NCBI GenBank assembly: GCA_017557005.1
Contig: JAFZFZ010000063.1
Coordinates: 1-64,000, forward strand
DNA length: 64,000 bases
Direction of reading: 5' to 3'
Source of the DNA: Bacteroidaceae bacterium
GTDB lineage: Bacteria; Bacteroidota; Bacteroidia; Bacteroidales; Bacteroidaceae
Of the stretch, positions 1 through 64,000 are shown piece after piece (the stretch's first letter is position 1; each line of letters begins with the position of its first letter). Both the position numbers and the translations under genes were made by a program. The notes under the pieces are model-generated. The model made no database searches. It was not told the DNA's origin and was given only the letters and a program-made list of their open reading frames with translations.

Positions 1-31
1 CAGAAATTTGTTCCTTTGTAAGTAACATAAG

Positions 32-65
32 TTGTAATTTTTGATTTGGACACCCAAAATTACAA
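32..65. repeat. Inverted repeat with 10-bp arms
   Basis: TTGTAATTTT (32-41) is mirrored by AAAATTACAA (56-65) around a 14-nt loop. It lies at the window edge, in 276 bases without a gene, next to a terminator hairpin. It may belong to the 3' end of a gene outside the window. Confidence 0.5.
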
Positions 66-71
66 ACTTGT

Positions 72-104
72 CAGGACTAGCCAAACATGGCTGGTCCTTT
101 TTTA
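72..104 (+). terminator. Rho-independent terminator
   Basis: AGGACTAGCC pairs with GGCTGGTCCT (one T-G pair) around a 6-nt loop and runs into six T on the plus strand. It probably ends a plus-strand gene lying left of the window. No gene is visible in 1-276. Confidence 0.7.
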
Positions 105-189
105 CTACTTAAAGCAGACACACTTTTTGAAACAGTATCTTCATATTAGTACATTTTATAGTTGGTTACATTATACGATGCCGTAAAGA

Positions 190-224
190 TACAAAAAAGT
201 CGACAAAGCGTATGCCTTGCCGAC
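190..224 (-). terminator. Terminator of the porU-porV-ispF operon
   Basis: Reading the minus strand, GTCG...CGAC arms (221-224 and 199-202) continue inward with two mismatches around a 4-nt loop and are followed by six T (198-193). It sits about 50 bases beyond the ispF stop codon, where the operon should end. Confidence 0.6.
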
Positions 225-276
225 CTATTTTATCGTACGAGTAGCCAATCTGCCTAAAATTGCATTTCCCCTTGGC

Positions 277-756
277 TCAATCCTTTTCGATTAGTACCGT
301 GGCATAGGCTGATATGCCCTCTTCGCGGCCAGTAAAACCGAGTTTCTCGGTAGTGGTAGCCTTGATGGTCACATCCTCTTCTTCTATGCCCATGACATCG
401 GCAAGGGTCTGCTGCATCAAGGGAATGTGTGCTTTCAGTTTGGGACGCTCGGCGCAGATCGTGGCATCGATATTACCTACACGGTACCCTTTGGTGGCGA
501 TAAGCTCCACAGTGCGTGCCAAGAGGATCTTGCTGTCGATGTTCTTGAATTCACCTGCGGTGTCGGGGAAATGGTAACCTATGTCACGCAAGTGGGCGGC
601 ACCCAAGAGCGCATCACAAATGGCATGAATGAGCACATCGGCATCAGAATGGCCGAGGAGTCCGCGGTCGTGCTCAAGGCGAATACCTCCCAACCAAAGT
701 TCACGGTTCTCAGCAAATTTATGAACATCAAATCCGAATCCAACACGTATTTTCAT
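277..756 (-). CDS. ispF: 2-C-methyl-D-erythritol 2,4-cyclodiphosphate synthase
   Basis: Cytosolic enzyme of the MEP isoprenoid pathway. It converts CDP-methylerythritol 2-phosphate to the 2,4-cyclodiphosphate with release of CMP. The 159-residue length is normal for the family. The metal ligands are visible as D10 and H12 in GFDVH and H44 after GHSDAD, and the family motif TTTEKLGFTGREEG lies near the C-terminus. The start is the Met of MKIRVGFGFD. It is the last gene of the minus-strand run FAHD-porU-porV-ispF, 91 bases after porV, and is followed by a terminator hairpin. The pathway has no functional link to secretion, so the neighbourhood is positional only. Confidence 0.97.
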   Translation of the reverse strand: MKIRVGFGFDVHKFAENRELWLGGIRLEHDRGLLGHSDADVLIHAICDALLGAAHLRDIGYHFPDTAGEFKNIDSKILLARTVELIATKGYRVGNIDATICAERPKLKAHIPLMQQTLADVMGIEEEDVTIKATTTEKLGFTGREEGISAYATVLIEKD

Positions 757-847
757 AAAGTTCTCCCTCTTCCATCTGATCCTCCCGCTATGGGAAGAGC
801 CTTCGGACTGCCGGGAGGTAAGCAGTTTTTAGTGGTTAATGATTTCT

Positions 848-2050
848 TTATCTTCCCAAAATCTCGCGAATGCCATCCATGTCGAACGCCAAGGTGAAAC
901 GCAATGTTTGGTCGAGCGGGTTGCTCTGTGCGGTTGAGATAAGGTAGGCTGCGTCAAGTGAGAATACACTCATCTTGAAACCTGTACCGAGGGTGAAGTA
1001 TTTACGGTTGCCCTTATATTCATTTTCGTAATGGTATCCGCCACGGAGGAAGAACTGATTATTGTACGAGTACTCCACACCTACACCCCAATAGATTTCT
1101 TGGAGCTCTTCGCGGAAGCCTCCAGGAGCATCAGCAAAAGATTGGAAGATACCTGCGATGGGTGATACGTCGTTGTAGCCACGCTCATCGAGCCACGATT
1201 GGTATCCCGAAGCGTCTGAGTAGCTGTCGTCTTCATAGTCTTCTCCTTTGGTCTCATCCAAGTATTGGCGGTACGAGGGCTTTGTGGGTACCATGAGCTT
1301 GTTTACATCGGCACTGAGAGTGAATGTGTTGTATTCGTCGATGGGTATCATCAGCGAGGTACCGAGACGCAGGTTCGTGGGGATAAACTGGTTGGTGTTA
1401 CCGCCGTCGAACGAGATTTTACTACCGATGTTCGATGCGTTCAGACCGAAGTTGAGCATACATTCGCGACGGCCCATCATGACATAGTTCGAATAGAAGA
1501 AGGCGATGTCGGCAGCAAAGGCCTGTCCCACCTCAGTGTCATCTTCAAACTTGTAGTTGAGGTCCGAAAGGATATAGCGCAGGCCTACAGCGGCTGAGAA
1601 GGTTTCTGACAGCATGCGTGAGTAGGCAAAGTCAACTGCCATTTCGTAGGGGCGGATCACATAGTCGTCGACGTATACATCACCCAAAGAAAAGTAGGTG
1701 AGCGAACCGCTGATGGCCTGGTAGTCGCCTATACGGTAATATCCCACGAGGTTGGCAAGGTCAATGTCGCTTACCAATTGGCGCAGCCACGGTGTGTAAG
1801 CCAATGAGAAGCCTGCAGGGCTGATTGCAAAGGGGTATTTGGCTGGGTTCCAGTACTGTGAGTTTACATCAGGGTCGGTAGCAGCACCCACGTCACCCAT
1901 AGCTCCGGCGCGTGAGTCGGGGGCGATAGAGAGTGAGGTGACGGCTGTCATCACGGGATTAAACATCTGTACGTCGCTTGATCCCTTTTGGGCGAAGATG
2001 GTTGATGTGGCACTTAGCAGCAAGGCCGATAGTATAAATAACTTTTTCAT
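848..2050 (-). CDS. porV: Type IX secretion outer-membrane protein PorV (LptO)
   Basis: Outer-membrane beta-barrel of the type IX secretion system. In P. gingivalis PorV shuttles cargo from the translocon to the PorU-containing attachment complex. The 400-residue product opens with a clear Sec signal peptide (MKKLFILSALLLSATSTIFAQ). It carries the early family signature SIAPDSRAGAMGDVGAATDPD around residues 40-60, followed by NPAKYPF. Alternating hydrophobic strands continue to the C-terminus. It follows porU by 89 bases on the same strand. The call rests on family resemblance plus adjacency to porU, a conserved pairing. The barrel belongs to the FadL-like superfamily, so without porU next door it could be taken for a generic PorV/PorQ paralogue. 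Confidence 0.92.
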   Translation of the reverse strand: MKKLFILSALLLSATSTIFAQKGSSDVQMFNPVMTAVTSLSIAPDSRAGAMGDVGAATDPDVNSQYWNPAKYPFAISPAGFSLAYTPWLRQLVSDIDLANLVGYYRIGDYQAISGSLTYFSLGDVYVDDYVIRPYEMAVDFAYSRMLSETFSAAVGLRYILSDLNYKFEDDTEVGQAFAADIAFFYSNYVMMGRRECMLNFGLNASNIGSKISFDGGNTNQFIPTNLRLGTSLMIPIDEYNTFTLSADVNKLMVPTKPSYRQYLDETKGEDYEDDSYSDASGYQSWLDERGYNDVSPIAGIFQSFADAPGGFREELQEIYWGVGVEYSYNNQFFLRGGYHYENEYKGNRKYFTLGTGFKMSVFSLDAAYLISTAQSNPLDQTLRFTLAFDMDGIREILGR

Positions 2051-2139
2051 ATTCGGGTGTTATGAATCTTGGATAATCACTCTAAATTCTTACAATATTG
2101 CTTATAAATAAACTCTAAATTCCCTCTATTATTGCCTCG

Positions 2140-5100
2140 TCAACGCAAAATCGTCAGTTTGCGCACTCGGCTTGTCGATGTTCCGCTTGCCGAGCTCACG
2201 GTGGCACGATACAGATATACACCCGTACCCAAAGGTTGTCCCGATGCCGTGTTGAGTCCCCAGTTAAGGGTGTAGCTGTTGTCGGGTGTAGTTGCTTGTT
2301 CGCTATGGCGCCAAAGTGTACGGCCCGAGAAGTCAAATACCTCAATGCTGATGGTGACCTCTGTCTCTGGTCTGTCATGAGTGAGCATGAATGTAGTGTG
2401 CTCACGTGCAGGACTATGCGTGGTGGTGATGTCGAGTATGCGGGGACGCAGTCCCTTCACCACTTCGAACTCGATGGTAGTGGTGGCAGCGTTGTTCATC
2501 ATGTCCCATGCTCGGAACATGAGCGTGTGCATACCTTCATCCAGTGTGGGTAGTGTGTACGATACGGTGCCGCGTGTGTAGTCTCCCAAGTCTGATACGT
2601 AGTAGTCGTTGAGCGTGTAGGTCATCGAGGCCTTTCCGTCCACGATGGCTATCAGGTCGTGTCCGATACCATTTCCCACGGTGTTGATGCCATCCGTATC
2701 TTCGAGCATCACTACCAGGTGCGGAGTCTCGTTCACCTGATCTCCGGTGACAAAGTCGGGCGAGTTGAGATACAGCGTCAGCTTGGGGCCGAGGCTATCG
2801 TTAGCCAGTTCGTCCGCTGTGCCTCCCAAGAGGAAGTTGTCGTACGATCCTTTGGCCTCGCGTTCATGCGTGTCGTTTACGGCATAGAGGTTGATGAGTC
2901 CGCTTAGCATCGAATAGTTGATGTCCATCGGTACGCGGAAGGTAAAGGAGTATGTACCGTTGCGTACGGAGTCGCCTCCCACGAAGAGTGTTTTGGTGCG
3001 TTCGTAGTAGGTGAAGGGCTTCGATGCCTTGCCCGTATTGTTGCGGCAGGTGATGGTCTCCACATTATCAAATACGATAGCATGCATCACTCCGGTGAAG
3101 TCGGTAGCCTGTGCGCCCTGCAATGTTTCCACGTGTCCCTTCACGGTGACCTGTTGGCCCGCTTTCAGTACGATGTCGGCTTTGCTATCAGTCTTGTGTC
3201 CATTGATCTCGTCAACCTTGATGGTGTAGTCGGTGTTGCCGATGATGAGCGCAGGGTCACCCATGAGCATGTAGTTGAGTTTGTTTTCGCTCACGTCTTG
3301 CAAACCCGAGCTTGCCGATGAGGTGATCAGACTACACTTGGCGCGACGTATGGCATCGCCCATGCGCAGACGTTGTCCCGCTTCATCGCGTGCAAAGAGA
3401 TATTGTGAGAACAGGTAGTTGATGCGTCTGTTTTGACTCGAGTAGGTAGTGCGGGTCGATGTCATCAGTCCGATAGCACCTCCCTTGGGGTTGAGGAAGG
3501 CATATTCGCCGAACGACATGGTGGCATTGTCAAACGGACTGATGTCGCACGATACCGTTACCCATACCGGCAGGCGGGGCGAGGTGAGCTGCTCTACATC
3601 GTTTTTGCCTATCACCAGTTCGTGCGACAACACGTCGGGGCTACCATGTCCGCTGTAGTTCACCATCAATGCACCCTCGTTGAAGAGTTCGAGCAGTCGC
3701 TTGCGCACGGTAGGGTAGCTATTTCCGGTCGATGTCACCTCCATCGGGTAAGCATCCCAGTAGATGCGCTTCACCATATAGTCGGGGTAGTTGGCTTCGA
3801 GCATACGTGCCACGCGCTCGGCATCGTCCATATGCTGGTTGTTGTCGCCGTCGTCGCCCAGCATGAGGATGTGGTTCTTCCATGCTCCGGCATCGGCATT
3901 GTCCATGTAGGCTACCACCTTATCCACAGCATCGCGTGCTTGCGTCGCGGTAGTCACGGGGAAGCGGCCTACACCTATGTCTACCTTGTCGTAGAGCAGA
4001 CGGTCGCCTTCGCCCTCGTCGAGCAATCCGAAGTAGTCCTCCATCACATACGATGAGGTAGCGCTGAATGAGCTCACCGCCTCGAAGCACAGTAGGTAGT
4101 CGTCGGGTGACTTTCCCTGCCATGCCGATGATAGCATGCGGTTGTCCCAGGCGCCGTCTCCAAAGAGCAGTAGGTATTTGGGAGCGTCGTCCAGGGTCTC
4201 GGCGCGGTCGTATAACATCTTCATGTAGCGGCGATAGGCAGTGGCATCGGGAGTACCCGATGAGAATTCGTTGTATACCTGTTCGGCTGTCACCACCCTT
4301 GTGCGCAATCCGCTTCGTGTGCGGTGTGTCTCGGCCAGTCGCTCGGCCTGTGCGGTAAGCTTACCGCTGGTAGGCACTATGATGATATAGTCTGTCGGCC
4401 CCGTGGCGTGCAGGTCCTGGTTGTCCACCTTACCCACCTCCTCGGGTGTGGGGTACGCTGCCCTTGTGTCGAAAGCGATGTATACATCGCCGCGCTTACC
4501 CTCCGCGGTGAAGGTCTGTGAACCTTCGTCGTAGGGTATCTCCTCTATGGCGGCAGCATCTGTCACGCGCCATACGGCAACCTTTCCCTTGCTCGTGAGC
4601 GCATCTACGGCATAGGTGTAGGTGCCAGCACTGGTAGCATAGATGGGTGTGTTCAGTCCGATGAGGCGTGTGTAGTTGAGTCGCAGGTAGTCGAGTCGGC
4701 CCGATATGCCCGTGCCTCTATTGTGTGTAAGCGTAATTGTCACCACTCCGTTGGAGGCGAACGCCTTTGCCTTGTAGCTACGTGTTGCTGCTGTAGCCTC
4801 CGTGTGTGCGCCTATGGGGCTCAGTGTCATGTTGCCTGCGGTAGTGCTGTCGATGGCTACTGACACCGAGGAACTGCTCTTGCCGTTGTGGCTGAAGCAT
4901 ACGTCGAGTGTGACCTCGTTCCTGGAGCCAAGGATATTGCTTACCTGCAGAGGGTATTGGCGGCGGTTGCTTGTGGCAAAGTCGTAGCTCTCCACTAATT
5001 GTCGTCCTCCATGAAACCATGCGTAGTCATCCACCTCGTGCAAGGTGTAGGCGGGGGTGGTAGCGATGGTGGCACGTGCCTCAGCGTATGGGCTTCCGTA

Positions 5101-5925
5101 TGTAGCGTGGCCCTCCGCCTTGGTCGTCTCTTCTCCTTGGGGCAGAGTGGGAGAGTCCCCTTCCGTCAAGAAGTAGTATCCGTAGTCAGAGTAGGGGTTG
5201 CGTGTGTGAGCAAAGGTGTTGTCACTCTCCAATGTCCATTGTATGGGACCTCGTGCGTAGAAGAGGAGTCTTTGGTTGTCGGTGTGGTATAGGGGCACTT
5301 CGCACAAGTCGTCAATCCATGTGTGGATGTCGCTCTCGGCAAGCATATGTCCGCCATATCCATATAGGCGCACCTTGGAGGGGTCGCTGAATCCCATGCC
5401 CTTGATCTGTGCGTGGGTGAGCATATGTATGCCATTGTCGGCAACGCGGAACTTCACCCAGTGCCCTTGGCTCAATAGCGAGTTGTGAGCAGCCGGCTGC
5501 GCCTGCGCCTCAAGGTAGGACCGTTGGACTTGTTGGTTGGTGGTCACCTTCAGAGCAAAGTTCTCGATGCGCTGGTACTTGCCGTCGCGCCATATGATGG
5601 GTGTGAACGATATGTCGAGTTGTGCCCGCTTGGCGCTGATGCCCCTGTGCACCTCTATCACGGGCCATTCGGGCAGTCCCTTTTCGGCGGGCAGGCCATA
5701 GCGCTTCACCTCTTCCGATGTAAGGGGCTTCAGTTCGGGGTATTCGATGGCTACATCGTAGCTACGCCCCTGGTGGTCATATCCCAGGTCGATGCTATGC
5801 GTATAGGTGGGTGCGATGGAGTCTTGCGAGTAGCTTTCCCAGTCTACCTCCCATTCGCTCTGTGCCTTCAAGGGCAGCAAGGCAAGCGCCAGTAGGCATG
5901 ATAGTATGTAGTGTCGTTTCTTCAA
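2140..5925 (-). CDS. porU: Type IX secretion C-terminal signal peptidase/sortase PorU
   Basis: Large surface C25 (gingipain-family) cysteine protease. PorU removes the C-terminal sorting domain of type IX cargo and transfers it to A-LPS. The 1261-residue protein has a signal peptide (MKKRHYILSCLLALALLPLKAQ), a long beta-rich N-terminal region, and a C25 catalytic core from about residue 500 to 880. In that core His760 lies in NYSGHGSP and Cys793 in VSCDISPF, the expected dyad spacing. The C-terminus has an FlgD/type IX-tail-like Ig fold ending GTGVYLYRATV, which in known PorU proteins is retained rather than cleaved. It is upstream of porV and downstream of an FAHD gene. Confidence 0.95.
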   Translation of the reverse strand: MKKRHYILSCLLALALLPLKAQSEWEVDWESYSQDSIAPTYTHSIDLGYDHQGRSYDVAIEYPELKPLTSEEVKRYGLPAEKGLPEWPVIEVHRGISAKRAQLDISFTPIIWRDGKYQRIENFALKVTTNQQVQRSYLEAQAQPAAHNSLLSQGHWVKFRVADNGIHMLTHAQIKGMGFSDPSKVRLYGYGGHMLAESDIHTWIDDLCEVPLYHTDNQRLLFYARGPIQWTLESDNTFAHTRNPYSDYGYYFLTEGDSPTLPQGEETTKAEGHATYGSPYAEARATIATTPAYTLHEVDDYAWFHGGRQLVESYDFATSNRRQYPLQVSNILGSRNEVTLDVCFSHNGKSSSSVSVAIDSTTAGNMTLSPIGAHTEATAATRSYKAKAFASNGVVTITLTHNRGTGISGRLDYLRLNYTRLIGLNTPIYATSAGTYTYAVDALTSKGKVAVWRVTDAAAIEEIPYDEGSQTFTAEGKRGDVYIAFDTRAAYPTPEEVGKVDNQDLHATGPTDYIIIVPTSGKLTAQAERLAETHRTRSGLRTRVVTAEQVYNEFSSGTPDATAYRRYMKMLYDRAETLDDAPKYLLLFGDGAWDNRMLSSAWQGKSPDDYLLCFEAVSSFSATSSYVMEDYFGLLDEGEGDRLLYDKVDIGVGRFPVTTATQARDAVDKVVAYMDNADAGAWKNHILMLGDDGDNNQHMDDAERVARMLEANYPDYMVKRIYWDAYPMEVTSTGNSYPTVRKRLLELFNEGALMVNYSGHGSPDVLSHELVIGKNDVEQLTSPRLPVWVTVSCDISPFDNATMSFGEYAFLNPKGGAIGLMTSTRTTYSSQNRRINYLFSQYLFARDEAGQRLRMGDAIRRAKCSLITSSASSGLQDVSENKLNYMLMGDPALIIGNTDYTIKVDEINGHKTDSKADIVLKAGQQVTVKGHVETLQGAQATDFTGVMHAIVFDNVETITCRNNTGKASKPFTYYERTKTLFVGGDSVRNGTYSFTFRVPMDINYSMLSGLINLYAVNDTHEREAKGSYDNFLLGGTADELANDSLGPKLTLYLNSPDFVTGDQVNETPHLVVMLEDTDGINTVGNGIGHDLIAIVDGKASMTYTLNDYYVSDLGDYTRGTVSYTLPTLDEGMHTLMFRAWDMMNNAATTTIEFEVVKGLRPRILDITTTHSPAREHTTFMLTHDRPETEVTISIEVFDFSGRTLWRHSEQATTPDNSYTLNWGLNTASGQPLGTGVYLYRATVSSASGTSTSRVRKLTILR

Positions 5926-6007
5926 CGGAGATTCACATTATAATATTTATATTATTTATAACGTGGCGAGTGCCCTTTTATTGTGCCGGAGTGCCCTGAT
6001 GGCCTGT

Positions 6008-6625
6008 TTACCTCACGTTGAATGCCAGCACCTTCTCTCCTTCGAGGTATCCCTCTACGTGCTGTCCTATCTGCAAGGGGCCTACGCCTACGGGTGTGCC
6101 GGTGAAGATGAGGTCGCCCGTCTTGAGCATGAAGAATTGGCTCACGTAGCTCACCAGTTCGTCAATGCCGAAGAGCATGTCTGCCGTGTGGCCCTGCTGT
6201 ACGGTGTGTCCGTCGATGTCGAGTCTGAAGCGTATGTTCTGCATGTGGGCAAAGCGCTCTACGGGTACGAATTCGCCCAATACGGCCGAACCGTCAAAAC
6301 CCTTACAGAGCTCCCAAGGCAATCCTTCGCGGCGGAATCGCTCCTGCATGTCGCGTGCAGTGATGTCTACGCCCACGGTTACGGCATCGTAGTATCGGTG
6401 AGCAAAGCGCGGAGCGATGTTCTTGCCCAGCTTGCTGATGCGCACCACCAGTTCGCCCTCGTAGTCGAACCTCTCGGCAAAGTCGGGGATAAAGAAGGGC
6501 TTTCCACCCTTGAGCAGTGCGCTGTCGGGTTTCATGAATATCACGGGACTTTCGGGTTTGGTAGCCTTCTCGTCGAGTTCTTTGAGGTGTTCGGCATAGT
6601 TCATGCCCACGCATATAATCTTCAT
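6008..6625 (-). CDS. Fumarylacetoacetate hydrolase (FAHD) family protein
   Basis: Predicted cytosolic metal-dependent hydrolase or decarboxylase of the FAHD1 type. The substrate cannot be told from sequence; members act on oxaloacetate, acylpyruvates or related diketones. I place the start at Met 6625 (MKIICVGMNYAEH, 205 residues). The longer reading to 6760 runs through the promoter, and 205 residues matches single-domain FAHD proteins. Visible family features are CVGMNYAEHLKE at the N-terminus, PVIFMKPDSAL, FDYEGELVVRI (metal-binding Glu) and LIFTGTPVGVGPL near the C-terminus. It heads the porU-porV-ispF run, and FAHD-porU adjacency is also known from P. gingivalis. Confidence 0.9.
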   Translation of the reverse strand: MKIICVGMNYAEHLKELDEKATKPESPVIFMKPDSALLKGGKPFFIPDFAERFDYEGELVVRISKLGKNIAPRFAHRYYDAVTVGVDITARDMQERFRREGLPWELCKGFDGSAVLGEFVPVERFAHMQNIRFRLDIDGHTVQQGHTADMLFGIDELVSYVSQFFMLKTGDLIFTGTPVGVGPLQIGQHVEGYLEGEKVLAFNVR

Positions 6626-6654
6626 GTCAGATGTCGTATTATGGTTTTTCGTTG

Positions 6655-6691
6655 CAAAAATAGTGAAAATCGTGGAATATACGTACCTTTG
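6655..6691. promoter_or_regulatory. Divergent promoter region between FAHD and SUI1 genes
   Basis: Two Bacteroidetes -7 boxes face away from each other. TATTTTTG reads on the minus strand (6662-6655) toward the FAHD-porU operon. TACCTTTG reads on the plus strand (6684-6691) toward the initiation-factor gene. The -33 elements are not convincing for either. Confidence 0.6.
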
Positions 6692-6721
6692 CACGCATAT
6701 ATTGCATAAGACGGATTGACT

Positions 6722-7066
6722 ATGGCTAAAAATGATAACGACTGGAAGAGCCGCCTGCAAGTGGTGTACTCTACCAACCCCGACTATAACTACGTGACCG
6801 ACGAAGAGCCCGAAGTGGAGACCCTCCCCAAAGCCCAGCAGAAGCTACGTGTGCAGATGGAGAAGAACCATCGGGGTGGCAAGGTGGTGACCATCGTGCG
6901 CGGTTTCATTGGCACCGACGACGACCTCAAGGCATTGGCCAAGCTCCTCAAGACACGCTGCGGCGTGGGTGGCTCGGCCAAGGATGGTGAAATCATTGTT
7001 CAGGGCGACTTCAAGCCCAAGGTGGTAGAACTCCTCATCAAGGAGGGATACACGGGTACGAAGTAA
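6722..7066 (+). CDS. SUI1/YciH-type translation initiation factor
   Basis: Small cytosolic protein of the eIF1/SUI1/YciH family. Bacterial members are thought to influence start-site fidelity or initiation, but their role is poorly defined. I prefer ATG 6722 (MAKNDNDWKSRL, 114 residues) over an in-frame TTG two codons upstream. The C-terminal half holds the SUI1 fold, with GGKVVTIVRGFIG followed by DDLKALAKLLKTRCGVGGSAKDGEI, the classic basic-Gly signature, and it ends LLIKEGYTGTK. The gene is monocistronic and its 3' end converges on trmN6 with only 12 bases between them. Confidence 0.93.
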   Translation: MAKNDNDWKSRLQVVYSTNPDYNYVTDEEPEVETLPKAQQKLRVQMEKNHRGGKVVTIVRGFIGTDDDLKALAKLLKTRCGVGGSAKDGEIIVQGDFKPKVVELLIKEGYTGTK

Positions 7067-7078
7067 GGCCTTCCTCTT

Positions 7079-7786
7079 TTACATCTTCAGATAAAACGCC
7101 TCCACCAGCTTGCGGTATTCGGGCGTGTGGCAGCGCTGGGCATCTTGTATGCATAGCACCTCGGGTGTGTGTGCCGCTCCCTGGCGTGTGAAAGCCATCA
7201 GTATGCGCTTGGGCTTGGCTCCCTCGTAGGGGCACACGATGGTTTGCCGCGTAGCAAACAGTCCGTGACAAGCCGCGCTCACCGTCATATCTGTAGCCCG
7301 ATCGTAGGGTATCACCACCGACAACTCCCCCTCGGCACTGAGCAGGCGTGCCGCACTGCGTGCCAGTTCGTCAAAGCTGAGCGTGTCTGTGTGGCGTGCC
7401 ATCGTGCGTTGCGCATCGGGGCACTTCAGCGAGTTCTCAAAGAAGGGAGGGTTGCATACGATAGCATCGTAGCGGGCGCTCTGCTCATCGCTCCACCTCT
7501 TGGCATCGGCCTTTACCATAAGTATGCGTTTGCTCCAGGGCGAGCGTGCCGCATTTTCGGTCGCTTGCGCTACGGCCTCTTCGTCGAGGTCGATACCCAC
7601 TATATGGGCTTTGCTGCGCTGTGCAGCCATGAGGGCTACCAGTCCCGTGCCCGTGCCTATGTCGAGTATGCGGTGGCAGTGTCCCAGGTGTTCTACGCGC
7701 GCCCAGGCTCCGAGCAGCACCCCATCGGTGCCCACCTTCATGGCGCATCGGTCTTGATGTATGGTAAATTGTTTGAATGTAAACAT
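7079..7786 (-). CDS. trmN6: tRNA1(Val) (adenine37-N6)-methyltransferase
   Basis: Class I SAM-dependent methyltransferase of the YfiC/TrmN6 family, which makes m6A37 in tRNA-Val(UAC). The 235 residues show SAM motif I LDIGTGTG at 41-48, the acidic ribose-binding loop GIDLDE near 65-69, and the N6-adenine catalytic motif NPPF at 112-115. The N-terminal FKQFTIHQDRCAMKVGTDG matches the family. It is transcribed alone from the minus strand, with an unusual leader containing a hairpin terminator upstream. Both tRNA-Val(UAC) genes that should be its substrate lie in this window near 32.2 kb. Confidence 0.92.
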   Translation of the reverse strand: MFTFKQFTIHQDRCAMKVGTDGVLLGAWARVEHLGHCHRILDIGTGTGLVALMAAQRSKAHIVGIDLDEEAVAQATENAARSPWSKRILMVKADAKRWSDEQSARYDAIVCNPPFFENSLKCPDAQRTMARHTDTLSFDELARSAARLLSAEGELSVVIPYDRATDMTVSAACHGLFATRQTIVCPYEGAKPKRILMAFTRQGAAHTPEVLCIQDAQRCHTPEYRKLVEAFYLKM

Positions 7787-7845
7787 AGGCTTGAGGATGT
7801 GATAGTTGGGTGTTAATCTGGTTAAACAAGTTGGCGGTCTTCTTT

Positions 7846-7883
7846 AAAAACGAAGAAGGTCGTCATCCCGACGACCAATCTTC
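7846..7883 (-). terminator. Terminator or attenuator hairpin in the trmN6 leader
   Basis: On the minus strand GGTCGTC and GACGACC (7876-7870 and 7864-7858) pair around a 5-nt loop. The stem is extended by GAAGA/TCTTC and is followed by five T (7850-7846). It lies between a strong minus-strand promoter (7920-7949) and trmN6 (start 7786). A second stem, CTTCTT/AAGAAG, using the 3' flank and the bases after the T-run, would compete with the extended stem. Confidence 0.55.
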
Positions 7884-7919
7884 TTACTTTAAAAATCTAA
7901 TACCATGAAAAACACAGTG

Positions 7920-7949
7920 CAAAGGTAGCCCATTATTGCGAAAGTGCAA
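7920..7949 (-). promoter_or_regulatory. Promoter for trmN6 leader or a small RNA
   Basis: Minus-strand TACCTTTG (7927-7920) is preceded by TTG (7949-7947) with a 19-bp spacer, the Bacteroidetes arrangement. A five-codon reading frame (MVLDF, 7906-7889) begins close to the expected transcript start. The 503-bp gap 7787-8289 otherwise holds this leader and, on the other side, the lon promoter repeat. Confidence 0.65.
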
Positions 7950-8163
7950 GCACGGAAGTCCGATAAGTGTGTAAATTACACTCCAATTCCTCTTTTTTCT
8001 CTCTTCTTCCGTGTAGCGATAGTCGGGATGCCAAGTAGGGCTTACATTTTTTGCGAAAATGGGGGCTGTGCGGTTTGAGTCTTTAGGTCGCTTTATCGAA
8101 CTTTCTCACCCTCAACAATGCAAGTAAGTTTTCATTGTTTTCGTTTAATCGATTTTTTGCATT

Positions 8164-8253
8164 ATTTTTAATCTGCTGCACAGCTTGAAATTAGGCGGCG
8201 CTTCGGAAATGTTCAAATAAATTTGATATTTCTCTCAGCTTGCACTAATTTTG
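8164..8253 (+). repeat. Promoter-carrying intergenic repeat, single copy before lon
   Basis: The stretch from the TTTTTAATC near 8165 through AAATTAGGCGGCGCTTCGG to TAATTTTG (8253) is repeated almost unchanged before the LptF/G gene (18745-18918). A degenerate tail of a preceding unit (TATTTTTA, 8163) lies 83 bases upstream of the -7 box, the same period as in the other locus. Confidence 0.8.
8222..8253 (+). promoter_or_regulatory. lon promoter inside the repeat
   Basis: TTTG (8222-8225), a 20-nt spacer and TAATTTTG (8246-8253) form a textbook Bacteroidetes promoter. The -7 box ends 36 bases before the first lon ATG. Confidence 0.8.
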
Positions 8254-8289
8254 CACTCTAATTGGCTTATTAGGCCACGATGACAGATT

Positions 8290-10751
<2,462 letters not shown>

Positions 10752-10755
<4 letters not shown>

Positions 10756-10866
10756 CAATTAACAATTCACAATTGACAATTAGTCATCCGGAAGGCTCAT
10801 TGACTTCAGCCCCTACGGGCGTCGACCTCCGGTTCATCATTAAACATTCATCATTCAGCATTAAAA
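10752..10866. repeat. AT-rich simple repeats between lon and tgt
   Basis: The gap is filled with ACAATTGACAATTA-type short repeats, a GCCCctacGGGC hairpin and TCATCATTAAACATTCATCATT-like repeats. Similar strings occur before holB's promoter and around mreB. I see no separate gene. Confidence 0.5.
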
Positions 10867-10870
10867 AAAC

Positions 10871-12004
10871 ATGCTTACATTCCAACTCCAACATACCGAC
10901 CCCAAGACGGGTGCCCGTGCCGGACTCATCACTACCGACCACGGACAGATCGAGACCCCCATCTTCATGCCCGTGGGCACGCTTGGCTCTGTCAAGGGCG
11001 TGCACCTCACCGAGCTGAAGGACGACATCAAGGCACAGATCATCCTGGGCAACACCTACCACCTCTACCTGCGTCCCGGCCTGGAGGTGATAGAGAAGGC
11101 CGGCGGTCTGCATAAGTTCAATGGCTTCGACCGCCCCATGCTCACCGATAGCGGCGGCTTCCAGGTGTTCTCCCTCTCGGGCATCCGCAAGATGAGAGAA
11201 GAGGGCGTCGAGTTCCGCTCACACATCGACGGTTCCAAGCACCTGTTCACCCCCGAGGGCGTGATGGACATCGAGCGCACCATCGGAGCCGACATCATGA
11301 TGGCCTTCGACGAGTGCACCCCCGGCGATGCCGACTACCAGTATGCCAAGAAGTCGATGCAGCTCACCCACCGCTGGCTCGACCGCTGCCTTGCCCGCTT
11401 CAACGCTACCGAGCCCAAGTATGGCTACCATCAGGCACTGTTCCCCATCGTGCAGGGTTGCGTATACCCCGACCTTCGCCGCCAGTCGGCCGAGTTTGTC
11501 GCCTCCAAGGGTGCCGAGGGCAATGCCATTGGCGGATTGGCCGTAGGTGAGCCCACCGAGAAGATGTACGAGATGATCGAGGTGGTCAACGAGATACTCC
11601 CCACCGACAAGCCCCGCTACCTCATGGGAGTGGGCACCCCGATGAACCTGCTCGAGGCCATCGAGCGCGGTGTCGATATGTTTGACTGCGTCATGCCCAC
11701 CCGCAACGGCCGCAACGGCATGCTCTTCACCAAGGATGGCATCATCAACATGAAGAACAAGAAGTGGGAGATGGACTTCTCGCCCATCGAGGCCGATGGC
11801 GCCTCCGTGGTCGACACGCTCTACACCAAGGCCTACCTACGCCACCTCTTCCACGCTCAGGAGTTGCTGGCCATGCAGATAGCCTCCATCCACAACCTCG
11901 CCTTCTACCTATGGCTCGTGGGTGAGGCTCGCAAGCACATCCTCGCTGGCGACTTCGCCACCTGGAAGCCCATGATGGTGAAGCGCCTGTCTACCCGCCT
12001 GTAA
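10871..12004 (+). CDS. tgt: Queuine/preQ1 tRNA-guanine transglycosylase
   Basis: Exchanges guanine 34 of GUN-anticodon tRNAs for a queuine precursor. The 377 residues align with bacterial Tgt. Asp93 lies in LTDSGGFQ (general base) and Asp272 in MFDCVMPTRNGRNG (nucleophile), with VQGCVYPDLR and GGLAVGEP in between. Oddly, the structural zinc site is missing. Where E. coli Tgt has C302-x-C304-x2-C307, this protein has Gly310, Ser312 and Asp315, while the fourth ligand (His341 in SIHNL) remains. The flanking AYLRHLF is intact, so this is substitution, not truncation. I believe other Bacteroidales Tgt proteins look similar, but I cannot check. Confidence 0.95.
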   Translation: MLTFQLQHTDPKTGARAGLITTDHGQIETPIFMPVGTLGSVKGVHLTELKDDIKAQIILGNTYHLYLRPGLEVIEKAGGLHKFNGFDRPMLTDSGGFQVFSLSGIRKMREEGVEFRSHIDGSKHLFTPEGVMDIERTIGADIMMAFDECTPGDADYQYAKKSMQLTHRWLDRCLARFNATEPKYGYHQALFPIVQGCVYPDLRRQSAEFVASKGAEGNAIGGLAVGEPTEKMYEMIEVVNEILPTDKPRYLMGVGTPMNLLEAIERGVDMFDCVMPTRNGRNGMLFTKDGIINMKNKKWEMDFSPIEADGASVVDTLYTKAYLRHLFHAQELLAMQIASIHNLAFYLWLVGEARKHILAGDFATWKPMMVKRLSTRL

Positions 12005-12034
12005 GCGGCAAACTCCATATCCTCTGCCTCTCGT

Positions 12035-12226
12035 ATGAAGCATCGTATAGCTCAGGCATACGGCAAGATGAAGAAACTGAAGGAAGAGCAGGAATACTAT
12101 CAGACATTTGTCGACAAGGCACAAAAGGAGCCCGCCCCCTCTCCTATGATGAAAGAGTGCATCGAATATGCCCAATACCGCATCCTTAAGATTACAGAAA
12201 CACTATTCTTTCAGGGGGAACAATAA
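12035..12226 (+). CDS. Small hypothetical protein, 63 residues
   Basis: I do not recognise this reading frame. It encodes a hydrophilic, lysine- and glutamate-rich peptide (MKHRIAQAYGKMKKLKEEQ...) that could form a short coiled coil, with no signal peptide or membrane segment. It starts 31 bases after tgt on the same strand, so it could be co-transcribed. There is no obvious ribosome-binding site. It could be a chance frame. Confidence 0.35.
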   Translation: MKHRIAQAYGKMKKLKEEQEYYQTFVDKAQKEPAPSPMMKECIEYAQYRILKITETLFFQGEQ

Positions 12227-12279
12227 TACCAATAACACTACGCACAATAAAAATTCAAAAAAACTTCATAGAGAAACTA

Positions 12280-12287
12280 TACATTTG
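12280..12287 (+). promoter_or_regulatory. -7 box before the ECF sigma operon
   Basis: TACATTTG fits the Bacteroidetes -7 consensus, 41 bases before the sigma-factor ATG. No TTTG stands at the expected distance upstream, which would suit a regulated promoter. Confidence 0.45.
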
Positions 12288-12328
12288 CATAGAAAAAGGG
12301 AATATAAGGCAGAGGACATAACTGCACG

Positions 12329-12925
12329 ATGAAAAAAAACAACTATAACAGACGAGCAACAACACCAGACGAGAGCAAAATGATAGGCCGCATCCTCGGT
12401 GGACATACCGAGGAGTTCGGAGTGCTGGTCAACCGCTATGCCGAGAGTGTGGTGCGCGTCGTCCGTCGCATCGTTCCCTCGGCAGAGGACGCCGAGGATG
12501 TAGCACAAGATACGTTTGTCGCTGCCTTTCAGGATTTGAAGCGCTTCGACTCCGCTCGGGCAAGTTTCAAAAACTGGCTGCTGGGCATTGCCAGCCACAT
12601 GGCTCTGAAGCGCATACAGGGAAGTGCCGCCTTCTCCTTTGTGTCGATAGACCAAGAGCAATGGGGCGACATGGCCGATGCCGAAGTGGACGAATGGTTG
12701 AACGACACCTCCACCCATCGCCTGGCACAGCTCGACAAGGCCGTGAAACGACTGGCCCCCAACGACCAACTGCTGCTCAGCTTCTATTATTACGATGACC
12801 TGAGACTGAAAGAGATTGCCGCGATTATGAATTGCACAGACAGCTATCTGCGCTCGCGACTGCAGTGGATTCGTAAGAAACTATGTCAAACCATTAAATC
12901 CCTTGAAGAATATGAAGACCAATGA
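12329..12925 (+). CDS. ECF-type RNA polymerase sigma factor
   Basis: Sigma-70 family, extracytoplasmic-function class, 198 residues. Region 2 is recognisable as FGVLVNRYAESVVRVVRRI plus DAEDVAQDTFVAAFQDL (about residues 31-70). Region 4 is recognisable as LDKAVKRLAPNDQLLLSFYYYDDLRLKEIAAIMNCTDSYLRSRL (about 137-180). It would direct RNA polymerase to a small regulon, typically including its own operon. It is followed, with overlap or near-contact, by a DUF4974 membrane protein and then an outer-membrane receptor-like protein, the usual order of Bacteroidetes cell-surface signalling loci. The inducing signal is unknown. Confidence 0.93.
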   Translation: MKKNNYNRRATTPDESKMIGRILGGHTEEFGVLVNRYAESVVRVVRRIVPSAEDAEDVAQDTFVAAFQDLKRFDSARASFKNWLLGIASHMALKRIQGSAAFSFVSIDQEQWGDMADAEVDEWLNDTSTHRLAQLDKAVKRLAPNDQLLLSFYYYDDLRLKEIAAIMNCTDSYLRSRLQWIRKKLCQTIKSLEEYEDQ

Positions 12926-13454
12926 CCGTTATGAAGACACAGCCCTGCGTAAGGTGGTGACAAGACAGACCGAAGAGAAGGAGCGTGCAACACTCTCCGA
13001 CAACTTCGCCAACAGCGTGATGCAACGCATCCAGCACGAGCAGCAAATTGCCGATATTGAACGCCTTACCGTAACAGGCTTTACCCGCTATCGCAAGGTA
13101 GCGGCCGTAGCGGCCATCGCCCTCCTTGTCTGCGGTCTGTCGTATGCCGCATGGGAATACATCATCGATTCGCCTCAGCCTCCCATCGAGAATAGGAAAG
13201 TAAGCGCAGAGATACCCGACGGCGTGGTCAACTTCAGCAACGTACGCCTCGACAGCATCCTCTATCGCGTAGGGCGCACCTACGACCACGCAGTACGCTT
13301 CAATGTAGAAGAGCTGCGCGAGTGGCGCTTCCAGATTACGTGGAACCCTAACAAGCCGCTGACAGAATTCGTGCAACTACTCAACGAATTTGACGGCCTG
13401 GACGTAGCGGAGCGTAATGATACGATTGATGTGAGCGCTAAGGGAGGTAAGTGA
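12912..13454 (+). CDS. Short DUF4974 (FecR C-terminal-like) membrane protein, probable anti-sigma factor
   Basis: I take ATG 12912 (MKTNDRYEDTALRK, 180 residues); an in-frame TTG lies three codons upstream. It reads as a cytoplasmic N-terminus with DNFANSVMQRIQHEQQ, one membrane segment VAAVAAIALLVCGLSYAAW, and a periplasmic DUF4974 domain with FSNVRLDSILYRVGRTYDHAVRF and NPNKPLTEFVQLLN. Typical FecR-like anti-sigma factors are about 300-350 residues and have a FecR domain between membrane segment and DUF4974. Here that domain is absent. The start overlaps the 3' end of the sigma gene, so the two are translated together. Function is inferred from position and domain. Confidence 0.8.
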   Translation: MKTNDRYEDTALRKVVTRQTEEKERATLSDNFANSVMQRIQHEQQIADIERLTVTGFTRYRKVAAVAAIALLVCGLSYAAWEYIIDSPQPPIENRKVSAEIPDGVVNFSNVRLDSILYRVGRTYDHAVRFNVEELREWRFQITWNPNKPLTEFVQLLNEFDGLDVAERNDTIDVSAKGGK

Positions 13455-13455
13455 T

Positions 13456-16443
13456 ATGAGACGTTTGGTTATTGTTCTTTTACTTTGTTGCGCCACATTG
13501 CATGTCGCAGCACAAAAAGTTAGCGGTTCGTTTAGCGACAAGTCCATCGTTGAGGTATTGGATACGCTCACAGCACAACAATCTGAATATACCATATCGT
13601 ATGTGCACAACCAACTGGAGGATATTCGCGTAACTGCAAATATCAAGAAGATGGCTTTGCCCAAAGCCGTAGAGCAGCTATGTCAAGGGCATCCTGTAAA
13701 GGTAAAAGTTTCGGGTGATGTAATCTTAGTGCAGAAGAAACCTGTAGAAAAAGTCGCCGACACCTACATCTGGACTTCAGTAGAAGATGCCTTCCTGCAG
13801 ACTCCCCTGTTTGGTGTTCACGTACAGCTACTTTCGGCTGCCGACAGTACCGTGGTAATGGACTCTATGAGAGTCAATCAAATGAAAGATAAGAATGGAC
13901 GAATCACCGAAGCGCAGATCTTCACGAAGGTAAAATGCGGTAAATATATACTCCACGGCAGACTTGATGGCTACGACGATGGCTGGCTCCCCTTCGAAGC
14001 ACAAGGGGGCAATGGAGCCAACAAACTCTCGCCGCTACAGCTACGCAAGATGCGCGTCCTCGACCTTGACGAGGTGACAGTGACAGCCACCAAGGTGAAG
14101 ATGTTCTACAAGGGCGACACCATCGTGTACAATGCCGATGCCTTCAATCTGCCCGAAGGATCTATGCTGGACGAACTGATCCAACAACTCCCGGGCGTAA
14201 CTATGAATAAGGCCGGTGAGATATTTGTCAATGGCCGCAAGGTGGATGAGCTGCTGCTTGGCGAGCGAAGTTTCTTCCGAGGCAACAGCAAGGTACTCTT
14301 GAAGAACCTTCCCTACTATACTGTCAAGACCATCAAGGTGTATGAGCAGCAGAGCGACCTCAATCGCGCATTAGGCTATGATGCGGAACAGAACAAATAT
14401 GTGATGGACGTAAACCTGAAGGCCGAATACAACCGGGGCGTTATCTCCAATGTGGAACTGGCTGGTGGCACTGAAGGCCGCTATCTGGGTCGTGCTTTCC
14501 TGCTTGTTTTTAACGACCCCTACCGCTTCACACTATTGGGTAATGCCAACAATGTGAACGAATCGCGGCAGGTTGGGCAAAGCGGTCACTGGACACCAGC
14601 CAGTATGCCACGCTCCTTACTGACAACACGTAGTGTTGCGGGCGAGATGGATTACCAGTCGGGCGATAAGAACAAGAAGAGCAACCTGCTTTTCGAGTAC
14701 ACTTCGACGGAAGACGTGAGCGAGATGCAGCAATACAGTGAACTGTTCCTGGAGGGAAGCACACCGTCTGCCCGCAAGGAGTCTACATCGCTTGCCAAGG
14801 CCAACCAACTAAGTGTAAAGGAGCAGTTCACTCTCGTCAAACCCTATTACCTGAAACTTAACGGAGAATTCGGCCACAAAAGCTACTCGGGCAATGCCAC
14901 CGCGCTGAACGAACAATTCAACGATACGCTACTCACCCGTATGAGTGAAAGCGGATTCAATGAGGGACGCTCGTGGAATGCCCGACTAGAAGGATCTGCG
15001 GTATTCAAATTGAGCACAAGCTTCTCCGTCGAGCATAAGGATGAGCGCATGCAAGGAGCTAAAAGATACATTTACGAGAAACCTTTTGCAAATGCACGAT
15101 ACAATGTGGATGATGTGCATCACCGACAGACATCGGGTAATATTCATGCCAGCGAATACTTCAACTGCAAATCCTTTTGGTTGAATATCTTTGAAACTGT
15201 CTCTTTCAGCAACGAGTATACGCACGATTATCTGTATCATCCCGATACCCTGCTATTGCCATCCCAACTGGATGCGCTGGAAGCCATTACCGACCGTAAT
15301 AATTCGTATGACAGCCGTTACCGCAAGTTCAACAGTGAAACTTGGTTTCACTTCCGTTCACTGCCAAAGACGTTGAAAGACAGGCCAAATTCCCCGTATC
15401 ATCCGCTAACCTTCAATGTTACAGTAAACGCCATGCGCCAGTGGCAGGATTACAAGCGCGGTCCGATTGACACTTTGGCTCGAAGTACGGAATTCCCATA
15501 TGCAGTAGCCTTTGCCTATAAATATTTCCCCAACAATGAGTATAAAAAGGAGCTGAACTTCCACGTAGGGCACGAGCAGAAAGAGCTCCCTCTTCTCGAC
15601 CGCATATCCTACCGCGACGATGCCACTCCGCAGATTGTCAAACTCGGCAATCCTGACCTGAGAAGTAGCAGATATACGGATGCCTCATTCAGATTTTATA
15701 GTCGTGGCAATGGTACCCATAAGCTGAACCACACATTCAAGAGTCATTTCTTCTACTACCACCGCAGCATAGCACAGTCGGTAGCATATAACCCTGCAAA
15801 CGGAGTCTATACCTATAAGCCCGTAAACGTGAAAGGAAACTACAACCTCAATACAGCATATGATATATCCTGTTTCTTGGACGAAAAGCGCTATTGGACC
15901 TGGCAGATGAATGCCAATGCCGGCTACATCCACTCCATTGACCACACGATGTTTGAGGGAGAGACAGACAGTCACGAGAACATTGTAAATACACTTACAC
16001 TGAGCGACAACACCTACATACAATACCAGAAGGGCGACCTCAACGTACGTGCTACGGGCGACATCGCTTGGCGTCACAGCGAGGGACGTATGCGCGACTT
16101 CACCACCCTCAATGCCTTGGACTTCCGATATGGACTTGCAGCACGCTATACGCTGCCACGCATCAAGACCACACTGTCGGCCGATGGCACTATGTATAGC
16201 CGCCGAGGCTATGGCAACGCTCTTCTTAATACAGATGACTTTGTAGTGAACGCATCGGTCAGTCAACCTTTGCTGAAAGGCAAACTCATCGCCCGCCTCG
16301 AAGCCTTCGACCTGCTGCACAATCTCTCAGCCACGCAGTATGAGGTCAATGCGCAAGGCCGAACCGAAACATGGTACCGCTCATTACCTCATTACGCAAT
16401 GCTGCATCTTGTATATAATTGGAACTGGAATCCGAAAAAGTAA
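13456..16443 (+). CDS. Outer-membrane TonB-receptor-like barrel with STN domain
   Basis: A 995-residue protein with signal peptide MRRLVIVLLLCCATLHVAAQ. The N-terminal domain (about 20-95) resembles the STN signalling module. A beta-sandwich region follows, then a plug-like segment, LDEVTVTATKVKMFYKGDT plus LDELIQQLPGVTMNKAGEIFVNGRKVDEL, and a long beta-barrel (OMP_b-brl_3-like). It lacks the SusC signature and no SusD follows. The STN module would touch the DUF4974 domain of the preceding protein to relay ligand binding. Its ATG begins two bases from the previous stop, behind a good AGGGAGG site. The substrate is unknown. Confidence 0.82.
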   Translation: MRRLVIVLLLCCATLHVAAQKVSGSFSDKSIVEVLDTLTAQQSEYTISYVHNQLEDIRVTANIKKMALPKAVEQLCQGHPVKVKVSGDVILVQKKPVEKVADTYIWTSVEDAFLQTPLFGVHVQLLSAADSTVVMDSMRVNQMKDKNGRITEAQIFTKVKCGKYILHGRLDGYDDGWLPFEAQGGNGANKLSPLQLRKMRVLDLDEVTVTATKVKMFYKGDTIVYNADAFNLPEGSMLDELIQQLPGVTMNKAGEIFVNGRKVDELLLGERSFFRGNSKVLLKNLPYYTVKTIKVYEQQSDLNRALGYDAEQNKYVMDVNLKAEYNRGVISNVELAGGTEGRYLGRAFLLVFNDPYRFTLLGNANNVNESRQVGQSGHWTPASMPRSLLTTRSVAGEMDYQSGDKNKKSNLLFEYTSTEDVSEMQQYSELFLEGSTPSARKESTSLAKANQLSVKEQFTLVKPYYLKLNGEFGHKSYSGNATALNEQFNDTLLTRMSESGFNEGRSWNARLEGSAVFKLSTSFSVEHKDERMQGAKRYIYEKPFANARYNVDDVHHRQTSGNIHASEYFNCKSFWLNIFETVSFSNEYTHDYLYHPDTLLLPSQLDALEAITDRNNSYDSRYRKFNSETWFHFRSLPKTLKDRPNSPYHPLTFNVTVNAMRQWQDYKRGPIDTLARSTEFPYAVAFAYKYFPNNEYKKELNFHVGHEQKELPLLDRISYRDDATPQIVKLGNPDLRSSRYTDASFRFYSRGNGTHKLNHTFKSHFFYYHRSIAQSVAYNPANGVYTYKPVNVKGNYNLNTAYDISCFLDEKRYWTWQMNANAGYIHSIDHTMFEGETDSHENIVNTLTLSDNTYIQYQKGDLNVRATGDIAWRHSEGRMRDFTTLNALDFRYGLAARYTLPRIKTTLSADGTMYSRRGYGNALLNTDDFVVNASVSQPLLKGKLIARLEAFDLLHNLSATQYEVNAQGRTETWYRSLPHYAMLHLVYNWNWNPKK

Positions 16444-16508
16444 TTAGTGGGCCACAACTTGTTTGCAACCATGCGCATTGACGAACTTCGCCCCCAAATA
16501 GGGGATTT

Positions 16509-16529
16509 CGCCATGCGCATGGCGTTTTT
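16509..16529 (+). terminator. Terminator after the sigma/receptor operon
   Basis: The perfect palindrome CGCCATGCGCATGGCG (16509-16524) is followed by TTTTT on the plus strand, 66 bases after the receptor stop codon. Confidence 0.6.
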
Positions 16530-16566
16530 AGTGAGTAAAAAAGTTTTATTTTTGGCCTGGCAAGGT

Positions 16567-16670
16567 GCAGCGCTCGCGCTGCAACGATGACGTTAACGTT
16601 GACGTTGACTTGCAAGCAACCGGTGGTTGCGGTTAAAGTTGCTACGCAACGGTGAAAGCGTCGTTGACGC
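16567..16670. repeat. Hairpin array A: different short stems at about 20-bp spacing
   Basis: Palindromic cores centre near 16574.5 (GCAGCG/CGCTGC), 16594.5 (ACGTTAACGT), 16612.5 (CTTGCAAG), 16623 (GCAACC/GGTTGC), 16644 (GTTGC/GCAAC) and 16664 (GCGTC/GACGC). The last three are joined by GGTTAAA and GGTGAAA linkers. About 60 bases of it recur at 17740-17800 on the other side of the toxin-antitoxin genes. The 312-bp gap 16444-16755 contains this array and the preceding terminator, and no gene. Confidence 0.75.
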
Positions 16671-16755
16671 GGTTAAGGGCACGCCAACGTGTACGATGCG
16701 CTATACCATGGCTCGCCTGAGCGTTTCCGACTGATGAGAGAAACTGTGGAATTTC

Positions 16756-17034
16756 TTATCGCGCAATGGAAATGATTGGCTCACCAAGAACGGATGAAAT
16801 TTTGGCAAGGGTGGATAGGGTAAAATTATGCCCTCCACCCAACCATTTAGAAACTGCTGCTTCGGATGTTCCTACACGGTGGGCAAATTCCTTCTGCGAT
16901 ACGCCAAGCTGATGGAGTTTGGCATCTAACTTGTCTGCAATGTCGTATGACCACTCCACTTGTTGCCTAACCTCTTTTGGAGTCTCGTCGAGGACCTGTT
17001 GGAAGAGGTTCATACCTTCAATGTCTTGTTTCAT
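16756..17034 (-). CDS. XRE-family antitoxin (HigA-like)
   Basis: A 92-residue DNA-binding protein with one helix-turn-helix: DKLDAKLHQLGVSQKEFAHR, then VGTSEAAVSKWLGGGHNFTLSTL (about residues 33-75). Such antitoxins bind the cognate toxin and repress their own promoter. The start codon overlaps the toxin stop by four bases (ATGA), so translation is coupled. Toxin-before-antitoxin order is that of higBA systems. The module is flanked by repeat arrays on both sides, suggesting it arrived as an insertion between tgt-side genes and the LptF/G permease. Confidence 0.88.
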   Translation of the reverse strand: MKQDIEGMNLFQQVLDETPKEVRQQVEWSYDIADKLDAKLHQLGVSQKEFAHRVGTSEAAVSKWLGGGHNFTLSTLAKISSVLGEPIISIAR

Positions 17035-17507
17035 AAGTCATATTCTTTATCGTTAGTACCAATTATCTCAGTTTTCTCTATACGTACAACTCCGCTTTTA
17101 ATGTCGGCTCGTAACAGTTCGTCAAGTTTCTGTAGGCTGATGACATATCCATTGAGGTCGTCGTCTTCTTCGTATGTTTTTGTGCTCTTTACGCCACCAT
17201 TGCCAACAATCAGCACGCTATCAGACATTCGTAGGCAATACAAACGCAAGCCACTGCGGAATATGGGCAGTGCAACCAAGTTGTCACGCATCTTGCCCTC
17301 GTTCCTGAATTTCCTTTCGGCAAATCCGTTCTTCAGCATCAGATCTATTTGATTGAGAATTATTCTCAAATCGTTTTGACGTGTAGCATCATTACGAAAT
17401 TTGCTGATAAACTTAGCAAATTCAGATTGATTCTCACCTTCAAATATAATAGTGAATAACCCTGCATTCTCTGTTTGCTGCAATGATTGGATGGTTGCTT
17501 TTGCCAT
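17031..17507 (-). CDS. RelE/HigB-type toxin (Gp49-like)
   Basis: A 158-residue cytosolic protein whose central part matches the Gp49/HigB-like toxin pattern: FRNDATRQNDLRIILNQIDLMLKNGFAERKF, then LPIFRSGLRLYCLRMSDSVLIVGNGGVKSTKTYEED. Related toxins are ribosome-dependent mRNA endonucleases. The C-terminal 40 residues form an acidic extension. It is the first gene of a two-gene operon with the XRE antitoxin. The assignment rests mostly on context plus the R-x-YCxR/GNGGxKxT pattern. The catalytic residues of this branch are not certain to me. Confidence 0.8.
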   Translation of the reverse strand: MAKATIQSLQQTENAGLFTIIFEGENQSEFAKFISKFRNDATRQNDLRIILNQIDLMLKNGFAERKFRNEGKMRDNLVALPIFRSGLRLYCLRMSDSVLIVGNGGVKSTKTYEEDDDLNGYVISLQKLDELLRADIKSGVVRIEKTEIIGTNDKEYDL

Positions 17508-17549
17508 AGTATTACTTGTTCTTGCTCTTTGTACTGCAAATGTAATACT
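17508..17549 (-). promoter_or_regulatory. Promoter and possible operator of the toxin-antitoxin operon
   Basis: Minus-strand TACATTTG (17544-17537) is a good -7 box 30 bases before the toxin ATG. Arms AGTATTAC (17508-17515) and GTAATACT (17542-17549) form an 8-bp inverted repeat. One arm overlaps the -7 box and the other abuts the start codon, the layout expected of an autoregulatory XRE site. Confidence 0.55.
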
Positions 17550-17718
17550 TTTTTCTTATAAAATTATCTTTCAAGGTAATTTGTTGCTTTGAGAAGATGT
17601 TTTTAACCTTTTTTCTCCCCAATTATCCCCCATTTGTACCCCGTGAGTTATTTTCTTGGTCATGCACACGGCAGATTGGCTTACTTCGCAACGATGACGA
17701 AGACGAAAACGCAAACTT

Positions 17719-17814
17719 GCAGCAAAGCTGCGGGTGAAAGCAACCGGTGGTTGCGGGGAAAGTTGCTTCGCAACGGTTAAAGCGTCGTTGACGCGGTTAA
17801 AGTCACTGCGTGGC
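17719..17814. repeat. Hairpin array B: five stems joined by GGTTAAA-like linkers
   Basis: Five short stem-loops with different stems follow one another: GCAGC/GCTGC (centre 17725), GCAACC/GGTTGC (17747), GTTGC/GCAAC (17768), GCGTC/GACGC (17788) and GTCAC/GTGGC (17808, one G-U pair). Spacings are 22, 21, 20 and 20. Each stem is followed by GGGTGAAA, GGGGAAA, GGTTAAA, GGTTAAA and GGTGAAA respectively. Units 2-4 recur in array A. It lies in the gene-free stretch 17508-18939. Confidence 0.8.
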
Positions 17815-17948
17815 GGTGAAAGGAACTGAAAACGATGACAAAAACGAAAACAAAAATAAAGCAAGCCGAACCAAACAAAAAATGGTAGGTAGTGAAGATT
17901 CCGATTAAAGAGGATATTTTCTCTGAACGAGCCTTAGAAATGTAACTT

Positions 17949-18027
17949 CCACCGCGGTGGCGCGAAAGTGTCACCGCGGTGGAAGCAAGACGCCACCGCG
18001 GTGGCGGAATCACGTCACCGCGGTGAC
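17949..18027. repeat. Palindrome array C: four CACCGCGGTG at exactly 22 bp
   Basis: Perfect palindromes with the core CACCGCGGTG are centred at 17954.5, 17976.5, 17998.5 and 18020.5, exactly 22 bp apart. The outer pairs differ but mostly remain complementary: CCACCGCGGTGG, then a core with T/G flanks, GCCACCGCGGTGGC, and GTCACCGCGGTGAC. Linkers are A/G-rich. No reading frame spans the array. Confidence 0.9.
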
Positions 18028-18157
18028 AGGAATTTTTTCAAGTCTGCACCAGGGGAAACGCATTATAAAAAAGTTATAATATACTTGATAATTCACACAC
18101 AAACAGCTCTTTTCACGACAAACAATGGATCTTCACGCAGAATATGAATATAAATTT

Positions 18158-18360
18158 CACACAGAAAGCACGGAAAGCACAGAAATGCAAGTGGCTACGC
18201 CCTTGCAGGACGGCCAATGCCGAGTGTATGTCTTTAAGTTATTGGACATTGAATAAAAAAACGTCACCGTTAACCATTGCAAGGCTACTTTAATCCCTAC
18301 GGAAGAGGTTGCGAGCGGTAGTGATGCGACCAATTTCCGTGATTTCTGTGATTTCTGTGC
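18158..18360. repeat. MITE-like element with about 28-bp inverted ends
   Basis: CACAGAAAGCACGGAAAGCA (from 18160) is mirrored by TTTCCGTGATTTCTGTGATT (from 18334), bounding about 200 bp with no convincing gene. It lies inside the gene-free stretch before the LptF/G gene. Confidence 0.55.
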
Positions 18361-18536
18361 GAGAATTATATGATAGCATCCCGGAGGCCGCACGGGCGCA
18401 GCGTCGTACAAGATTGGTGCGTTCCGTGTTTATCAGTTCTATCTGTGCGATGCAAAGGAATCGCGCGCGGTACAGACTTGTACCGAATTTGGTTGAGACT
18501 TGCAATGAATGGGTCCTATATATGATTTTTCATTTA

Positions 18537-18636
18537 CCCCTTGGCAGGGGAATTGAAAATTAAAAATTGAAAGTTAAAAATTAAAAATTAAGAATTGCTG
18601 GTGGATGATTTCTCTGCCAGGGGTACTGCCAAGGGG
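18537..18636. repeat. Inverted repeat CCCCTTGGCAG/CTGCCAAGGGG
   Basis: The 11-bp arms at 18537-18547 and 18626-18636 enclose AT-rich AATTAAAAATTAAAAATTAA-type repeats. A further imperfect arm follows near 18690. This looks like a small non-coding mobile element or its remnant. Confidence 0.5.
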
Positions 18637-18744
18637 TTGGCAGTGAACTATATGCTGAGAATCAGAAGGATTGACGTGATATTTGCTGCCAATGCCAGGG
18701 GGTAAACGTAAATTATTATGTGTGGCGCTTTAGTCGCCTTGCAC

Positions 18745-18918
18745 TAATTTTAATCAGCTTCGCTGCTTGAAATTAGGCGGCGCTTCGGAAATATCCAAAT
18801 AAATTTGATATTTCTCTCAGCTTGCACTATCTTTAATCAGCTTCGCTGCTTGAAATTAGGCTGCGGCTCAGGAAAACTCAAATAAATTTGGTTTTCCGTT
18901 CGCCTTGCACTAATTTTG
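18745..18918 (+). repeat. Tandem 83-bp promoter-carrying repeats before the LptF/G gene
   Basis: The -7 positions fall at 18745 (TAATTTTA), 18828 (TATCTTTA) and 18911 (TAATTTTG), each 83 bp apart. Units share TTAATCAGCTTCGCTGCTTG, AAATTAGGC, AAATAAATTTG and CTTGCACTA. Only the last has a consensus -7 box. The unit matches the single copy before lon. Confidence 0.85.
18887..18918 (+). promoter_or_regulatory. Promoter of the LptF/LptG-family gene
   Basis: TTTG (18887-18890), 20 nt, TAATTTTG (18911-18918), at the end of the tandem repeat. The ATG at 18940 lies 21 bases downstream, implying a very short leader. Confidence 0.8.
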
Positions 18919-18939
18919 TACCTTGAAATAAAAGTAGAC

Positions 18940-20052
18940 ATGAAGAAGCAGGTAAAAGATAGATTTCTGACAAGGCTCGATAGGTACATCATTGCGAAGT
19001 TCCTGGGGCACTATTTCTTCTCTATCGCTCTGATTATCTCTATCGCTGTGGTGTTTGACTACAACGAACATATCGATAAGTTTGTGGCCAACGAGGCGCC
19101 GTGGAGTGCCATCATCTTTGACTATTACCTCAACTTCATCCCTTACTTCTCGAACCTCTTCAGTCCGCTCTTCGTATTCATCGCGGTGATATTCTTCACC
19201 TCGAAGCTGGCCGAAAACTCGGAGATTATCGCCATGTTTTCTACCGGTACGAGTCTGCACCGACTGCTGAGGCCCTACATGCTGTCGGCCCTGCTCATCG
19301 CGGTGCTCACCTACGGACTGGGTGCCTACGTCATCCCCAAGGGGAACGTGGTGAGGCTCGAGTTTGAGAACGTGTACAAGAAAAAGAAGAAGGTGGAGAA
19401 CGCGCGCAACATACAGATGGAGGTGGAGCCGGGGGTGATAGCCTACATTGAGCGTTTTGAGAGTAGCAACAATACGGCTTACCGATTCTCGCTGGACCGC
19501 TTCGAGGGCAACTCGATGAAGTCGCACTTCACGGCCCGCACGCTGGTGTATCAGGGCGACAAGGAGCACCCGCACCGCTGGAAGGCCAAGAACTGGCAAC
19601 ACCGCATCATAGCCGACTCGAGCGAGGTGATCACCAGCGGTCTGCAGATGGATACCATCGTGCAGGTGGAGCCCTACGACCTGCTCATCACCAAGAACCA
19701 GCAGGAGACGCTCACCTCACCCGAGCTGAAACAATACATTGACAAGCAGCGCCGCCGTGGCATTGCCAATATCAAGGAGTTTGAACTGGAGTATCACAAG
19801 CGCATAGCGACCTCGTTTGCGTCGTTCATCCTCACACTCATCGGTCTGTCGCTGTCGGTGAAGAAGGTGAAGGGGGGCATGGGTCTCAACCTCGGTATAG
19901 GCATCGGACTGAGCTTCGGATATATCGTGTTTCAGACCATTTCGTCGACCTTTGCCGTGAATGGCAACATGCCGCCCATAGTGGCTGTGTGGATACCCAA
20001 TATCGTCTTCCTCATCGTGGGCATATACCTGTATTGGAAGGCTCCGAAGTGA
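18940..20052 (+). CDS. LptF/LptG-family LPS export permease
   Basis: Inner-membrane permease of the YjgP/YjgQ family, part of the LptB2FG transporter that extracts LPS. The start is ATG 18940 (MKKQVKDRFLTRLDRYIIAK, 370 residues). The N-terminal pattern LDRYIIAKFLGHYFFSIALIISIAVVFDY is the family hallmark. A periplasmic jellyroll-like domain lies between about 130 and 260, and three more membrane segments fill the C-terminus. Whether it plays the LptF or the LptG part cannot be decided. It stands apart from tgt because of the accessory region, and its promoter lies on a repeat. The downstream envelope genes make functional sense with it. Confidence 0.9.
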   Translation: MKKQVKDRFLTRLDRYIIAKFLGHYFFSIALIISIAVVFDYNEHIDKFVANEAPWSAIIFDYYLNFIPYFSNLFSPLFVFIAVIFFTSKLAENSEIIAMFSTGTSLHRLLRPYMLSALLIAVLTYGLGAYVIPKGNVVRLEFENVYKKKKKVENARNIQMEVEPGVIAYIERFESSNNTAYRFSLDRFEGNSMKSHFTARTLVYQGDKEHPHRWKAKNWQHRIIADSSEVITSGLQMDTIVQVEPYDLLITKNQQETLTSPELKQYIDKQRRRGIANIKEFELEYHKRIATSFASFILTLIGLSLSVKKVKGGMGLNLGIGIGLSFGYIVFQTISSTFAVNGNMPPIVAVWIPNIVFLIVGIYLYWKAPK

Positions 20053-20173
20053 GGCCCCTCCTAGCCTCCCCAAGGGGAGGTAACAAAGATTTAACTGAAC
20101 AAAAAAATATAAAAACTACTAAAAACCACAGTTCCACAAGTCCTCCCCCTGGGGAGGATTTAGGTGGGGCCTC
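20051..20173. repeat. MITE-like element between LptF/G gene and helicase
   Basis: The ends GAGGCCCCTCCTAGCCTCCC and the inverse of GATTTAGGTGGGGCCTC form imperfect terminal inverted repeats of about 22 bp, with inner CCCCAAGGGG and CCCCCTGGGG hairpins. The left end overlaps the permease stop codon. Confidence 0.6.
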
Positions 20174-20183
20174 ATAAAAAGAC

Positions 20184-21485
20184 ATGGATTTCTACGATCT
20201 TGACCTCAATGATGATGTGCTCGACGCACTCGACGCAATGAACTTTACCACCTGTACGCCGATACAGGAACACACCATACCGCCCCTGCTCGAGGGTCAC
20301 GACCTTATTGGCGTGGCGCAGACGGGTACGGGCAAGACGGCTGCCTACCTGCTGCCCATACTGAGCATGCTGAGCGACGGTGGTTTCCCCACGGATGCCA
20401 TCAACTGCGTCATCATGTCGCCCACCCGCGAGCTGGCACAGCAGATTGACCAGGCCATGGAGGGATTCTCATACTATGTGCCGGTGAGCAGCGTGGCCGT
20501 ATATGGTGGCAACGATGGCATACGCTACGAGCAGGAGCGCCGCGGACTTGCGCTGGGTGCCGATGTGGTGATAGCTACGCCGGGCCGCCTCATCAGTCAC
20601 ATCTCGTTGGGCAATGTGGACCTGTCGCGCACCTCGTTCTTCATCCTCGATGAGGCCGACCGCATGCTCGACATGGGTTTCTACGACGACATCATGCAGA
20701 TCGTGAAGCAGCTGCCCGAGAACCGACAGACCATCATGTTCTCGGCTACCATGCCCGACAAGATACAGAAGCTGGCGGCTACCATCTTGCGCAACCCCGT
20801 GGAGGTGAAGCTCGCCGTGAGCAAGCCTGCCGAGAAGATTGTGCAGACGGCCTATGTGTGCTACGAGGTGCAGAAGATGGGTATCATCAAGAGCCTGTTT
20901 CGCGACACGAAGCCCGAGCGCGTGATCGTGTTCTCGTCATCGAAGCTCAAGGTGAAGGAGGTGACTGCTGCCTTCCGCCGCATGAAGCTCAACGTGGGCG
21001 AGATGCATAGCGACCTTGACCAGGCACAGCGCGATGCCGTGATGCGCGAGTTTAAGAGCGGACGCATCGATATCCTCGTGGCTACTGACATCGTATCGCG
21101 CGGTATCGACATTGACGACATCCGCCTGGTGATCAACTACGATGTGCCGCGCGACTGCGAGGACTATGTGCACCGTATCGGACGTACGGCACGTGCCGGT
21201 GCCGAGGGCTGCGCCATCACCTTCGTGTCGGTGGATGATCAGTCCCGCTTCGCTGCCATCGAGGAGTTTATCGAGCGCGACGTGTTTAAGCTCCCCGTAC
21301 CCGAAGAGCTGGGCGAGGCTCCGGCCTATGAGCCCAAGAAGAGTAGCGGCAAGGGCGGCAAGGGCCGTGGCAGAGGTTCCCGTCGAGGTGGCAAGGGCCG
21401 TAGCACCAACCAGGGAGGCAAGAACCACCGCGGTGGCAAGAAACGCAAAGGCGGTGAGGCAAATGTTAATAAATGTGGAAAATAG
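20184..21485 (+). CDS. DEAD-box ATP-dependent RNA helicase
   Basis: RNA-unwinding ATPase of the RhlE/CsdA type, 433 residues. The helicase core is complete: Q motif FTTCTPIQEHTIP, Walker A AQTGTGKT at 45-52, PTRELA, DEAD at 156-159, SAT at 187-189, and the C-terminal RecA domain with RGIDIDDI and HRIGRTAR. The last 55 residues are a low-complexity Gly/Lys/Arg tail (GGKGRGRGSRRGGKGR) likely to bind RNA without specificity. It probably acts in ribosome assembly or mRNA turnover. Which named paralogue it is cannot be decided. It precedes the folding-factor cluster by about 100 bp. Confidence 0.95.
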   Translation: MDFYDLDLNDDVLDALDAMNFTTCTPIQEHTIPPLLEGHDLIGVAQTGTGKTAAYLLPILSMLSDGGFPTDAINCVIMSPTRELAQQIDQAMEGFSYYVPVSSVAVYGGNDGIRYEQERRGLALGADVVIATPGRLISHISLGNVDLSRTSFFILDEADRMLDMGFYDDIMQIVKQLPENRQTIMFSATMPDKIQKLAATILRNPVEVKLAVSKPAEKIVQTAYVCYEVQKMGIIKSLFRDTKPERVIVFSSSKLKVKEVTAAFRRMKLNVGEMHSDLDQAQRDAVMREFKSGRIDILVATDIVSRGIDIDDIRLVINYDVPRDCEDYVHRIGRTARAGAEGCAITFVSVDDQSRFAAIEEFIERDVFKLPVPEELGEAPAYEPKKSSGKGGKGRGRGSRRGGKGRSTNQGGKNHRGGKKRKGGEANVNKCGK

Positions 21486-21581
21486 GAGGCTGTTGTAATA
21501 AATTTTGTAAAACGGCAAGCTGGTGTCTGGCTTTTTCACTATTTTTGCACGATAATGTAGTAAACAAATAATATAACAGAT

Positions 21582-23006
21582 ATGAAGAAACTGATATCTT
21601 TGCTTTGTGCCTTGATGGCCTTGCAAACCGTGGGCGCTCAAACCGCTGACCCTGTGGTGATGACCGTGAATGGGGTGGACGTGACCCGTTCGGAGTTTGA
21701 GTACTCGTTCAACAAGAACAATACCGACTTGGTGGTGGACAAGAAGTCGCTCGATGAATACGTGGAGCTGTTTGTAAACTACAAACTCAAGGTGGCTGCT
21801 GCGCTGGATGCTCAGCTCGACACCATGGAGACCTTCAAGAAGGAGGTGGCCGACTATCGCTCACAGCAGGCCGAGGAGTACTTGGTGGACAATGACTTCA
21901 TCGAGAAGGAGGCACGCAACACCTACCAGCAGACGGCTGAGCGCATCGGTCCCGACGGACAGTTTAAGGCGGCTCACATCCTCATCCGTCTGACTCAGCA
22001 GGCTACTCCCAAGGAGCAGGCGCAGGCAAAGGTGCGTATCGACTCTATCTATGCGGCGCTGAAGGGTGGGGCCGACTTCGCTGAGCTGGCTAAGACCCTG
22101 TCTGAGGATCCCGGTACGGCACGCGAGGGTGGCATGCTGCCCTGGCTCACACGCGGACAGCTGCTCAAGGAGTTTGAGGTGGCTGCCTTGGCTCTGCAGC
22201 CCGGTGAGATGAGCGCGCCCGTGTTGTCGCCCGTGGGATACCACATCATCTATATGAGCGAGCGCAAGCCGTTTGAACCCTATGAGTTTCACCGTGCTTC
22301 CATCATCCAGTTCTTGGAGCAGCGCGGCATACGTGCGCATGCCAAGCGCATGATGGGACAGAAGTTGGCCGCTCAGATGGGCAATGTGACTCCCGAAGAG
22401 GCATTGGCAAAGGCTGAACTGGAGCTCGATGCCCAGTACCCCGAGTTTGGATTCCTGATGAAGGAGTTCTACGAGGGCTCGCTGCTCTATGAGATCAGCA
22501 CACGCGAGGTATGGAACAAGGCCGCCGAGGATACGGAAGGACTGGAGAAGTACTTCAAGAAGAATAAGAAGAACTACAACTATGAGGAGCCCGTATACCG
22601 CGGACTCGTGGTGCACTGCGTGTCTGACGACGTGCTGAAGAAGGTGCAGAAGTTGGTGAAGAAGCAGCCACAGAAGGAGTGGGTGAAGGTGATTCGCGAA
22701 GCCTTCAATAGCGACTCGCTCATCCAGGTGAAGATGGTGCGCGGACCCTTCAAGGCGACACAGAACGTGTTTGCCGACTACTACGCCTTTGAGCAGGGCG
22801 AGCGCCCCGATACGGTGCCTGGATTCCCCGTGACAAGTGTGATAGGTAAGATGCAGAAGAAGGGACCGGACAGCTACGAGGATGTGCGCGGACCGGTGAC
22901 TGCCGACTATCAGAACCACTTGGAGCAGTTGTGGGTGAAGGAGTTGCGCAAGCGCTATGCCGTGACGCTCTACCCCGAGGCATTGGAGACGGTAAACAAA
23001 CACTAA
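21582..23006 (+). CDS. Periplasmic parvulin-type peptidyl-prolyl isomerase
   Basis: A 474-residue secreted folding factor with signal peptide MKKLISLLCALMALQTVGAQ. An N-terminal SurA-like chaperone helix region (VTRSEFEYSFNKNN...) precedes a rotamase domain at about 125-235, with FKAAHILIRL, GADFAELAKTLSEDPGTAREGG and PVLSPVGYHIIYM. The last 200 residues look like a degenerate second domain. It would assist outer-membrane protein folding. It heads a run of three related factors followed by an OstA-like protein and mutL, a layout I associate with Bacteroidales generally. Confidence 0.9.
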   Translation: MKKLISLLCALMALQTVGAQTADPVVMTVNGVDVTRSEFEYSFNKNNTDLVVDKKSLDEYVELFVNYKLKVAAALDAQLDTMETFKKEVADYRSQQAEEYLVDNDFIEKEARNTYQQTAERIGPDGQFKAAHILIRLTQQATPKEQAQAKVRIDSIYAALKGGADFAELAKTLSEDPGTAREGGMLPWLTRGQLLKEFEVAALALQPGEMSAPVLSPVGYHIIYMSERKPFEPYEFHRASIIQFLEQRGIRAHAKRMMGQKLAAQMGNVTPEEALAKAELELDAQYPEFGFLMKEFYEGSLLYEISTREVWNKAAEDTEGLEKYFKKNKKNYNYEEPVYRGLVVHCVSDDVLKKVQKLVKKQPQKEWVKVIREAFNSDSLIQVKMVRGPFKATQNVFADYYAFEQGERPDTVPGFPVTSVIGKMQKKGPDSYEDVRGPVTADYQNHLEQLWVKELRKRYAVTLYPEALETVNKH

Positions 23007-23025
23007 AAAAAATATAGGTAACGTG

Positions 23026-23889
23026 ATGAGATATTGCAGACAAGGCATACCCTTCGTGGTATGGATGCTGGTGGGCGTGTGGACCATGGTGGCCTGCCAG
23101 GAACCGACAGAGCATGGTGGAAAGACTCCGCTCGTGCAGGTGGAGGACCAATATCTCTATGCCGAGGACGTGGCCAAGGTGTTGCCCTTCGGACTGAGCG
23201 CTGCTGACAGTGCTGCCTTCATGAAGGACTATCTGCGCAAGTGGGCCGAGGAGCAGACACTATACAAGCAGGCCGAGCGCAACGTGACGAACAACGAGCG
23301 CATCAATCAGCTGGTGGAGGAGTATCGCCGCTCGCTCATACTGAACGACTACGAGAAGCTGCTGATACAGCAGCAGATGAGCGAGGTGTTGCCCGAAGAG
23401 GACCTGCAGCGATACTACGATGGGCATAAGGAGTTCTTTGTGCTGGATGAGGCTGTGGTGAAGGGCGTATTCTTGAAGGTGCCGGTGGGCTCGCCCGACC
23501 TGAAGGAGCTGAAGAAGTGGTATAAGGACAACTCGGAAGCAACACTGGAGAAGCTGGATAAGTATGCTTTCCGCCATGCGGTAATCTATGAATATTTCTA
23601 TGACCAATGGTTGCCCATCTCTGAACTGGAGGGTAAGGTGATTGTTAATCTGGAGGAGCTGAGCGCCAGCTTCGAGAAGCAACGCAACATCGAGATTGAA
23701 GATGAGGCCTACTGCTATCTGCTGCATGTGGAGGAGTATAAGCTCAAAGGTGAGGTGAAACCGTATGACTTGGCTCGCTATGAGATTGTTGACCTGCTGT
23801 CGAACGCCCATCGCGTGGAGTTCATGCAGAAGGTGAAAGGTGATTTGTATAATAAGGCTCTGGATAGGGGCAGAATAATATATTATTAA
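23026..23889 (+). CDS. SurA-like lipoprotein without a parvulin domain
   Basis: The start is ATG 23026, with a GTG one codon earlier. A lipoprotein signal with lipobox MVAC (Cys26 or 27) leads into an alpha-helical chaperone-like body with VEDQYLYAEDVAKVLP and FMKDYLRKWAEEQTLYKQAER, which resembles the SurA N-terminal fold. I see no PPIase core, so it is likely a folding chaperone rather than an isomerase. It is sandwiched between two rotamase genes with 19 and 4 bases of spacing, so all three are one transcript. Confidence 0.8.
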   Translation: MRYCRQGIPFVVWMLVGVWTMVACQEPTEHGGKTPLVQVEDQYLYAEDVAKVLPFGLSAADSAAFMKDYLRKWAEEQTLYKQAERNVTNNERINQLVEEYRRSLILNDYEKLLIQQQMSEVLPEEDLQRYYDGHKEFFVLDEAVVKGVFLKVPVGSPDLKELKKWYKDNSEATLEKLDKYAFRHAVIYEYFYDQWLPISELEGKVIVNLEELSASFEKQRNIEIEDEAYCYLLHVEEYKLKGEVKPYDLARYEIVDLLSNAHRVEFMQKVKGDLYNKALDRGRIIYY

Positions 23890-23893
23890 GAAT

Positions 23894-25246
23894 ATGAAAC
23901 AGTATAAACTATGGGTGGCCCTCTGCACTGTGCTGATGGCTGTGCCTGCGGTGTCGCAAGATAATGTAATCGACGAAGTGGTATGGGTAGTGGGCGATGA
24001 GGCTATCCTCAAGTCTGACGTGGAGGAGTCGAGATTGTACTTCATGATGTCAGGACAGAAGATGGAGGGAAATCCCTACTGCGTGATCCCCGAGCAGTTG
24101 GCCATTCAGAAGCTCTTCCTGCACCAGGCGGCCATTGATAGCGTAGAGGTGAGCGACCAGGAGGCTATCAACGAGGTGGAGCGCGAGATGAATATGCGCA
24201 TCAGTCAGATTGGCTCGAAGGAGAAGATGGAGGAGTACTTCGGTAAGACCTCGACTCAGATCCGTGAGGAGCTGCGCGAGACCGTGCGCGACCGTATGAT
24301 TGTGGAGCGCATGCAGCAGAAGTTGTTGGGCGATATACGACTCACCCCGGCGGAGATCCGCAAGGGCTACGCGCAGATGAGCAGTGAGGAGATTCCCTTC
24401 GTACCTACACAGGTGGAGGTGCAGATTATCACGCAGCAGCCCGAGATTCCGCAAGAGGAGATTGAGCGCGTGAAGGCCGAACTGCGCGACTATACGGAGC
24501 GCGTAAACAGTGGTGAGGCGCAGTTCTCTACCTTGGCGGTATTCTATTCGCAGGACCCGCTGTCGGCACGTCGTGGTGGCGAGCTCGATGCGTTTGGTCG
24601 TGGTGAGATGGTGCCCGAGTTCTCGGCCGTAGCCTTCAATATGACCGAGCCGAACAAGGTATCTAAAATTGTGGAGACGGAGTTTGGATTCCATATCATA
24701 CAGCTCATCGAGAAGCGTGGCGACCGCGTGAGAGCACGTCATATCTTGCGTAAGCCGGAGGTGCCCATCGAGAGCTTGAACGCTTCGATGCACTATCTCG
24801 ACTCATTGGCTGGTGAGATACGCAGCGGCAAAATCTCGTTTAACGATGCGGTGGCATTCTCTGCCGATAAGAATACGCGCAAGAACTTCGGTCTGATGAG
24901 CAATGACCAGACTCTCTCATCGCGCTTCGAACTGCAGGACCTGCCTCAGGAGGTGGCAAAGGTGGTGTATGAGATGGAGGTGGACGAGGTGTCGGCACCC
25001 TTCATGATGATTGACCCCAAGACAGGTAAGGATATCTGTGCCATCGTGAAGCTGAAAAACCGCATCGAAGGCCATAAGGCGACTCCTACCGAGGACTTCC
25101 AGGTAATCAAGGAGGTGATGGAGGGCAAAATGCGCCAGGAGAAGCTGGAGGCATGGATCAAGGAGAAGCAGAAGACGACGTATGTGCGCATCAATGAGAA
25201 TTGGCGCGACTGCGAATTCATGTATCCCGGTTGGGGACAAAACTAA
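23894..25246 (+). CDS. SurA-type chaperone/peptidyl-prolyl isomerase
   Basis: A periplasmic chaperone of 450 residues with signal peptide MKQYKLWVALCTVLMAVPAVSQ. The N-terminal SurA core is clear: DEVVWVVGDEAILKSDVEES and LAIQKLFLHQAAIDSVEV. A parvulin domain follows at about 170-280 (VEVQIITQQP, DPLSARRGGELDAFGRGEMVPEFSAVAFN, EFGFHIIQLIEKRGDRVRARHIL). A second, weaker parvulin-like unit ends the protein. It escorts outer-membrane proteins and may serve the porins and receptors encoded nearby. It is the third gene of the folding-factor operon. Confidence 0.92.
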   Translation: MKQYKLWVALCTVLMAVPAVSQDNVIDEVVWVVGDEAILKSDVEESRLYFMMSGQKMEGNPYCVIPEQLAIQKLFLHQAAIDSVEVSDQEAINEVEREMNMRISQIGSKEKMEEYFGKTSTQIREELRETVRDRMIVERMQQKLLGDIRLTPAEIRKGYAQMSSEEIPFVPTQVEVQIITQQPEIPQEEIERVKAELRDYTERVNSGEAQFSTLAVFYSQDPLSARRGGELDAFGRGEMVPEFSAVAFNMTEPNKVSKIVETEFGFHIIQLIEKRGDRVRARHILRKPEVPIESLNASMHYLDSLAGEIRSGKISFNDAVAFSADKNTRKNFGLMSNDQTLSSRFELQDLPQEVAKVVYEMEVDEVSAPFMMIDPKTGKDICAIVKLKNRIEGHKATPTEDFQVIKEVMEGKMRQEKLEAWIKEKQKTTYVRINENWRDCEFMYPGWGQN

Positions 25247-25276
25247 TCGGCATTGGGGACGAAAGGGACGATAGGT

Positions 25277-27181
25277 ATGCAGTGGCGTAGATGGGTGCTG
25301 GTGTGCTTGATGGGTGTTGGTATGTGCTACATGGCTGTGGCGCAGAAGACACTGCAGGGTGGCAAGCCTCAACGCGTGGTGCCGCAGGAACTGAAGCTCG
25401 ATACGGTGAAGCCGGCCTTCCGTGAGGTGGCTACTCAGCAGCCTCTGCTGAAGGAGCATGACCCGCGTAAGCTGGAAGCGCCGACAAAGTTGGTGGCACC
25501 CACGCAGAGCGCAAAGGCCAAGGAGGCTGCGGTGGACTCTACGGCAAGCCGTGTGAGACGACGCAATGTGGAGGCTGCGGACAAGGAGACTGCCTATAAC
25601 GATACGCTGAGGGCTGAACCTAATGACTCGACGAAGGAGCGATATGTGTATCTGCTGCATGCCGATGAGACTCGCTATAATCAGATGATAAATCCGGATG
25701 CGCAGATTCTTGTAGGCGATGTGGTGTTTCGTCACGATAGCATGTATATGTATTGCGACTCGGCCCTCTTCTATGAGCAGTCCAACTCGCTCGATGCGTA
25801 TGGCAATGTGCGTATGAATCAGGGTGATACCTTGCTGCTCTTTGGCGACAGACTCCACTACAACGGCGATGAGATGTTGGCCAAGATACGTGAGAACGTG
25901 GTGATGATTGACAATGAGATGACACTCACTACGGATAGTCTGAACTATGACCGCACCATTAACCTGGGATACTACTTCAATTGGGGTACGGTGGAGGATA
26001 CGCTCAATGTGCTCACCTCGGAGTGGGGCGAATATGATACGCAGACGAATGATGCCATATTCAACTATGAGGTGACGCTGACCAACCCGAATTTTGTGCT
26101 CACGTCAGATACCTTGCTATACAATACGAGGACGCAGATTGCAACAATCGTGGGTCCATCGAATATCGATAGCGATAGCAATAATATATACTCGACCTTG
26201 GGACGCTACTATACGGCAGATGAGCATGCCGAACTGCTGAACCGCTCTGTGCTGACGAGTGGTGAGAAGCGTGTCGTGGGTGATAGCTTGTACTATGACC
26301 GCAACGAGGGCTATGGCGAGGTGTTTGATAATGTGGTGATGGATGACTATGCCAATAAGATGCGTCTGACGGGCGATTATGTATACTACGATGAGCATGC
26401 CGACTCAGCTTATGCTACGCAACGTGCGGTGGCCATCGACTACTCGCAAGGTGACAGCATGTATGTGCATGGCGATACGTTGCGTCTGCTTACCCGCTTC
26501 CCCGATACCGATTCGGTGTATCGTATCGTGCAGGCTTTCCATAAGGTGCGTATCTATCGTGATGATGTGCAGGCGGTGTGCGACTCGATGGAGTTCAATG
26601 CGCTCGACTCGTGCATGACGATGTATTATGACCCGGTGGTGTGGAACGGACCGCAGCAGATTCTCGGCGAGGTTATCCGTGTATATATGAATGACACGAC
26701 CGTAGAGTGGGCACACGTGGAGAACCAGGCGCTGATAGTGGAGAAGGTGGGCGCTGAGCACTACAACCAGATTAGCGGACGTGAGGTGAAGGCCTATTTT
26801 GTGAATGGAAACATTGATAAGTCTGACGTCATAGGCAATGTGATGGTGGTGTACTACTATAGTGAGGTAGGTGACAGCATCGCTTTCGGCATGAATACGA
26901 CGGAGTGTAGCTATCTTACGGCTTACATGAAGGAGCGTCAGGTAGATAAGTTGTTTATCAGGGATCAGTCCAACGGTGTGTTCTATCCGATTACGCAGGT
27001 TCCGGCAGGTAAGGACCGATTGAGCAATTTTGCGTGGCTCAATAAGTTGCGCCCGATGAGCAAATATGATATTATGGTATGGCGTGGCAAGGAGGAGGAC
27101 CAGAAGTTGAAGACTACGGCACGCCGTGAGGTGCCATTGCCCTCGTTAAAAGGATTGATGGATACGGAAAAGAAAGAATAA
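25277..27181 (+). CDS. OstA/LptA-like LPS transport protein
   Basis: The start is ATG 25277 (MQWRRWVLVCLMGVGMCYMA, 634 residues); a TTG 24 bases upstream reads from near the surA stop and lacks a signal-like start. After the signal peptide and a low-complexity linker, repeated OstA beta-jellyroll units are seen (YLLHADETRYNQMINPDAQILVGDVVFRHDSMYMYCDSALFY; DAYGNVRMNQGDTLLLFGDRLHYNG). These are typical of Bacteroidetes OstA-like proteins that may bridge LPS across the periplasm or organise its assembly. It is cotranscribed with the SurA-like genes, and an LptF/G permease lies upstream. Confidence 0.87.
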   Translation: MQWRRWVLVCLMGVGMCYMAVAQKTLQGGKPQRVVPQELKLDTVKPAFREVATQQPLLKEHDPRKLEAPTKLVAPTQSAKAKEAAVDSTASRVRRRNVEAADKETAYNDTLRAEPNDSTKERYVYLLHADETRYNQMINPDAQILVGDVVFRHDSMYMYCDSALFYEQSNSLDAYGNVRMNQGDTLLLFGDRLHYNGDEMLAKIRENVVMIDNEMTLTTDSLNYDRTINLGYYFNWGTVEDTLNVLTSEWGEYDTQTNDAIFNYEVTLTNPNFVLTSDTLLYNTRTQIATIVGPSNIDSDSNNIYSTLGRYYTADEHAELLNRSVLTSGEKRVVGDSLYYDRNEGYGEVFDNVVMDDYANKMRLTGDYVYYDEHADSAYATQRAVAIDYSQGDSMYVHGDTLRLLTRFPDTDSVYRIVQAFHKVRIYRDDVQAVCDSMEFNALDSCMTMYYDPVVWNGPQQILGEVIRVYMNDTTVEWAHVENQALIVEKVGAEHYNQISGREVKAYFVNGNIDKSDVIGNVMVVYYYSEVGDSIAFGMNTTECSYLTAYMKERQVDKLFIRDQSNGVFYPITQVPAGKDRLSNFAWLNKLRPMSKYDIMVWRGKEEDQKLKTTARREVPLPSLKGLMDTEKKE

Positions 27182-27189
27182 TACGATAT

Positions 27190-27471
27190 ATGGGAATATT
27201 CAATCAACGAAAACCAAGAGGATTTCAGCATCAGTATATTTATGTTGATGAGCGTAAGGAGCGACTCAAAGAGATGGAGGAGCGCGCAAAGCGTGAACTG
27301 GGGATGTTGCCAGAGAGAGAGGCAACGGCCGAGGAGCGTATACGTGGTAAGATCGTAGAGCAGACCACGCATGTGAAGCGCAAACAAGAGAATGATGCTC
27401 CCATCCCAACCAAGCGATTGATTCTTATCTTGGCTTTGTTGGGTATGATTTTGTATGTCTTGATCAGATGA
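27190..27471 (+). CDS. Small single-pass membrane protein, unknown function
   Basis: A 93-residue protein. A charged, helical N-terminal region ([18 protein letters not shown]) is followed by one C-terminal membrane segment ([16 protein letters not shown]), a tail-anchored layout with the N-terminus likely cytoplasmic. I do not recognise the family. It is tightly placed, 8 bases after the OstA-like gene and 4 before mutL, so it belongs to the same operon. Confidence 0.75.
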
Positions 27472-27475
27472 TGCT

Positions 27476-29359
27476 ATGGCAGGAGTGGACTTGATTCATC
27501 TGCTGCCCGACTCGGTGGCAAATCAGATTGCAGCCGGTGAGGTGATTCAGCGCCCGGCTTCGGTGGTGAAGGAATTGGTGGAGAACTCTGTCGATGCCGG
27601 AGCTACCATTATACAGGTACGTCTGACCGATGCGGGGCGCACAAACATACAGGTGATTGACAATGGACAGGGTATGTCTGATACCGATGCCCGTATGTCG
27701 TTCGAACGTCATGCGACCTCGAAAATCACCAATCCCGATGACCTCTTTGCATTGCATACCTTTGGATTCCGTGGCGAGGCATTGGCCTCTATCGCTGCGG
27801 TGGCGCAGGTGGAGCTGCGCACTCGACGTGCCGAAGATGAATTGGGCACCGTGATTCATATTGCCGGCTCAAGAATAGAGTCGCAAGAGGTGGAGATGTG
27901 TCCCGTAGGTACGAACTTCCAGGTGAAGAACCTCTTCTTCAATGTGCCGGCCCGACGTAAGTTCTTGAAGTCTAATCAGACGGAGCTGAACAATGTGATG
28001 GCTGAGCTGGAGCGTGTGGCCTTGGTGCATCCGGAGATTGCTTTCATGCTCTATCATAATGAGGTGGAACTGCTTAATGTGCCCCAAGCAACAATGCGCC
28101 AGCGTATACAACATCTGTTTGGAAAGAAATTGGGACAGGAGTTGTTGTCTGTGGAGGTTGATACTACACTCGTGAAGGTGGAGGGCTGTGTGGGCGTTCC
28201 GGAGAGTGCACGCAAGAAGGGGGCTCATTGCTTCTTCTTCGTCAACGGACGTTATATGCGTCATCCCTATTTCCATAAGGCAGTGATGGAGGCATATGCT
28301 CATCTGATACCTTCGGGCGAACAGGTGCCTTATTTCTTGTACTTTACGGTAGAGCCCTCTCGTATCGATGTGAATATACATCCGACGAAGACGGAGATAA
28401 AATTTGAAGACGAACAGGCTATCTGGCAGATTCTGATGGCTTCGGTGCGTGAGGTGCTGGGACGTAGCAATATGGCGCCTTCGATCGATTTTGATGTGGC
28501 CGACTGTCCGGATATACCCGTGGCTTCGATGGGCTCGATGCCTTTGCCGCCCAAGCCTACGGTGGATGGAAGCTATAACCCATTCAAGCAGCAGGAGACT
28601 CCTACTTATCAGCGCCCCTCATTTAATTGGGAGGAATTGTATAGGGGAGTGGAGGGCTCTGCTGTAGGACGTGAAATACGCTTTGAGGATACAACGCCTA
28701 TGGATGACTTGTTGTGGGGCGAGATGCCAATCTGCAAGGAGTCATCCGTGGAGGAGAAAGAGGAGGATGTGTTGCTGGCTCCTGCACCGCAAGAGAAGAA
28801 CACAGATTACTATCAGTTTAAGGGACGCTATATCGTCACCTCGATGAAATCGGGGTTGATGATGGTCGACCAGCATAGAGCCCATGTGCGTGTGCTTTAT
28901 CAGCGTTATCTGACGCAACTGAGCGAGCATCATAGTGCGTCGCAGGGATTGCTTTTCCCCGAGATGTTGACCTTGCCCATGAAGCATGCAGTAATGATGG
29001 AGGGCTTGCTCGATGATTTCGCAAGCTTAGGATTTGACATCTCTAACATGGGAGGTGGCTCCTTTGCTATACAGGGTGTCCCGGTAGGTATTGAGGGACT
29101 TGATCCTGCGGCATTAGTTGAACACATCCTTGTTGATGCCATTGAGAAGGGCGATGTATTGAAGGAGGAAATTCATCGCACGATGGCTCTCACAATGGCA
29201 CGCTCGGCGGCTATTGTAGTCGGACAGGTGCTGACAGTGGGGGAGATGTCTAAACTGATCGATGAATTGTTTGCCTGCGAAATGCCTACATATACTCCCG
29301 ATGGCAAGAAGGTGTTTGTGATTGTAGATGAGGATGAAATCTTAAAATGGTTTAAGTAA
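27476..29359 (+). CDS. mutL: DNA mismatch repair protein MutL
   Basis: A 627-residue GHKL ATPase acting with MutS in mismatch repair. The ATPase motifs are complete: [26 protein letters not shown] and [11 protein letters not shown]. The C-terminal dimerisation domain begins near [11 protein letters not shown]. The endonuclease metal site of many bacterial MutL proteins, DQHA-x2-E-x4-E, reads [14 protein letters not shown] from Asp465 here and lacks both Glu. The C-terminal CPHGRP-type motif reads [13 protein letters not shown]. This MutL is therefore probably not a nicking endonuclease. It ends the envelope operon, with no functional tie to it. Confidence 0.96.
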
Positions 29360-29427
29360 AAATGCTTATTGCACTTGACAAATAGTTGAGTGTGAGTGGA
29401 GTTTTGCTTTTTTTTCTAACATAAAAT

Positions 29428-29458
29428 ATTGTTGTATAAAATAATATATTTATATTTG
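29428..29458 (+). promoter_or_regulatory. Promoter of the first OmpA-family gene
   Basis: ATTG (29428-29431), 19 nt, TATATTTG (29451-29458). The start codon lies about 90 bases downstream, giving a long AT-rich leader, as often seen for abundant outer-membrane proteins. Confidence 0.6.
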
Positions 29459-29550
29459 CAACGATTAAGTGGAGGAGTGTATGCTTCACAATGTGAATAA
29501 GATGATTAAATTTTTATAATTATTATTCCTTAAACTAAAAAAGAAAAAGT

Positions 29551-30606
29551 ATGAAAAAGTTTTTGATGGCTTTGGTAGTTGCAGGAGTGTCTGTATGCGC
29601 AATGGCTCAGACTGAGGATTATCCTGTAAGAAAACACAGCGTTCAGACCAACAGCTTCTGGAGCAATTGGTTCATTTCTCTTGGTGGTGGCGTTCAGGTA
29701 TCGCCCGTTACTAACGAAGGCGTTGACATGTTCGACACATTGACTCCTAACTTTACCGTATCACTCGGTAAGTGGTTTACTCCTGGCTTGGGTCTTCGCT
29801 TGCAGAGCCACCTTCCTTCTTATAAGAACGAGGCTGGCGAGCAGTTGAATGGCTATGCTCTCTACGGTGAGACAATGTTCAACTTGACCAACATGTTCTG
29901 CGGCTACAAGCAGGATCGCGTTTACAACGCTATCCCTTATGTAGGTGCTGGTTATATGTGGGGCAACAAGGGTTGGACTCCCTGGACTGTAGGTTACTTG
30001 AGCACATTCCGTCTCTGCAACTCATTCTCTTTGGATCTTGAGCTTTTTGCTAAGCAATATGTAGAGAAGAACATTCAGGTTGGTGCTGCTCTCGGTTTGA
30101 CATGGAACATCGGTGGCCGTGGCTTCGACGCTTCTCCCGATATGGCTGCTCTTACAGCTATGCACGCTGCTCAGCTCGCTAGCTTGAACGAGGCACTTGC
30201 AGCAGAGCAGAACGAGAACAAGAACTTGAAGGAGCAGTTGGCTAAGAAGCCCAAAGAGGTTATCAAGGAGAAGGTTGTGAAGGAAGTACTTGCTGCTCCC
30301 CAGTCAGTATTCTTCGCATTCAACTCTTCTGCTATCGCTTCTAAGAAGGAAATCCTTAACCTCGAGTCTTTGGCTAACATGGCTAAGAACAACGGTGCTA
30401 AGCTGAAGGTTACAGGTTATGCTGATAGCGCTACTGGTGCTGCAGCTTACAACCAGCAGCTCTCTGAGCGTCGTGCTAAGGCCGTTGCTAAGGAGTTGGT
30501 TAAGTTGGGTGTAGCTGAGGAAAACATCGTAGTTGAAGGTAAGGGTGGCGTAGCTGAGGTTAAGCCCGCTTCTTACAACCGTCGTGTTATCATCGAGGCT
30601 CTCTAA
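29551..30606 (+). CDS. OmpA-family outer-membrane protein, paralogue 1
   Basis: A 351-residue major-porin-like protein. It has signal peptide MKKFLMALVVAGVSVCAMAQ, an eight-strand barrel to about residue 195 opening with VQTNSFWSNWFISLGGG, and a coiled linker (AALTAMHAAQLASLNEALAAEQNENKNLKEQL). The C-terminal OmpA peptidoglycan-binding domain has GYADSATGAAAYNQQLSERRA (binding Asp and Arg present). It anchors the outer membrane to the wall. Codon use is biased toward a narrow set, consistent with high expression. A close paralogue follows after 185 bp with its own leader. Confidence 0.93.
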   Translation: MKKFLMALVVAGVSVCAMAQTEDYPVRKHSVQTNSFWSNWFISLGGGVQVSPVTNEGVDMFDTLTPNFTVSLGKWFTPGLGLRLQSHLPSYKNEAGEQLNGYALYGETMFNLTNMFCGYKQDRVYNAIPYVGAGYMWGNKGWTPWTVGYLSTFRLCNSFSLDLELFAKQYVEKNIQVGAALGLTWNIGGRGFDASPDMAALTAMHAAQLASLNEALAAEQNENKNLKEQLAKKPKEVIKEKVVKEVLAAPQSVFFAFNSSAIASKKEILNLESLANMAKNNGAKLKVTGYADSATGAAAYNQQLSERRAKAVAKELVKLGVAEENIVVEGKGGVAEVKPASYNRRVIIEAL

Positions 30607-30628
30607 TAAGAGACTTCCAGACAGTATA

Positions 30629-30660
30629 GGGGGACTTGCATTGCAGGTCCCCTTTTTTAT
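30629..30660 (+). terminator. Terminator after OmpA paralogue 1
   Basis: GGGGAC...GTCCCC arms around TTGCATTGCAG are followed by six T, 22 bases after the stop codon. Confidence 0.8.
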
Positions 30661-30791
30661 GCTTGTTACCGATTAAGTCTTTGGTTATGGATTCTTGTGC
30701 TAATATTTACCGCTTGAAAACAAATCATACGTTCTTGTGTTATTCCTATACATGAGACTTTTTTGTAAACATAACTTAAAGATTTAACTGT

Positions 30792-31913
30792 ATGAAAAAA
30801 GTAATTAGTATGATGGCAGCTACTGCCTTGTTCTCAGTGTCTGTAGCTCATGCTCAAACGACTGAGGTTGTAGAAATAGCCGAGGTTCCCGTATCGAAGT
30901 ATAGTGTGCAGACAAATAGCTTCTGGGATAATTGGTTCGTTTCGCTCAACGCTGGAGCACAGTTCTCTTACCTCACCCCGGAAGGAAAACAGGAGTTTAA
31001 GGATCGTATCACCTTCTCAGGATTGGCCTATGTAGGTAAATGGTTTACACCAGGTATGGGTATGCGTCTGGCATATAACGGATATCAGTTCCAAGGCTAT
31101 AGTGATAAGGAGGATTATGGAAATCTCCATCTTGATGCGATGATGAATGTGACCAACATGGTGATGGGATACAATTCGGAACGCTTGTACAACATGATTC
31201 CTTACATCGGTATGGGTGGTGTGAGGGTGTTTGATCAAAACACGTATGCCTTTGGATTTAATGCAGGTCTTTTGAATACATTCCGCTTGAACGATTCGTG
31301 GAGGGTGAATGTGGAGTTGGGCGCATTGCTGGCCGACAGGGATATGGACGGTGTTTCGGGTGACAAACGAGGCTTTGATGATCTGTTTTCGCTCACTGCC
31401 GGTATTACGTATAATATAGGTGGAGATACTTGGAATAATACTCCTGATATTAGCTCACTGGTTATGATGAATGCAGCAGAGATTGCAGCCCTCAATGATG
31501 CGTTGATGCAAGAACAGGCTGTCAACCGTAACCTCCGAAATCAGTTGGCGCAGAAGCCTCGTGAGGTGGTGAAGGAAAAGGTGGTCAATGATTGCATGAC
31601 GGCTCCTCAGTCGGTATTCTTTGCGCTGAACTCTTCAAAGTTGGCTTCAAAAAAGGAACTGGTCAATCTGAAAGCTGTAGCCGATATGGCTAAGCAGAAT
31701 AATGCGAAGTTGCATATCGTGGGCTATGCTGATAGCGCTACCGGTAATGCTGCCTATAATCAGAAACTTTCTTTGAACCGCGCACAGGCTGTAGCTGATG
31801 AGCTGGTGAAGATGGGCGTTGATAAGAACAATCTTGTGATTGAAGGTAAGGGCGGAGTGGCTACTCTTGATCCTGCATCATTCAACAGACGCGTCATCAT
31901 CGAGGCAATGTAA
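30792..31913 (+). CDS. OmpA-family outer-membrane protein, paralogue 2
   Basis: A 373-residue relative of the preceding gene with the same plan: a signal peptide (MKKVISMMAATALFSVSVAHAQ), a barrel beginning SVQTNSFWDNWFVSLNAGAQF, a coiled linker (NDALMQEQAVNRNLRNQLAQK), and an OmpA domain with GYADSATGNAAYNQKLSLNRA. The OmpA domains of the two are very similar (VFFALNSSKLASKKE against VFFAFNSSAIASKKE), while the barrels differ more. That suggests a tandem duplication with diversified surface loops. The codon bias is weaker than in copy 1, so it may be expressed less. Confidence 0.92.
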   Translation: MKKVISMMAATALFSVSVAHAQTTEVVEIAEVPVSKYSVQTNSFWDNWFVSLNAGAQFSYLTPEGKQEFKDRITFSGLAYVGKWFTPGMGMRLAYNGYQFQGYSDKEDYGNLHLDAMMNVTNMVMGYNSERLYNMIPYIGMGGVRVFDQNTYAFGFNAGLLNTFRLNDSWRVNVELGALLADRDMDGVSGDKRGFDDLFSLTAGITYNIGGDTWNNTPDISSLVMMNAAEIAALNDALMQEQAVNRNLRNQLAQKPREVVKEKVVNDCMTAPQSVFFALNSSKLASKKELVNLKAVADMAKQNNAKLHIVGYADSATGNAAYNQKLSLNRAQAVADELVKMGVDKNNLVIEGKGGVATLDPASFNRRVIIEAM

Positions 31914-31952
31914 CGTATGCATAGGTATTTTAAGTAGTATCTTTGCAATATT

Positions 31953-31978
31953 GGGGAGAGCTTCTGCTCTCCCTTTTA
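31953..31978 (+). terminator. Terminator after OmpA paralogue 2
   Basis: GGGAGAGC and GCTCTCCC pair around TTCT and run into TTTT, 40 bases beyond the stop codon. Confidence 0.8.
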
Positions 31979-32074
31979 TTTGCTATATTTTCCTCAAATT
32001 ATCCCATAAAATCGGGCAAATGGGGGTAGGATGAAGAAAAAACACATAAAAATGAAAAATATTTGTCGAAAAGT

Positions 32075-32105
32075 TTTGTTATTAATTTAAAAAGCTATAC
32101 CTTTG
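32075..32105 (+). promoter_or_regulatory. Promoter of the tRNA-Val pair
   Basis: TTTG (32075-32078), 19 nt, TACCTTTG (32098-32105), 29 bases before the first tRNA. Confidence 0.75.
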
Positions 32106-32134
32106 CACCGCTTTTGAGAACAACGAAGGCTTTC

Positions 32135-32209
32135 GGGCGTTTAGCTCAGCTGGTTCAGAGCATCTGCCTTACAAGCAGAGGGTCGGCGGTTCGAATCCGT
32201 CAACGCCCA
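32135..32209 (+). tRNA. tRNA-Val (anticodon UAC), copy 1
   Basis: A cloverleaf can be drawn: acceptor GGGCGTT/AACGCCC plus A, D-arm with AGCTCAGCTGGTT, anticodon stem CTGC/GCAG with loop CTTACAA (anticodon TAC at 32170-32172), and T-arm GGTTCGAATCC. CCA is not encoded. The sequence is identical to copy 2. Confidence 0.96.
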
Positions 32210-32256
32210 CAAAAAACTTGAAGCCTTCACTCCTAAGCAATCGATCTTATCCTTTC

Positions 32257-32331
32257 GGGCGTTTAGCTCAGCTGGTTCAGAGCATCTGCCTTACAAGCAG
32301 AGGGTCGGCGGTTCGAATCCGTCAACGCCCA
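32257..32331 (+). tRNA. tRNA-Val (anticodon UAC), copy 2
   Basis: Identical in sequence to copy 1 and 47 bases downstream; anticodon TAC at 32292-32294. The spacer AAGCCTTCACTCC resembles nothing else. Both copies are likely processed from one transcript ending at the following hairpin. Confidence 0.96.
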
Positions 32332-32340
32332 CAAAAAATG

Positions 32341-32368
32341 AAGAGACCTAATGAGGTCTCTTTTTTTA
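32341..32368 (+). terminator. Terminator after the tRNA pair
   Basis: AGAGACC and GGTCTCT pair around a 6-nt loop and run into seven T. Confidence 0.85.
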
Positions 32369-32454
32369 TTTATCTATATCACATAAATCTATCGTGGTAA
32401 AAATAAGAGAGGTTGGCAAAAGCCAACCTCTCCTTGTATAAGAACGAGCATCTT

Positions 32455-32784
32455 TTAATCTACCTGTCCAAGGCTATTGCCATATTCCATCTCTGCTTGT
32501 ACTACAAGTTCGATGTCTTCGGGCAGCCACTCTCCAACCTTGTCTTTCTTGGCCTCCTTGACAATGTAGCTTACAATCTTTTCAGTGTCAATTTCTACAT
32601 AACCTTCTTCGTCGGGTTTAGCATCAAGCAAACCGCTGCTGAAGTAGAAGTCGGCGATAACGTCGAGGATGTAGTAAAGGTCGTCGTCAGTGAACTTCTC
32701 TTTGAGTTCCTGGGGTAAATAGTTGCGGATAAACTCGACAGTCTTTTCGTCATCGAGGTCGTCCATGAGGAATTCGTCGTTCAT
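32455..32784 (-). CDS. Small acidic protein of unknown function
   Basis: A 109-residue strongly acidic cytosolic protein (MNDEFLMDDLDDEKTVEFIRNYLPQELKEKF...), without signal peptide or membrane segment and with mostly helical propensity. I recognise it only as a kind of small conserved protein found beside trxA in this lineage, without a name. It starts 31 bases after the trxA stop on the same strand, so the two are probably cotranscribed. Confidence 0.75.
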   Translation of the reverse strand: MNDEFLMDDLDDEKTVEFIRNYLPQELKEKFTDDDLYYILDVIADFYFSSGLLDAKPDEEGYVEIDTEKIVSYIVKEAKKDKVGEWLPEDIELVVQAEMEYGNSLGQVD

Positions 32785-32814
32785 GATTCTAAATGTTATT
32801 GGTTTGGGAACTTT

Positions 32815-33129
32815 TTAGAGCAGAGCCTCGATCTTTTCGGCAAATGCTGCCTTAGTAGCTGCACCTACAGTCTTGTCTACAACTTCTCCGTTCTTGAGGA
32901 AGATAACGGTGGGGATGTTGCGTACGCCAAACTTTGATGTAAGCTCGTCGTTGTCATCTACGTCGCACTTGCCAATGATAACACGGCCTTCATATTCTTC
33001 TGCGAGCGCTTCGATATCGGGAGCAATCTTCTTGCAAGGGCCGCACCATGTGGCCCAAAAGTCTACTACTACGGGCTTGCCCTCTGCGAGCAGCGCCTCA
33101 AAATTGCTGTCTGTGATTTGTACTGCCAT
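32815..33129 (-). CDS. trxA: Thioredoxin
   Basis: A 104-residue cytosolic disulfide reductase with the classical active site WCGPC (Cys29 and Cys32) inside VVVDFWATWCGPCKK, a cis-proline segment RNIPTVIFLKNGEVVDKTVG, and full thioredoxin-fold length. It donates electrons to reductases such as ribonucleotide reductase. Its promoter overlaps the end of dnaE. Confidence 0.97.
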   Translation of the reverse strand: MAVQITDSNFEALLAEGKPVVVDFWATWCGPCKKIAPDIEALAEEYEGRVIIGKCDVDDNDELTSKFGVRNIPTVIFLKNGEVVDKTVGAATKAAFAEKIEALL

Positions 33130-33178
33130 AGTCTTTTAGTTTTAAGTATTTTCTTTCTATTATGTTTCTTTGTTGTTG

Positions 33179-33186
33179 CAAAGATA
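33179..33186 (-). promoter_or_regulatory. -7 box before trxA
   Basis: Minus-strand TATCTTTG, immediately after the dnaE stop codon and 50 bases before the trxA start. No matching -33 element is evident. Confidence 0.55.
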
Positions 33187-36100
33187 CTATTTATTTATTT
33201 TGTACTCTAATCCGTCGTGACTTTTTATGTAATTTATCAAATCTTTTTGTATCGACACTTTCATGCTCTTTGATTTCAGTTCGGCATTCAGTGTACCTTC
33301 CGCATCCTTAATGTTGAAATAGAGGTCTGCCTTGCCCGGATGGCTACGCAAGAGTGTTGCGAGTTCGTTGATGACCTCATCGTTCAACGCATCCAGATCA
33401 ATCTCAATAGTGATGCTCTCTATCAAGGTGTCCTTGACGTCGGGGAGCAGTTCAATGGTACCTACCTTTAGTTCAAAGGAGTCTTGTCCATATTTGCGAG
33501 GAGCTATGCGCCCCTTTATATAAAGGAAGTAGTTTTCTTTCATGAAGTTGTTCCATCGCATCCAATCGTCGCCGAATAGGGCTATCTCATAGGTGCCAGT
33601 GAAGTCTTCAATCTTGGTGATACCGAATGGCTTGTTTGTTTTGGTGAATCCGGTGCGTATGCTGGTGACCACTCCGCCAATGGAGATGTCTCTCTCTTCT
33701 CGCTTGTTGAGAATGTCGGGCATATCTATCATGTGCGCCGAGCATACGTCTTCGAGGATGATGCGGTACTCGTCGAGTGGATGTGCCGAGAGGTAGATGC
33801 CTACAAGGTCGCGCTCCTTGTTGAGGCGCTCGATGGTGGACCATACGGGTACCTCTTCCGGAACTTTGGGCTGCGCGATGGTTTCTGACATACTATCCAT
33901 GCCGAAGAGCGAATTCATTGCTGAATTACGCTCGGTCTGCACGCGAGCTCCGTAGCGGATGAGGATATCAAGGAATCCCTCCTTCTTGGCTGTTTCGGCA
34001 AAATATTCTTCGCGCTTAAGCTCCGGGAAGCAATCGAATGCTCCTGAGAGTGCCAAGCATTCAAGGTTCTTGCGGTTACATGCCTGCAGGTTGACGCGCT
34101 CAACGAAATCGTAAATACTCTTGTAGGGACCATTCTCCTCGCGCTCTTTAATGATGCTTTCTACGGCACCTTCTCCTACACCCTTCACGCCGCCAAGTCC
34201 GAAGCGGATATCGCCTTTGGCGTTAACAGAGAATTTAAGATAACTCTCGTTCACGTCCGGACCAAGTACGTTGATGCCCATCGCCTTACATTCGTCCATG
34301 AGCTTGGTGATTTCGTCGATGCGCGAGAGGTTACGCGAAAGGTTGGCAGCCATGTATTGTGGCGGGTAGTTGGCCTTGAGGTAGGCGGTCTGATAGGCTA
34401 CCCATGAGTAACAGGTGGCATGGCTCTTGTTGAAGGCATATGATGCAAACTTCTCCCAGTCGCCCCAGATCTTATCCAGAATCTTGGGGTCGTGTCCATT
34501 CTTCTTTCCGCCTTCGATAAACTTAGGCTTCATCTTGTCTACGATGTCCTTTTTCTTCTTACCCATCGCCTTACGCAGAGCGTCAGACTCACCGCGGGTA
34601 AAGTCGGCCAACTGGCGTGAGAGCAACATCACCTGCTCCTGGTATACGGTAATGCCGTAAGTGTCTTTCAAGTACTTCTCCATGCAGGCGATATCGTACT
34701 CAATAGGCTTGCGGCCATGCTTACGGGCAATAAAGTCGGGGATATAGTCCATCGGGCCCGGACGATAAAGGGCGTTCATGGCGATGAGGTCCTCGAAGGT
34801 AGAGGGTTGCAATTCGCGCAAGTATTTCTGCATGCCGGGCGATTCAAACTGGAAGGTACCGATGGTCTTTCCCTCGCAGTAGAGCTGGTATGTCTTGGGG
34901 TCCTCGATTGAGATGGTGTCAATATCAATTTCGATGCCCAGGCTCTGCTTTACATTGGCTACAGCCTCCTTGATGATGGAGAGCGTCTTCAGACCGAGGA
35001 AGTCCATCTTGATAAGACCTGTATCCTCAATCACGCTACCTTCATATTGTGTAACCAGCAACTTTTCGCCAGTCTCCTTGTCGTCGGCTGTGCTCACGGG
35101 TACCCAATCGGTAATCGGGTCGCGACAGATAATGGTACCGCAAGCGTGTACACCTGTACCGCGTACGTTGCCCTCAAGCATCTTGGCATATTTGATGGTG
35201 TCGCGCAATACGGGGTCGGGCGACGTTTCGGCCTCCTGTAGCTCGGGAATGGCTTCGATGGCGTTTGTTAGGTTTAGTTTCTTGTCGGGAAGCTTGTCTG
35301 GGATAAGCTTACAAAGGTAGTTGGCGCGGTCGAGCGGAAGTTTCTGAACGCGCGCTACATCCTTCAATGCCATCTTTGTAGCCATCGTGCCATAGGTGAT
35401 GATATGGGCTACCTTCTCGGCGCCGTATTTTTCGGTCACCCAGCGTAGCACCTCACCGCGGCCATCGTCGTCGAAGTCCACGTCGATATCGGGGAGTGAG
35501 ATACGGTCGGGGTTGAGGAAACGCTCAAACAGCAAATCGTATTTGATGGGGTCGATGCGTGTAATCTCCAAGCAGTAGGCGACGGCCGAACCAGCAGCTG
35601 ATCCGCGGCCCGGACCTACCGATACACCCAGCAGGTTACGTGCGGCCCAGATGAAGTCTTGCACGATGAGGAAGTAGCCAGGGAAACCCATCGTCTTCAT
35701 GATGTGCAGCTCAAAGATGAGGCGCTCCTCCACCTCGGGTGTCATGTCGGGGTAGTACTTCTTGGCGCCATCCATCGTCAGTTTCTTCAGATAGTCGGCC
35801 TCCAGTTTGATGCGATATAGTTTGTTGTAGCCACCCAATTTCTCAATCTTGGCCTCAGCATCGGCCTGGCTCAGTACCACGTTGCCCTTTTCATCGCGTG
35901 TGAATTCGTTGAAGAGGTCCTCCTCGGTGTACTTGGCTCGGTAGCTCTCTTCAGTTCCGAAATCTTCGGGAATCTCGAAGTTGGGCATGATGGGCGGATT
36001 GTCGATGGAGTAGAACTCTACTTGGTCGCAAATCTTCACCGTATTGGCCAATGCTTCGGGGACGTGGCCGAAGATCTCGTTCATCTCGGCAGTTGTCTTC

Positions 36101-36993
36101 ATCCACTCTTGCTTCGAGTAAAGCATGCGCTGTGGGTCGTCCAGGTCCTTACCCGTCGAGAGACAGATGAGGCGGTCGTGAGCCTCGGCGTGTTCTTCGT
36201 TTACAAAGTGTACGTCGTTCGTGCATACCAATCCTACACCGAACTTCTTGCTATATTCGATGAGCTTCTCATTTACCTTCAGCTGCATCTCGTAGGCCTC
36301 GTGGTTGGCACGGGGCACGGTGGCTTTGTGTAGCTGGAGCTCCAGGTAATAATCTTCTCCAAAGGTGCTCTTATACCATTGTATAGCCTCCTCAGCTTCG
36401 CTCAGCGTGTCGCGTGTGATTTTTCGAGGCACTTCACCTCCAAGGCAGGCAGAGCACACGATGAGTCCCTCCTTGTACTTCTCTAATTCAACGCGGTCGG
36501 TACGAGGACGGTTGTAGAAACCTTCGGTCCATGCCTTTGATACGAGCTTGATGAGGTTGTGGTATCCTTTTTCGTTCTTGGCCAATACTACCAGGTGATA
36601 GTTTGCACTGTCGGGCTTACCCTCTTTTAGGTGCAAGCGGCGAGGGGCTACGTACATCTCGCATCCGATGATGGGCTTAAATCGTTTGTTCTCCAGCTCC
36701 TTGACTTTCGCTTTGCATTCTGCGATAGTGGTTGCGGGGTCTTCGCATTCCTCCTTGCCGCTCTCAAGGGCCTTGATGCGCTTCTTCAAGTCCTTGATTT
36801 CGCCATTGATGCCTCCATTTTTTTTGTTTACATAGTTGGTAAACTCTTTTATACCCATCATGTTGCCATGATCTGTCACGGCAATTCCGCGCATGCCATC
36901 GGCAATGGCCTTGTCTACCAACTTGGGAACGCTGGCCTGTCCGTCAAGTATCGAATATTGTGTATGTACGTGTAGATGTACGAAATCCTGCAT
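33187..36993 (-). CDS. dnaE: DNA polymerase III subunit alpha
   Basis: The replicative polymerase, 1268 residues. The N-terminal PHP domain shows FVHLHVHTQYSILDG and VTDHGNMMG. The polymerase core has VGPGRGSAAGS and the catalytic acidic motif PDIDVDFDDDGR (Asp502, Asp504, Asp506). The helix-hairpin-helix part follows, then an OB fold near the C-terminus (ISIGGVVTSIRTGFTKTNKPFGITKIEDF). This is the DnaE1 type, somewhat longer than the E. coli protein because of insertions in the N-terminal region. It lies between the fucosidase and trxA genes on the minus strand, with ordinary spacing. Confidence 0.97.
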   Translation of the reverse strand: MQDFVHLHVHTQYSILDGQASVPKLVDKAIADGMRGIAVTDHGNMMGIKEFTNYVNKKNGGINGEIKDLKKRIKALESGKEECEDPATTIAECKAKVKELENKRFKPIIGCEMYVAPRRLHLKEGKPDSANYHLVVLAKNEKGYHNLIKLVSKAWTEGFYNRPRTDRVELEKYKEGLIVCSACLGGEVPRKITRDTLSEAEEAIQWYKSTFGEDYYLELQLHKATVPRANHEAYEMQLKVNEKLIEYSKKFGVGLVCTNDVHFVNEEHAEAHDRLICLSTGKDLDDPQRMLYSKQEWMKTTAEMNEIFGHVPEALANTVKICDQVEFYSIDNPPIMPNFEIPEDFGTEESYRAKYTEEDLFNEFTRDEKGNVVLSQADAEAKIEKLGGYNKLYRIKLEADYLKKLTMDGAKKYYPDMTPEVEERLIFELHIMKTMGFPGYFLIVQDFIWAARNLLGVSVGPGRGSAAGSAVAYCLEITRIDPIKYDLLFERFLNPDRISLPDIDVDFDDDGRGEVLRWVTEKYGAEKVAHIITYGTMATKMALKDVARVQKLPLDRANYLCKLIPDKLPDKKLNLTNAIEAIPELQEAETSPDPVLRDTIKYAKMLEGNVRGTGVHACGTIICRDPITDWVPVSTADDKETGEKLLVTQYEGSVIEDTGLIKMDFLGLKTLSIIKEAVANVKQSLGIEIDIDTISIEDPKTYQLYCEGKTIGTFQFESPGMQKYLRELQPSTFEDLIAMNALYRPGPMDYIPDFIARKHGRKPIEYDIACMEKYLKDTYGITVYQEQVMLLSRQLADFTRGESDALRKAMGKKKKDIVDKMKPKFIEGGKKNGHDPKILDKIWGDWEKFASYAFNKSHATCYSWVAYQTAYLKANYPPQYMAANLSRNLSRIDEITKLMDECKAMGINVLGPDVNESYLKFSVNAKGDIRFGLGGVKGVGEGAVESIIKEREENGPYKSIYDFVERVNLQACNRKNLECLALSGAFDCFPELKREEYFAETAKKEGFLDILIRYGARVQTERNSAMNSLFGMDSMSETIAQPKVPEEVPVWSTIERLNKERDLVGIYLSAHPLDEYRIILEDVCSAHMIDMPDILNKREERDISIGGVVTSIRTGFTKTNKPFGITKIEDFTGTYEIALFGDDWMRWNNFMKENYFLYIKGRIAPRKYGQDSFELKVGTIELLPDVKDTLIESITIEIDLDALNDEVINELATLLRSHPGKADLYFNIKDAEGTLNAELKSKSMKVSIQKDLINYIKSHDGLEYKINK

Positions 36994-37033
36994 AGTTCAG
37001 TCTCTTACTTTTGTCGTGATTTGCTTGTTCTTC

Positions 37034-38347
37034 TTACTCTGTTACCAACTCTACGATGTAGTCTGTACCCGTGGGTATAGCATTAAATGTCAGATTTATG
37101 CCCTCTTTGGTGCGTCGCATCTTTATTGCCTCGCGGGTATCGTATACGAATGCTTTTTTTACCTTGCACGAGAGGGGGAGGAACAGCTCTGTCGCATTCA
37201 AGTCAAAGATATGTATAAAGAGGCGGGTTCCTTTGCGTGTGGTCACTCCCCAATCCTGTGCAGGGATGTCGCCTGCTGTGGTGCCGTAGATGGTCTCGCC
37301 ATACTGGCTGGTCCACTCTCCTAATGCCTTTAAGCGGTCGAGGGCGGCTGCTGGCAATTCACCGTTAGGTTGCGGCCCTATGTTCAGTAGCAGGTTTGCT
37401 CCTTTGCCCGAGGTGCTTACGAGGTAGCGTATGAGTGTTTCGGGTGATTTGTAGTTCTGGTCTATGATCTTGTATCCCCACATACCATTCATTGTTTGGC
37501 AGGTTTCCAAAGGCAATCGGCCTATCGACTGTCCTGAGAGTCCGGCTTTGTTCTCTCCAGGGAGGTCGCGCTCAAAGATCTGAATATCTTCTCCCTCCAT
37601 CGGCACCTGATGGTGATTGTTGCCCACCAGGCAAGCGGGCTGCAAGCGGTGTATCAGCGCATATTGCTCATCGAGTTGCCAGTCAAAGGGAATAGAGTCC
37701 TGATCATGATCCCACCAACCATCAAACCATATAGCGCCTACATCGCCGTAGCGGGTAAGCAACTCGGTGATTTGGCGATTCATGAAGGCATAGTAATGAG
37801 GCCAGTCGGCTTTCTCGGGATCTTTTCCTGTGCCACGTCCTGTACGTCCCCATGGGTAGTCGTCGCGGGTCCAGTCGATATGCGAATAGTAGAAATGCAA
37901 CTTGATTCCCTGCTTGTGGCATTCGTCGGCCAATTCCTTAATGACATCACGACCGAAGGGGGTAGCGTCAACGATATTGTAGTTCGACTCATCGGTGTCC
38001 CACATCGAAAAACCATCGTGATGGCGCGATGTGAAGCAGATATACTTAGCGCCTGCCTCCTTGATGGCCGATACCCACTCCTTGGCATCGAACTGTGCGG
38101 GGTAGAATGCCGATGCGGCCTTGGCATATTCCTTGTTGTCAAGATTAGCGTTGGTCATATACCACTCACCTTGAGCAAACATACTGTAGATGCCCCAATG
38201 GATGAAGATTCCCAGTTTGCTGTCGGCAAATTCTTGACGTGCCTTGAGGTTGGCCTCAGTGGGCTGATATGTTGTGTTGTTGTCGGCCCATACGGCCAAT
38301 GTCGCTACCAGCGCAGCCATCCCGATGCATATTCTTTTCATAATCAT
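37034..38347 (-). CDS. GH29 alpha-L-fucosidase
   Basis: An exported retaining alpha-L-fucosidase, 437 residues, with a Sec signal peptide MKRICIGMAALVATLAVWA (the ATG at 38341 is likelier than 38347). The GH29 fold is recognisable from KLGIFIHWGIYSMFAQGEWY, YICFTSRHHDGFSMWDT and the nucleophile Asp209 in AIWFDGWWD. The C-terminal segment is a small beta domain. The substrates may be fucosylated host glycans or polysaccharides. It is not within a visible polysaccharide locus. Upstream is psd (divergent); downstream is dnaE. Confidence 0.94.
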   Translation of the reverse strand: MIMKRICIGMAALVATLAVWADNNTTYQPTEANLKARQEFADSKLGIFIHWGIYSMFAQGEWYMTNANLDNKEYAKAASAFYPAQFDAKEWVSAIKEAGAKYICFTSRHHDGFSMWDTDESNYNIVDATPFGRDVIKELADECHKQGIKLHFYYSHIDWTRDDYPWGRTGRGTGKDPEKADWPHYYAFMNRQITELLTRYGDVGAIWFDGWWDHDQDSIPFDWQLDEQYALIHRLQPACLVGNNHHQVPMEGEDIQIFERDLPGENKAGLSGQSIGRLPLETCQTMNGMWGYKIIDQNYKSPETLIRYLVSTSGKGANLLLNIGPQPNGELPAAALDRLKALGEWTSQYGETIYGTTAGDIPAQDWGVTTRKGTRLFIHIFDLNATELFLPLSCKVKKAFVYDTREAIKMRRTKEGINLTFNAIPTGTDYIVELVTE

Positions 38348-38379
38348 ATCTTTTCAATTCTAGAGGGTGTAATTGTTGT

Positions 38380-38387
38380 CAAAGATA
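38380..38387 (-). promoter_or_regulatory. -7 box before the fucosidase gene
   Basis: Minus-strand TATCTTTG, about 35 bases before the start codon. The -33 element is not clear. Confidence 0.45.
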
Positions 38388-38457
38388 AAGAAAATCCGAT
38401 TAAAATGGGTACTCCATTACCTAAAAAGAAAGGCATTTTCAATTATTCGACTTTTTT

Positions 38458-38489
38458 CTTGCAACATTAACGGATAAATCATACATTTG
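38458..38489 (+). promoter_or_regulatory. Promoter of psd-pssA
   Basis: CTTG (38458-38461), 20 nt, TACATTTG (38482-38489), 22 bases before the psd ATG. Confidence 0.65.
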
Positions 38490-38511
38490 CATAATTTAAA
38501 TAACGTATACT

Positions 38512-39198
38512 ATGCGAAAACTTCGAAAAATACACCTTCATCATGAAGGTACCCACCAGTTGACAGTCGGCCTCTTGGTATGGCTACTGATCAATGCGGC
38601 AACCTATTACTTTGCTTATCCCAATTACCGCTTGCTGTTCATCCTCATGGCGGTATTCACCACTACCATATATCTTCTGTTGGTCAACTTCTTCCGTTGT
38701 CCGCCCCGTCGCTTCCCCGGTGAGGAGACGAAGGATATCGTTGTAGCACCAGCCGATGGTAAGATTGTGGTCATCGAGGAGGTGGAAGAGCCTGATTACT
38801 TCCACGATCGTCGTTTGATGATCAGTATCTTCATGAGTCCGCTCAACGTACATGCCAACTGGTACCCTGTAGATGGCACTGTAAAGAAGGTGGAACATGA
38901 AAATGGTAAGTATCACCGCGCATTCTTGCCCAAGGCCAGCACCGATAATGAGCGTTCGCTCGTTGTGGTGGAGACCCCCGATGGCAAAGAGGTGATGGTG
39001 CGTCAGATTGCCGGTGCAATGGCTCGCCGTATCGTCACCTATGCAAAGCCTGGTGAGGAGTGCTTCATTGATCAGCATTTTGGCTTTATCAAGCTCGGCT
39101 CTCGTGTTGATATCTATCTGCCTCTCGGCACTGAAGTGTGTGTCAATATGGGTCAGAAGACCACTGGTAACCAAACAGTAATTGCAAAACTGAAATAA
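38512..39198 (+). CDS. psd: Phosphatidylserine decarboxylase
   Basis: A 228-residue membrane-associated proenzyme making phosphatidylethanolamine. It has two membrane segments near the N-terminus ([33 protein letters not shown]), [12 protein letters not shown] with Asp82, [14 protein letters not shown] with His114, and the self-cleavage motif LGS at 195-197 (Ser197 becoming the pyruvoyl group). It is the short PSD-A type. The stop codon overlaps the pssA start, and the two enzymes catalyse consecutive steps. Confidence 0.95.
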
Positions 39199-39893
39199 TG
39201 CGTCGCCACATCCCTAACACCATCACCTGTTGCAATCTCCTTTCAGGTTGCGTAGCTGCTACGTATGCTTTCGAGGGAATCTATACGATTGCTTTCGTGT
39301 GCATCATCATGGGTGCTGTGTTCGACTTTTTCGATGGCCTCACAGCACGCGCGCTGAAGGTGAGTTCGCCCATCGGTAAGGAACTCGACTCATTGGCCGA
39401 TGTCGTTACCTTTGGCTTTGCCCCTGCGGCGATGGTGTTTAGTTGGTTGCGCGAATGTGCCGATGCGCATCTTGATATGTTGGTGGCATTTGTGGTGCCT
39501 TTCCTGGCCTTTTTGTTGGTAGCCTTCTCGGCACTCCGCTTGGCCAAGTTTAATGTCGATGAGCGCCAGACAAGTTCTTTTATTGGACTTCCTACGCCTG
39601 CCAACGCTCTCTTCTGGGGCGCACTTGTGCTTGGTTCGCACGATAAGATGGTAGCCTCTCCGTTTGGTTGGGTGCTGATAGTGGCGCTGGTGCTACTCTT
39701 CTCATGGCTTTTGGTGGCCGAGATACCTATGTTCTCGCTCAAGTTCAAGAGCCTGGCATGGAAACCTAATCGCATCGCCTACATCTTCTTGCTTGTCAGC
39801 CTCGTGCTGCTCATCTGCTTGGGTCTCAATGGCCTGTCAGCTGTCATTGGCTGGTACATCATTTTGTCAGTATTGACACAAAAGCGTGCATAA
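39198..39893 (+). CDS. pssA: CDP-diacylglycerol-serine O-phosphatidyltransferase
   Basis: An integral-membrane enzyme making phosphatidylserine from CDP-diacylglycerol and serine, 231 residues. The CDP-alcohol phosphatidyltransferase signature is complete: D46-G47-x2-A50-R51-x8-G60-x3-D64-x3-D68 in DGLTARALKVSSPIGKELDS. The remainder has about seven hydrophobic segments. It is translationally linked to psd and supplies its substrate. Confidence 0.94.
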   Translation: MRRHIPNTITCCNLLSGCVAATYAFEGIYTIAFVCIIMGAVFDFFDGLTARALKVSSPIGKELDSLADVVTFGFAPAAMVFSWLRECADAHLDMLVAFVVPFLAFLLVAFSALRLAKFNVDERQTSSFIGLPTPANALFWGALVLGSHDKMVASPFGWVLIVALVLLFSWLLVAEIPMFSLKFKSLAWKPNRIAYIFLLVSLVLLICLGLNGLSAVIGWYIILSVLTQKRA

Positions 39894-39960
39894 ACGCTCT
39901 CGGTGAACCTTTTGGCACGCCGTTTGTCATACCTTTACCGTAACTATATTTGGAGAAACT

Positions 39961-40227
39961 ATGTTTAGCTTTATATTCTTTTTTCTATTCCTTGTTGTCT
40001 TTTTGATCATTGCGATAGGTGGCTCTATCATACGAGGCATCCTCAGTCTGCTTTTCGGCCGCCGCGCTCCCTATCAGCATACAACACAAGGAGCTCACGG
40101 ACAATCGCAGACTAACTCTCATAGAGGGAGCACTGCGGGTTCGGCGCAACAATCTTCATCGAAGAAACGTGAGAAGATTTTCGACGACTCTGAAGGCGAA
40201 TACGTGGACTTTGAGGAGATAAAGTAG
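39961..40227 (+). CDS. DUF4834-family small membrane protein
   Basis: An 88-residue protein with one N-terminal membrane helix (FIFFFLFLVVFLIIAIGGSII), an Arg-containing turn, a low-complexity Ser/Gln/His region and an acidic tail ending DDSEGEYVDFEEIK. This is the pattern I recall for DUF4834, a Bacteroidetes-restricted family without known function. It follows pssA by 67 bases on the same strand and may be cotranscribed with the phospholipid genes. Confidence 0.75.
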   Translation: MFSFIFFFLFLVVFLIIAIGGSIIRGILSLLFGRRAPYQHTTQGAHGQSQTNSHRGSTAGSAQQSSSKKREKIFDDSEGEYVDFEEIK

Positions 40228-40266
40228 ACTTGTAGCAGCTCTCGTGTACAGCCTCTCGCGATTTTT

Positions 40267-40365
40267 TCTCTCTACATAAATATTTTTTCTCCCCGAAGAA
40301 AAACTTTTTCTCCCTGCAGAGATAGTACACTCTCTCTGCAGGGGTAGCATGCTATCTTTGCAGCA
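40267..40365. repeat. Palindrome array D: CTGCAG-centred units at 21-22 bp
   Basis: TCTCTCTACATA (40267), TCTCCCCGAAGA (40288), TCTCCCTGCAGAGATAG (40309), TCTCTCTGCAGGGGTAG (40331) and TATCTTTGCAGCATAA (40353) follow each other at 21, 21, 22 and 22 bp. The last unit doubles as a -7 box. The units are less perfect than in arrays C and E. Confidence 0.6.
40353..40360 (+). promoter_or_regulatory. -7 box inside array D
   Basis: TATCTTTG lies 64 bases before the frameshifted lipoprotein ATG. It is also the core of the last array unit. Confidence 0.45.
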
Positions 40366-40423
40366 TAATGCGATAGCTTTTAAGCGTTTTATTGCAAAGT
40401 ATTAATTTAATCAATTGAAGATT

Positions 40424-40788
40424 ATGAAAAAGTTTTAACAATTTGTGCGTTTGCAGCAGTGACACTTGCTTTTACTGGCTGTGTGGGAGTGGCAGGTACT
40501 CTATCGAACAACCTTACACAAACTCAAGTAGTATTGTCAGAGGGTAATTTCCAAGTAGTTGACCAGGCTTATGGTGAGGTAACAGCAACCTATATTTGCG
40601 GTATCGGCGGATTGAGTAAAAAGGCTCTTTATAACAATGCAATCAATGAAATGGCAAAGAATGCCAATCTTCATGGTTCGCAAACACTGACCAATACAAC
40701 CGTGCATTATTCTGCAAAGATGATTACTCCCTTCTATATGCAGACCACATGCAGCGCTACAGCTACTATTGTGGAATTTATAAAGTAA
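40424..40788 (+). pseudogene. Small lipoprotein gene with a one-base frameshift at codon 5
   Basis: ATG 40424 reads MKKF and then TAA. If the TTTT run (40433-40436) had one more T, the frame would continue as MKKFLTICAFAAVTLAFTGC, a perfect lipoprotein signal, and join the 110-residue downstream frame (VGVAGTLSNNLTQTQVVLSE...). That frame has GIGGLSKKALYNNAINEMAK and TPFYMQTTCSATATIVEF, resembling small Bacteroides lipoproteins I recall as DUF6567. The rest of the frame is intact, so the lesion is recent, a sequencing error, or a switchable homopolymer. A GTG at 40459 could give only a signal-less form. Confidence 0.8.
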
Positions 40789-40822
40789 CAGAAACGAACA
40801 TACGATCGATAGCGGTGGGTCT

Positions 40823-41425
40823 TTACCTACCGCTTTTTTTCTTCTTTCGCCCCGCATAGATAAAGGCAAGTCCGACGAGGACAAATGTGGCCGTGAGGGC
40901 AATAATCCATCCTAAAGCTCCGGTCCATCCGATGCGGTTAAGGTCGAGGAAGAAGTAGGGAAACCAATTGTCGCCAGTGATATAGTGGCGCACATAGATA
41001 AAGGCAATATACAAGTAGGGTAGGAGTATGCTACATTGTATGCCGCCTACGCTCACCTTTCTCATGGGGCGGGTGGCGATAAAGTAGAGCGTGTAGAGGA
41101 GGGGAGTCACGAGGTGGAGTCCCACGCTGGGCCAGTTGGTCCAATAAGATTTCTCGGTAGGGTCACCTAACAGTAGATTGTATACGACGCTGATGACGAT
41201 GATAGAGATGAGCCCGCCAAACTCCCACTGCATCAGCGAAGTAGATATCGACTTGTGTCGGATGAGGCGGGTGAGTTCGTTGATCATCAGGCCAAGGCAA
41301 TAGAGATTGCCGAGGTTGGTGAAATAAAGGAAAAATCGAGTGCCATGAGCGGCCGCGCCAATGCATGATGCGGTGGCAACGGCGATGTATAGAATGACAA
41401 AAATGATGCGTATAGTTCTTTTCAT
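40823..41425 (-). CDS. Pr6Pr-family integral membrane protein
   Basis: A 200-residue protein with six predicted membrane segments (IIFVILYIAVATASC; FFLYFTNLGNLYCLGLMI; GGLISIIVISVVYNLLL; GLHLVTPLLYTLYFIA; ILLPYLYIAFIYVRHYI; GWIIALTATFVLVGLAFI). The FTNLGNLYC and HLVTPLLY elements match the Pr6Pr family. The function is unknown. It ends in a basic tail (AGRKKKKSGR). It is transcribed alone from the minus strand, divergent from purH. Confidence 0.8.
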   Translation of the reverse strand: MKRTIRIIFVILYIAVATASCIGAAAHGTRFFLYFTNLGNLYCLGLMINELTRLIRHKSISTSLMQWEFGGLISIIVISVVYNLLLGDPTEKSYWTNWPSVGLHLVTPLLYTLYFIATRPMRKVSVGGIQCSILLPYLYIAFIYVRHYITGDNWFPYFFLDLNRIGWTGALGWIIALTATFVLVGLAFIYAGRKKKKSGR

Positions 41426-41544
41426 GCGGCAAATTTAGCTCTTTTTATTTGGTTGGTCATTATGCTAACAAAAATTAACGGAATTTGTCGGTGAAATTTA
41501 CGTTTTTGTTTACTCTTTATGGGTAAAATGTGGCAGATATTTGC

Positions 41545-41552
41545 TAACTTTG
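41545..41552 (+). promoter_or_regulatory. -7 box before purH
   Basis: TAACTTTG, 45 bases before the purH ATG; no clear TTTG at the right distance upstream. Confidence 0.5.
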
Positions 41553-41597
41553 CACTCTAAAACTATGCAATAGAATAATAACTAAAATTACAGAATA

Positions 41598-43121
41598 ATG
41601 TCGGACAACAAAAAGATGAAAACCGCCCTTGTGTCGGTATTCCACAAGGATGGATTGGAAGAGATCATTACTACGCTTCATAAAGAGGGCGTGCAGTTGC
41701 TTTCTACGGGTGGTACCCAGGAGTTTATCGAGTCATTGGGCGTTCCCTGTCAGCGCGTAGAGGACCTCACAGGCTATCCCTCAATCCTCGGTGGTCGTGT
41801 AAAGACCTTGCATCCTAAGGTGTTTGGTGGTATCCTCGGCCGTCGTGACCTTGAGAGCGACCAGGTGCAGATGGTAAACTATGAGATCCCCGAAATAGAC
41901 CTCGTTATCGTAGACCTCTATCCCTTCGAGGCAACTGTTGCTTCAGGCGCTTCACACGAGGCTATCATCGAGAAGATTGATATAGGTGGTATCTCACTCA
42001 TCCGCGCTGCTGCTAAGAACCACAAGGATGTGGTAATCGTTGCCAGCAAGGATCAGTATGCTCCGCTCACTGATATCCTTCGTGCAAAGGGTGCGCAGAC
42101 CACTCTCGAAGAGCGTGCATGGTTCGCTAAGGAGGCGTTCGGCGTATCTTCATTGTACGATTCAGCTATCTTCAACTACTTCGATGGTGGCGAAGGCTCA
42201 ATGTTTCGCAAGGCTGTGAACCATCCCAAGGCTCTCCGCTATGGTGAGAACCCCCATCAGAAGGGTTATTTCTATGGCGACTTTGAGGCAATGTTTGACC
42301 AGATCCACGGTAAGGAGATCTCTTACAACAACTTGCTCGATATCAATGCTGCTGTAGACCTCATCGACGAGTTTGAGGAGACCACCTTCGCAGTTCTCAA
42401 GCATAACAATGCATGCGGACTTGCTTCACGCAACACCTTGCTTGAGGCTTGGAACGATGCTTTGGCTGGCGACCCCGTATCAGCATTCGGTGGTGTGCTC
42501 ATCACCAACCGCGCTATCGATAAGGAGACTGCTGAGGAGATCAACAAGATCTTCTTCGAGGTAATCATCGCTCCTGACTACGATGTGAATGCGCTCGAGA
42601 TCCTTACTCAGAAGAAGAACCGCATCATCCTCGTGCGCAAGGAGAATGAACTTCCCCGTCAGCAGTTCCGTTCAGTGCTGAATGGTGTGCTCGTACAGGA
42701 TCGCGACCTTAAGACTGAGACTGCTGAGGATTGCAAGACCGCTACTGCTAAGGCTCCTACTGCTGAGGAGATCGAGGATATGCTCTTCGCTAACAAGATT
42801 GTGAAGAACAGTAAGAGCAACGCCATCGTATTGGCAAAGGGCAAGCAGTTGCTCGCAAGCGGTGTAGGTCAGACCTCACGTGTGGATGCTTTGAAGCATG
42901 CTATCGAGAAGGCTCAGGGCTTCGGCTTCGATCTCAACGGTGCAGTGATGGCCAGCGATGCTTTCTTCCCCTTCCCCGACTGTGTGGAGATTGCTCACAA
43001 GGCAGGTGTTACCGCTGTTATCCAGCCCGGTGGTTCTGTACGCGATGCTGAGTCAGTGCAGTACTGCAACGACAACGATGTGGCAATGGTTATCACTGGT
43101 TTCCGTCATTTCAAACACTAA
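41598..43121 (+). CDS. purH: Bifunctional AICAR transformylase/IMP cyclohydrolase
   Basis: Catalyses the last two steps of IMP synthesis in the cytosol, 507 residues. The N-terminal MGS-like cyclohydrolase domain has KTALVSVFHKDGLEEI, LLSTGGTQEFIESLG and HPKVFGGILGRR. The C-terminal transformylase domain has RYGENPHQKG, LKHNNACGLA, DPVSAFGGVL and SDAFFPFPDCVE. The length is normal. It is followed by a hairpin-forming repeat and then mreB, with no functional link. Codon use suggests fairly high expression. Confidence 0.97.
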   Translation: MSDNKKMKTALVSVFHKDGLEEIITTLHKEGVQLLSTGGTQEFIESLGVPCQRVEDLTGYPSILGGRVKTLHPKVFGGILGRRDLESDQVQMVNYEIPEIDLVIVDLYPFEATVASGASHEAIIEKIDIGGISLIRAAAKNHKDVVIVASKDQYAPLTDILRAKGAQTTLEERAWFAKEAFGVSSLYDSAIFNYFDGGEGSMFRKAVNHPKALRYGENPHQKGYFYGDFEAMFDQIHGKEISYNNLLDINAAVDLIDEFEETTFAVLKHNNACGLASRNTLLEAWNDALAGDPVSAFGGVLITNRAIDKETAEEINKIFFEVIIAPDYDVNALEILTQKKNRIILVRKENELPRQQFRSVLNGVLVQDRDLKTETAEDCKTATAKAPTAEEIEDMLFANKIVKNSKSNAIVLAKGKQLLASGVGQTSRVDALKHAIEKAQGFGFDLNGAVMASDAFFPFPDCVEIAHKAGVTAVIQPGGSVRDAESVQYCNDNDVAMVITGFRHFKH

Positions 43122-43129
43122 TTTATTAA

Positions 43130-43220
43130 TTAGGAGTTAGGAATTAGGAGTTAGGGATTCACTTCCTACAAAGATGTTTATAATGCTTAACTCCTAATCC
43201 TTATTTCCTCATTCCTAACT
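43130..43220. repeat. Hairpin repeat between purH and mreB
   Basis: TTAGGAGTTAGGAATTAGGA and following bases (43130-43160) pair imperfectly with AACTCCTAATCCTTATTTCC and following (43188-43220). It could act as a terminator for purH, though no T-run follows. Confidence 0.6.
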
Positions 43221-43227
43221 GAAAATA

Positions 43228-44250
43228 ATGGGACTTTTCTCTTTTACACAAGAAATAGCGATGGACCTCGGCACGGCCAATACCATCATCTTGCAGAATG
43301 GCAAGATCGTGGTAGATGAGCCTTCTGTTGTGGCCCTCGACCGCCGCACCGATAAGATGATTGCTGTGGGCGGACGTGCTAAGTTGATGCACGAAAAAAC
43401 AAATGAGAACATCAAGACCATCCGTCCTTTGCGCGATGGTGTGATTGCCGACTTTAATGCTTGTGAGCAGATGATGCGTGGCCTTATCAAGATGGTCAAT
43501 TCACGTACACATCTCTTTACTCCCTCATTGCGCATGGTAATCGGTGTGCCTTCAGGAAGTACTGAAGTAGAGCTGCGTGCTGTACGTGACTCTGCTGAGC
43601 ATGCTGGTGGTCGTGATATCTACCTTATCTATGAGCCCATGGCTGCTGCCGTTGGTATTGGTCTCGATGTAGAGGCCCCCGAAGGCAACATGGTGGTTGA
43701 TATAGGTGGTGGTTCTACTGAGATTGCCGTAATCTCATTGGGCGGCATTGTAAAGAACAGCTCTATCCGCGTAGCAGGTGATGACTTTACTTCCGACATC
43801 CAGGAGTATATGGGTCGTCAGCATAACCTGAGAGTCAGTGAGCGTATGGCTGAGCGTATCAAGATTCATGTAGGCTCTGCTTTGACCGACCTTGGCGAGG
43901 ATGCTCCCGCCGAGTATATCGTGCACGGACCGAATAAGATCACTGCACTGCCTATGGAGGTGCCTGTATGCTATCAAGAGATTGCGCACTGCTTGGATAA
44001 GTCAATCTCTCGTATTGAGATTGCCGTGCTCGACGCACTTGAGAATACACCGCCCGAAATCTATGCCGATATCATCCACAACGGTATCTACTTGGCTGGT
44101 GGTGGCGCCTTGCTTCGTGGTTTGGCTAAGCGCTTGCAGGATAAGATCAACATCCCCTTCCATGTGGCTGAAGATCCCTTGCACTGCGTAGCACGCGGTA
44201 CGGGCATCGCGCTGAAGAATGTAGATCGCTTCTCGTTCTTGATGCGATAA
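43228..44250 (+). CDS. mreB: Rod shape-determining actin homologue MreB
   Basis: A cytoskeletal ATPase that guides the elongation machinery, 340 residues. The actin-fold motifs are phosphate-1 IAMDLGTANTII, connect-1 IYEPMAAAVG, phosphate-2 VVDIGGGSTEIAVIS and adenosine GGGALLRGLAKRL. It starts at MGLFSFTQEIAMD. It opens the mreBCD-mrdA-rodA cluster and would position the MreC/MreD/PBP2/RodA proteins encoded downstream. Confidence 0.97.
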   Translation: MGLFSFTQEIAMDLGTANTIILQNGKIVVDEPSVVALDRRTDKMIAVGGRAKLMHEKTNENIKTIRPLRDGVIADFNACEQMMRGLIKMVNSRTHLFTPSLRMVIGVPSGSTEVELRAVRDSAEHAGGRDIYLIYEPMAAAVGIGLDVEAPEGNMVVDIGGGSTEIAVISLGGIVKNSSIRVAGDDFTSDIQEYMGRQHNLRVSERMAERIKIHVGSALTDLGEDAPAEYIVHGPNKITALPMEVPVCYQEIAHCLDKSISRIEIAVLDALENTPPEIYADIIHNGIYLAGGGALLRGLAKRLQDKINIPFHVAEDPLHCVARGTGIALKNVDRFSFLMR

Positions 44251-44260
44251 CGTTTTATTT

Positions 44261-44341
44261 GGAGTTGAGGGTTGAGTGTTGAGAGTTTAGTGAACCTGCC
44301 TCGGATGGTTTCTTTCAATCCTCAACTCTCAACTCTCAATT
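44261..44341. repeat. Hairpin repeat between mreB and mreC
   Basis: GGAGTTGAGGGTTGAGTGTT and following bases (44261-44288) are mirrored by AATCCTCAACTCTCAACTCT and following (44317-44341). The right arm ends about 14 bases before the likely mreC start, so it would place a stem at the ribosome-binding region. Confidence 0.65.
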
Positions 44342-44354
44342 GTTATATATTGAA

Positions 44355-45215
44355 GTGAATAGTATCTTCCAGTTTCTATACAAGCATCTCCATTGGATTG
44401 TTTTCTTCGCTTTGGAGATCCTGTGCTTTGTCTTGCTGTTTTCGTACAACAGCTTTCAAGGCAGTGTATACCTGTCTACGGCAAACAACGTCTCTGCGCG
44501 TGTTGTCTCTGCCCGAAGCCGTGTGACCAGCTATTTTGGCTTGGCCGAAGTGAACGACCGTCTGGCAACTCAGAATGCAGCTTTGCTGCAGCGCGTCGAA
44601 GAGTTGGAAGCATTGGTTGCTCTTCAGCAGCTCGACAGCTTGTCTCAGGCCGAAGCCGTTCAGCGGGTGCATAGGACTGGATATGTTATTACACCGGCAC
44701 AAATCATTGACAAGTCGATCAACCGTGCCGACAACTTTATGACACTTGACCGAGGCACACTTGATGGTGTGCAGCCTAATATGGGTGTGATGAGTGCCAA
44801 TGGTGTGGTAGGTGTAGTATATAAGTGCACCGAACATTATTCGCTGGTGATGTCTCTGCTCAATAGCAAGAGCAGTGTGAGCTGTAAGGTGCAGGGAAGC
44901 AACGACCTGGGATATCTCCGTTGGAACGGTGGCGATGCCCGCTATGCTATGCTGCACGACCTGCCCCGCTACTCGGCAGTGGCTATAGGCGATACGATAG
45001 TGACCAGTGGCAACTCATCGTTCTTCCCCGAAGGTATTATGGTGGGTAGCGTAGAGGAACTATATCCCTCGTCGGATGGCTTGTCGATGACGCTGAAGAT
45101 TGCACTCAGTGCGCACTTCTCGCAGTTGGAGCGTGTGTTCATCATGCGTAAGATGGATGCTGAGGAGATGACTGCATTGAAAGAATCGTTGAAACCTAAA
45201 AAGAAAAAGAAATAG
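44355..45215 (+). CDS. mreC: Rod shape-determining protein MreC
   Basis: A bitopic inner-membrane protein that activates PBP2. There is no ATG near the 5' end. I choose GTG 44355 (reading NSIFQFLYKHLHWIVFFALE); TTG 44340 is the alternative. Residues 10-30 form the membrane anchor. A coiled coil (VNDRLATQNAALLQRVEELEALVALQ) precedes the beta-rich MreC domain (GVMSANGVVGVVYKCTEHYSLVMSLLNSKSSV; DTIVTSGNSSFFPEGIMVGSV). The C-terminus is a Lys-rich tail, KPKKKKK. The product is about 286 residues, within the family range. mreD starts two bases after the stop. Confidence 0.93.
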   Translation: MNSIFQFLYKHLHWIVFFALEILCFVLLFSYNSFQGSVYLSTANNVSARVVSARSRVTSYFGLAEVNDRLATQNAALLQRVEELEALVALQQLDSLSQAEAVQRVHRTGYVITPAQIIDKSINRADNFMTLDRGTLDGVQPNMGVMSANGVVGVVYKCTEHYSLVMSLLNSKSSVSCKVQGSNDLGYLRWNGGDARYAMLHDLPRYSAVAIGDTIVTSGNSSFFPEGIMVGSVEELYPSSDGLSMTLKIALSAHFSQLERVFIMRKMDAEEMTALKESLKPKKKKK

Positions 45216-45217
45216 CG

Positions 45218-45718
45218 ATGGAACGATTTCTCACCCGTATAGCTTGGTTTGTTGGACTGGTGCTTGTGCAAGTGCTGTTTCTCAATCAGATTTATTTGTT
45301 TGGGTTGGCCACCCCCTTTCTCTATATCTACTTCATCCTGGTGATGGATAAGGATGTCAGCCCTATCGCTTTGATGCTGATTGCCTTCACCTTAGGATTG
45401 GTTATCGATGTGTTCTGCAATACTCCAGGAGTCAATGCCGGAGCATCGGTGCTACTGGCCTTCTCGCGCATGCGTCTGCTGCGAATGTTTGCTCCGCGCG
45501 AAGAGTTTGAGAACTACGAGCCCGGCATCTACACCTTGGGCATCGGAGCCTTTATCCGCTATGCCCTCACGGCGGCACTTCTGCATCATGCAGCCCTCTA
45601 CCTGTTGGAGGCATTCTCTGTTGCCCAGCCTGGCTATCTGGCGTTGCGCATCCTATGCAGTGCTGTGCTCACGGTGCTACTGGTCATGGCGATTGAGTTT
45701 ATCCGCCATCGTCGCTAA
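45218..45718 (+). CDS. mreD: Rod shape-determining protein MreD
   Basis: A 166-residue integral-membrane protein with about five hydrophobic segments (WFVGLVLVQVLFLNQI; FLYIYFILVMD; IALMLIAFTLGLVIDVF; IRYALTAALLHHAALYLL; ILCSAVLTVLLVMAIEFI) and the family-typical GLVIDVFCNTPGVNAGASVLLAF. It links MreC to PBP2 and RodA. The identity is supported mainly by position between mreC and mrdA. Confidence 0.92.
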   Translation: MERFLTRIAWFVGLVLVQVLFLNQIYLFGLATPFLYIYFILVMDKDVSPIALMLIAFTLGLVIDVFCNTPGVNAGASVLLAFSRMRLLRMFAPREEFENYEPGIYTLGIGAFIRYALTAALLHHAALYLLEAFSVAQPGYLALRILCSAVLTVLLVMAIEFIRHRR

Positions 45719-45741
45719 TATAATTAACTTGCAATTTGTCT

Positions 45742-47589
45742 ATGAACAATAATTATCGGTACGAGAACCGAAAATTTGTCATTGTAGCTATCGTGATGGC
45801 CATCGTCCTCGTGTATATCGGGCGTTTGTTCTATCTTCAGATACTCAATGATGAATATAAGGAATATGCCGACTCCAATGCCTTCTTGGATAAGACGGTG
45901 TATCCCTCGCGTGGTGTGATGTATGATCGTACCGGTAAACTGCTCGTGTCAAACCAACCCGCCTACGATGTGATGGTGTGCATGCGCAATGTCAAGGACC
46001 TCGACACTCTGGCCTTTTGTCAGTCGTTGGGCATCACCCGTGAGTTCTTTGATAAGCGTATGGCCGATGTCAAGAACCGTCGCCTCAATCCGGGATATTC
46101 GTCTTATACAGACCAGCTCTTCTTGAGTCAGCTCACGGCCGAAGACTTTGCCATGTTTCAGGAGCAGCTCTACAAATTCAATGGATTCTCCATCCAGCGC
46201 CGTGCCATCCGCCAGTACAACTATCCCGTGGCAGGCCATCTGTTTGGCGACTTGGGCGAGGTGTCGAAGAAGCATATTGCGGCCGATGACTATTACGTGC
46301 AGGGCGACTTCATCGGTACACAAGGAATCGAGAGCTACTATGAGAAGCAGCTCCGTGGCGAGAAGGGTAAGGAGCGCTTGTTGCGCGATGCCTATGGTCG
46401 CGTGAAGGGGCGCTATATGGAGGGTGCTATGGATGTGGCTCCTGTGCCAGGAAAGAATCTGACCTTGAGTATCGATATCGAGTTGCAGGCATTGGCCGAA
46501 CGCTTGTTGCAGAACAAGATCGGTAGCGTGGTAGCTATCGAACCCTCTACGGGCGAGGTCCTCTGTCTGGCTTCATCGCCGGGATTCAATCCGCAGATGC
46601 TCACAGGTCGTCAGCGTGGCGAGAACCATCGCCTGCTCTCCAAGGATAAGCAGAAGCCACTGCTTAACCGTGCTATCCAAGGAACCTATCCGCCTGGTTC
46701 GACCTTCAAGACCTCACAGGCGCTCACCTACCTGCAGGAAGGTATCATCACTCCCGAGACCTCGTTCCCCTGTGCACTTGGTTTCCGTTTCAAGGGCTTG
46801 CATGTAGGATGTCATGCCCACAGCTCTCCCTCGGCCCTGGTGCCCTCGTTGGCTACATCATGTAACAGCTATTTCTGTTGGGGACTCTATCGCATGATAG
46901 GCTCTGAGAAGTATGGCTCGTCGCAAGAGGCCTTTACTCGCTGGAAAGACCACATGGTATCCATGGGCTTCGGCTACCGCCTGGGTATCGACTTGCCGGG
47001 CGAGGCACGTGGCTTCATCCCCAACTCGGCCTTTTACGATAAGTGGTATGGAGGCCGTTGGAACGGTCTGACCATCATCTCCGTGTCTATCGGTCAGGGT
47101 GAGGTGACGCTCACTCCGCTACAGATTGCCAATCTCGGTGCCACCATTGCCAACCGAGGCTACTATATAGCACCTCACGTGGTGAAGGGCATTCAGGATG
47201 AGGCGCTCGACAGCATCTACACCACACCCAAGTATACGATGGTGGAGAAGAAGCATTACGAGACCGTGGCGCAAGGCATGCGCGAGGCGGTGCTCAATGG
47301 TACCTGTCGTGCGGCCAATCTGCCCGATATCGAGGTGTGCGGTAAGACCGGTACGGCGCAAAACCGTGGTAAGGACCACTCTGCCTTCATGGGCTTTGCT
47401 CCCATGAACGATCCCAAGATTGCCGTTGCCGTATATGTGGAGAACGGTGGTTTCGGTGCCGTGTATGGTGTGCCCATTGGTGCGCTCATCATGGAGAAGT
47501 ATCTTACCGGTACGCTGAGCGAGGCAAGTGAGAAGAAAGCAAACGACTTACAACAACGTGTAATCTACTATGGCAATCAGGAACGTTAA
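45742..47589 (+). CDS. mrdA: Penicillin-binding protein 2, elongasome transpeptidase
   Basis: A class B PBP for side-wall peptidoglycan cross-linking, about 615 residues from ATG 45742 (MNNNYRYENRKF). It has one N-terminal membrane anchor (VIVAIVMAIVLVYIGRLFYLQ), a dimerisation region with VYPSRGVMYDRTG, and a transpeptidase domain with the catalytic SxxK motif STFK in PPGSTFKTSQ, SxN in SCNS, and KTGT in CGKTGTAQN. The last 20 bases overlap rodA, so the transpeptidase and its glycosyltransferase partner are translated together. Confidence 0.97.
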   Translation: MNNNYRYENRKFVIVAIVMAIVLVYIGRLFYLQILNDEYKEYADSNAFLDKTVYPSRGVMYDRTGKLLVSNQPAYDVMVCMRNVKDLDTLAFCQSLGITREFFDKRMADVKNRRLNPGYSSYTDQLFLSQLTAEDFAMFQEQLYKFNGFSIQRRAIRQYNYPVAGHLFGDLGEVSKKHIAADDYYVQGDFIGTQGIESYYEKQLRGEKGKERLLRDAYGRVKGRYMEGAMDVAPVPGKNLTLSIDIELQALAERLLQNKIGSVVAIEPSTGEVLCLASSPGFNPQMLTGRQRGENHRLLSKDKQKPLLNRAIQGTYPPGSTFKTSQALTYLQEGIITPETSFPCALGFRFKGLHVGCHAHSSPSALVPSLATSCNSYFCWGLYRMIGSEKYGSSQEAFTRWKDHMVSMGFGYRLGIDLPGEARGFIPNSAFYDKWYGGRWNGLTIISVSIGQGEVTLTPLQIANLGATIANRGYYIAPHVVKGIQDEALDSIYTTPKYTMVEKKHYETVAQGMREAVLNGTCRAANLPDIEVCGKTGTAQNRGKDHSAFMGFAPMNDPKIAVAVYVENGGFGAVYGVPIGALIMEKYLTGTLSEASEKKANDLQQRVIYYGNQER

Positions 47590-49027
47590 TCTGTGGCGGT
47601 CGATAGACTGGCTCACCATCATACTCTATTTTGTACTCGTCTTGTGCGGATGGCTCAGTATTTGCGGAGCCAGCTACGATTTCGGTGAGACCGATTTTCT
47701 CAGCTTCTCATCCCGTGCCGGCAAGCAGCTGGTGTGGATTGGCTGTGCGCTGGTGCTTGCCCTTGTGCTGCTCAATATTGAGAAGAAATACTACGAGATG
47801 TTTGCCTACCCGGTATATGCCGCATTCCTGCTATTGCTGCTTGTCACCATCTTCGTGGCGCCCGATATCAAGGGATCGCACTCGTGGCTTGTGCTGGGAC
47901 CTATACGCATACAACCGGCCGAGTTCTCGAAGTTTGCCACCGCCCTGTGTATGTCGCGCCTGCTCAGTACCTATGGTTTCTCTATGGAGAAGCGTAGCGA
48001 TTTCATCAAGATGCTGGCCATCATCGTGGTGCCCATGCTGCTCATCGTCATGCAGAATGAGACCGGCTCGGCACTCGTGTACCTGTCCTTCTTCTTTGTG
48101 CTTTATCGCGAGGGTATGACGGGCTCTCTGCTCGCACTCGGTGTGTGTGCTGTAGTCTATTTCGTGATTGGAGTGGGGCAGGGCGAGAACTTCTTTGCCT
48201 CGATGCCCGTCAACGTGGGACAGTTTATCGTGTTCCTCCTCATCCCGCTCTTTACAGCGCTCATGCTTGGGGTCTATGGCAAGCAGATGCGTCATGCCTG
48301 GTTGGTAGCCATCGTCAATCTGCTCGGAGTGTTGCTGGCCTACCTGTTTTCGCGCTTTGTCATCCCGTTTGACATCTGCCTTGTGCAGCTGGTCTTGTGT
48401 GGCTGTACGGCCCTGTATCTGTTGATGGTGTTCCTGGCCGAGCGCTATGCCTCGTACCTGCTCATCGCACTGTTTGCTTTGGGCTCAGTGGGCTTCTACT
48501 ACTCGTGCAATATGCTCATCGATAAGTTGCAACCCCATCAGCAGATGCGTATCCTGGTGCTGCTCGGCATCAAGGACGACCCTGCAGGTGTAGGCTACAA
48601 TATCAATCAGTCGAAGATTGCCATCGGTTCGGGCGGATTATGGGGTAAGGGTTTCCTCAATGGCACGCAGACCAAGCTCAACTATGTGCCCGAGCAAGAT
48701 ACCGACTTCATCTTCTGCACCATCGGTGAGGAACAAGGCTTCATGGGTTGCACCTTTATACTGTTGCTCTATGCAGTCTTTATCATTCGCATCATCATGC
48801 TTGCCGAGCGGCAAGGTAGCGTACGCTTTACTCGGGTCTATGGCTATTCGTTGGCAGCCATCCTCACGTTCCACCTGTTTGTCAATGTAGGCATGGTGAT
48901 TGGTCTGGCCCCTGTTATCGGTATTCCGCTTCCTTTCTTTAGCTATGGAGGTTCTTCGCTATGGGGCTTCACCATTCTACTTGCCATACTACTTCGCCTG
49001 GACGCCGAGCGGGAGACCCGATTCTGA
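47570..49027 (+). CDS. rodA: Peptidoglycan glycosyltransferase RodA
   Basis: A SEDS-family membrane polymerase that pairs with PBP2, 485 residues, with about ten to twelve membrane segments. Recognisable SEDS elements are GSHSWLVLGPIRIQPAEFSK (with the conserved Glu), QNETGSALVYLSFF, the later GVGYNINQSKIAIGSGGLWGKGFLNGTQT and FIFCTIGEEQGF, and the end GIPLPFFSYGGSSLWG. It is longer than E. coli RodA because of an insertion in the middle loops. Its 3' end overlaps gldH tail-to-tail by 59 bases. Confidence 0.96.
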   Translation: MAIRNVNLWRSIDWLTIILYFVLVLCGWLSICGASYDFGETDFLSFSSRAGKQLVWIGCALVLALVLLNIEKKYYEMFAYPVYAAFLLLLLVTIFVAPDIKGSHSWLVLGPIRIQPAEFSKFATALCMSRLLSTYGFSMEKRSDFIKMLAIIVVPMLLIVMQNETGSALVYLSFFFVLYREGMTGSLLALGVCAVVYFVIGVGQGENFFASMPVNVGQFIVFLLIPLFTALMLGVYGKQMRHAWLVAIVNLLGVLLAYLFSRFVIPFDICLVQLVLCGCTALYLLMVFLAERYASYLLIALFALGSVGFYYSCNMLIDKLQPHQQMRILVLLGIKDDPAGVGYNINQSKIAIGSGGLWGKGFLNGTQTKLNYVPEQDTDFIFCTIGEEQGFMGCTFILLLYAVFIIRIIMLAERQGSVRFTRVYGYSLAAILTFHLFVNVGMVIGLAPVIGIPLPFFSYGGSSLWGFTILLAILLRLDAERETRF

Positions 49028-49439
49028 TTCCGATGCGTCCGATGCCACAGAGCAGCGTGTCGCTCATCCGGTGATACACGCTCACGGTGGTGTGCGTAGT
49101 GTCGGTCAGCTCCATGTTGGCTAAGGGCACCACATAGTCGCATCGCTGCGCTATGCCGCTTGCCTGCTTCGTTTGCTTCAGGTCGATGGTCAGCTGCTCA
49201 TCGTAGAGGACTGTGGAATCTTGCGCCATGCTCACGTGTAGGGCCAGGTTGGTGTAGGCATAGCCATCGGTATGCAGCAGCAGTTCCACTCCGTGTGTCC
49301 CTGTTCTCGCCAGGGTGTCTATTACCAACGTGAGTGTATCGCCTGCTGCCCATCCGTCGGGTTCGGTGGTTGCGAACGTCAATTGCCGTGTGTCCTTCAT
49401 GCAGCCGCATAGTGCGGTCACAAGAAAGAGTAGGCCCAT
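48969..49439 (-). CDS. gldH: GldH-like lipoprotein
   Basis: A 156-residue lipoprotein starting at Met 49439 (MGLLFLVTALCGC, lipobox LCGC). The body is a beta-rich domain with FATTEPDGWAAGDTLTLVIDTL, GVELLLHTDGYAYTNLALHVSM and TTVSVYHRMSDTLLCGIGRIGI, matching GldH. GldH is required for gliding and SprB-type secretion in Flavobacterium, and homologues persist in non-gliding Bacteroidales. A longer frame extends upstream into the neighbouring gene and is not used. The 3' end overlaps rodA on the opposite strand. Confidence 0.88.
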   Translation of the reverse strand: MGLLFLVTALCGCMKDTRQLTFATTEPDGWAAGDTLTLVIDTLARTGTHGVELLLHTDGYAYTNLALHVSMAQDSTVLYDEQLTIDLKQTKQASGIAQRCDYVVPLANMELTDTTHTTVSVYHRMSDTLLCGIGRIGIRIGSPARRPGEVVWQVEW

Positions 49440-49470
49440 GCTGTTATGTCGTAGTGTGCGTGCCAATACC

Positions 49471-50751
49471 TTACTGGTTAGCTTCGTTCTTGGGTTTCTC
49501 AGCACGTCTGTTGTCTCTGTGATGGTTGCCCTCTCTGTGATGGCTACCCTCCTTGTGGTGGTTACCTTCTCTATGCTGGTTACCCTCTCTATGCTGATGG
49601 CCCTCTTTCTGCTGGTTACCCTCTCTGTGCTGATGGCCCTCTCTATGCTGTTCGCCACCGCTCTTGCTAGCGGGTTTCTTCTTCTTTTTCTTCTTCTTGG
49701 CATTGTCAAATCGGGTCACGCTATCCTGATCCAGCAGGTCGACGCGCTGAGGCTCCTGCTCGTATCCATCTTCGAGTAGCGACTCGGGTTTCACGCCCTT
49801 CTTGTTGAGGTTGATGATGTCGAAGGCGCGTCGTGTGCTGATGGTGACGAGGTTGGCCGCAAAGCTCTTGTCGGTAGAGTAGGTGATCTCGCGTTTGAGG
49901 ATGTCCGACTTGAAGTGGTAGTATGTGCTGTCCATCGTCTCCAGTGTCACGTCGCGTGCAGGGAATCGCTTGAGCGCCTCCACGTATACATCTACCTCAT
50001 AGTTCATGCAGCACTTCAGCTTGGCACACTGTCCGGCCAGCTTCTGCGGGTTCATTGAGATATCCTGGAATCGGGCTGCGCTGGTCGATACCGAGGTGAA
50101 ACTCGTCAGCCAGGTGGCACAGCAGAGTTCGCGTCCGCACGGACCGATACCGCCGATGCGGCCAGCCTCCTGTCGGGCACCGATCTGCTTCATCTCGATG
50201 CGCACCTTGAACACGTCGGCCAGCACCTTGATCAGTTGGCGGAAGTCTACACGTCCGTCGGCAATATAGTAGAAGATAGCCTTGTTGCCATCGCCCTGAT
50301 ACTCCACGTCGCCAATCTTCATCTCCAGGCCCAGATCCTTGGCAATCTGGCGCGAGCGTATCATCGTATCCTGTTCCTTGGCCTTGGCCTCGTAGTACTT
50401 CTCCATGTCCACCTCACGTGCCTTGCGGTATACGCGGCGCACCTCGGCGTCGCTCTTGATGCGTGCCTTCTTCATCTGCAGCAGCACCAGACTACCGGTG
50501 AGTGTCACCGTACCTATGTCGTGGCCGGGGCTGGCCTCTACGGCAACGATATCGTCCTTCTCCAGAGGTATCTTGTTACTGTTGAGGTAGTATCCCTTGC
50601 GGGTGTTCTTAAACTGCACCTCCACGAAATCCGTCTCGTCGATATTGCCTGGCACATCTACCAGCCAGTCGAAGACGTTGAGTTGCTTATCTTGTCGGCC
50701 GCATCCCTTGCAACTGATGCCGTTGAGGCCTTGGTTGTTATATTCGCTCAT
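49471..50751 (-). CDS. ricT: PSP1/RicT-family protein with His-rich repeat tail
   Basis: A 426-residue protein. The PSP1 core has VDFRQLIKVLADVFKVRIEMKQIG and GGIGPCGRELCCATW, and a later CAKLKCCMNYEVD, so the Cys clusters known to hold an Fe-S cluster in the Bacillus RicAFT complex are present, with an additional CKGCG near the N-terminus. From about residue 355 a Lys run (KKKKKKKK) leads to hexapeptide repeats of QHREGN type. The function in Bacteroidales is unknown. It is upstream of gldH and downstream of holB on the same strand. Confidence 0.88.
   Translation of the reverse strand: MSEYNNQGLNGISCKGCGRQDKQLNVFDWLVDVPGNIDETDFVEVQFKNTRKGYYLNSNKIPLEKDDIVAVEASPGHDIGTVTLTGSLVLLQMKKARIKSDAEVRRVYRKAREVDMEKYYEAKAKEQDTMIRSRQIAKDLGLEMKIGDVEYQGDGNKAIFYYIADGRVDFRQLIKVLADVFKVRIEMKQIGARQEAGRIGGIGPCGRELCCATWLTSFTSVSTSAARFQDISMNPQKLAGQCAKLKCCMNYEVDVYVEALKRFPARDVTLETMDSTYYHFKSDILKREITYSTDKSFAANLVTISTRRAFDIINLNKKGVKPESLLEDGYEQEPQRVDLLDQDSVTRFDNAKKKKKKKKPASKSGGEQHREGHQHREGNQQKEGHQHREGNQHREGNHHKEGSHHREGNHHRDNRRAEKPKNEANQ
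49507..49650 (-). repeat. 18-bp coding minisatellite (hexapeptide QHREGN type)
   Basis: Eight 18-bp units encode QHREGH, QHREGN, QQKEGH, QHREGN, QHREGN, HHKEGS, HHREGN and a degenerate HHRDNR in the tail of the RicT-like protein. The repeat is in frame throughout. Confidence 0.9.
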
Positions 50752-50814
50752 TCTATATTTTATGTCTATGGTCTATGTTTAGGGTTTAGTGTTAACAACT
50801 TTGTTGTTGAGCTT

Positions 50815-50920
50815 CAGCTGCGCTCGCTGGCACAAACCTTTAGGGTACCTACCGGATGGCTCATTCAACATTCAACTTTCAACATTCAACCTTTTCAATT
50901 TTCAATTTTTCAAAAGCATA
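50815..50920. repeat. Short AT-rich repeats between ricT-like and holB
   Basis: CATTCAACTTTCAACATTCA and TTTTCAATTTTCAATTTTTC style repeats fill the gap. The segment CCGGATGGCTCATT resembles one upstream of tgt. No gene is visible. Confidence 0.45.
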
Positions 50921-52026
50921 ATCATCTTCAGAGCCAGGTCGAAGAACACCATCTTGGCGTTCACGTTCTGCTCGATGTGTCGCTGCGCCTCACTCAGTTC
51001 GTCCATGATGCCGAATATGTTCTTCTCATTTACGAAGGGGGCAAAGCGTGAGGTGAAGTTTGCCTCATCAGCATTCATGTAGTTTATCTCGGGTCGGCGG
51101 AAGTTGCATACGAAGCTCTCGCGTATCATGCGCTGGCAGTAGATGAGGAAGTTCTTCTGCGGCTCGCGTCCCATTGCCGCCACCGTTTCTGACCATTGGC
51201 GCATGCCCTTGAGGTCGCGCATATACGACTTTCGCATCAGCGTCATAAACAGTTCGATGTGCTCCTTCGCGCTGTTGCCCAGGTGTATCGTCTCCACCGC
51301 CTGTCGCCAGTTGCCTGCCGCGGCGTGTGCTATCTGTCGGGCGTCGGCATCCACCAGTCCGAACCTCTCACACAAGGCACGCGCAATCAGTCCCTCCTCG
51401 ATGGGGCGCAGCGTCAGTCGTTGCACGCGACTCTGTATGGTGGGCAACAGCAGGTCGGGGTTCTCTGCTACCAGCAGGAATACCGTCTGGGCGGGCGGCT
51501 CCTCTATCATCTTCAGCAGCTTGTTTGAGCACTCGCCGTTCATCTTCTCCGCCATCCAGATGATCATCACCTTGTAGCCACCTTCGCTCGATTTCAGCGT
51601 CAGCTTGCGTATGATCTCCTCGCTTTGCGAAGCATAGATCATTCCCTGCTGGTTTTCAGCGCCTATGTGGTCCATCCACTGGTTCAGATTCATGTAAGGC
51701 GTTTCCAATGCTGCCTGTCTCCATCTGTCGATGAAGTCATCGCTATATGCCGGTTTGTTCGAGTCCTTCTTGTATATGGGGAAGGCAAAGTGCAGGTCTG
51801 GGTGCACCAGCTTGTCAAACTTCTTGCACGAGGGGCACTCGCCACAGGCATCGCTCCCGTTGCGGTGTGCACAGCAAAGGTATCGCGCATAGGCCAACGC
51901 CACCGCCAGCTTACCCGTTCCCTCGGGGCCACAGATGAGCTGTGCATGCGGGATACGTCCCTCTGCCACCGCCTGACGCAGCATATCCAGCGCGCCGTCC
52001 TGTCCTATGATATCCTTGAAGTACAC
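50902..52026 (-). CDS. holB: DNA polymerase III subunit delta'
   Basis: A clamp-loader subunit of AAA+ fold. The likely start is GTG 52026 (reading YFKDIIGQDGALDMLRQA, 374 residues); the longer frame to 52131 would cross the -7-like TATCTTCG. The degenerate Walker A GPEGTGK is at 32-38, and a zinc module with Cys51, Cys60, Cys63 and Cys66 (CxnCGECPSC) follows. The SRC-like motif is IQSRVQRLTLR. It forms part of the replicase with DnaE, which is encoded elsewhere in the window. Confidence 0.93.
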   Translation of the reverse strand: MYFKDIIGQDGALDMLRQAVAEGRIPHAQLICGPEGTGKLAVALAYARYLCCAHRNGSDACGECPSCKKFDKLVHPDLHFAFPIYKKDSNKPAYSDDFIDRWRQAALETPYMNLNQWMDHIGAENQQGMIYASQSEEIIRKLTLKSSEGGYKVMIIWMAEKMNGECSNKLLKMIEEPPAQTVFLLVAENPDLLLPTIQSRVQRLTLRPIEEGLIARALCERFGLVDADARQIAHAAAGNWRQAVETIHLGNSAKEHIELFMTLMRKSYMRDLKGMRQWSETVAAMGREPQKNFLIYCQRMIRESFVCNFRRPEINYMNADEANFTSRFAPFVNEKNIFGIMDELSEAQRHIEQNVNAKMVFFDLALKMIMLLKN

Positions 52027-52350
52027 TTCAATTTTTAATTTCCAGTTTATGAATTGCGAAGATACGGATAATTCTTGAGAATGCACAACTAAACTTGAAA
52101 TAAAATCCAAACAGAAAGGTAAAGCCTTCATGGATGTGGTCGGCTTCGCATTCCTCTTGCCGAGGGAGACGGTGCTGTCAGTATCGATAAGAACGGTATG
52201 GAGCAGGATGAAATATACATCCCAGTCGCCATATTATCAGTGCACTTACAGAGTTGTAAGTATTTTGTAAGTTTATTGCAAGGCAATTCGCTTGTGTATT
52301 CGAGCCAAATAGCTTTCCTTTGCATCGACAAACCGCAAAACTTACCGTAT

Positions 52351-53220
52351 ATGAACCGAACAACTTTATTTCTCGCTTCTTGCTTATGCCTGCTATTGTT
52401 CCCTTTGACGACTCGTGCCACGGGCCTGCAGGCCGACATTGTTGTCATCGATGGTGAGACGTGGAGCCTCTTGGCCTCTCCCCTGAATGGCGACGATTCA
52501 ATCTATAAGCGCGTAGATGAATTTCTCCCTAAAGGCCGTTGCCAGAGCACAGCCAACTGGAAAGGGTTCATTGGATGCTGGGAGATTATTGGCGGCAATC
52601 TCTACCTCAAGAAGATTGTCGCTGACATGTGGGATGAGCAAAAGCGAGAAAGCTATGAACTGGAGTTTGATGCCGCTGCGCTTAAGCCTATATTGAAAGA
52701 GTATTATACCAAACATGGCATCCGCGCCAAGTGGTTCAGTAAAGAGAGGTTGATTATAGGTAGAGGTAATCTCGTCACGTACATCCATGGCGGATACCTC
52801 CGAAACCACGAGGAGGAACTGGTGGTGTCCATCGAGAATGGTCGCATCACTCAGCAGGAGCATTGGCACAATAAGAAGGTGATGGAGGGGTGGAGTTGTA
52901 GTGAAGCAGACTTTCCTAAAACGGGTAGCGAGATAATCAAACAGTTTCCACTCGATCAGTTTTCCGAACTGGCAACGCGACGCGTCATCGTACATATGAA
53001 GAATATCTCATTGACTCCCGACGGACACTTCAACGACTGCGATGTCACTTTTACCTGGATGGGCACCAAGCAAAGAGAAGAAGACCCCAATCACCCGATT
53101 ATCGTGGCGCTGAAGGAGACAATACGTAAGATGTGTCCTTGGGAGGTAGTCTACCTTCACGGCAAGCATACAGTCAGTAATCCCAATGGATGGTTCACTA
53201 TACTTTTGGGTAAGAGATAA
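52351..53220 (+). CDS. Secreted protein of unknown function
   Basis: Starting at ATG 52351 the 289-residue product has a signal peptide (MNRTTLFLASCLCLLLFPLT). The mature part contains GETWSLLASPLNGDDSIYKRV, NWKGFIGCWEIIGGNLYLKKI and a C-terminal region with DCDVTFTWMGTKQREEDPNHP plus KMCPWEVVYLHGK. I do not recognise the family. Tryptophans and cysteines suggest a compact secreted domain. It is isolated, divergent from holB, with a weak -7-like TTCCTTTG near 52314. Confidence 0.7.
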   Translation: MNRTTLFLASCLCLLLFPLTTRATGLQADIVVIDGETWSLLASPLNGDDSIYKRVDEFLPKGRCQSTANWKGFIGCWEIIGGNLYLKKIVADMWDEQKRESYELEFDAAALKPILKEYYTKHGIRAKWFSKERLIIGRGNLVTYIHGGYLRNHEEELVVSIENGRITQQEHWHNKKVMEGWSCSEADFPKTGSEIIKQFPLDQFSELATRRVIVHMKNISLTPDGHFNDCDVTFTWMGTKQREEDPNHPIIVALKETIRKMCPWEVVYLHGKHTVSNPNGWFTILLGKR

Positions 53221-53266
53221 TATAAGTAATTCGTTCTGGATGTCGGATGGGAAGTTCGCCTTATTG

Positions 53267-53299
53267 TTTGCCTTTCTTCCAAAGTTTTTTGTAAGTTTG
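53267..53299 (+). promoter_or_regulatory. Orphan promoter resembling that of the DUF6078-like gene
   Basis: TTTG (53267-53270), 21 nt, TAAGTTTG (53292-53299), preceded by CCAAAGTTTTTTG and followed by GATCAGGATTTGGAAAG. Nearly the same string precedes the gene at 55423, but here ATG has become TTG and no frame follows. The 328-bp gap 53221-53548 has no gene. Confidence 0.55.
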
Positions 53300-53515
53300 C
53301 GTAGTACTAATGAGTAATAAGATCAGGATTTGGAAAGGAGTGTCTACGCCAATTCTCTTTAAGTCTTATGGCTCCTTTGTAATGGTTGAGGGTGAATTAA
53401 AGTGTTATTAGGGATTAGATGTAAGGGGATACATATGTTGTTTGTTAATGTTAAGATGGCGTTTGTGTTCTTTAAATGCAATAGGACTTCTTTATCTTCG
53501 TTCTCTCATAGAATG

Positions 53516-53535
53516 ACATATCCCCGGGGATATGT
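53516..53535. repeat. Perfect 20-bp palindrome
   Basis: ACATATCCCCGGGGATATGT stands 14 bases from the end of the minus-strand lipoprotein gene. A related half-site, GGGGATACATATG, occurs near 53427. It may be a terminator-like hairpin or a binding site. Confidence 0.6.
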
Positions 53536-53548
53536 GCAATGGGATTAG

Positions 53549-54529
53549 TTAGAAACGATAACTAGCAGATATGCCAATTTCCCTTTCAGTGGATGAAGGT
53601 GTCATACTTTTGTTACTTCTGTAGTTGAAGATTTGGAAAGCAATATTGTATTTGCCAAAACTGTATCCGAATGCAAATCCCTTCATGGGTACCATGCCTA
53701 ACAAGTTGCCTCCCCATTTCCCGTCAAGGAATAAATGTTTCGTCTTTTTAGATAAATTGATACGTGCATAGCCATAAAATGGAATGTCGTCTATGACACC
53801 ATTGTGGAAACCTGGTCCAATACCTGCGCCAATCTCCAAATGTGGATTTAGCTGATATCCTACATTTAGTAATACAGCAAAAGCAGAGGTCCCTTCTTCA
53901 GTTCCCCAAAAAGTAGAGAAACCATTTGTAAGTCCCTTGTTGCTGGTGCTTGTTGGAGTTGGTGTTAGTGATGATGTCAGTGGGTCATAGGTGCTATCTT
54001 TATTATTCTCTACATGAGAGTGGCATTTTAAGAATGGTGGGGCGTTTAGAGCATCGAATGCAGGGTGACAGCGTAAGCCGCAAGTGTGATTACAACATTG
54101 TTTGTCATGTGAAGGATGGTAGCATAAACCATTAAAAGCAGGATTTGTCCACACTGAATCGTGTAATTTGCGGTAGTTCGCATAATAGGCAGGACGGCCA
54201 CTTACGGTGATAGAGGAAATCTTGGTGATGAACAATCCACGTTTCTTCTCAACTATGTATTGAGGCTCGAGTAAGATATCCGCATTGCCATATTTTATCA
54301 ATGCCTCATGTTCTACAGCTTGTTTAACGTTATCCTCACCGCCACGGAGTAGCTTTGCATTGGGGTGCAAAGTGTGGGTGATTCGATGCTCTGTTGTTGG
54401 GATAATATCAACAACGGTAACACTCTTTAAGTTATCTTGAGTATATGCAGTGCGTGCTGTTCTGTTTACAGTATTACACGATGTCAATAATGTGGTTATG
54501 CCCATCAAAAGAATAAAAATCCTTTTCAT
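53549..54529 (-). CDS. Lipoprotein with paralogous N-domain and barrel-like C-domain
   Basis: A 326-residue lipoprotein (lipobox LLTSC). The N-terminal 130 residues parallel the gene at 54539: VKQAVEHEALIKYGNADILL, SSITVSGRPAYYANYRKLHD and SVWTNPAF. A Cys/His-rich stretch (CYHPSHDKQCCNHTCGLRCHP) and a Ser/Thr/Pro linker follow. The C-terminal 130 residues look like an outer-membrane beta-barrel fragment ending ISASYRF with terminal Phe. I do not know the family. It lies 10 bases after the shorter paralogue, in the same operon. Confidence 0.75.
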   Translation of the reverse strand: MKRIFILLMGITTLLTSCNTVNRTARTAYTQDNLKSVTVVDIIPTTEHRITHTLHPNAKLLRGGEDNVKQAVEHEALIKYGNADILLEPQYIVEKKRGLFITKISSITVSGRPAYYANYRKLHDSVWTNPAFNGLCYHPSHDKQCCNHTCGLRCHPAFDALNAPPFLKCHSHVENNKDSTYDPLTSSLTPTPTSTSNKGLTNGFSTFWGTEEGTSAFAVLLNVGYQLNPHLEIGAGIGPGFHNGVIDDIPFYGYARINLSKKTKHLFLDGKWGGNLLGMVPMKGFAFGYSFGKYNIAFQIFNYRSNKSMTPSSTEREIGISASYRF

Positions 54530-54538
54530 AAGCGTTTC

Positions 54539-54991
54539 TTACTTTAATAAACTATCTAGCAAACGATCTTCTTCTTTCGCAGAGTTTTTATAATGGTGGC
54601 GGAAGAATGGATTACACCATACGGAGTCATTAAGTGAGTGGAAGTTTTTATATGTAGCAGGACGGCCACTTACGGTAATGGACGATACCCAATCAAAACA
54701 CAAGAAACGAGTGGTTGTAATTGAGTAGGTTGCGTCTACCAGTACATCGGCATTGCCATTCTGTAAAAGTGCTTCTTGAATGGCTGCTTGTTTCACGTTC
54801 TCCATGCCGCCACGTCTTACTGAAGGGCTGGGGCTTGATGTAAAGATTATCCGTTCTGGAGATACCTCAAGGTCTGCAACTGTGGCCGAAAGCAGTGATG
54901 CGGGTGATTCGACAGTCTTTGAAGTCTTTGTAATTGTGTGACAAGACACCATAGACAGAACTAAGCCTGTTAACAAGAAAAGTTTTTTCAT
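54539..54991 (-). CDS. Short lipoprotein, paralogue of the neighbouring N-domain
   Basis: A 150-residue lipoprotein with signal MKKLFLLTGLVLSMVSC starting at Met 54991. The mature domain has VKQAAIQEALLQNGNADVLV, SSITVSGRPATYKNFHSLND and SVWCNPFF, matching the first half of the following gene. It has no barrel part. The function is unknown. The gene is transcribed from a consensus promoter about 320 bases upstream, leaving a long untranslated leader. Confidence 0.75.
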   Translation of the reverse strand: MKKLFLLTGLVLSMVSCHTITKTSKTVESPASLLSATVADLEVSPERIIFTSSPSPSVRRGGMENVKQAAIQEALLQNGNADVLVDATYSITTTRFLCFDWVSSITVSGRPATYKNFHSLNDSVWCNPFFRHHYKNSAKEEDRLLDSLLK

Positions 54992-55314
54992 AATAAATTT
55001 CTTTGCCTCACTGTTCCCATATTTGGCCTTTATAATAAAATAGGGTGCAGGAACATATTGTCTCACCCAATCTGTAGGCTTCTCGCATTGCCTTTGGTAC
55101 GGATAAGACAATAGCCCACACCTTATTGATATATCATACTCTCTACAAACAAAATGTTCATAGAGTGATAAGTCAACGATGTGGCGCTACTGTCATCATC
55201 TTCGTACCATAGGAATTTTGCGAGAATTCACAGATTGAAGATAATTTCAATAACACCCTTAACTAGTAAGTTACTCCTCTTGCTGATTACGCTATAATCT
55301 TACGAGAAGTAGGG

Positions 55315-55346
55315 CAAAGGTATGAAAACTTTTTATACACCACAAA
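55315..55346 (-). promoter_or_regulatory. Promoter of the lipoprotein pair
   Basis: Minus-strand TTTG (55346-55343), 20 nt, TACCTTTG (55322-55315). The gap 54992-55422 holds this promoter, its roughly 320-base leader and, on the other strand, the DUF6078-like promoter; I see no further gene. Confidence 0.7.
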
Positions 55347-55360
55347 CAATCGTGGCATTA

Positions 55361-55392
55361 TTTGACGTTTCGCCAAAGTTTTTGTATATTTG
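55361..55392 (+). promoter_or_regulatory. Promoter of the DUF6078-like gene
   Basis: TTTG (55361-55364), 20 nt, TATATTTG (55385-55392), 31 bases before the ATG. Confidence 0.7.
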
Positions 55393-55422
55393 CGTATTGC
55401 TAATAATCTATAAAATAAGGAT

Positions 55423-55866
55423 ATGGGAAAGCCGACAAGGACACTGATGGATGAGAGAATCCCCAAGACATTCTCGCTATGTATTCATGCGCAATGCCCT
55501 ATGGCCGACCGCTGCTTGCGCCGTGTGGCGTGGAATGCAATGGTTGCGAGCGAAGAGCGTGTCTCTATCATCAGTCCTATGCGTGCTCTGCAGGGTGATG
55601 ACTGCCGCTATTTCCGCCCTGCCCAACGCGTCACCTATGCCCGCGGCTTCCGTGGCATGCAGTCTCAGATGCTCCCTGCTCAGTATATGGCATTCAGTCA
55701 GCGGCTGACAAACCACTTCTCGCGCAACAGCTACTATGAGCGTCGTCGTGGCGATCGCTTGTGCTCGCCTGCCGACATAGCCTTTATCCGCGAGGTGCTT
55801 TCCTCGATCGGATTGTCCCACTTGGAATTCGACGCTTACGAAGAGCACTACAACTTCGTTGACTAA
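55423..55866 (+). CDS. DUF6078-like small cytosolic protein
   Basis: A 147-residue protein without a signal peptide. The N-terminus has CIHAQCPMADRCLRRVAW, a Cys-x5-Cys-x5-Cys pattern that could bind metal, followed later by DDCRYFRPAQRVTYARGF and SYYERRRGDRLCSPADIAFIREVL. The pattern matches what I recall as DUF6078, found in Bacteroides and relatives, with no known function. It is monocistronic; a palindrome array lies beyond its stop. Confidence 0.7.
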   Translation: MGKPTRTLMDERIPKTFSLCIHAQCPMADRCLRRVAWNAMVASEERVSIISPMRALQGDDCRYFRPAQRVTYARGFRGMQSQMLPAQYMAFSQRLTNHFSRNSYYERRRGDRLCSPADIAFIREVLSSIGLSHLEFDAYEEHYNFVD

Positions 55867-55941
55867 TTGTATTCTTGCCCAGCATAGCTCAGTAGCACTT
55901 TTTGTATGGTCTGTTCTGCTCGGAATGGCTCTGTATCAGCC

Positions 55942-56013
55942 AGTACTTACGGCTAAGTACTCGAGTACTTGTATGTCAGTACTGCAGTACTTAGCCTTCG
56001 GTACTCGAGTACT
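55942..56013. repeat. Palindrome array E: AGTACT-based palindromes at 22 bp
   Basis: Perfect palindromes AAGTACTCGAGTACTT (55955-55970), AGTACTGCAGTACT (55978-55991) and GTACTCGAGTAC (56001-56012) are centred at 55962.5, 55984.5 and 56006.5, exactly 22 bp apart. A leading AGTACTTA (55942) overlaps the first. It lies between the convergent DUF6078-like and calycin-like genes. Confidence 0.9.
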
Positions 56014-56049
56014 GACAAAGAAAACGATGTTTCGATAAGGACTGGAAAT

Positions 56050-56087
56050 AAAAAAGAGGGTGCGTCGTTTTGACACACCCTCTTTCA
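56050..56087 (-). terminator. Terminator of the calycin-like surface protein gene
   Basis: AAAGAGGGTG and CACCCTCTTT arms around a 13-nt loop. On the minus strand the stem ends in a T-run, about 45 bases past the stop codon. Confidence 0.8.
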
Positions 56088-56131
56088 TTCGCTAATAGGT
56101 TTGTTGGGTTAACAACGAGTTGTTAGCTATA

Positions 56132-58108
56132 TTACTTTACAAACACCTTGCGTACGGTGCCGTCGCCATAGCGCACGATGTTGATGCCCTGCTGAAGAGC
56201 CTCGAGGCGTGCACCGCTGATAGAGAAGTACTCTACGATGCCTGTAGCCTCGGTCTTGGCCTCGGTGATGGCGGTCTTCTCGTTCCACTCCTCTTCAGAT
56301 ACGAAGTGCAAGGTAGCACGCAGGATGACGCTCTTGCCGTTGGCTACGTACATTACCTCTGACACGTAGTCTTCGCCCTCTACCACGCGGTAGCTGCGGC
56401 GATACTGGGTGATGGTGCCGTCCTCGTTTTCCCAGTCAACGGTGTCGTTGCTATATACGGTCTGGGGTGCGCGTGTCACGATGGTGCTGCCGCCTGCATT
56501 GTTGCCCTCCTCGGGGTCGATCACCTTCCAGTAGTCGTAGAAGTAGTAGGTGACGGTGTCGGCAGTCTCGTTTACCTTGATGCAGTATACGGCGGGGTAG
56601 GCGTTGTGGCCGAAGATGCTGTTGTAACCGGCGTTGTAGGGGGTGAAGTCGCCATCGGCGTCGCGCCACCAGTCGAAGTAGTCCATGTGGTCGCAGTAGC
56701 TGCCGTTAGGACGGAGTGCGTGCATGGTGGCCTCGCTGATAGTGCTGATGCCGAGGGTAGCGCAGATGTCGGCTACGTCAACGGTAGAGATGGTCTTGGT
56801 GTACTCCTGATTTACGATGGCAAGGCTCATCCAACCCTCTACGTCGATGGTCTTCTGCAACTCGGGACCGACGATGGAGAATGAGATGCTGTATGAGTCG
56901 TCGGTGGCGGTGAGGGTGTCGGTGGTGTAGGTAGAGAGGTTGGCCTGACAGAGCTGTGCCTTGGTGGTAACGATTCTGTACTGGTGACCCTCTGCGAAGG
57001 GATAGCTGATGAGCACATCGATAGCGCCCTGTGCTGATGATGAGGCCTTGACGGGCTCCTGAGCATCGTCAATGTAGAGGTCGAAGTTTACGAGCAATAC
57101 ATTGAGGAAGTTGAGTGCGTAGCCCGAGGGGTTGGGGAAGCTGAGGGTGAGACCTGCTGTCTCGAATGCCTCGATGCTCTCGTATACTACGTTGTCGGCG
57201 GTGTTCCATGTAGCGGTGCCCCATGTGAATACTGAGGGGTCGGTGGGCTCGTCGCCAGGCTCGTCGCCGCTGGCACCTGAGGTAGAGAACTTAGCGGTGG
57301 TGAGGGCGCCCATGGCGGGGTTTTGGATCACCTCGATGGTCATCTCGGCAGAGCCGTCGGCTGCAATCACACCTGCGAAGGTGCTGTTGGGGAAGGTCAC
57401 CATGCCTGTGCCGATGGTGAACAGATCCTTGCTGAGGCTGTATGAGCCGTCGCCATTGTCAGCAACGGTAACGTTGGGCACGAGGATCTCGCCTGTAGCC
57501 ACGCCGATCATGGTGGTGAAGGTGGGGAACACGACGTCGATGCCGCCCTCTTCGTTCTGAGCTACGGTAACGGTCTGCTCCTCGAGGGTGCTGGGCTCGC
57601 CCTGCAAGTGGGTGAGGCTGATGCCGCCAGCGTATGCGCCAAGCACGGCTGAGAAGTCAGCAGCGCCTGCGGGCTCGGCAAAGAAGTAAGCGGTGGTGAG
57701 GGCACCCATATCGGGGTTCTGCACTACCTCGACGATAGCCTCTACGGCGCCGTCGCTATAGACGGTAGCTGAGAAGGTGCTGTAGGGGAAGGTGACATAG
57801 CCCGAACCGATGGTGAACTGTGCCTTGCTGAGCTCGTATGAGCCGTCGGCACCCTCGGTAACAGTAACGTCCTGCACGAGGATCTCGCCAGTAGCCATGC
57901 CAATCATGGTGGTGAAAGTGGGGAACACAACGTCGATACCGCCATTCTCATTCGCGGCGATGGTAACGGTTTGTGCCTCGAGTACTGAACCTTCACCTTG
58001 GAGGTGTGTGAGGTTGATGTCGCCAGTGTAGCTACCTACAATAGCGCTCTGCGCATAGCCTGCCAATGTGCAAGCGATGAACGCGAAGAAAAGCGTAAAT
58101 TTTTTCAT
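56132..58108 (-). CDS. Surface protein: two calycin-like repeats, DUF4859-like domain, type IX-like tail
   Basis: Starting at Met 58108 (MKKFTLFFAFIACTLAGYAQ, about 658 residues). Two near-identical domains of about 125 residues follow the signal peptide, each with LTHLQGE, VVFPTFTTMIG and MGALTTA. They resemble the calycin-like barrel of Bacteroides surface proteins. A linker GDEPGDEPTDPS leads to a DUF4859-like region (VDVADICATLGISTISEA). The C-terminus EYFSISGARLEALQQGINIVRYGDG has the look of a type IX sorting tail, which would make it a cargo of the PorU/PorV system in this window. The ligand is unknown. Confidence 0.8.
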   Translation of the reverse strand: MKKFTLFFAFIACTLAGYAQSAIVGSYTGDINLTHLQGEGSVLEAQTVTIAANENGGIDVVFPTFTTMIGMATGEILVQDVTVTEGADGSYELSKAQFTIGSGYVTFPYSTFSATVYSDGAVEAIVEVVQNPDMGALTTAYFFAEPAGAADFSAVLGAYAGGISLTHLQGEPSTLEEQTVTVAQNEEGGIDVVFPTFTTMIGVATGEILVPNVTVADNGDGSYSLSKDLFTIGTGMVTFPNSTFAGVIAADGSAEMTIEVIQNPAMGALTTAKFSTSGASGDEPGDEPTDPSVFTWGTATWNTADNVVYESIEAFETAGLTLSFPNPSGYALNFLNVLLVNFDLYIDDAQEPVKASSSAQGAIDVLISYPFAEGHQYRIVTTKAQLCQANLSTYTTDTLTATDDSYSISFSIVGPELQKTIDVEGWMSLAIVNQEYTKTISTVDVADICATLGISTISEATMHALRPNGSYCDHMDYFDWWRDADGDFTPYNAGYNSIFGHNAYPAVYCIKVNETADTVTYYFYDYWKVIDPEEGNNAGGSTIVTRAPQTVYSNDTVDWENEDGTITQYRRSYRVVEGEDYVSEVMYVANGKSVILRATLHFVSEEEWNEKTAITEAKTEATGIVEYFSISGARLEALQQGINIVRYGDGTVRKVFVK

Positions 58109-58160
58109 AAAAAACAATCTTTTTGTTACTAAATTTTTACCAAATGTTACATTGAGGTTG

Positions 58161-58168
58161 CAAATGTA
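58161..58168 (-). promoter_or_regulatory. -7 box before the calycin-like gene
   Basis: Minus-strand TACATTTG, 53 bases before the start codon; the -33 element is weak. Confidence 0.45.
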
Positions 58169-58177
58169 GTCAATTCT

Positions 58178-58209
58178 TTTGTTTTTTCTAATTTATTGCC
58201 ATATTTTTG
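58178..58209 (+). promoter_or_regulatory. Promoter of the SusC/SusD operon
   Basis: TTTG (58178-58181), 20 nt, TATTTTTG (58202-58209), 32 bases before the susC-like ATG. Confidence 0.75.
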
Positions 58210-58241
58210 TGCAAAAATGTAAATAGTACACTTAAACGACT

Positions 58242-61200
58242 ATGAAAAGTATATATAAAGTAGGTCTATGGGCTATTGCCATGCTGTTACCGTGGGTGGT
58301 TGTGGCAGCGCCCAACGAAGTGACTGATTCGGTAAAGAGCTCGGTGCCCGTGTCGCGCATGACGGTGAGCCAAAGCAGCGCCAAACCGCAGGGTGTGCTG
58401 CTGCAGGGCGTGGTGACCGACACTGACGACTTTCCCCTGCCCGGTGCACATATTATTATAAAGGAGCTGGAGATGGCGGCCGTGGCCGACATGAACGGTG
58501 AGTTCTCTATACTGCTGCCTACAACGAAGCAGGTGACCGTGGAGTACTCGTTCGTGGGCATGCAGAGCGTGGTGAAGGTATACGACGGCAAGCAGAACCA
58601 GCTGAACCAGGTGATACGCCTCAAGAGCAGCGAAGAACTGGAGGAGGTGGTGGTGACGGGACTCTTCGACTACAACTCGAAGACCTTTACCGGTAGCGCC
58701 GTGTCGTACACCCAGGAGGACCTGAAGTCGATAGGCAACAGCAACGTGCTGAAGGTAATACAGTCGCTGGACCCCGCCTTCATCGTGGAGAACAACAGCA
58801 TCAATGGCTCGAACCCCAACCATATGGCCGACATCACGCTGCGCGGTAACGCCTCGTTTGGCGGACTGCAGGGCGAGTATGCGGGTAACCCCAATGCGCC
58901 GCTCTTCATCCTCGATGGATTCGAGGCTTCGCAAGAGCAGATTTTCGACCTCGACATGAACCGTATCAAGTCGGTGACCATCCTCAAGGACGGTGCCGCC
59001 AAGGCCATCTACGGCTCGAAGGCATCGAACGGTGTCATCGTGGTAGAGACCATACTACCCGAGGCTGGACGCCTGCGCGTGACCTACACGGGCGACCTCA
59101 GCGTGGAGACCCCCGACCTCACCAGCTACAACCTCACCAACGCAGCCGAGAAGCTGCAGGTGGAGCTCAATGCCGGACGCTACACCTCATCGGTGCCCTA
59201 CTACCAGGCACAGCTCGACGAGCAGTACTATGCCATCGCGGCCAACATCGCCCGTGGCGTTGACACCTATTGGCTGTCGCAGCCGTTGCGCACCAGCGTG
59301 GGACAGAAGCACTCGGCCTACATCGAGGGAGGTACTGACGATATGCGCTACTCGGCCACCGTGGGATACAACGACGTGGCTGGTGTGATGAAGCAGTCGG
59401 GCCGCCGCAATGTGCAGGGCAACGTGAACCTCTCGTACCGCTACGGCAAGTGGATGTTCCGCAACTCGCTGAGCGTGACACGCAATCGTGCCGACGACAG
59501 CCCCTACGGCTCGTTCAGCGACTACGTGAGCGTGAACCCCTACTTTGCCCCCTACGACGAGAATGGCAACGTGCGCAAGGTGCTGGGCTACTACACCACA
59601 CCGGGTGCCAATGGCAGCGTGCTCACCTACTATAATCCGCTCTACAATGCAAGCTTGGGCACGAAGAACTTCTCAAAGTATACGGAGATAGTGGAGAACT
59701 TCTACATTGAGTTCCGCCCCATTGATGCCCTGCGCTTCACCGCCCGCTTGGGATACACCTTCAAGGACAACCGCCGCGAGGACTTCTACCCCGGCGACCA
59801 CACCCGATTCAACGACTGGACAGGCGACCGCTACTTCCAGCGTGGTAGCTACACCATCACCAACGGTGAGGCCAACAACCTGAACATCGACATCACGGGT
59901 AACTACTCGCACCAGTGGGACAAGCATCAGCTGCTGGCCAATGCCGCCTACTCGCTGCAGAGCACCAACTCGATATCGGAGGGCATGACGGCCTGGGGAT
60001 TCCTCAACAATCACGTAGACTACATCACCTTTGCCAAGCAGTATGCCGAGGGTGGCAAGCCCACAGGCTCGGAGAGTACTACTCGCAGTCTGGGTATCAC
60101 CGCAGCGGCCAACTATAGCTACGATGAGCGTTACCTGGCTGACCTCAGCTTGCGATTCAACGGTTCGTCGGTATTCGGCAACAACAACCGCTGGGGTACT
60201 TTCTGGAGTGCCGGTGCGGGATGGAACCTCTACAAGGAGCACTTCATGGACTGGGCCGAGTGGCTCACACTGTGTAAGTTCCGTGTCACCTACGGACTCA
60301 CCGGTAACCAAAACTTCTCACCCTACCAGTCGAAGGCTACCTACAAATTCTACGACAGCATCATCTACGACAATATCTCGGGTGCCTACCTCATGGGCAT
60401 GCCCAACCCCAACCTGAAGTGGCAGCAGACGGGCGACTTCAACGTAGGTCTCGACCTGGGCCTCTTCAACGATGTGAACCTGCGCGTAGACCTCTACAAC
60501 AGTCGCACACGCGATGCTCTCATCGCCATGTCGATACCCACCTCGACCGGATTCACCACCTACATGGAGAACATGGGTAACGTGACCAACCGCGGCGTGG
60601 AGGCCACAGCCAACTGGCGATTCTACCACGAGGGACAGTCGTATATGAGCCTCAGCGGTAGCCTGGGCCACAACAAGAACCGCGTGACAGAGATCAGCGA
60701 TGCGCTGAAAAACTACAACAGCGAGCAGGATGCCAACTCTACCAAGTCGCCCATCATACGCTACGAGGAGGGACAGTCGATGACAGCCATCTGGGCCGTG
60801 CGCTCACTGGGTATCGACCCCGCCACAGGTAAGGAGATGTTCTTGAAGAAGGATGGCGTCACCACTACCTATGACTACACCACGGACGACTACATCATCG
60901 CTGGCGACAGCAACCCTATACTGCATGGTACCTTCGGACTCAATGGCGAGTGGAAGGGATTCGGTCTCAGCATGCTCTTCAGCTACCAGTGGGGAGGCGA
61001 CTACTACAACCAAACGCTGGTGGACCGCGTGGAGAATGCCAACGTGGCCTACAACGTGGATAGCCGTATCTTCTCAGATACCTGGCAGAGCGCGGGCGAC
61101 ATAGCCAAGTATAAGCATATCTCGAGCACACCTACCACGACCTACGCATCGACCCGATTCGTGCAGCGCGACAATACGCTCGACTTCACCTCGCTCTCGG

Positions 61201-61370
61201 CCTACTACGACTTTAAGCACTGCGACTGGCTGGAGAAGGCACACATGGAGCGTCTGCGACTGACCTTCTACCTGAACGATGTGTTCCACCTGTCGACCAT
61301 CAAGACGGAGCGCGGACTCAACTATCCGTATGCACGCACATTCTCATTCTCGCTAACCTCAACATTCTGA
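58242..61370 (+). CDS. SusC/RagA-family TonB-linked outer-membrane receptor
   Basis: A 1042-residue nutrient importer. It has signal peptide MKSIYKVGLWAIAMLLPWVV and a carboxypeptidase-regulatory-like domain at about 50-130 (LLQGVVTDTDDFPLPGAHII; ADMNGEFSILLP). The plug has ELEEVVVTGLF and the family hallmark KAIYGSKASNGVIVVET, and a 22-strand barrel ends RTFSFSLTSTF. It forms a lidded transporter with the SusD-like protein that follows after 6 bases. No enzyme genes are visible within the window, so the substrate (glycan or peptide) is open. Confidence 0.95.
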   Translation: MKSIYKVGLWAIAMLLPWVVVAAPNEVTDSVKSSVPVSRMTVSQSSAKPQGVLLQGVVTDTDDFPLPGAHIIIKELEMAAVADMNGEFSILLPTTKQVTVEYSFVGMQSVVKVYDGKQNQLNQVIRLKSSEELEEVVVTGLFDYNSKTFTGSAVSYTQEDLKSIGNSNVLKVIQSLDPAFIVENNSINGSNPNHMADITLRGNASFGGLQGEYAGNPNAPLFILDGFEASQEQIFDLDMNRIKSVTILKDGAAKAIYGSKASNGVIVVETILPEAGRLRVTYTGDLSVETPDLTSYNLTNAAEKLQVELNAGRYTSSVPYYQAQLDEQYYAIAANIARGVDTYWLSQPLRTSVGQKHSAYIEGGTDDMRYSATVGYNDVAGVMKQSGRRNVQGNVNLSYRYGKWMFRNSLSVTRNRADDSPYGSFSDYVSVNPYFAPYDENGNVRKVLGYYTTPGANGSVLTYYNPLYNASLGTKNFSKYTEIVENFYIEFRPIDALRFTARLGYTFKDNRREDFYPGDHTRFNDWTGDRYFQRGSYTITNGEANNLNIDITGNYSHQWDKHQLLANAAYSLQSTNSISEGMTAWGFLNNHVDYITFAKQYAEGGKPTGSESTTRSLGITAAANYSYDERYLADLSLRFNGSSVFGNNNRWGTFWSAGAGWNLYKEHFMDWAEWLTLCKFRVTYGLTGNQNFSPYQSKATYKFYDSIIYDNISGAYLMGMPNPNLKWQQTGDFNVGLDLGLFNDVNLRVDLYNSRTRDALIAMSIPTSTGFTTYMENMGNVTNRGVEATANWRFYHEGQSYMSLSGSLGHNKNRVTEISDALKNYNSEQDANSTKSPIIRYEEGQSMTAIWAVRSLGIDPATGKEMFLKKDGVTTTYDYTTDDYIIAGDSNPILHGTFGLNGEWKGFGLSMLFSYQWGGDYYNQTLVDRVENANVAYNVDSRIFSDTWQSAGDIAKYKHISSTPTTTYASTRFVQRDNTLDFTSLSAYYDFKHCDWLEKAHMERLRLTFYLNDVFHLSTIKTERGLNYPYARTFSFSLTSTF

Positions 61371-61376
61371 TAAACG

Positions 61377-62810
61377 ATGAAAAAGATACTATATATACTC
61401 TATGGTGCAATGGCTGCTGTGACGATGACCTCGTGCAACGACTGGCTCAACGTGCAGCCACACTCACAGATTGAAGATACTGAGCTCTTCTCCACCGAGG
61501 GAGGATTCAAGGAAGCATTGGCGGGCGTGTACTCATCGATGGTGAGCACCTCGACCTACGCCAAGGAGATGACCTTCGGCTTCATGGGCATATTGGCACA
61601 GGAATGGGACTACTACTCATCGGCACAGTACGATGCCGTGGCTACCTACGACTACGACGCCTCGTACCCCACCAACTATATCAACGGCATTTGGAAGAAC
61701 AACTACGTGGGTATTGCCAACGTGAACAACCTGCTGGCACACATCGATGACCACGTAGGCGTGTTCTCTGAAGACAACTACGAGGTGATCAAGGGCGAGG
61801 CCCTGGCACTGCGTGCCATGCTGCACTTTGACCTGCTGCGCTGCTTTGGCGTGAGCTATGCCGTGAACCCCTCGATGCCCTCGATACCCTATAGCACGGC
61901 ATTGGACTACCACGTATTCCCGCAGCTGAAGGTGAGCGAGGTGGCTCAGTGCATCTTGACCGACCTGAAGGAGGCCGAGCTGCTGCTTCACGAGGGAGAT
62001 CCCATCGTGACTGGACGCGCCATCACCGAATTGGACGACAATGGCTACCTCATCAACCGCCAGCTGCACCTCAACTACTATGCCGTGAAGGCGCTGCAGG
62101 CCCGCCTATACATGTGGATGGGACTGTATGTCGAGGCATTGGAGGCTGCTACAGAGGTGGTAGAGAGTGGAGCCTTCTCATGGAGCTCGCCCGAGAACAT
62201 GGAGCGTGGCTATGACCGCTGCCTGGCCGATGAGCATATCTTTGCGCTCAACAACCTCACCCTCAAGGCTGACATTGCCGACAACTACTTCAGCGAGAAC
62301 AGCACCAACAGCTTCGCGGTAAATCGCGAGCGCCTGCTCACCTACTACGACAATGCTACGCAGGACTACCGCTACACCTTCCTCTTCAAGGCAGGTACCG
62401 GTACGACCTTCGAAAACCGCTATAGCACCAAGTATGACGAGTCGGCCACATCGGACAGCTACTACCGCTACAAGATGCCGCTCATGCGCTTGCCTGAGAT
62501 GTATCTCATCAAGTGTGAGGCCGAGTATCGCACCGCTCCCACATCGGACAAGGCGCTGGCTACCCTCAATCAGATGCGTGCCTACCGCAACCTCACAGCG
62601 CTGCAGGAACTGCCTGGCGACTTCTATACCGAACTTATCAACGAGTACCGACGCGAGTTCTTGGGCGAAGGTCAGCTCTTCTTCCTCTACAAGCGCCTCA
62701 ACCACCCCGTGATAGCCTACTCGGATGTTGACCCCGTAGCCACACGCGCTTACACCTTTCCGCTGCCTCTGTCAGAGATACAGGCGGCCGAGCGCGAAGA
62801 CAATCGATAA
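61377..62810 (+). CDS. SusD/RagB-family surface lipoprotein
   Basis: A 477-residue lipoprotein (MKKILYILYGAMAAVTMTSC) that caps the SusC channel. The typical N-terminal CNDWLNVQPHSQIEDTELFS, the TPR-rich body (YYAVKALQARLYMWMGLYVEAL) and the C-terminal LPLSEIQAAE element are present. It starts 6 bases after susC and is followed after 9 bases by a DUF4843 lipoprotein. Confidence 0.95.
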   Translation: MKKILYILYGAMAAVTMTSCNDWLNVQPHSQIEDTELFSTEGGFKEALAGVYSSMVSTSTYAKEMTFGFMGILAQEWDYYSSAQYDAVATYDYDASYPTNYINGIWKNNYVGIANVNNLLAHIDDHVGVFSEDNYEVIKGEALALRAMLHFDLLRCFGVSYAVNPSMPSIPYSTALDYHVFPQLKVSEVAQCILTDLKEAELLLHEGDPIVTGRAITELDDNGYLINRQLHLNYYAVKALQARLYMWMGLYVEALEAATEVVESGAFSWSSPENMERGYDRCLADEHIFALNNLTLKADIADNYFSENSTNSFAVNRERLLTYYDNATQDYRYTFLFKAGTGTTFENRYSTKYDESATSDSYYRYKMPLMRLPEMYLIKCEAEYRTAPTSDKALATLNQMRAYRNLTALQELPGDFYTELINEYRREFLGEGQLFFLYKRLNHPVIAYSDVDPVATRAYTFPLPLSEIQAAEREDNR

Positions 62811-62819
62811 CACCCTAAC

Positions 62820-63599
62820 ATGACAACGATGAAACAGATTATAAGACTTACATCATGCCTGCTGGCCATAGCGGCCGTAGTGGCATGCCAAAAGGTAGAG
62901 GTGCCCACCTACGACGTGTCGCGTACCGGACTGAATATATGGGTAGGTACATCTACCGGCTCCATCTACGACCAGGTGTCGTACAACTTCTCCTATGCCT
63001 ATGAGGAGGGTAGTGTCACCTTCTATGCGCGCATCAATGGTATGCCTGCCGACTATGCACGCACCTTCAAGCTGGAACCCTATGGCGATATGCTCGACTC
63101 GGTAGCCGCCACCATACGCGACGAGGAGTATGTGATTCCCGCAGGTGCCGTATCGGGAGAGTACAAGGTGCACTTCCTCTCACAGATGTTGCCCTCGCCC
63201 ACGATGTTTGCCGAAGAGGATGGAGAGATCTACTTCCGTGTGGTGCCCAGCGACGACTTCGACCTGGGAGCCGAGCGTATGCAGTCGTTCAAGGTGGTGC
63301 TGCGCAACCGCATTGCCAAGCCCGACAACTGGGATACAGCCAACTACCCCTTGGTGGCACTGAGCAAGTACTTCGGCTCATATAGCCGCATCAAGTATCA
63401 GTTTATGATTGAACACCTGGGACTTATTGACTTCATCATCTCGTACTCGGCAGCTACCGCATACGATGAGAGCACCAATACCGTATCGCCCGCCTACGCC
63501 GTGTATCTGCAGCAGGTGATGCAAGAGAAATTGGCCGAATACAACGATACTCACGAGACTCCGCTCACTGATGAAAACGGCGATTTGGTAATCTTCTAA
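62820..63599 (+). CDS. DUF4843-family lipoprotein
   Basis: A 259-residue lipoprotein with lipobox VVAC (MKQIIRLTSCLLAIAAVVAC from the ATG at 62829). The body has FSYAYEEGSVTFYARINGMPADYAR and AGAVSGEYKVHFLSQML, then FKVVLRNRIAKPDNWD, matching DUF4843, a family common after SusD genes. It is probably a surface-exposed substrate-binding or accessory lipoprotein. Confidence 0.85.
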   Translation: MTTMKQIIRLTSCLLAIAAVVACQKVEVPTYDVSRTGLNIWVGTSTGSIYDQVSYNFSYAYEEGSVTFYARINGMPADYARTFKLEPYGDMLDSVAATIRDEEYVIPAGAVSGEYKVHFLSQMLPSPTMFAEEDGEIYFRVVPSDDFDLGAERMQSFKVVLRNRIAKPDNWDTANYPLVALSKYFGSYSRIKYQFMIEHLGLIDFIISYSAATAYDESTNTVSPAYAVYLQQVMQEKLAEYNDTHETPLTDENGDLVIF

Positions 63600-63611
63600 T
63601 GCAATGAAAAG

Positions 63612-64000
63612 ATGAAAAGACATACCTATATATATATATGTATCGTGGCACTGATGGCCTTGACCGCATGCTACGAAGATAAGGGAAACTACGATTATAT
63701 CGAGTTGGAGGAGGTGCGCATCGATACCGTGGGCACCGATATGCAACCCGAGTATGCTATCATGCGCTACGACACGCTGCGCATAACCCCCAATATCTAC
63801 TTTGAGGGCAAACTGGTGACTGACCCCGATGATGCACCGCTCGACTATATGTGGACCATCTACAGCGCCACGACGGGTGTGGGCACCAATCGCGACATCG
63901 ATACCATAGGCTACCGCCCTGTGCTCGACACGGTGATCACACGCCTCGGCGGCAACTATTACGTGCAGTTGGCCGTGACCAACCGACACGACAACATCCG
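63612..64000 (+). CDS. PKD-like family lipoprotein, partial (runs off the window)
   Basis: ATG 63612 opens MKRHTYIYICIVALMALTAC, a lipoprotein signal, and the frame is open to the window end (about 129 residues). The mature start YEDKGNYDYIELEEVRID and LRITPNIYFEG, DYMWTIYSATTG and GGNYYVQLAVTNRHDN fit the PKD-like lipoproteins that follow DUF4843 genes in SusC/SusD operons. An earlier ATG at 63604 meets a stop within four codons and is not used. The C-terminal part is outside the window. Confidence 0.85.
   Translation, partial: MKRHTYIYICIVALMALTACYEDKGNYDYIELEEVRIDTVGTDMQPEYAIMRYDTLRITPNIYFEGKLVTDPDDAPLDYMWTIYSATTGVGTNRDIDTIGYRPVLDTVITRLGGNYYVQLAVTNRHDNI

Follow-up and report, generated by a model that had tools for sequence, protein, structure and literature searches.

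The four-palindrome array and its setting

The window, i.e. the whole stretch of 64,000 nucleotides that was analysed, belongs to the genome of an uncultured Bacteroidaceae bacterium (G000; 2.58 Mb in 106 contigs, 83% complete), the named relatives of which are from herbivore guts. Four copies of the palindrome CACCGCGGTG lie at 17950-18025 with a start-to-start spacing of exactly 22 bp, which confirms the description given by the first-pass annotation, and a second array with another core is found further along the window. The features are as follows.

17925..17949, + strand: left flank, GAACGAGCCTTAGAAA-GTAACTT, partly common to the genome's other dispersed copies (alignment by eye)
17950..17959, no strand: palindromic site 1, CACCGCGGTG
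17972..17981, no strand: palindromic site 2, CACCGCGGTG
17994..18003, no strand: palindromic site 3, CACCGCGGTG
18016..18025, no strand: palindromic site 4, CACCGCGGTG
18026..18049, + strand: right flank, ACAGGAATTTTT, partly common to the other dispersed copies (alignment by eye)
55942..56013, no strand: second array with another core, TACTCGAGTA, TACTGCAGTA and TACTCGAGTA at 55958, 55980 and 56002, plus a half site at 55942; period 22

In the window, CACCGCGGTG is matched 5 times against 0.07 expected in dinucleotide shuffles, the only copy outside the array being a single one at 21426. When aligned by eye, the left and right flanks are a weak inverted repeat of each other. There are no convincing genes around the array, as previously noted, lptG being 915 bp away and a putative toxin-antitoxin pair 443 bp, counted to its nearer gene. 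No exact promoter box was seen near it on inspection, and a tblastn search found no remnants of lost HU genes there. Since a period of 22 is not divisible by three, the array is not a coding repeat, the origin which the annotation had named as speaking against its reading. The toxin-antitoxin module that had been placed beside the array corresponds to this putative pair, and its antitoxin-like protein (gene 16756-17034) contains an HTH_3 domain, so that the array might be the operator of this protein. This is extremely improbable considering the 443 bp between them and the fact that the genome's other arrays are not beside such a pair, for which reason the neighbourhood itself looks incidental.

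A class of arrays with a shared architecture

The genome contains six CACCGCGGTG arrays, every one with exactly four perfect cores at 22 bp. Within the genus, the exact CACC array pair pattern was found in 6 of 19 genomes, and the 19 genus arrays that were read all have four sites, with one or two core changes in some. The annotation had proposed comparing such arrays with shuffled DNA, and the outcome bears it out: an unbiased detector (at least three similar palindromes, any period from 12 to 45), applied to 0.98 Mb of the same genome, returned 12 tandem arrays of palindromes, of which 11 have a period of 22 and one has a period of 21, against none in Markov shuffles. Their cores differ, and include CACCGCGGTG, TACTCGAGTA (from the second window array), CGCATATGCG, AACTNNAGTT and CTTCGCGAGG. 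Widening the detector to periods up to 60 added one array, of period 54.

Of 399 genomes from the family, 36, belonging to 11 of 30 genera, have four copies of CCGCGG at 22 bp with at most 3 mismatches, in very different surroundings; this search is bound to one core, some of its matches are ordinary minisatellites with more than 4 units, and the reversed control pattern matches few genomes. The genomes compared are mostly fragmented assemblies, and the score threshold for arrays was set against shuffles without calibration. Judging from these sequences, it is the architecture that is conserved rather than the letters of the core. Searches of plasmids, phages and viral contigs with the array gave no match. 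Another dispersed 22-bp repeat family in the same genus, TATCCRCGGATACGTRATGAAA, has about 4 units per copy (L087, L058, L061 and L085, in G002, G005, G008 and G006, respectively). The second window array has 8-base linkers and sits between convergent genes, and a diverged homologue of it is present on contig C43 (L153:6475-6570).

Arrays precede genes for HU-wHTH proteins

A 207-aa protein with a HU-HIG domain is encoded just downstream of several of the genus arrays. The HU-HIG family (Pfam PF18291), of which this partner of the array is a member, comprises proteins in which a HU domain is joined to a winged helix-turn-helix (wHTH), an Ig or a Gly-rich motif. The predicted model of the protein has a winged-HTH-like end, confidence in the AlphaFold runs on three sequences being moderate over the wHTH and low elsewhere, and its homologue in our genome also has a C-terminal match to a DeoR-like HTH. 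A single HU-wHTH sequence had no match among solved structures, while a HU-wHTH profile matched HU and IHF chains, over the HU part only.

When the genus was searched by protein, with the arrays disregarded, 28 of the 30 HU-wHTH matches fetched had an array upstream, and an additional set of 21 loci was largely in agreement. In a uniform test, a leader array of four palindromes at 22 bp was found at 47 of 60 long (at least 190 residues) and 0 of 20 short (fewer than 190 residues, wHTH absent by length) HU-HIG genes (Fisher p = 1.6e-10), a contrast which partly mixes taxa because most of the short genes are from other genera and only one is from within the genus. Control frames had an array in 12 of 500 cases, 9 of these 12 being purposely fetched array loci or a neighbour sharing the array. 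The cores differ between HU-wHTH paralogues, with CACCGCGGTG, CWYCGCGRWG, CATCGCGATG, CTTCGCGAAG, CGGACGCGTCCG, CAACGCGTTG, CCAACACGTTGG and AGAAAATATTCT among them. Outside the genus, arrays picked up blind with the CCGCGG pattern proved to be immediately followed by HU-HIG genes in G278, G393 and G313. Some long HU-HIG genes from other genera (L308, L313, L320 and L325) have arrays of period 21 instead of 22. A VapE-like gene is divergent from the array and the HU-wHTH gene at 10 of 47 loci (L024, L029, L034 and others), and is thus not general, and at L027 and L031 the array is followed by a few codons which by eye resemble a HU start.

The window array can be connected to one paralogue in particular. 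On contig C49, a HU-wHTH gene, the promoter of which is interrupted by an insertion-sequence-like end, is preceded by four copies of CACCGCGGTG at 22 bp, i.e. by the core and layout of the window array. Three relatives were all that a scan of contigs with the HU protein yielded. The four genomes in which a close relative (at least 74%) of this HU-wHTH protein is present are all among the 6 of 19 that have exact CACC array pairs (hypergeometric 0.004), and in G179 and G332 the HU-wHTH promoters carry arrays with the same core as the arrays dispersed in those genomes. In G087 the CACC array is matched dozens of times, yet no HU-wHTH promoter carrying one was found there; its loci L056 and L067-L080 show many dispersed CACCGCGGTG arrays of five sites with AT-rich linkers, many of them at contig ends. 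No partner was found for the TACT, AACT and CGCATATGCG arrays of our genome, and no HU-wHTH partner for the second window array (TACTCGAGTA/TACTGCAGTA) or its C43 homologue.

Promoter geometry and the nature of the sites

An exact Bacteroidetes -7 box (TAnnTTTG) is found within 70 bp before the first palindrome at 37 of the 47 HU loci with an array, against 2.3 expected from shuffles, mostly at a distance of 28 to 32 bp, and on inspection six more HU loci have TATCTTTA at the position of the box. The array therefore starts just past the presumed transcription start, a position which suits a repressor and from which we infer the sign of control.

An array placed in this way is probably transcribed, which would also agree with the remark in the annotation that the array as RNA would be a row of hairpins, and with such a row acting as a leader that steers translation or stability. 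Over the 47 HU-wHTH arrays, the fraction paired, counted from the centre, amounts to 0.77-0.85 at pairs 1-5, 0.66 at pair 6, 0.44 at pair 10 and 0.37 at pair 11, chance being 0.25, so that the tendency of the outer pairs towards complementarity, reported for the window array, holds for the class. Mismatches within pairs 1-6, in transcript orientation, are nevertheless G-U in 78 cases and A-C in 85, and this lack of a preference for G-U indicates DNA sites rather than RNA hairpins. The AT-rich nature of some cores (e.g. AGAAATATTTCT), the dispersed copies devoid of a promoter box and a Rfam search giving only microRNA matches far below threshold point in the same direction, making a hairpin leader very unlikely. 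For cross-pairing of flanks between sites, the signals from 19 CACC arrays were mixed, and the idea was abandoned following the G-U comparison.

As to which part of the protein reads the core, with the HU domain controlled for, core similarity tracks the recognition helix (35 representatives, partial Mantel r = 0.30, p = 0.0025, relatedness being controlled through the HU domain only), while in the converse test, controlling for the helix, it does not track the HU domain.

Dispersed copies

Over 76 bp, the window array matches a copy on contig C5 letter for letter and one on C18 almost so, the similarity stopping about 25 bp out on either side. No array was found near lptG at any of 17 loci of relatives, the order of the genes upstream being different there. 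On this comparison of sequences, the window array looks like a recent dispersed copy. Genes are at a distance of about 300 bp or more from the dispersed arrays. Insertion-sequence-like ends are found about 25 bp or less from 3 of the 6 genome arrays (L006, L007 and L008, on C5, C18 and C49, respectively).

Such copies, including that in the window, could be a mobile element resembling a MITE or REP which carries the operator and has spread by transposition with no regulatory role, a reading compatible with an operator function for the copies at the HU-wHTH genes themselves. The identity or near identity with C5 and C18 and its ending about 25 bp out, the weak inverted similarity of the flanks (by eye) and the lptG loci of relatives lacking the array are all in its favour. 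Against it, no target-site duplication was recognised and no transposase partner was found, the number of sites is constant at four, and arrays unrelated in sequence share one period. Furthermore, one other dispersed copy occupies a syntenic place in three species, where 39 to 40 of 40 core positions are kept, 23 to 32 of 36 in the linkers, and left-flank identities of 167/244, 84/164 and 72/167. With respect to our genome, these alignments show that the cores are retained while the remainder drifts; the closer pair is alike throughout and tells little. Spread as a mobile element with no regulation is on balance rather unlikely.

Proposed mechanism

It is highly probable, from the sequence comparisons, that the window array is a copy of the DNA operator of the C49-type HU-wHTH protein, and that every paralogue gene carries a private four-site array in its leader. 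The array and its class, the link with HU-wHTH genes, the geometry at the promoter, the covariation of helix and core and the conservation at one syntenic site were computed directly; what is predicted is physical binding, dimer formation, DNA bending, the direction of regulation and any effect at the window locus. One dimer of the HU-wHTH protein (HU-HIG domain plus C-terminal wHTH) would occupy each palindrome, with the wHTH reading the letters of the core and the HU part presumably gripping or bending the DNA. A spacing of two helical turns would place the four dimers on one face, and the annotation's proposal that the sites share a face is supported by the period, which is 22 bp or, in a sub-clade, 21 bp. 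With every array in the leader of its cognate gene, right after the promoter, autorepression would be the most likely result. The window array would be a dispersed operator copy with the specificity of the C49 paralogue (CACCGCGGTG), and therefore a predicted secondary binding site of the C49 protein.

The same sites could instead have their chief role in folding or partition of the chromosome. HU is a nucleoid protein family, the dispersed arrays are distant from promoters and there are several HU-wHTH paralogues per genome, whereas the constant place after the promoter of their own gene argues for transcriptional control there; a mainly structural role is unlikely on these grounds. A related and equally speculative idea is an addressable chromatin, in which the many HU-wHTH paralogues of one cell would each wrap or bridge only the arrays with their own address, and dispersed arrays, that of the window among them, would anchor several parallel networks of folding or silencing.

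Relation to known systems and implications

ArgR is a dimeric repressor with tandem operators, the 18-bp boxes of which are about 21 bp apart. The arrays resemble operators of this type in having palindromes about two turns apart within the repressor's own control region, and differ from them in having four sites, a HU-type fusion protein and many paralogues with cores of their own. The BrickBuilt MITE of Porphyromonas gingivalis consists of direct repeats of 23 nt in tandem, their number ranging from 1 to 22.8, with IS5-like terminal repeats (PMC4596501). Like our arrays, it is made of tandem repeats with a similar period that are scattered over intergenic DNA, in a related order, although the direct repeats of BrickBuilt are not described as palindromic sites (PMC4596501), and identity with it was rejected, the arrays having four sites at period 22 as opposed to 23-nt repeats in variable number (PMC4596501). 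P. gingivalis also has a 77-bp inverted repeat, giving rise to a stem-loop and an antisense RNA, together with the HU protein PG0121 (PMC8757827); as here, a HU protein and an inverted repeat are combined in one control locus, the repeat being a single long one and not a tandem array (PMC8757827). The annotation knew of no element with this layout, and we found no earlier description of such arrays or of HU-HIG DNA sites in open-access text, which is weak evidence of novelty; the window array is however not unique, and belongs to a diverse class linked to HU-wHTH genes. HU-HIG is known as a domain architecture, to which predicted DNA sites are added here.

HU proteins normally show little sequence preference in DNA binding. 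Many HU-domain paralogues appear to have acquired private DNA addresses by means of a fused winged HTH, which offers a likely function for a large uncharacterised family. As the address is spelled before each HU-wHTH gene, it would amount to a ready-made protein-to-DNA code, i.e. a natural set of protein-DNA pairs for reading the recognition code of the wHTH, and the effect of a sequence-directed DNA bender on transcription and chromosome structure would become testable in gut Bacteroidaceae.
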